Below, piece after piece: positions 1 to 7,026 of a DNA stretch of 7,026 nucleotides. The notes under the pieces were generated by a model. The model was not told where the DNA came from. It did no database searches and saw only the letters and a program-made list of their open reading frames with translations. Source of the stretch: Halanaerobiales bacterium. Lineage in GTDB: Bacteria > Bacillota_F > Halanaerobiia > DY22613. The stretch covers positions 1 through 7,026 of the forward strand of contig JAGMES010000206.1 in NCBI GenBank assembly GCA_023128035.1. Reading direction: 5' to 3'. The position numbers were made by a program, and so were the translations under genes. Position 1 is the stretch's first letter. Each line of letters begins with the position of its first letter.

Positions 1-788
1 ATATATACTTCTCCCATACAACCTCTTTTAACACTTCTTTCAACCCATAGGTCAAGAACGTAATGCAGATATACGTTAGCCAATAAAGGAGAAAGGTTCC
101 CACCTTGTGGAACTCCCTCTTTACCTTTATAAATGATCCCATCCTCCATAACTCCCGCTTTCAGAAATCTTTTGATCAGTCTCAGAATTTTACTGTCACT
201 GATTCGATGTTGGAGAAATCTCATCATCCATTCATGGTCAACATGGTCAAAGAATCCTTTGATATCTGCATCAACGATAAAATTCACTTTCTTTGTACCT
301 ATGTTTTTACTCAAATGTTTTAATGCATCATGACAACTTCGATATGGTCGAAAACCAAATGAAAAGTATAGAAAATCCTGTTCATAGATACTTTCTAGTA
401 TGATCACTAAGGTGATTTGTACAATCTTATCTTCTAGTGCTGGTATCCCTAACGGTCTTTTCTTGTCACTTCCAAGTTTAGTAATATACTTTCTTCTTAC
501 AGGCTTAGGTTTAAATGAATCAGTCTTTAATCGTTTCAGTAAATTATCTAAATTTTCATCTAGATTCTCTGCATAACTTTCCTTAGTTTCTCCATCAATG
601 CCCGGAGCTGCAGATTTCACTACTCTCCTAAAGGCTTCCTGCAAAGTTGATTTGCACATCAAGTGTGCTAACGAATTGAATTTCGCGTTTTCATCTTTAC
701 AAGCTCGTTGTGCTATGCGAGCAAGTTTTGTTCTCACCGATTCTCTGGTTCTGTGTCCAGTTAATGTGTCCCCTGCTTGCAGTTTCAT
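1..788 (-). CDS. ltrA: Group II intron-encoded reverse transcriptase/maturase (LtrA-like), N-terminal 262 residues
   Basis: This is the intron-encoded protein. It binds its own unspliced RNA, assists splicing as a maturase, and reverse-transcribes the intron during retrohoming. The ATG at 788 is the first in frame; a TGA in the same frame at 794-792 excludes a longer form. Visible motifs: APGIDG at residues 61-66, RPLGIPALEDKIVQ at 111-124 (RT1), FGFRPYRSCHDAL at about 144-156 (RT2), VDADIKGFFDHVDH at 172-185 (RT3, with Asp175 as the expected first catalytic aspartate), and GVPQGGNLSPLLANVYLHYV at 225-244 (RT4). The frame is open to the left edge with no damage. RT5 with the YxDD box, the maturase (X) domain, and any DNA-binding or HNH endonuclease domain lie outside. 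The symbol ltrA is the family name, not an ortholog call. CRISPR-associated or retron reverse transcriptases are excluded by the RT motifs and the intron context. Confidence 0.95.
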   Translation of the reverse strand, partial: MKLQAGDTLTGHRTRESVRTKLARIAQRACKDENAKFNSLAHLMCKSTLQEAFRRVVKSAAPGIDGETKESYAENLDENLDNLLKRLKTDSFKPKPVRRKYITKLGSDKKRPLGIPALEDKIVQITLVIILESIYEQDFLYFSFGFRPYRSCHDALKHLSKNIGTKKVNFIVDADIKGFFDHVDHEWMMRFLQHRISDSKILRLIKRFLKAGVMEDGIIYKGKEGVPQGGNLSPLLANVYLHYVLDLWVERSVKRGCMGEVY

Positions 789-1260
789 ATGTCATTCCCC
801 TTTCCTCCATCAGAGTTACCCGAGTTCATCAGTACTATAGGAATGTCCGACTTCCCAGAAAGCATTTGCCTCCCTTACTTCTTCAGCTTGTCGGGCATAC
901 TCTCTTACTTGAAAGACCTTCTGGGATCTCCCTGGGTTTCCGTACATTCGTAATGTTCAACTAGGTAGGGTCTTAGACCCCGAATGGGTTTATCTACACT
1001 TGCCATTTGACGCGCAGATAAATGTTGTCTTCCACGTATCCAACCGATTGGACCACCATCATTAGGTACACGATTTTCGGGGCTCAATCCCATTCACTGC
1101 TGGGTAACCAACCCAGTCAATTCTACCTCGCTGACTTTCTGTCTACGCTTAAAGAATTGTGTTACCATCAATTCCTCCAAGACTCAATACAAAGCGGATG
1201 GCTAGTCCTTACTTTGGTGGGATTCACACCCACTAGAATGTACACCCTGCCAGGACGCAC
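789..1260 (-). ncRNA. Group II intron ribozyme 5' region (domains I-III and start of IV)
   Basis: This stretch of about 470 bases has no credible gene and is explained as intron RNA. Complementary segments that can pair on the minus strand include GTCCT (1256-1252) with AGGAC (1209-1205) near the base of domain I, and a GTGGG/CCCAC hairpin with a 7-nt loop (1233-1217). There is also a CTGGGT/ACCCAG hairpin (1116-1100), a longer-range CCCCGAA (1082-1076) with TTCGGGG (984-978), and TATCT (1020-1016) with AGATA (995-991). These nested helices are what domain I of a group II ribozyme should show. I did not fold the molecule, so domain boundaries are approximate. Domain I normally carries the exon-binding sites that recognise the last bases of the 5' exon. 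Confidence 0.82.
795..808 (-). promoter_or_regulatory. Ribosome binding region of the intron-encoded protein
   Basis: On the minus strand GGAGG (808-804) lies 15 nt before the ATG at 788, and a second purine block AGGGGAA (801-795) lies 6 nt before it. The first matches the anti-Shine-Dalgarno better but is far away; the second has good spacing but a weaker match. A TGA in the maturase frame at 794-792 makes 788 the first usable ATG. Confidence 0.55.
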
Positions 1261-1968
1261 TGGAATACACAGTGTTGCACCAGCGCATAGAGGAACAAAT
1301 ACATCGCGCAAAAATGGATCAAAGGACGGGGAGATGAGCTGACTTACTTTAAAACTCTCGTCCATTCCAAATTCGCTAATCTCCCAGTCAATAAAATGCT
1401 TTAAACTCCTATGTCTTCCCAGAATAGCCTTTGGTTTTCCCGTAGATCCAGAAGTGAAGTAGATATAACAATGCTTGTTAACCATCTCTTCTGGAATTTG
1501 AAGTTCAGTGGACAGAGTACTATCAAAAGCAAAAACATCAATGTTAGTAAATTTTCCTTCATTGAATGTATTCAAATCCACCACCAGGGCATTGATTTTT
1601 CTGTTTAATCCTTCCATCATCCTATCCAGTTTTGATAACCACTTTGCCCGGGTAATCACCCAATCGGCATCTATCTTGTCCACCATTAACTGAATCCTAT
1701 TTTCCGGGAACTCATGGTCAATTGGAGCAAAGATCCCGCCTGCTTTCAAAATTCCTAAAATTGACTCAACCAATTCGATACTATTTTCCAACATTACAGG
1801 GATATTCTTATTATCATTTAGTTTTGCATAGAGAAAGTTAGCAATCTGGTTTCCTTTTGCATCAAGTTCGCGATATGACACACTATGATCACCTTGCTGA
1901 ATGGCTATTTTATCCGGGGATGTAAACGCTATATTAGAAATATGTTTATGTAAAGTATTAAAATCCAT
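1261..1968 (-). CDS. NRPS adenylation domain, N-terminal 236 residues (5' exon, interrupted by group II intron)
   Basis: This is the beginning of a second NRPS gene. The A domain would select an amino acid and activate it as the aminoacyl-AMP. Visible core motifs: SYREL at residues 31-35 (A1), LGILKAGGIFAPID at 71-84 (A2), YFTSGSTGKPKAI at 170-182 (A3, P-loop), and SFDPFLRDVF at 215-224 (A4). In A4, Asp217 corresponds to the residue that holds the substrate alpha-amino group. Only about half an A domain is present, because the frame meets the intron after Pro236; read-through ends at a TGA at 1170-1168, 30 codons inside the intron. A5-A10 and later domains must lie past the intron, outside the window. 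The start at 1968 has AGGAGG seven nt upstream. The protein starts directly with the A domain, while the upstream gene ends with a C domain, so the two proteins probably cooperate as one module. Whether it is functional depends on splicing and on the unseen 3' exon. Confidence 0.93.
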
Positions 1969-1975
1969 AATAACA

Positions 1976-1981
1976 CCTCCT
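1976..1981 (-). promoter_or_regulatory. Shine-Dalgarno of the downstream NRPS gene
   Basis: AGGAGG on the minus strand, separated by seven nt (TGTTATT) from the ATG at 1968. It is a near-perfect ribosome binding site and fixes the start of the second NRPS. Its first base, at 1981, is also the last base of the adjoining inverted repeat. Confidence 0.9.
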
Positions 1982-2018
1982 GCTCAAAGTGTGTGCTTGA
2001 AAGCACACACTTTGAGCA
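1981..2018. repeat. Perfect inverted repeat (18-nt arms) between the two NRPS genes
   Basis: The plus strand reads TGCTCAAAGTGTGTGCTT, then two bases, then its exact reverse complement. As mRNA this would form a stem of 16-17 bp with a loop of 4-6 nt. It starts 7 nt after the stop codon of the upstream NRPS and ends on the first base of the downstream AGGAGG. In the direction of the genes it is followed by GGAGGTGTTATT, with no U-run, so it is not a standard intrinsic terminator. Plausible roles are an RNase barrier that sets the ratio of the two proteins, or a stem tuning ribosome access to the second gene. A DNA operator is also possible. The role is inference; the repeat itself is certain. 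Confidence 0.85.
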
Positions 2019-2025
2019 CAAATTT

Positions 2026-5000
2026 TTAAAAGAAGTCTAGATTGTCAAAATCAGCTTCAAACTCCTGAGAAAACTCATTAACCTGGTCAACTGTTCCATC
2101 CAATATAATCTGATGGATTAAAATGTCTTCCTTCTCAAGTACTGCTGCAAATACAGTTGCAAAACTATTCATGATGTTATCGATTATGTACTCATCTAAA
2201 TTGCTTTGGAAGACAGCGTTTAGGTGAATATTTTCTTTCCATCCACTGACATATAAGGTAAGTCCGTATTTTGGTTCAATTTTACCTATTTTATAAGGGG
2301 ATATGTTGAGACCATCGAGTTGTAACCTTTCTTCTCCCTGATACGGCATATAGTTAAACATTATGGAGAATAAAGATTTTCCCTGGAAGTTTAAAACCTT
2401 ATTCGCTTTTTCGTGTAAAAATTCATACGGATAATCCTGATGTTCTTGCACCTCCATCAATTCATCCCTAAGCATGTACAAGTAGTCTTTAAAAGAATCT
2501 CCATTCTCTATTTTAGTTCTGAATACCAGTACATTTAAAAATACCCCAAGCATATTCTCCAGTTCTTCATTCCCTCTACCTGCAACAGGAATTCCAATCG
2601 TTAAGTCGTTCTGATTTATGGTTTTCATTAAGATAACTTTGAAAACCGCTAAGACAAGAGTGAATTTTGTCATTTTATGATTAACACAGAATTTGTTGAT
2701 CTGTTGCGTTAGATCCCCATCTAATTCCAATCCTTTAATCCGTCCCTCAATCTTTCCTTCGGCATATCTAGTTGCAGGAAGTTCAGTGTAGACAAAATTC
2801 TCCAGTCTGCTGTCCCAGAACTGAGTCAATTTCTGTATCTTTGGCGATTCCATCAGTGAATTATGCCATGATGCATAGTCTTTGTATTGAACCCTTAGTG
2901 GAGGCAATAATTTGCTTTCGTACAGACTTACAAAATCTCTGGTGAAAATATTCGTGGAAATTCCATCACAAATGATGTGATGGATGTCAAACAACAGTAT
3001 GTTTTTTTGCTCCTGTAACTTAATAAGATTTACTCTAAACAGTGGGGCATGATTCAAATCGAAAGGCTGGATAAGTTGCTTGATGAGGTCGTCGACGTTT
3101 TTCTCATCTGCTTCAATATAGTTAATTGTAATGTTAGCTCTCTGATAAATTCTCTGTACGGGCACTCCATCAATTAACTCTAAGGTGGTTCTTAGCACCT
3201 CATGACGTTCCCCTAATCTTTGAACCGCCTTTTCTAATCGCGCTTTATCCAGTTCACCTTCAAGGACAATAGCTGCTGGCATATTGTATGCAGTAGAGTT
3301 TTGATCCATCTGCCACATAACATAGATTCTCTTTTGAGAAGATGAAACCGGATAGTAGTCCATCTCTCCTAAAGGTTCGATTGCAGTATACATGTTTTGC
3401 TCCACCTGGTGAATATACTGAACCAATTCTTTTACCGTCGGCGATTTAAAGACCTGACTAAATGGTACTTCTACATTTAATTCCTTATGAATCTTTGAAA
3501 TCAGGATTGTGGCCTTTAATGAATGACCGCCCATTTCGAAGAAATCATGATTTACTCCAATGCCTTCTAACTCCAATACTTCTTCCCAAATTTCCACTAA
3601 TTTTTCTTCAACTTTATTAGTTGGTGCTACATACTCTACTCCAGTGTCAATGGCACCTTCAGGTTCCGGCAAAACTTTCCGATCTATTTTTCCATTATTA
3701 GTAAGAGGTAATTTCTCCAACTGCATAAAACGCGCTGGAACCATATAATCTGGTAGTTCTTTGGAAAGATGAGTTCTTAACTCCGCCACTGTGATCTCTC
3801 TTTCAGCAACAATGTATGCACATAGATACATGGCTCCTTTGGAATCGACCCGGTCGATTACAACGGCTTCTTTTATCTCGCCATGCTTTAACAATTGTAA
3901 TTCAATCTCTCCTGGCTCTACTCTATACCCTCTCAACTTAACTTGATTATCAATTCTACCGTGGAAAGTAATATTTCCGTCAGGTTGCCAACTTGCTAAG
4001 TCACCGGTCCGATAGATTCGCTCGTCAGACAAAAATGGATGTGAGACAAATTTTTCATTTGTGAGGTCCGGTCTATTAAGATACCCCCTGGCTAGACCAA
4101 CTCCTGCCACACAAAGCTCTCCTGGTACACCTACAGGAGTGGGATTATTATCACGATCCAGAATATATACCTGGGTATTATAAATCGGCTTTCCGATGGT
4201 AGTTTTAGATATTTCGCATCTTGAAACCACCGAATCTACGGTCCCCTCAGTTGGTCCATAGTGATTAGTTAACTGATATCCCAGGGAAAGTATTTGATCC
4301 TTCAAAGTATCCTCTAGTTTATCCCCGGCAACTAGAACTCGATCCAGAGTTTCTGGTTTCTCGTCCTGAGTTAAAAGTTCTTTCAAGGTCATAGGTACAA
4401 ACTGAGCAATATTGATCTTATTCTCACGAATAAATCTAATAAATTCTCTTCTATCCAGGGCATGCTCTTTTCTAATAATGCAAATAGTTGCACCAAAAAC
4501 TAGAGGTGGAAAGATTTCGACGATAGACGCGTCAAAAGCGACATTACCCATATGGACAATCCTTCGACCTTTCTCCATAGAAAACATATCATGATAGAAC
4601 TTAGAGATATTAACCACACCCTTATGTTCTAGCATTACTCCTTTTGGCTTACCTGTGGAACCGGAAGTGTACATTATATAGGCCAGATCATTGGGAGTAT
4701 TTATATTTTTTAGATTTTCTCCATTTCCCTTATAGGTACTCTGATCTCCGAGGTCAATAATCTGTCCATCAAAATCAAGCTTGTCGGTCAACTGTTGATG
4801 AGTGAGCAAGATTCTGGCATTGCTATTCTCCAACATATACTTGATCCTCTCCAGTGGATAATCGGGGTCTATTGGCATATATGCTCCGCCAGCTTTAAGT
4901 ACACCTAGAATACCGATCACCATATCAATCGAACGTTCAGCCATAATACCGAGAATCTCATCTCTGGTAACTTCCATTCCTCTTAACAAATGAGCCACTT

Positions 5001-7020
5001 GGTTTGTCCTTATGTTTAATTCACGATAGGTCATCTTTACACCCTCATAAATTAAAGCAATCTCATCGGGTGCCTGTTCAGTCCGTTGCACCACCAGTTC
5101 ATGTATGGTTTTCTCTCGCGGAAAATCCATTTCTGTATCATTGAACTCATACAGTACCTGTTTTTTCTCTGCTTCAGAGAGGACATTAATCTGTGCAATT
5201 ATCACTTTCGGCATTTCAGTGATTCTTTTTAAGATATTTACATAATGGTCGGCTAATCTTTTAATTGTCTGCTTTTTAAAGAGATCAACACAATACTCGA
5301 AACTGAACCGCAACCCATCAATTTCTTCAATGGCATCTAGGGTAATATCGAATTTTGAAATGTTAATCTCTATATCACATAGTGTTAAACATAAACCATC
5401 AGCTTGTATTTTATCATCTCTTAAATTTTGCAATGAAAAGGCCAAGTCAAATAAAGGATTCCGGCTGAGATCTCTCTTCAACTTCAGTTTCTCTACCAGT
5501 TCTTCAAACGGATAATCTTGATTGTCAAAGGCTTGTAAAGTGTTCTCTCTAACCTCACTAAGGAAATCCAAAAACATCTTATCACCAGTTGGCGTATTTC
5601 TTAGTGTCAGCATATTTACGAACATACCAATAATATTTTGCAGATCAGCATGACGCCTACCAGCTATTGGAGAACCTATGACAAAATCATTTTGTCCAGT
5701 ATATTTGTACAAAAGCACATAATAAGCTGACAGCAGTAACATATACAAAGATGAACCTGTTTCAACTGCCAGTTTTCGTAGTAGAGTCGCCAACTCTCCA
5801 TCAATCGCTATCTCAATCCGATCTCCCTTAAAGCTCTGAATGGATGGACGCGGGTAATCGGTTAGCATGTTAAGTGCTGGAATTTTACCCACAAATGTAT
5901 CTAACCAGAACTTCTCCTGCTTTTTGATAACATTGTTTTTGAAGAATTCATTCTGCCATACAGAGAAGTCCTTATACTGGATTCGTAACTCAGGGAGATG
6001 TCTATTCTCATACAGAGCAACAAACTCCTTAATCAGACGATCCATAGATACTCCGTCAGAAATAATATGATGCATATCAAAGAGCAAAAAGTGCTTCTCC
6101 TCCGTCAATTTAGCCAGCCCGACGCGCAACAGAGGAGGCTGACTTAAATCAAATGGGTGAACAAAACATTTTATTACCTCGTCGATTCCATTCTCTGTAG
6201 TAGATATGTAGTTAATTTTAAAATCTAAATCTTGATGTATTATTTGCACAACCTGATCATCTACAACAGAAAAGGAAGTTCGCAGAGTTTCATGTCTTTG
6301 TACGAGTGCCTTAAAGATTTGCTCAAATCGTTCTCTGTCAAGATTACCTTCCATCAGCACTGCACCAGGCATATTGTAACTTACTCCATCCCCTTCATAC
6401 TGACACTGTAAGTACAATCTTTTTTGAGCCGATGAAGTAGGATAAAATTCTTGCTCCTCAACGGGTTCAATGGACGAATATACTGTCTCAGAACAACATG
6501 CGAAATATTGCGTAAGATCCTTGATGGTCGGGCGTTTAAAGATTTCACTTAATGGTACATCAATATTTAAAGTTTTATGGATTTCAGAGGTCAACACAAT
6601 AGCCTTTAGGGAGTGACCGCCTAGATCAAAATAGTTATCATTGATTCCAATCTGCTCCCGACCTAATACCTCTTGCCAAATTTGTACTAGTTTTTCTTCC
6701 ATCTCATTACGGGGAGATTCGTATTCCGTACCTAATACCATACTACCTTCTAGTTCCGGAAGTGCCTTGCGATCTACCTTTCCATTTGCATTTAATGGCA
6801 GTTGATTTAACTGTACGAAGCAGGAAGGAACCATATACTCTGGTAATTGATTCAACAAAAATTTCCTTAACTCTCCTACCGTAACTTCCTGATCTGCCAC
6901 TACATAAGCACATAAGTATTGGACTCCCGCACCATCTTTCCTATTTAGGACAACCGCTTCTTTGATGGCAGGGTAGTTTAATAACTGATGTTCGATTTCT
7001 CCTAGTGCAGCATAGCTTAA
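2026..7020 (-). CDS. Nonribosomal peptide synthetase, partial (A-C-terminal part)-T-C-A-T-C
   Basis: This multimodular enzyme extends a peptide thioester on carrier domains. Residues are numbered from the codon at 7020. Residues 1-95 are the end of an A domain (LPEYMVP; NGKVDR at 79-84 with the A10 lysine). A T domain follows, with phosphopantetheine Ser137 in LGGHS. C domain 1 spans about 190-620 (SSAQKRLYL; HHIISDG at 317-323; NQDYPFE; RDLSRNPLF), an LCL-like type. A complete A domain spans about 638-1120: YTSGSTGKPKG 784-794, FDAS 829-832, NHYGPTE 919-925, YRTGDL 1003-1008, GRIDNQVKLRGYR from 1021, NGKIDR 1109-1114. T domain 2 has Ser1167 in MGGHS. C domain 2 spans about 1220-1640 (HHIICDG 1347-1353) and is followed by an acidic, Phe-rich tail to residue 1664. 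No epimerase, methylase or thioesterase is seen. The true start lies beyond the right edge; the GTG at 6900 is internal to a conserved domain. A TAA at 7023-7021 and a damaged A8 motif sit at that edge, meaning either a broken gene or a sequence/assembly error. The product is unknown. Confidence 0.95.
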   Translation of the reverse strand, partial: LSYAALGEIEHQLLNYPAIKEAVVLNRKDGAGVQYLCAYVVADQEVTVGELRKFLLNQLPEYMVPSCFVQLNQLPLNANGKVDRKALPELEGSMVLGTEYESPRNEMEEKLVQIWQEVLGREQIGINDNYFDLGGHSLKAIVLTSEIHKTLNIDVPLSEIFKRPTIKDLTQYFACCSETVYSSIEPVEEQEFYPTSSAQKRLYLQCQYEGDGVSYNMPGAVLMEGNLDRERFEQIFKALVQRHETLRTSFSVVDDQVVQIIHQDLDFKINYISTTENGIDEVIKCFVHPFDLSQPPLLRVGLAKLTEEKHFLLFDMHHIISDGVSMDRLIKEFVALYENRHLPELRIQYKDFSVWQNEFFKNNVIKKQEKFWLDTFVGKIPALNMLTDYPRPSIQSFKGDRIEIAIDGELATLLRKLAVETGSSLYMLLLSAYYVLLYKYTGQNDFVIGSPIAGRRHADLQNIIGMFVNMLTLRNTPTGDKMFLDFLSEVRENTLQAFDNQDYPFEELVEKLKLKRDLSRNPLFDLAFSLQNLRDDKIQADGLCLTLCDIEINISKFDITLDAIEEIDGLRFSFEYCVDLFKKQTIKRLADHYVNILKRITEMPKVIIAQINVLSEAEKKQVLYEFNDTEMDFPREKTIHELVVQRTEQAPDEIALIYEGVKMTYRELNIRTNQVAHLLRGMEVTRDEILGIMAERSIDMVIGILGVLKAGGAYMPIDPDYPLERIKYMLENSNARILLTHQQLTDKLDFDGQIIDLGDQSTYKGNGENLKNINTPNDLAYIMYTSGSTGKPKGVMLEHKGVVNISKFYHDMFSMEKGRRIVHMGNVAFDASIVEIFPPLVFGATICIIRKEHALDRREFIRFIRENKINIAQFVPMTLKELLTQDEKPETLDRVLVAGDKLEDTLKDQILSLGYQLTNHYGPTEGTVDSVVSRCEISKTTIGKPIYNTQVYILDRDNNPTPVGVPGELCVAGVGLARGYLNRPDLTNEKFVSHPFLSDERIYRTGDLASWQPDGNITFHGRIDNQVKLRGYRVEPGEIELQLLKHGEIKEAVVIDRVDSKGAMYLCAYIVAEREITVAELRTHLSKELPDYMVPARFMQLEKLPLTNNGKIDRKVLPEPEGAIDTGVEYVAPTNKVEEKLVEIWEEVLELEGIGVNHDFFEMGGHSLKATILISKIHKELNVEVPFSQVFKSPTVKELVQYIHQVEQNMYTAIEPLGEMDYYPVSSSQKRIYVMWQMDQNSTAYNMPAAIVLEGELDKARLEKAVQRLGERHEVLRTTLELIDGVPVQRIYQRANITINYIEADEKNVDDLIKQLIQPFDLNHAPLFRVNLIKLQEQKNILLFDIHHIICDGISTNIFTRDFVSLYESKLLPPLRVQYKDYASWHNSLMESPKIQKLTQFWDSRLENFVYTELPATRYAEGKIEGRIKGLELDGDLTQQINKFCVNHKMTKFTLVLAVFKVILMKTINQNDLTIGIPVAGRGNEELENMLGVFLNVLVFRTKIENGDSFKDYLYMLRDELMEVQEHQDYPYEFLHEKANKVLNFQGKSLFSIMFNYMPYQGEERLQLDGLNISPYKIGKIEPKYGLTLYVSGWKENIHLNAVFQSNLDEYIIDNIMNSFATVFAAVLEKEDILIHQIILDGTVDQVNEFSQEFEADFDNLDFF

Positions 7021-7026
7021 TTAAAC

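Follow-up and report, generated by a model that had tools for sequence, protein, structure and literature searches.

The window, by which we mean the whole stretch of DNA analysed here (7,026 nt, contig JAGMES010000206.1 of a Halanaerobiales bacterium), carries two adjacent NRPS genes, the second of which is entered by a group II intron that runs off the end of the record. The main features are as follows.

2026..7026, minus strand: upstream NRPS gene, recognised by profile matches, open at the record end
1261..1968, minus strand: 5' exon (M...GATLCIP, 236 codons), where an NRPS gene opens with its adenylation domain
1..1260, minus strand: first 1,260 nt of a group II intron, up to the record end
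968..1226, minus strand: conserved ribozyme core, Rfam model match to RF02005 (group-II-D1D4-6)
3..788, minus strand: intron-encoded reverse transcriptase/maturase (IEP), first 262 codons, open at the record end

The upstream NRPS gene encodes two carrier, two condensation and one adenylation domain (the order of the second domain copies is a presumed one) and ends in a condensation domain. Its last 475 residues are closest to proteins of Halanaerobiales MAGs, with 56-57% identity. Because the next gene starts with an adenylation (A) domain, a single module is split over two proteins at this point (1961-2040), and seven aligned relatives of that A domain likewise begin with a methionine at the same place. 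Between the two genes, at 1981-2018, lies a hairpin of 17 bp with a loop of 4 bases; the ribosome-binding site of the A-domain gene follows immediately. The 66-nt stretch folded around the hairpin gives -31.7 kcal/mol (z -7.1). The gene strand has no T run downstream of the hairpin, which may serve in mRNA stability or processing between the NRPS genes.

A group II intron at a codon boundary

The A-domain gene starts with an ATG at 1968 (minus strand), preceded by AGGAGGTG, and its frame is free of stops for 236 codons, to ...FVPLCAGATLCIP (AGATLCIP). The exon matches the first part of both PF00501 AMP-binding (E 7.1e-35, profile positions 7-236 of 384) and TIGR01733 AA-adenyl-dom (E 1e-40, positions 1-191 of 409); the second score lies below the whole-domain cut-off because the record holds the N-terminal part only. 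The best PDB match is linear gramicidin synthase subunit A.

Across the junction the minus strand reads ...GCAACACTGTGTATTCCA|GTGCGTCCTGGCAGGG, with the last exon base at 1261 and the first intron base at 1260. The first-pass annotation had placed GTGCG at 1260 immediately 3' of the proline codon of ATLCIP, and this is what the minus strand carries. The motif agrees with the GUGYG criterion for group II introns and marks the intron 5' end. When the 5' ends of the window intron and eight relatives were aligned, G(T/A)(G/A)CG stood at the same place in seven of the eight, L016 being the exception.

Inside the intron, the RF02005 model matches over its full length at 1226-968 on the minus strand (133.9 bits, E 7.7e-39, model positions 1-225 of 225). 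The IEP reading frame starts at 788 and runs without a stop through 262 codons, still open at position 3. Residues 47-253 of these 262 match group_II_RT_mat (TIGR04416) with an E value of 4.4e-77. The score of 259.6 bits is below the whole-protein cut-off of 300 because the frame is cut by the record end; the full-length relative P0002 reaches 374.5. The best named relatives of the IEP come from Halonatronum saccharophilum (72% identity) and Orenia (70%), and the closest IEP relatives have 453 aa. The claim of a group II intron lying in sense within an NRPS A domain is borne out.

The record ends inside the intron reading frame, and domains V/VI, the YADD motif of the reverse transcriptase (RT), the 3' splice site and the 3' exon would lie beyond it, as would the bulged A and the 3' AY end of a group II intron. 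Intron lengths in relatives (1,995 nt in L001, 2,044 nt in L109 and 1,930 nt in L002) suggest that about 670-785 nt of the window's intron follow, and in this part the relatives carry RF00029 matches and a conserved 3' end. The 5' exon, the ribozyme core and the IEP frame are without decay over the length that is present.

Two other genomes have multiple matches to such elements. The L001 region of Halonatronum saccharophilum (2093-9731) holds several RF02003, RF00029 and RF02005 matches within 8 kb, which suggests nested or tandem insertion. Genome G029 (3.9 Mb) has nineteen RF02005 matches, many with equal score, perhaps from a recent burst.

Seven A-domain relatives, 35-52% identical, were picked from 119 other matches listed. 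All seven extend beyond the junction, P0244 by only about 10 residues, and the junction proline is invariant in all eight aligned rows, the window included. The residue after C-x-P is E in P0242, P0243, P0244 and P0247, K in P0245, D in P0248 and P in P0249. Because the relatives continue after the same invariant proline, the insertion sits at a codon boundary on the 5' side, as had been proposed, and a 3' exon beginning with the next codon would restore the A domain. As to an uninterrupted allele, these proteins do run past the junction, but a close strain's copy of this very gene is not among them. A scan with the exon over genome_contigs returned no close relative, the A domains of 59 genomes of the class gave a best match of 39% identity from a different gene, and plasmid and phage records, queried with just 40 exon bases, returned intron relatives only. 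Among those 59 genomes G024 stands out, with 51 A-domain matches and frames up to 10,237 codons. The same intron was sought in this NRPS-rich genome and rejected, as it gave distant RT matches only and no RF02005 match.

The insertion falls between the A4 and A5 motifs of the A domain. In an alignment to gramicidin S synthetase 1 (1amu_A), exon residue 234 lies on chain residue 252. In the usual numbering of the ten specificity residues, three would precede the intron and seven follow it, so neither half alone should form the substrate pocket.

In unspliced mRNA the A-domain frame runs 30 codons into the intron to a stop at 1168, for a product of 266 residues. One and the same sequence of this readthrough protein is recorded for two contigs (the longer has 13,608 bases); the contigs may share one sample, so that their independence is not clear.

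Exon recognition and imperfect pairing

We located the exon-recognition sequences by scoring intron columns against exon positions across relatives. The wider set, left uncleaned and including at least one wrong start (L015), comprised 49 relatives, of which 48 have letters at the columns in question. Its six top pairs matched consecutive intron columns to exon positions -1 to -6, with Watson-Crick pairs in 32-37 of 48 relatives at each position. The same six pairs came first in a cleaned set of 21, where 20, 21, 19, 20, 20 and 20 relatives pair. By this covariation, the six columns and exon positions -1 to -6 are the predicted EBS1-IBS1. The next signal in the cleaned set, 17 of 21 at -9, marks EBS2-IBS2. 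L002 has the EBS2 letters TCGTGT, which pair 6/6 with its own exon, and the window has the same letters; resting on one column and on L002, the EBS2 assignment is less firm than that of EBS1. A candidate EBS2 in a hairpin near 1110 was rejected, since covariation pointed to the stretch before EBS1.

A further intron column is complementary to the opening base of the 3' exon in 19 of 20 relatives, the other forming a wobble. This count was reached after we had moved the ends of L001, L109 and L002 by one base, a shift chosen after seeing the first result at the same column (32 of 36 rows, duplicates included, plus one wobble). These three introns had been read as ending in CTACTTAC, which was rejected because EBS3 then failed in L001 and L109; the shifted end, CTACTTACC, is equal in length to the CTACTCGAC of the others. 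In 2,000 shuffles of the exon bases, no column reached more than 17. The column points to 3'-exon recognition of the IBS3-EBS3 kind, which together with an EBS2 presumably fits a IIB intron best. Passages of PMC4424553 describe IBS3-EBS3 recognition for IIB and IIC introns. As EBS3 of the window is a T, the first 3' exon base is predicted to be A, or G by wobble as in L037. Such a start would be compatible with a Lys-type codon (P0245) or with the Glu/Asp that five of the seven A-domain relatives carry.

The recognition elements assigned in the window are listed below.

1037..1042, minus strand: EBS1, TGGATA, by covariation with IBS1 in relatives
1068..1073, minus strand: EBS2, TCGTGT, by the -9 covariation column and identity to the L002 letters
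975..975, minus strand: EBS3, T, from the column that covaries across 20 relatives with the base opening the 3' exon
1261..1266, minus strand: IBS1, ATTCCA, the last six bases of the 5' exon, with 4/6 pairs to EBS1
1270..1275, minus strand: IBS2, ACACTG, with 4/6 Watson-Crick pairs and one wobble to EBS2

The window's own site pairs imperfectly. EBS1 and IBS1 form four pairs at -1 to -4 and are mismatched at -5 and -6, the fewest pairs among the 24 introns compared. In the 23 relatives, some of them near-copies, 18 pair at 6/6 and five at 5/6 (wobble counted), a tally favoured by the exclusion of L053, whose start (7501) is at the right distance from its RT and whose supposed EBS1 loop, possibly misread, pairs 2/6 with the exon. 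L016, with an open run of 338 codons, was excluded because its start (1019), about 7 kb away from the RT, was judged a chance motif, and deltaproteobacterial-type loci such as L006, L007 and L033 were left out of the EBS1 count as the loop is invariant there.

With one T of the TT bulged, 7/7 positions pair with EBS1, which only 19 of 200,000 random window-site draws match. The computed EBS1 duplex with the bulged T has an energy of -5.7 kcal/mol, within the -4.1 to -10.4 kcal/mol of 17 relatives, four of which are weaker. EBS1 and EBS2 together make 8/12 Watson-Crick pairs (12/12 in L002). Only 48 of 11,502 other sites outside the intron reach at least 8 pairs, 12 of them 9, which puts the window site in the top 0.4%. 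The junction is thus real, on the aligned 5' motif, the readthrough protein on two contigs and the pairing of the exon with the EBS sequences.

An assembly chimera, in which the end of a multi-copy intron was misjoined to an NRPS contig, is therefore very improbable: assemblies often break at repeated elements, this contig ends inside the intron and the IEP cluster lists 12 member sequences, but the listing of two contigs for the readthrough protein, the in-register pairing of both EBS1 and EBS2 with the exon, and the exact coincidence of the junction with GTGCG and with a codon boundary all speak against it.

We also considered whether the site had been misread. A sequencing error as the source of the extra T in TATTCCA, relative to EBS1, was rejected on account of the proline that is invariant in eight A domains and of the junction protein on two contigs; because the T keeps the conserved proline in frame, we take it as native sequence. 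A shifted 5' splice site, as in C.te.I1 of C. tetani, was rejected too: by eye, the 20 exon bases upstream hold no better EBS1 match, and the canonical site is already in the right phase.

The insertion site among relatives

To see how unusual this address is, we screened 84 relatives' loci, several of them copies from a single genome; 14 were dropped for want of upstream DNA, which left 70. A mechanical screen found a sense ORF of at least 100 codons ending near the intron start in 18 of the 70. In only one of the 70, L009 (6957-7643), does a sense open frame enter the intron, after 193 codons; its host frame has a DUF3987 match below the cut-off (E 0.01). L057, where the boundary was not located, counts as one further ambiguous locus. 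The boundary of L070 was placed from its RF02005 position, and L071, L072, L075 and L077 were judged by their likeness to L070 alone.

At twelve of the 70 loci (L001, L003, L007, L011, L017, L030, L038, L041, L065, L069, L070 and L076), a sense ORF of at least 100 codons stops before the intron boundary, roughly 10-90 nt upstream. These look as if the lineage often lands just after genes, an impression formed with no comparison with chance.

A second sample came from the same 59 genomes of the class, 25 of which have an RF02005 match. It comprised 30 RF02005 loci, 13 of them with no recognisable 5' end. None of the 17 loci with such an end has a sense open run of 60 codons there; three of them had already been sampled, and the upstream DNA of L154 is limited to 208 bases. 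Together, the one case among 70 and none among 17 indicate that sense insertion inside genes is rare in the lineage as sampled. The suggestion that a biosynthetic core gene is a less common location for such an intron thus holds for its own lineage in these screens.

Origin, splicing and known introns

We propose that the NRPS gene received, in sense and by reverse splicing at an off-consensus site, a mobile, IEP-encoding IIB-type intron of the RF02005 lineage, a reading to which we give a probability of about 0.75. Insertion by reverse splicing would have taken place in the sense strand, between two codons just after GATLCIP, and pairing of EBS1 and EBS2 with the exon may have guided it. Because the exon match is imperfect, the event looks like off-consensus (ectopic) retrotransposition, and insertion at a partly matching site would be the simplest history. 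A full A domain would then require the intron to splice, while unspliced mRNA would yield the 266-residue truncated A domain.

On the sequence features at hand, splicing in vivo is somewhat better than an even bet, and it presupposes an intact 3' half, which the intron probably has. Splicing may be poor, because IBS1 pairs at 4/6, below all 23 relatives. The same pairing, the weakest EBS1-IBS1 of the 24 introns compared, is what gives weight to the strongest alternative, that the insertion is the same but splicing-dead or 3'-truncated, leaving the downstream synthetase a pseudogene with a short, inactive A-domain stub. Most bacterial group II intron copies are truncated or inactivated, according to passages of PMC4424553, and genes of secondary metabolism would be dispensable. 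However, the 5' exon, ribozyme core and IEP frame are undecayed as far as the record goes, and the junction pairing energy is inside the range of the relatives. We regard a dead intron as a serious possibility, though one with the odds against it.

A stronger claim would be that selection has kept the intron as a switch that controls peptide production through splicing. An intron in sense, seated between codons of a core biosynthetic gene, would suit such a role. So would the weakened pairing, since passages of PMC6003770 report that group II introns lower host-gene expression through EBS-IBS pairing with the spliced mRNA. Yet none of the seven aligned A-domain relatives is broken here, so nothing shows retention by selection, and we consider a switch unlikely. 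If it were one, loose EBS1/EBS2 pairing would allow splicing and still spare the joined mRNA from re-cutting by the free intron, and peptide output would track splicing efficiency, set by maturase level, magnesium and salt. The tuning of peptide synthesis by splicing that the first-pass annotation raised is speculation.

Whatever its fate, a sense, codon-boundary copy with imperfect pairing in a large biosynthetic gene offers a natural test of how far EBS-IBS mismatches are tolerated in insertion and splicing. It would likewise bear on the notion that weaker pairing does less harm to the spliced mRNA. The copy is also a caution for genome mining, as ORF callers would call this synthetase broken.

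The intron is of a known kind in an unusual host gene. What is new here is the location of EBS1 and EBS3 by covariation (EBS2 less firmly) and the imperfect pairing at the site. Passages of PMC4424553 and PMC6003770 describe bacterial group II introns as generally lying outside housekeeping genes, while the former also reports introns inside bacterial genes, some of them housekeeping. A natural group II intron inside an NRPS gene was absent from the literature matches listed, which is weak evidence, subscription journals having been mostly outside the scope of the search. The group II intron of the cereulide megaplasmid is placed by the excerpted text of PMC1459170 downstream of the NRPS locus, not inside an NRPS gene.

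The nearest relatives are L001, L109, L164 and L002 of the RF02005 lineage, which have the 5' end and ribozyme family in common with the window intron. The IEPs of L001, L109 and L002 are 70-72% identical to that of the window, and L001 and L109 share its EBS3 T. They differ in address and fit: none of the four has a sense open run of more than 40 codons at its 5' side, whereas the window copy lies inside an ORF, and L001, L109 and L002 pair 6/6 at IBS1 (L164 has the IBS1 letters of L001 and L109), against 4/6 in the window.

Two described introns share the position of the window's intron inside a protein gene. Ll.LtrB likewise encodes an IEP and interrupts ltrB, a relaxase gene of Lactococcus lactis that yields its product only through splicing (PMC6003770); its host is a conjugation gene and its splicing has been measured, whereas the window intron is known from sequence. 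In a surface-layer protein gene of Clostridium tetani, the joined frame around C.te.I1 depends on EBS1-IBS1 pairing, as described in PMC3919590. C.te.I1 uses a 5' splice site moved upstream by 8 nt, while in the window the canonical boundary is already in the right phase.
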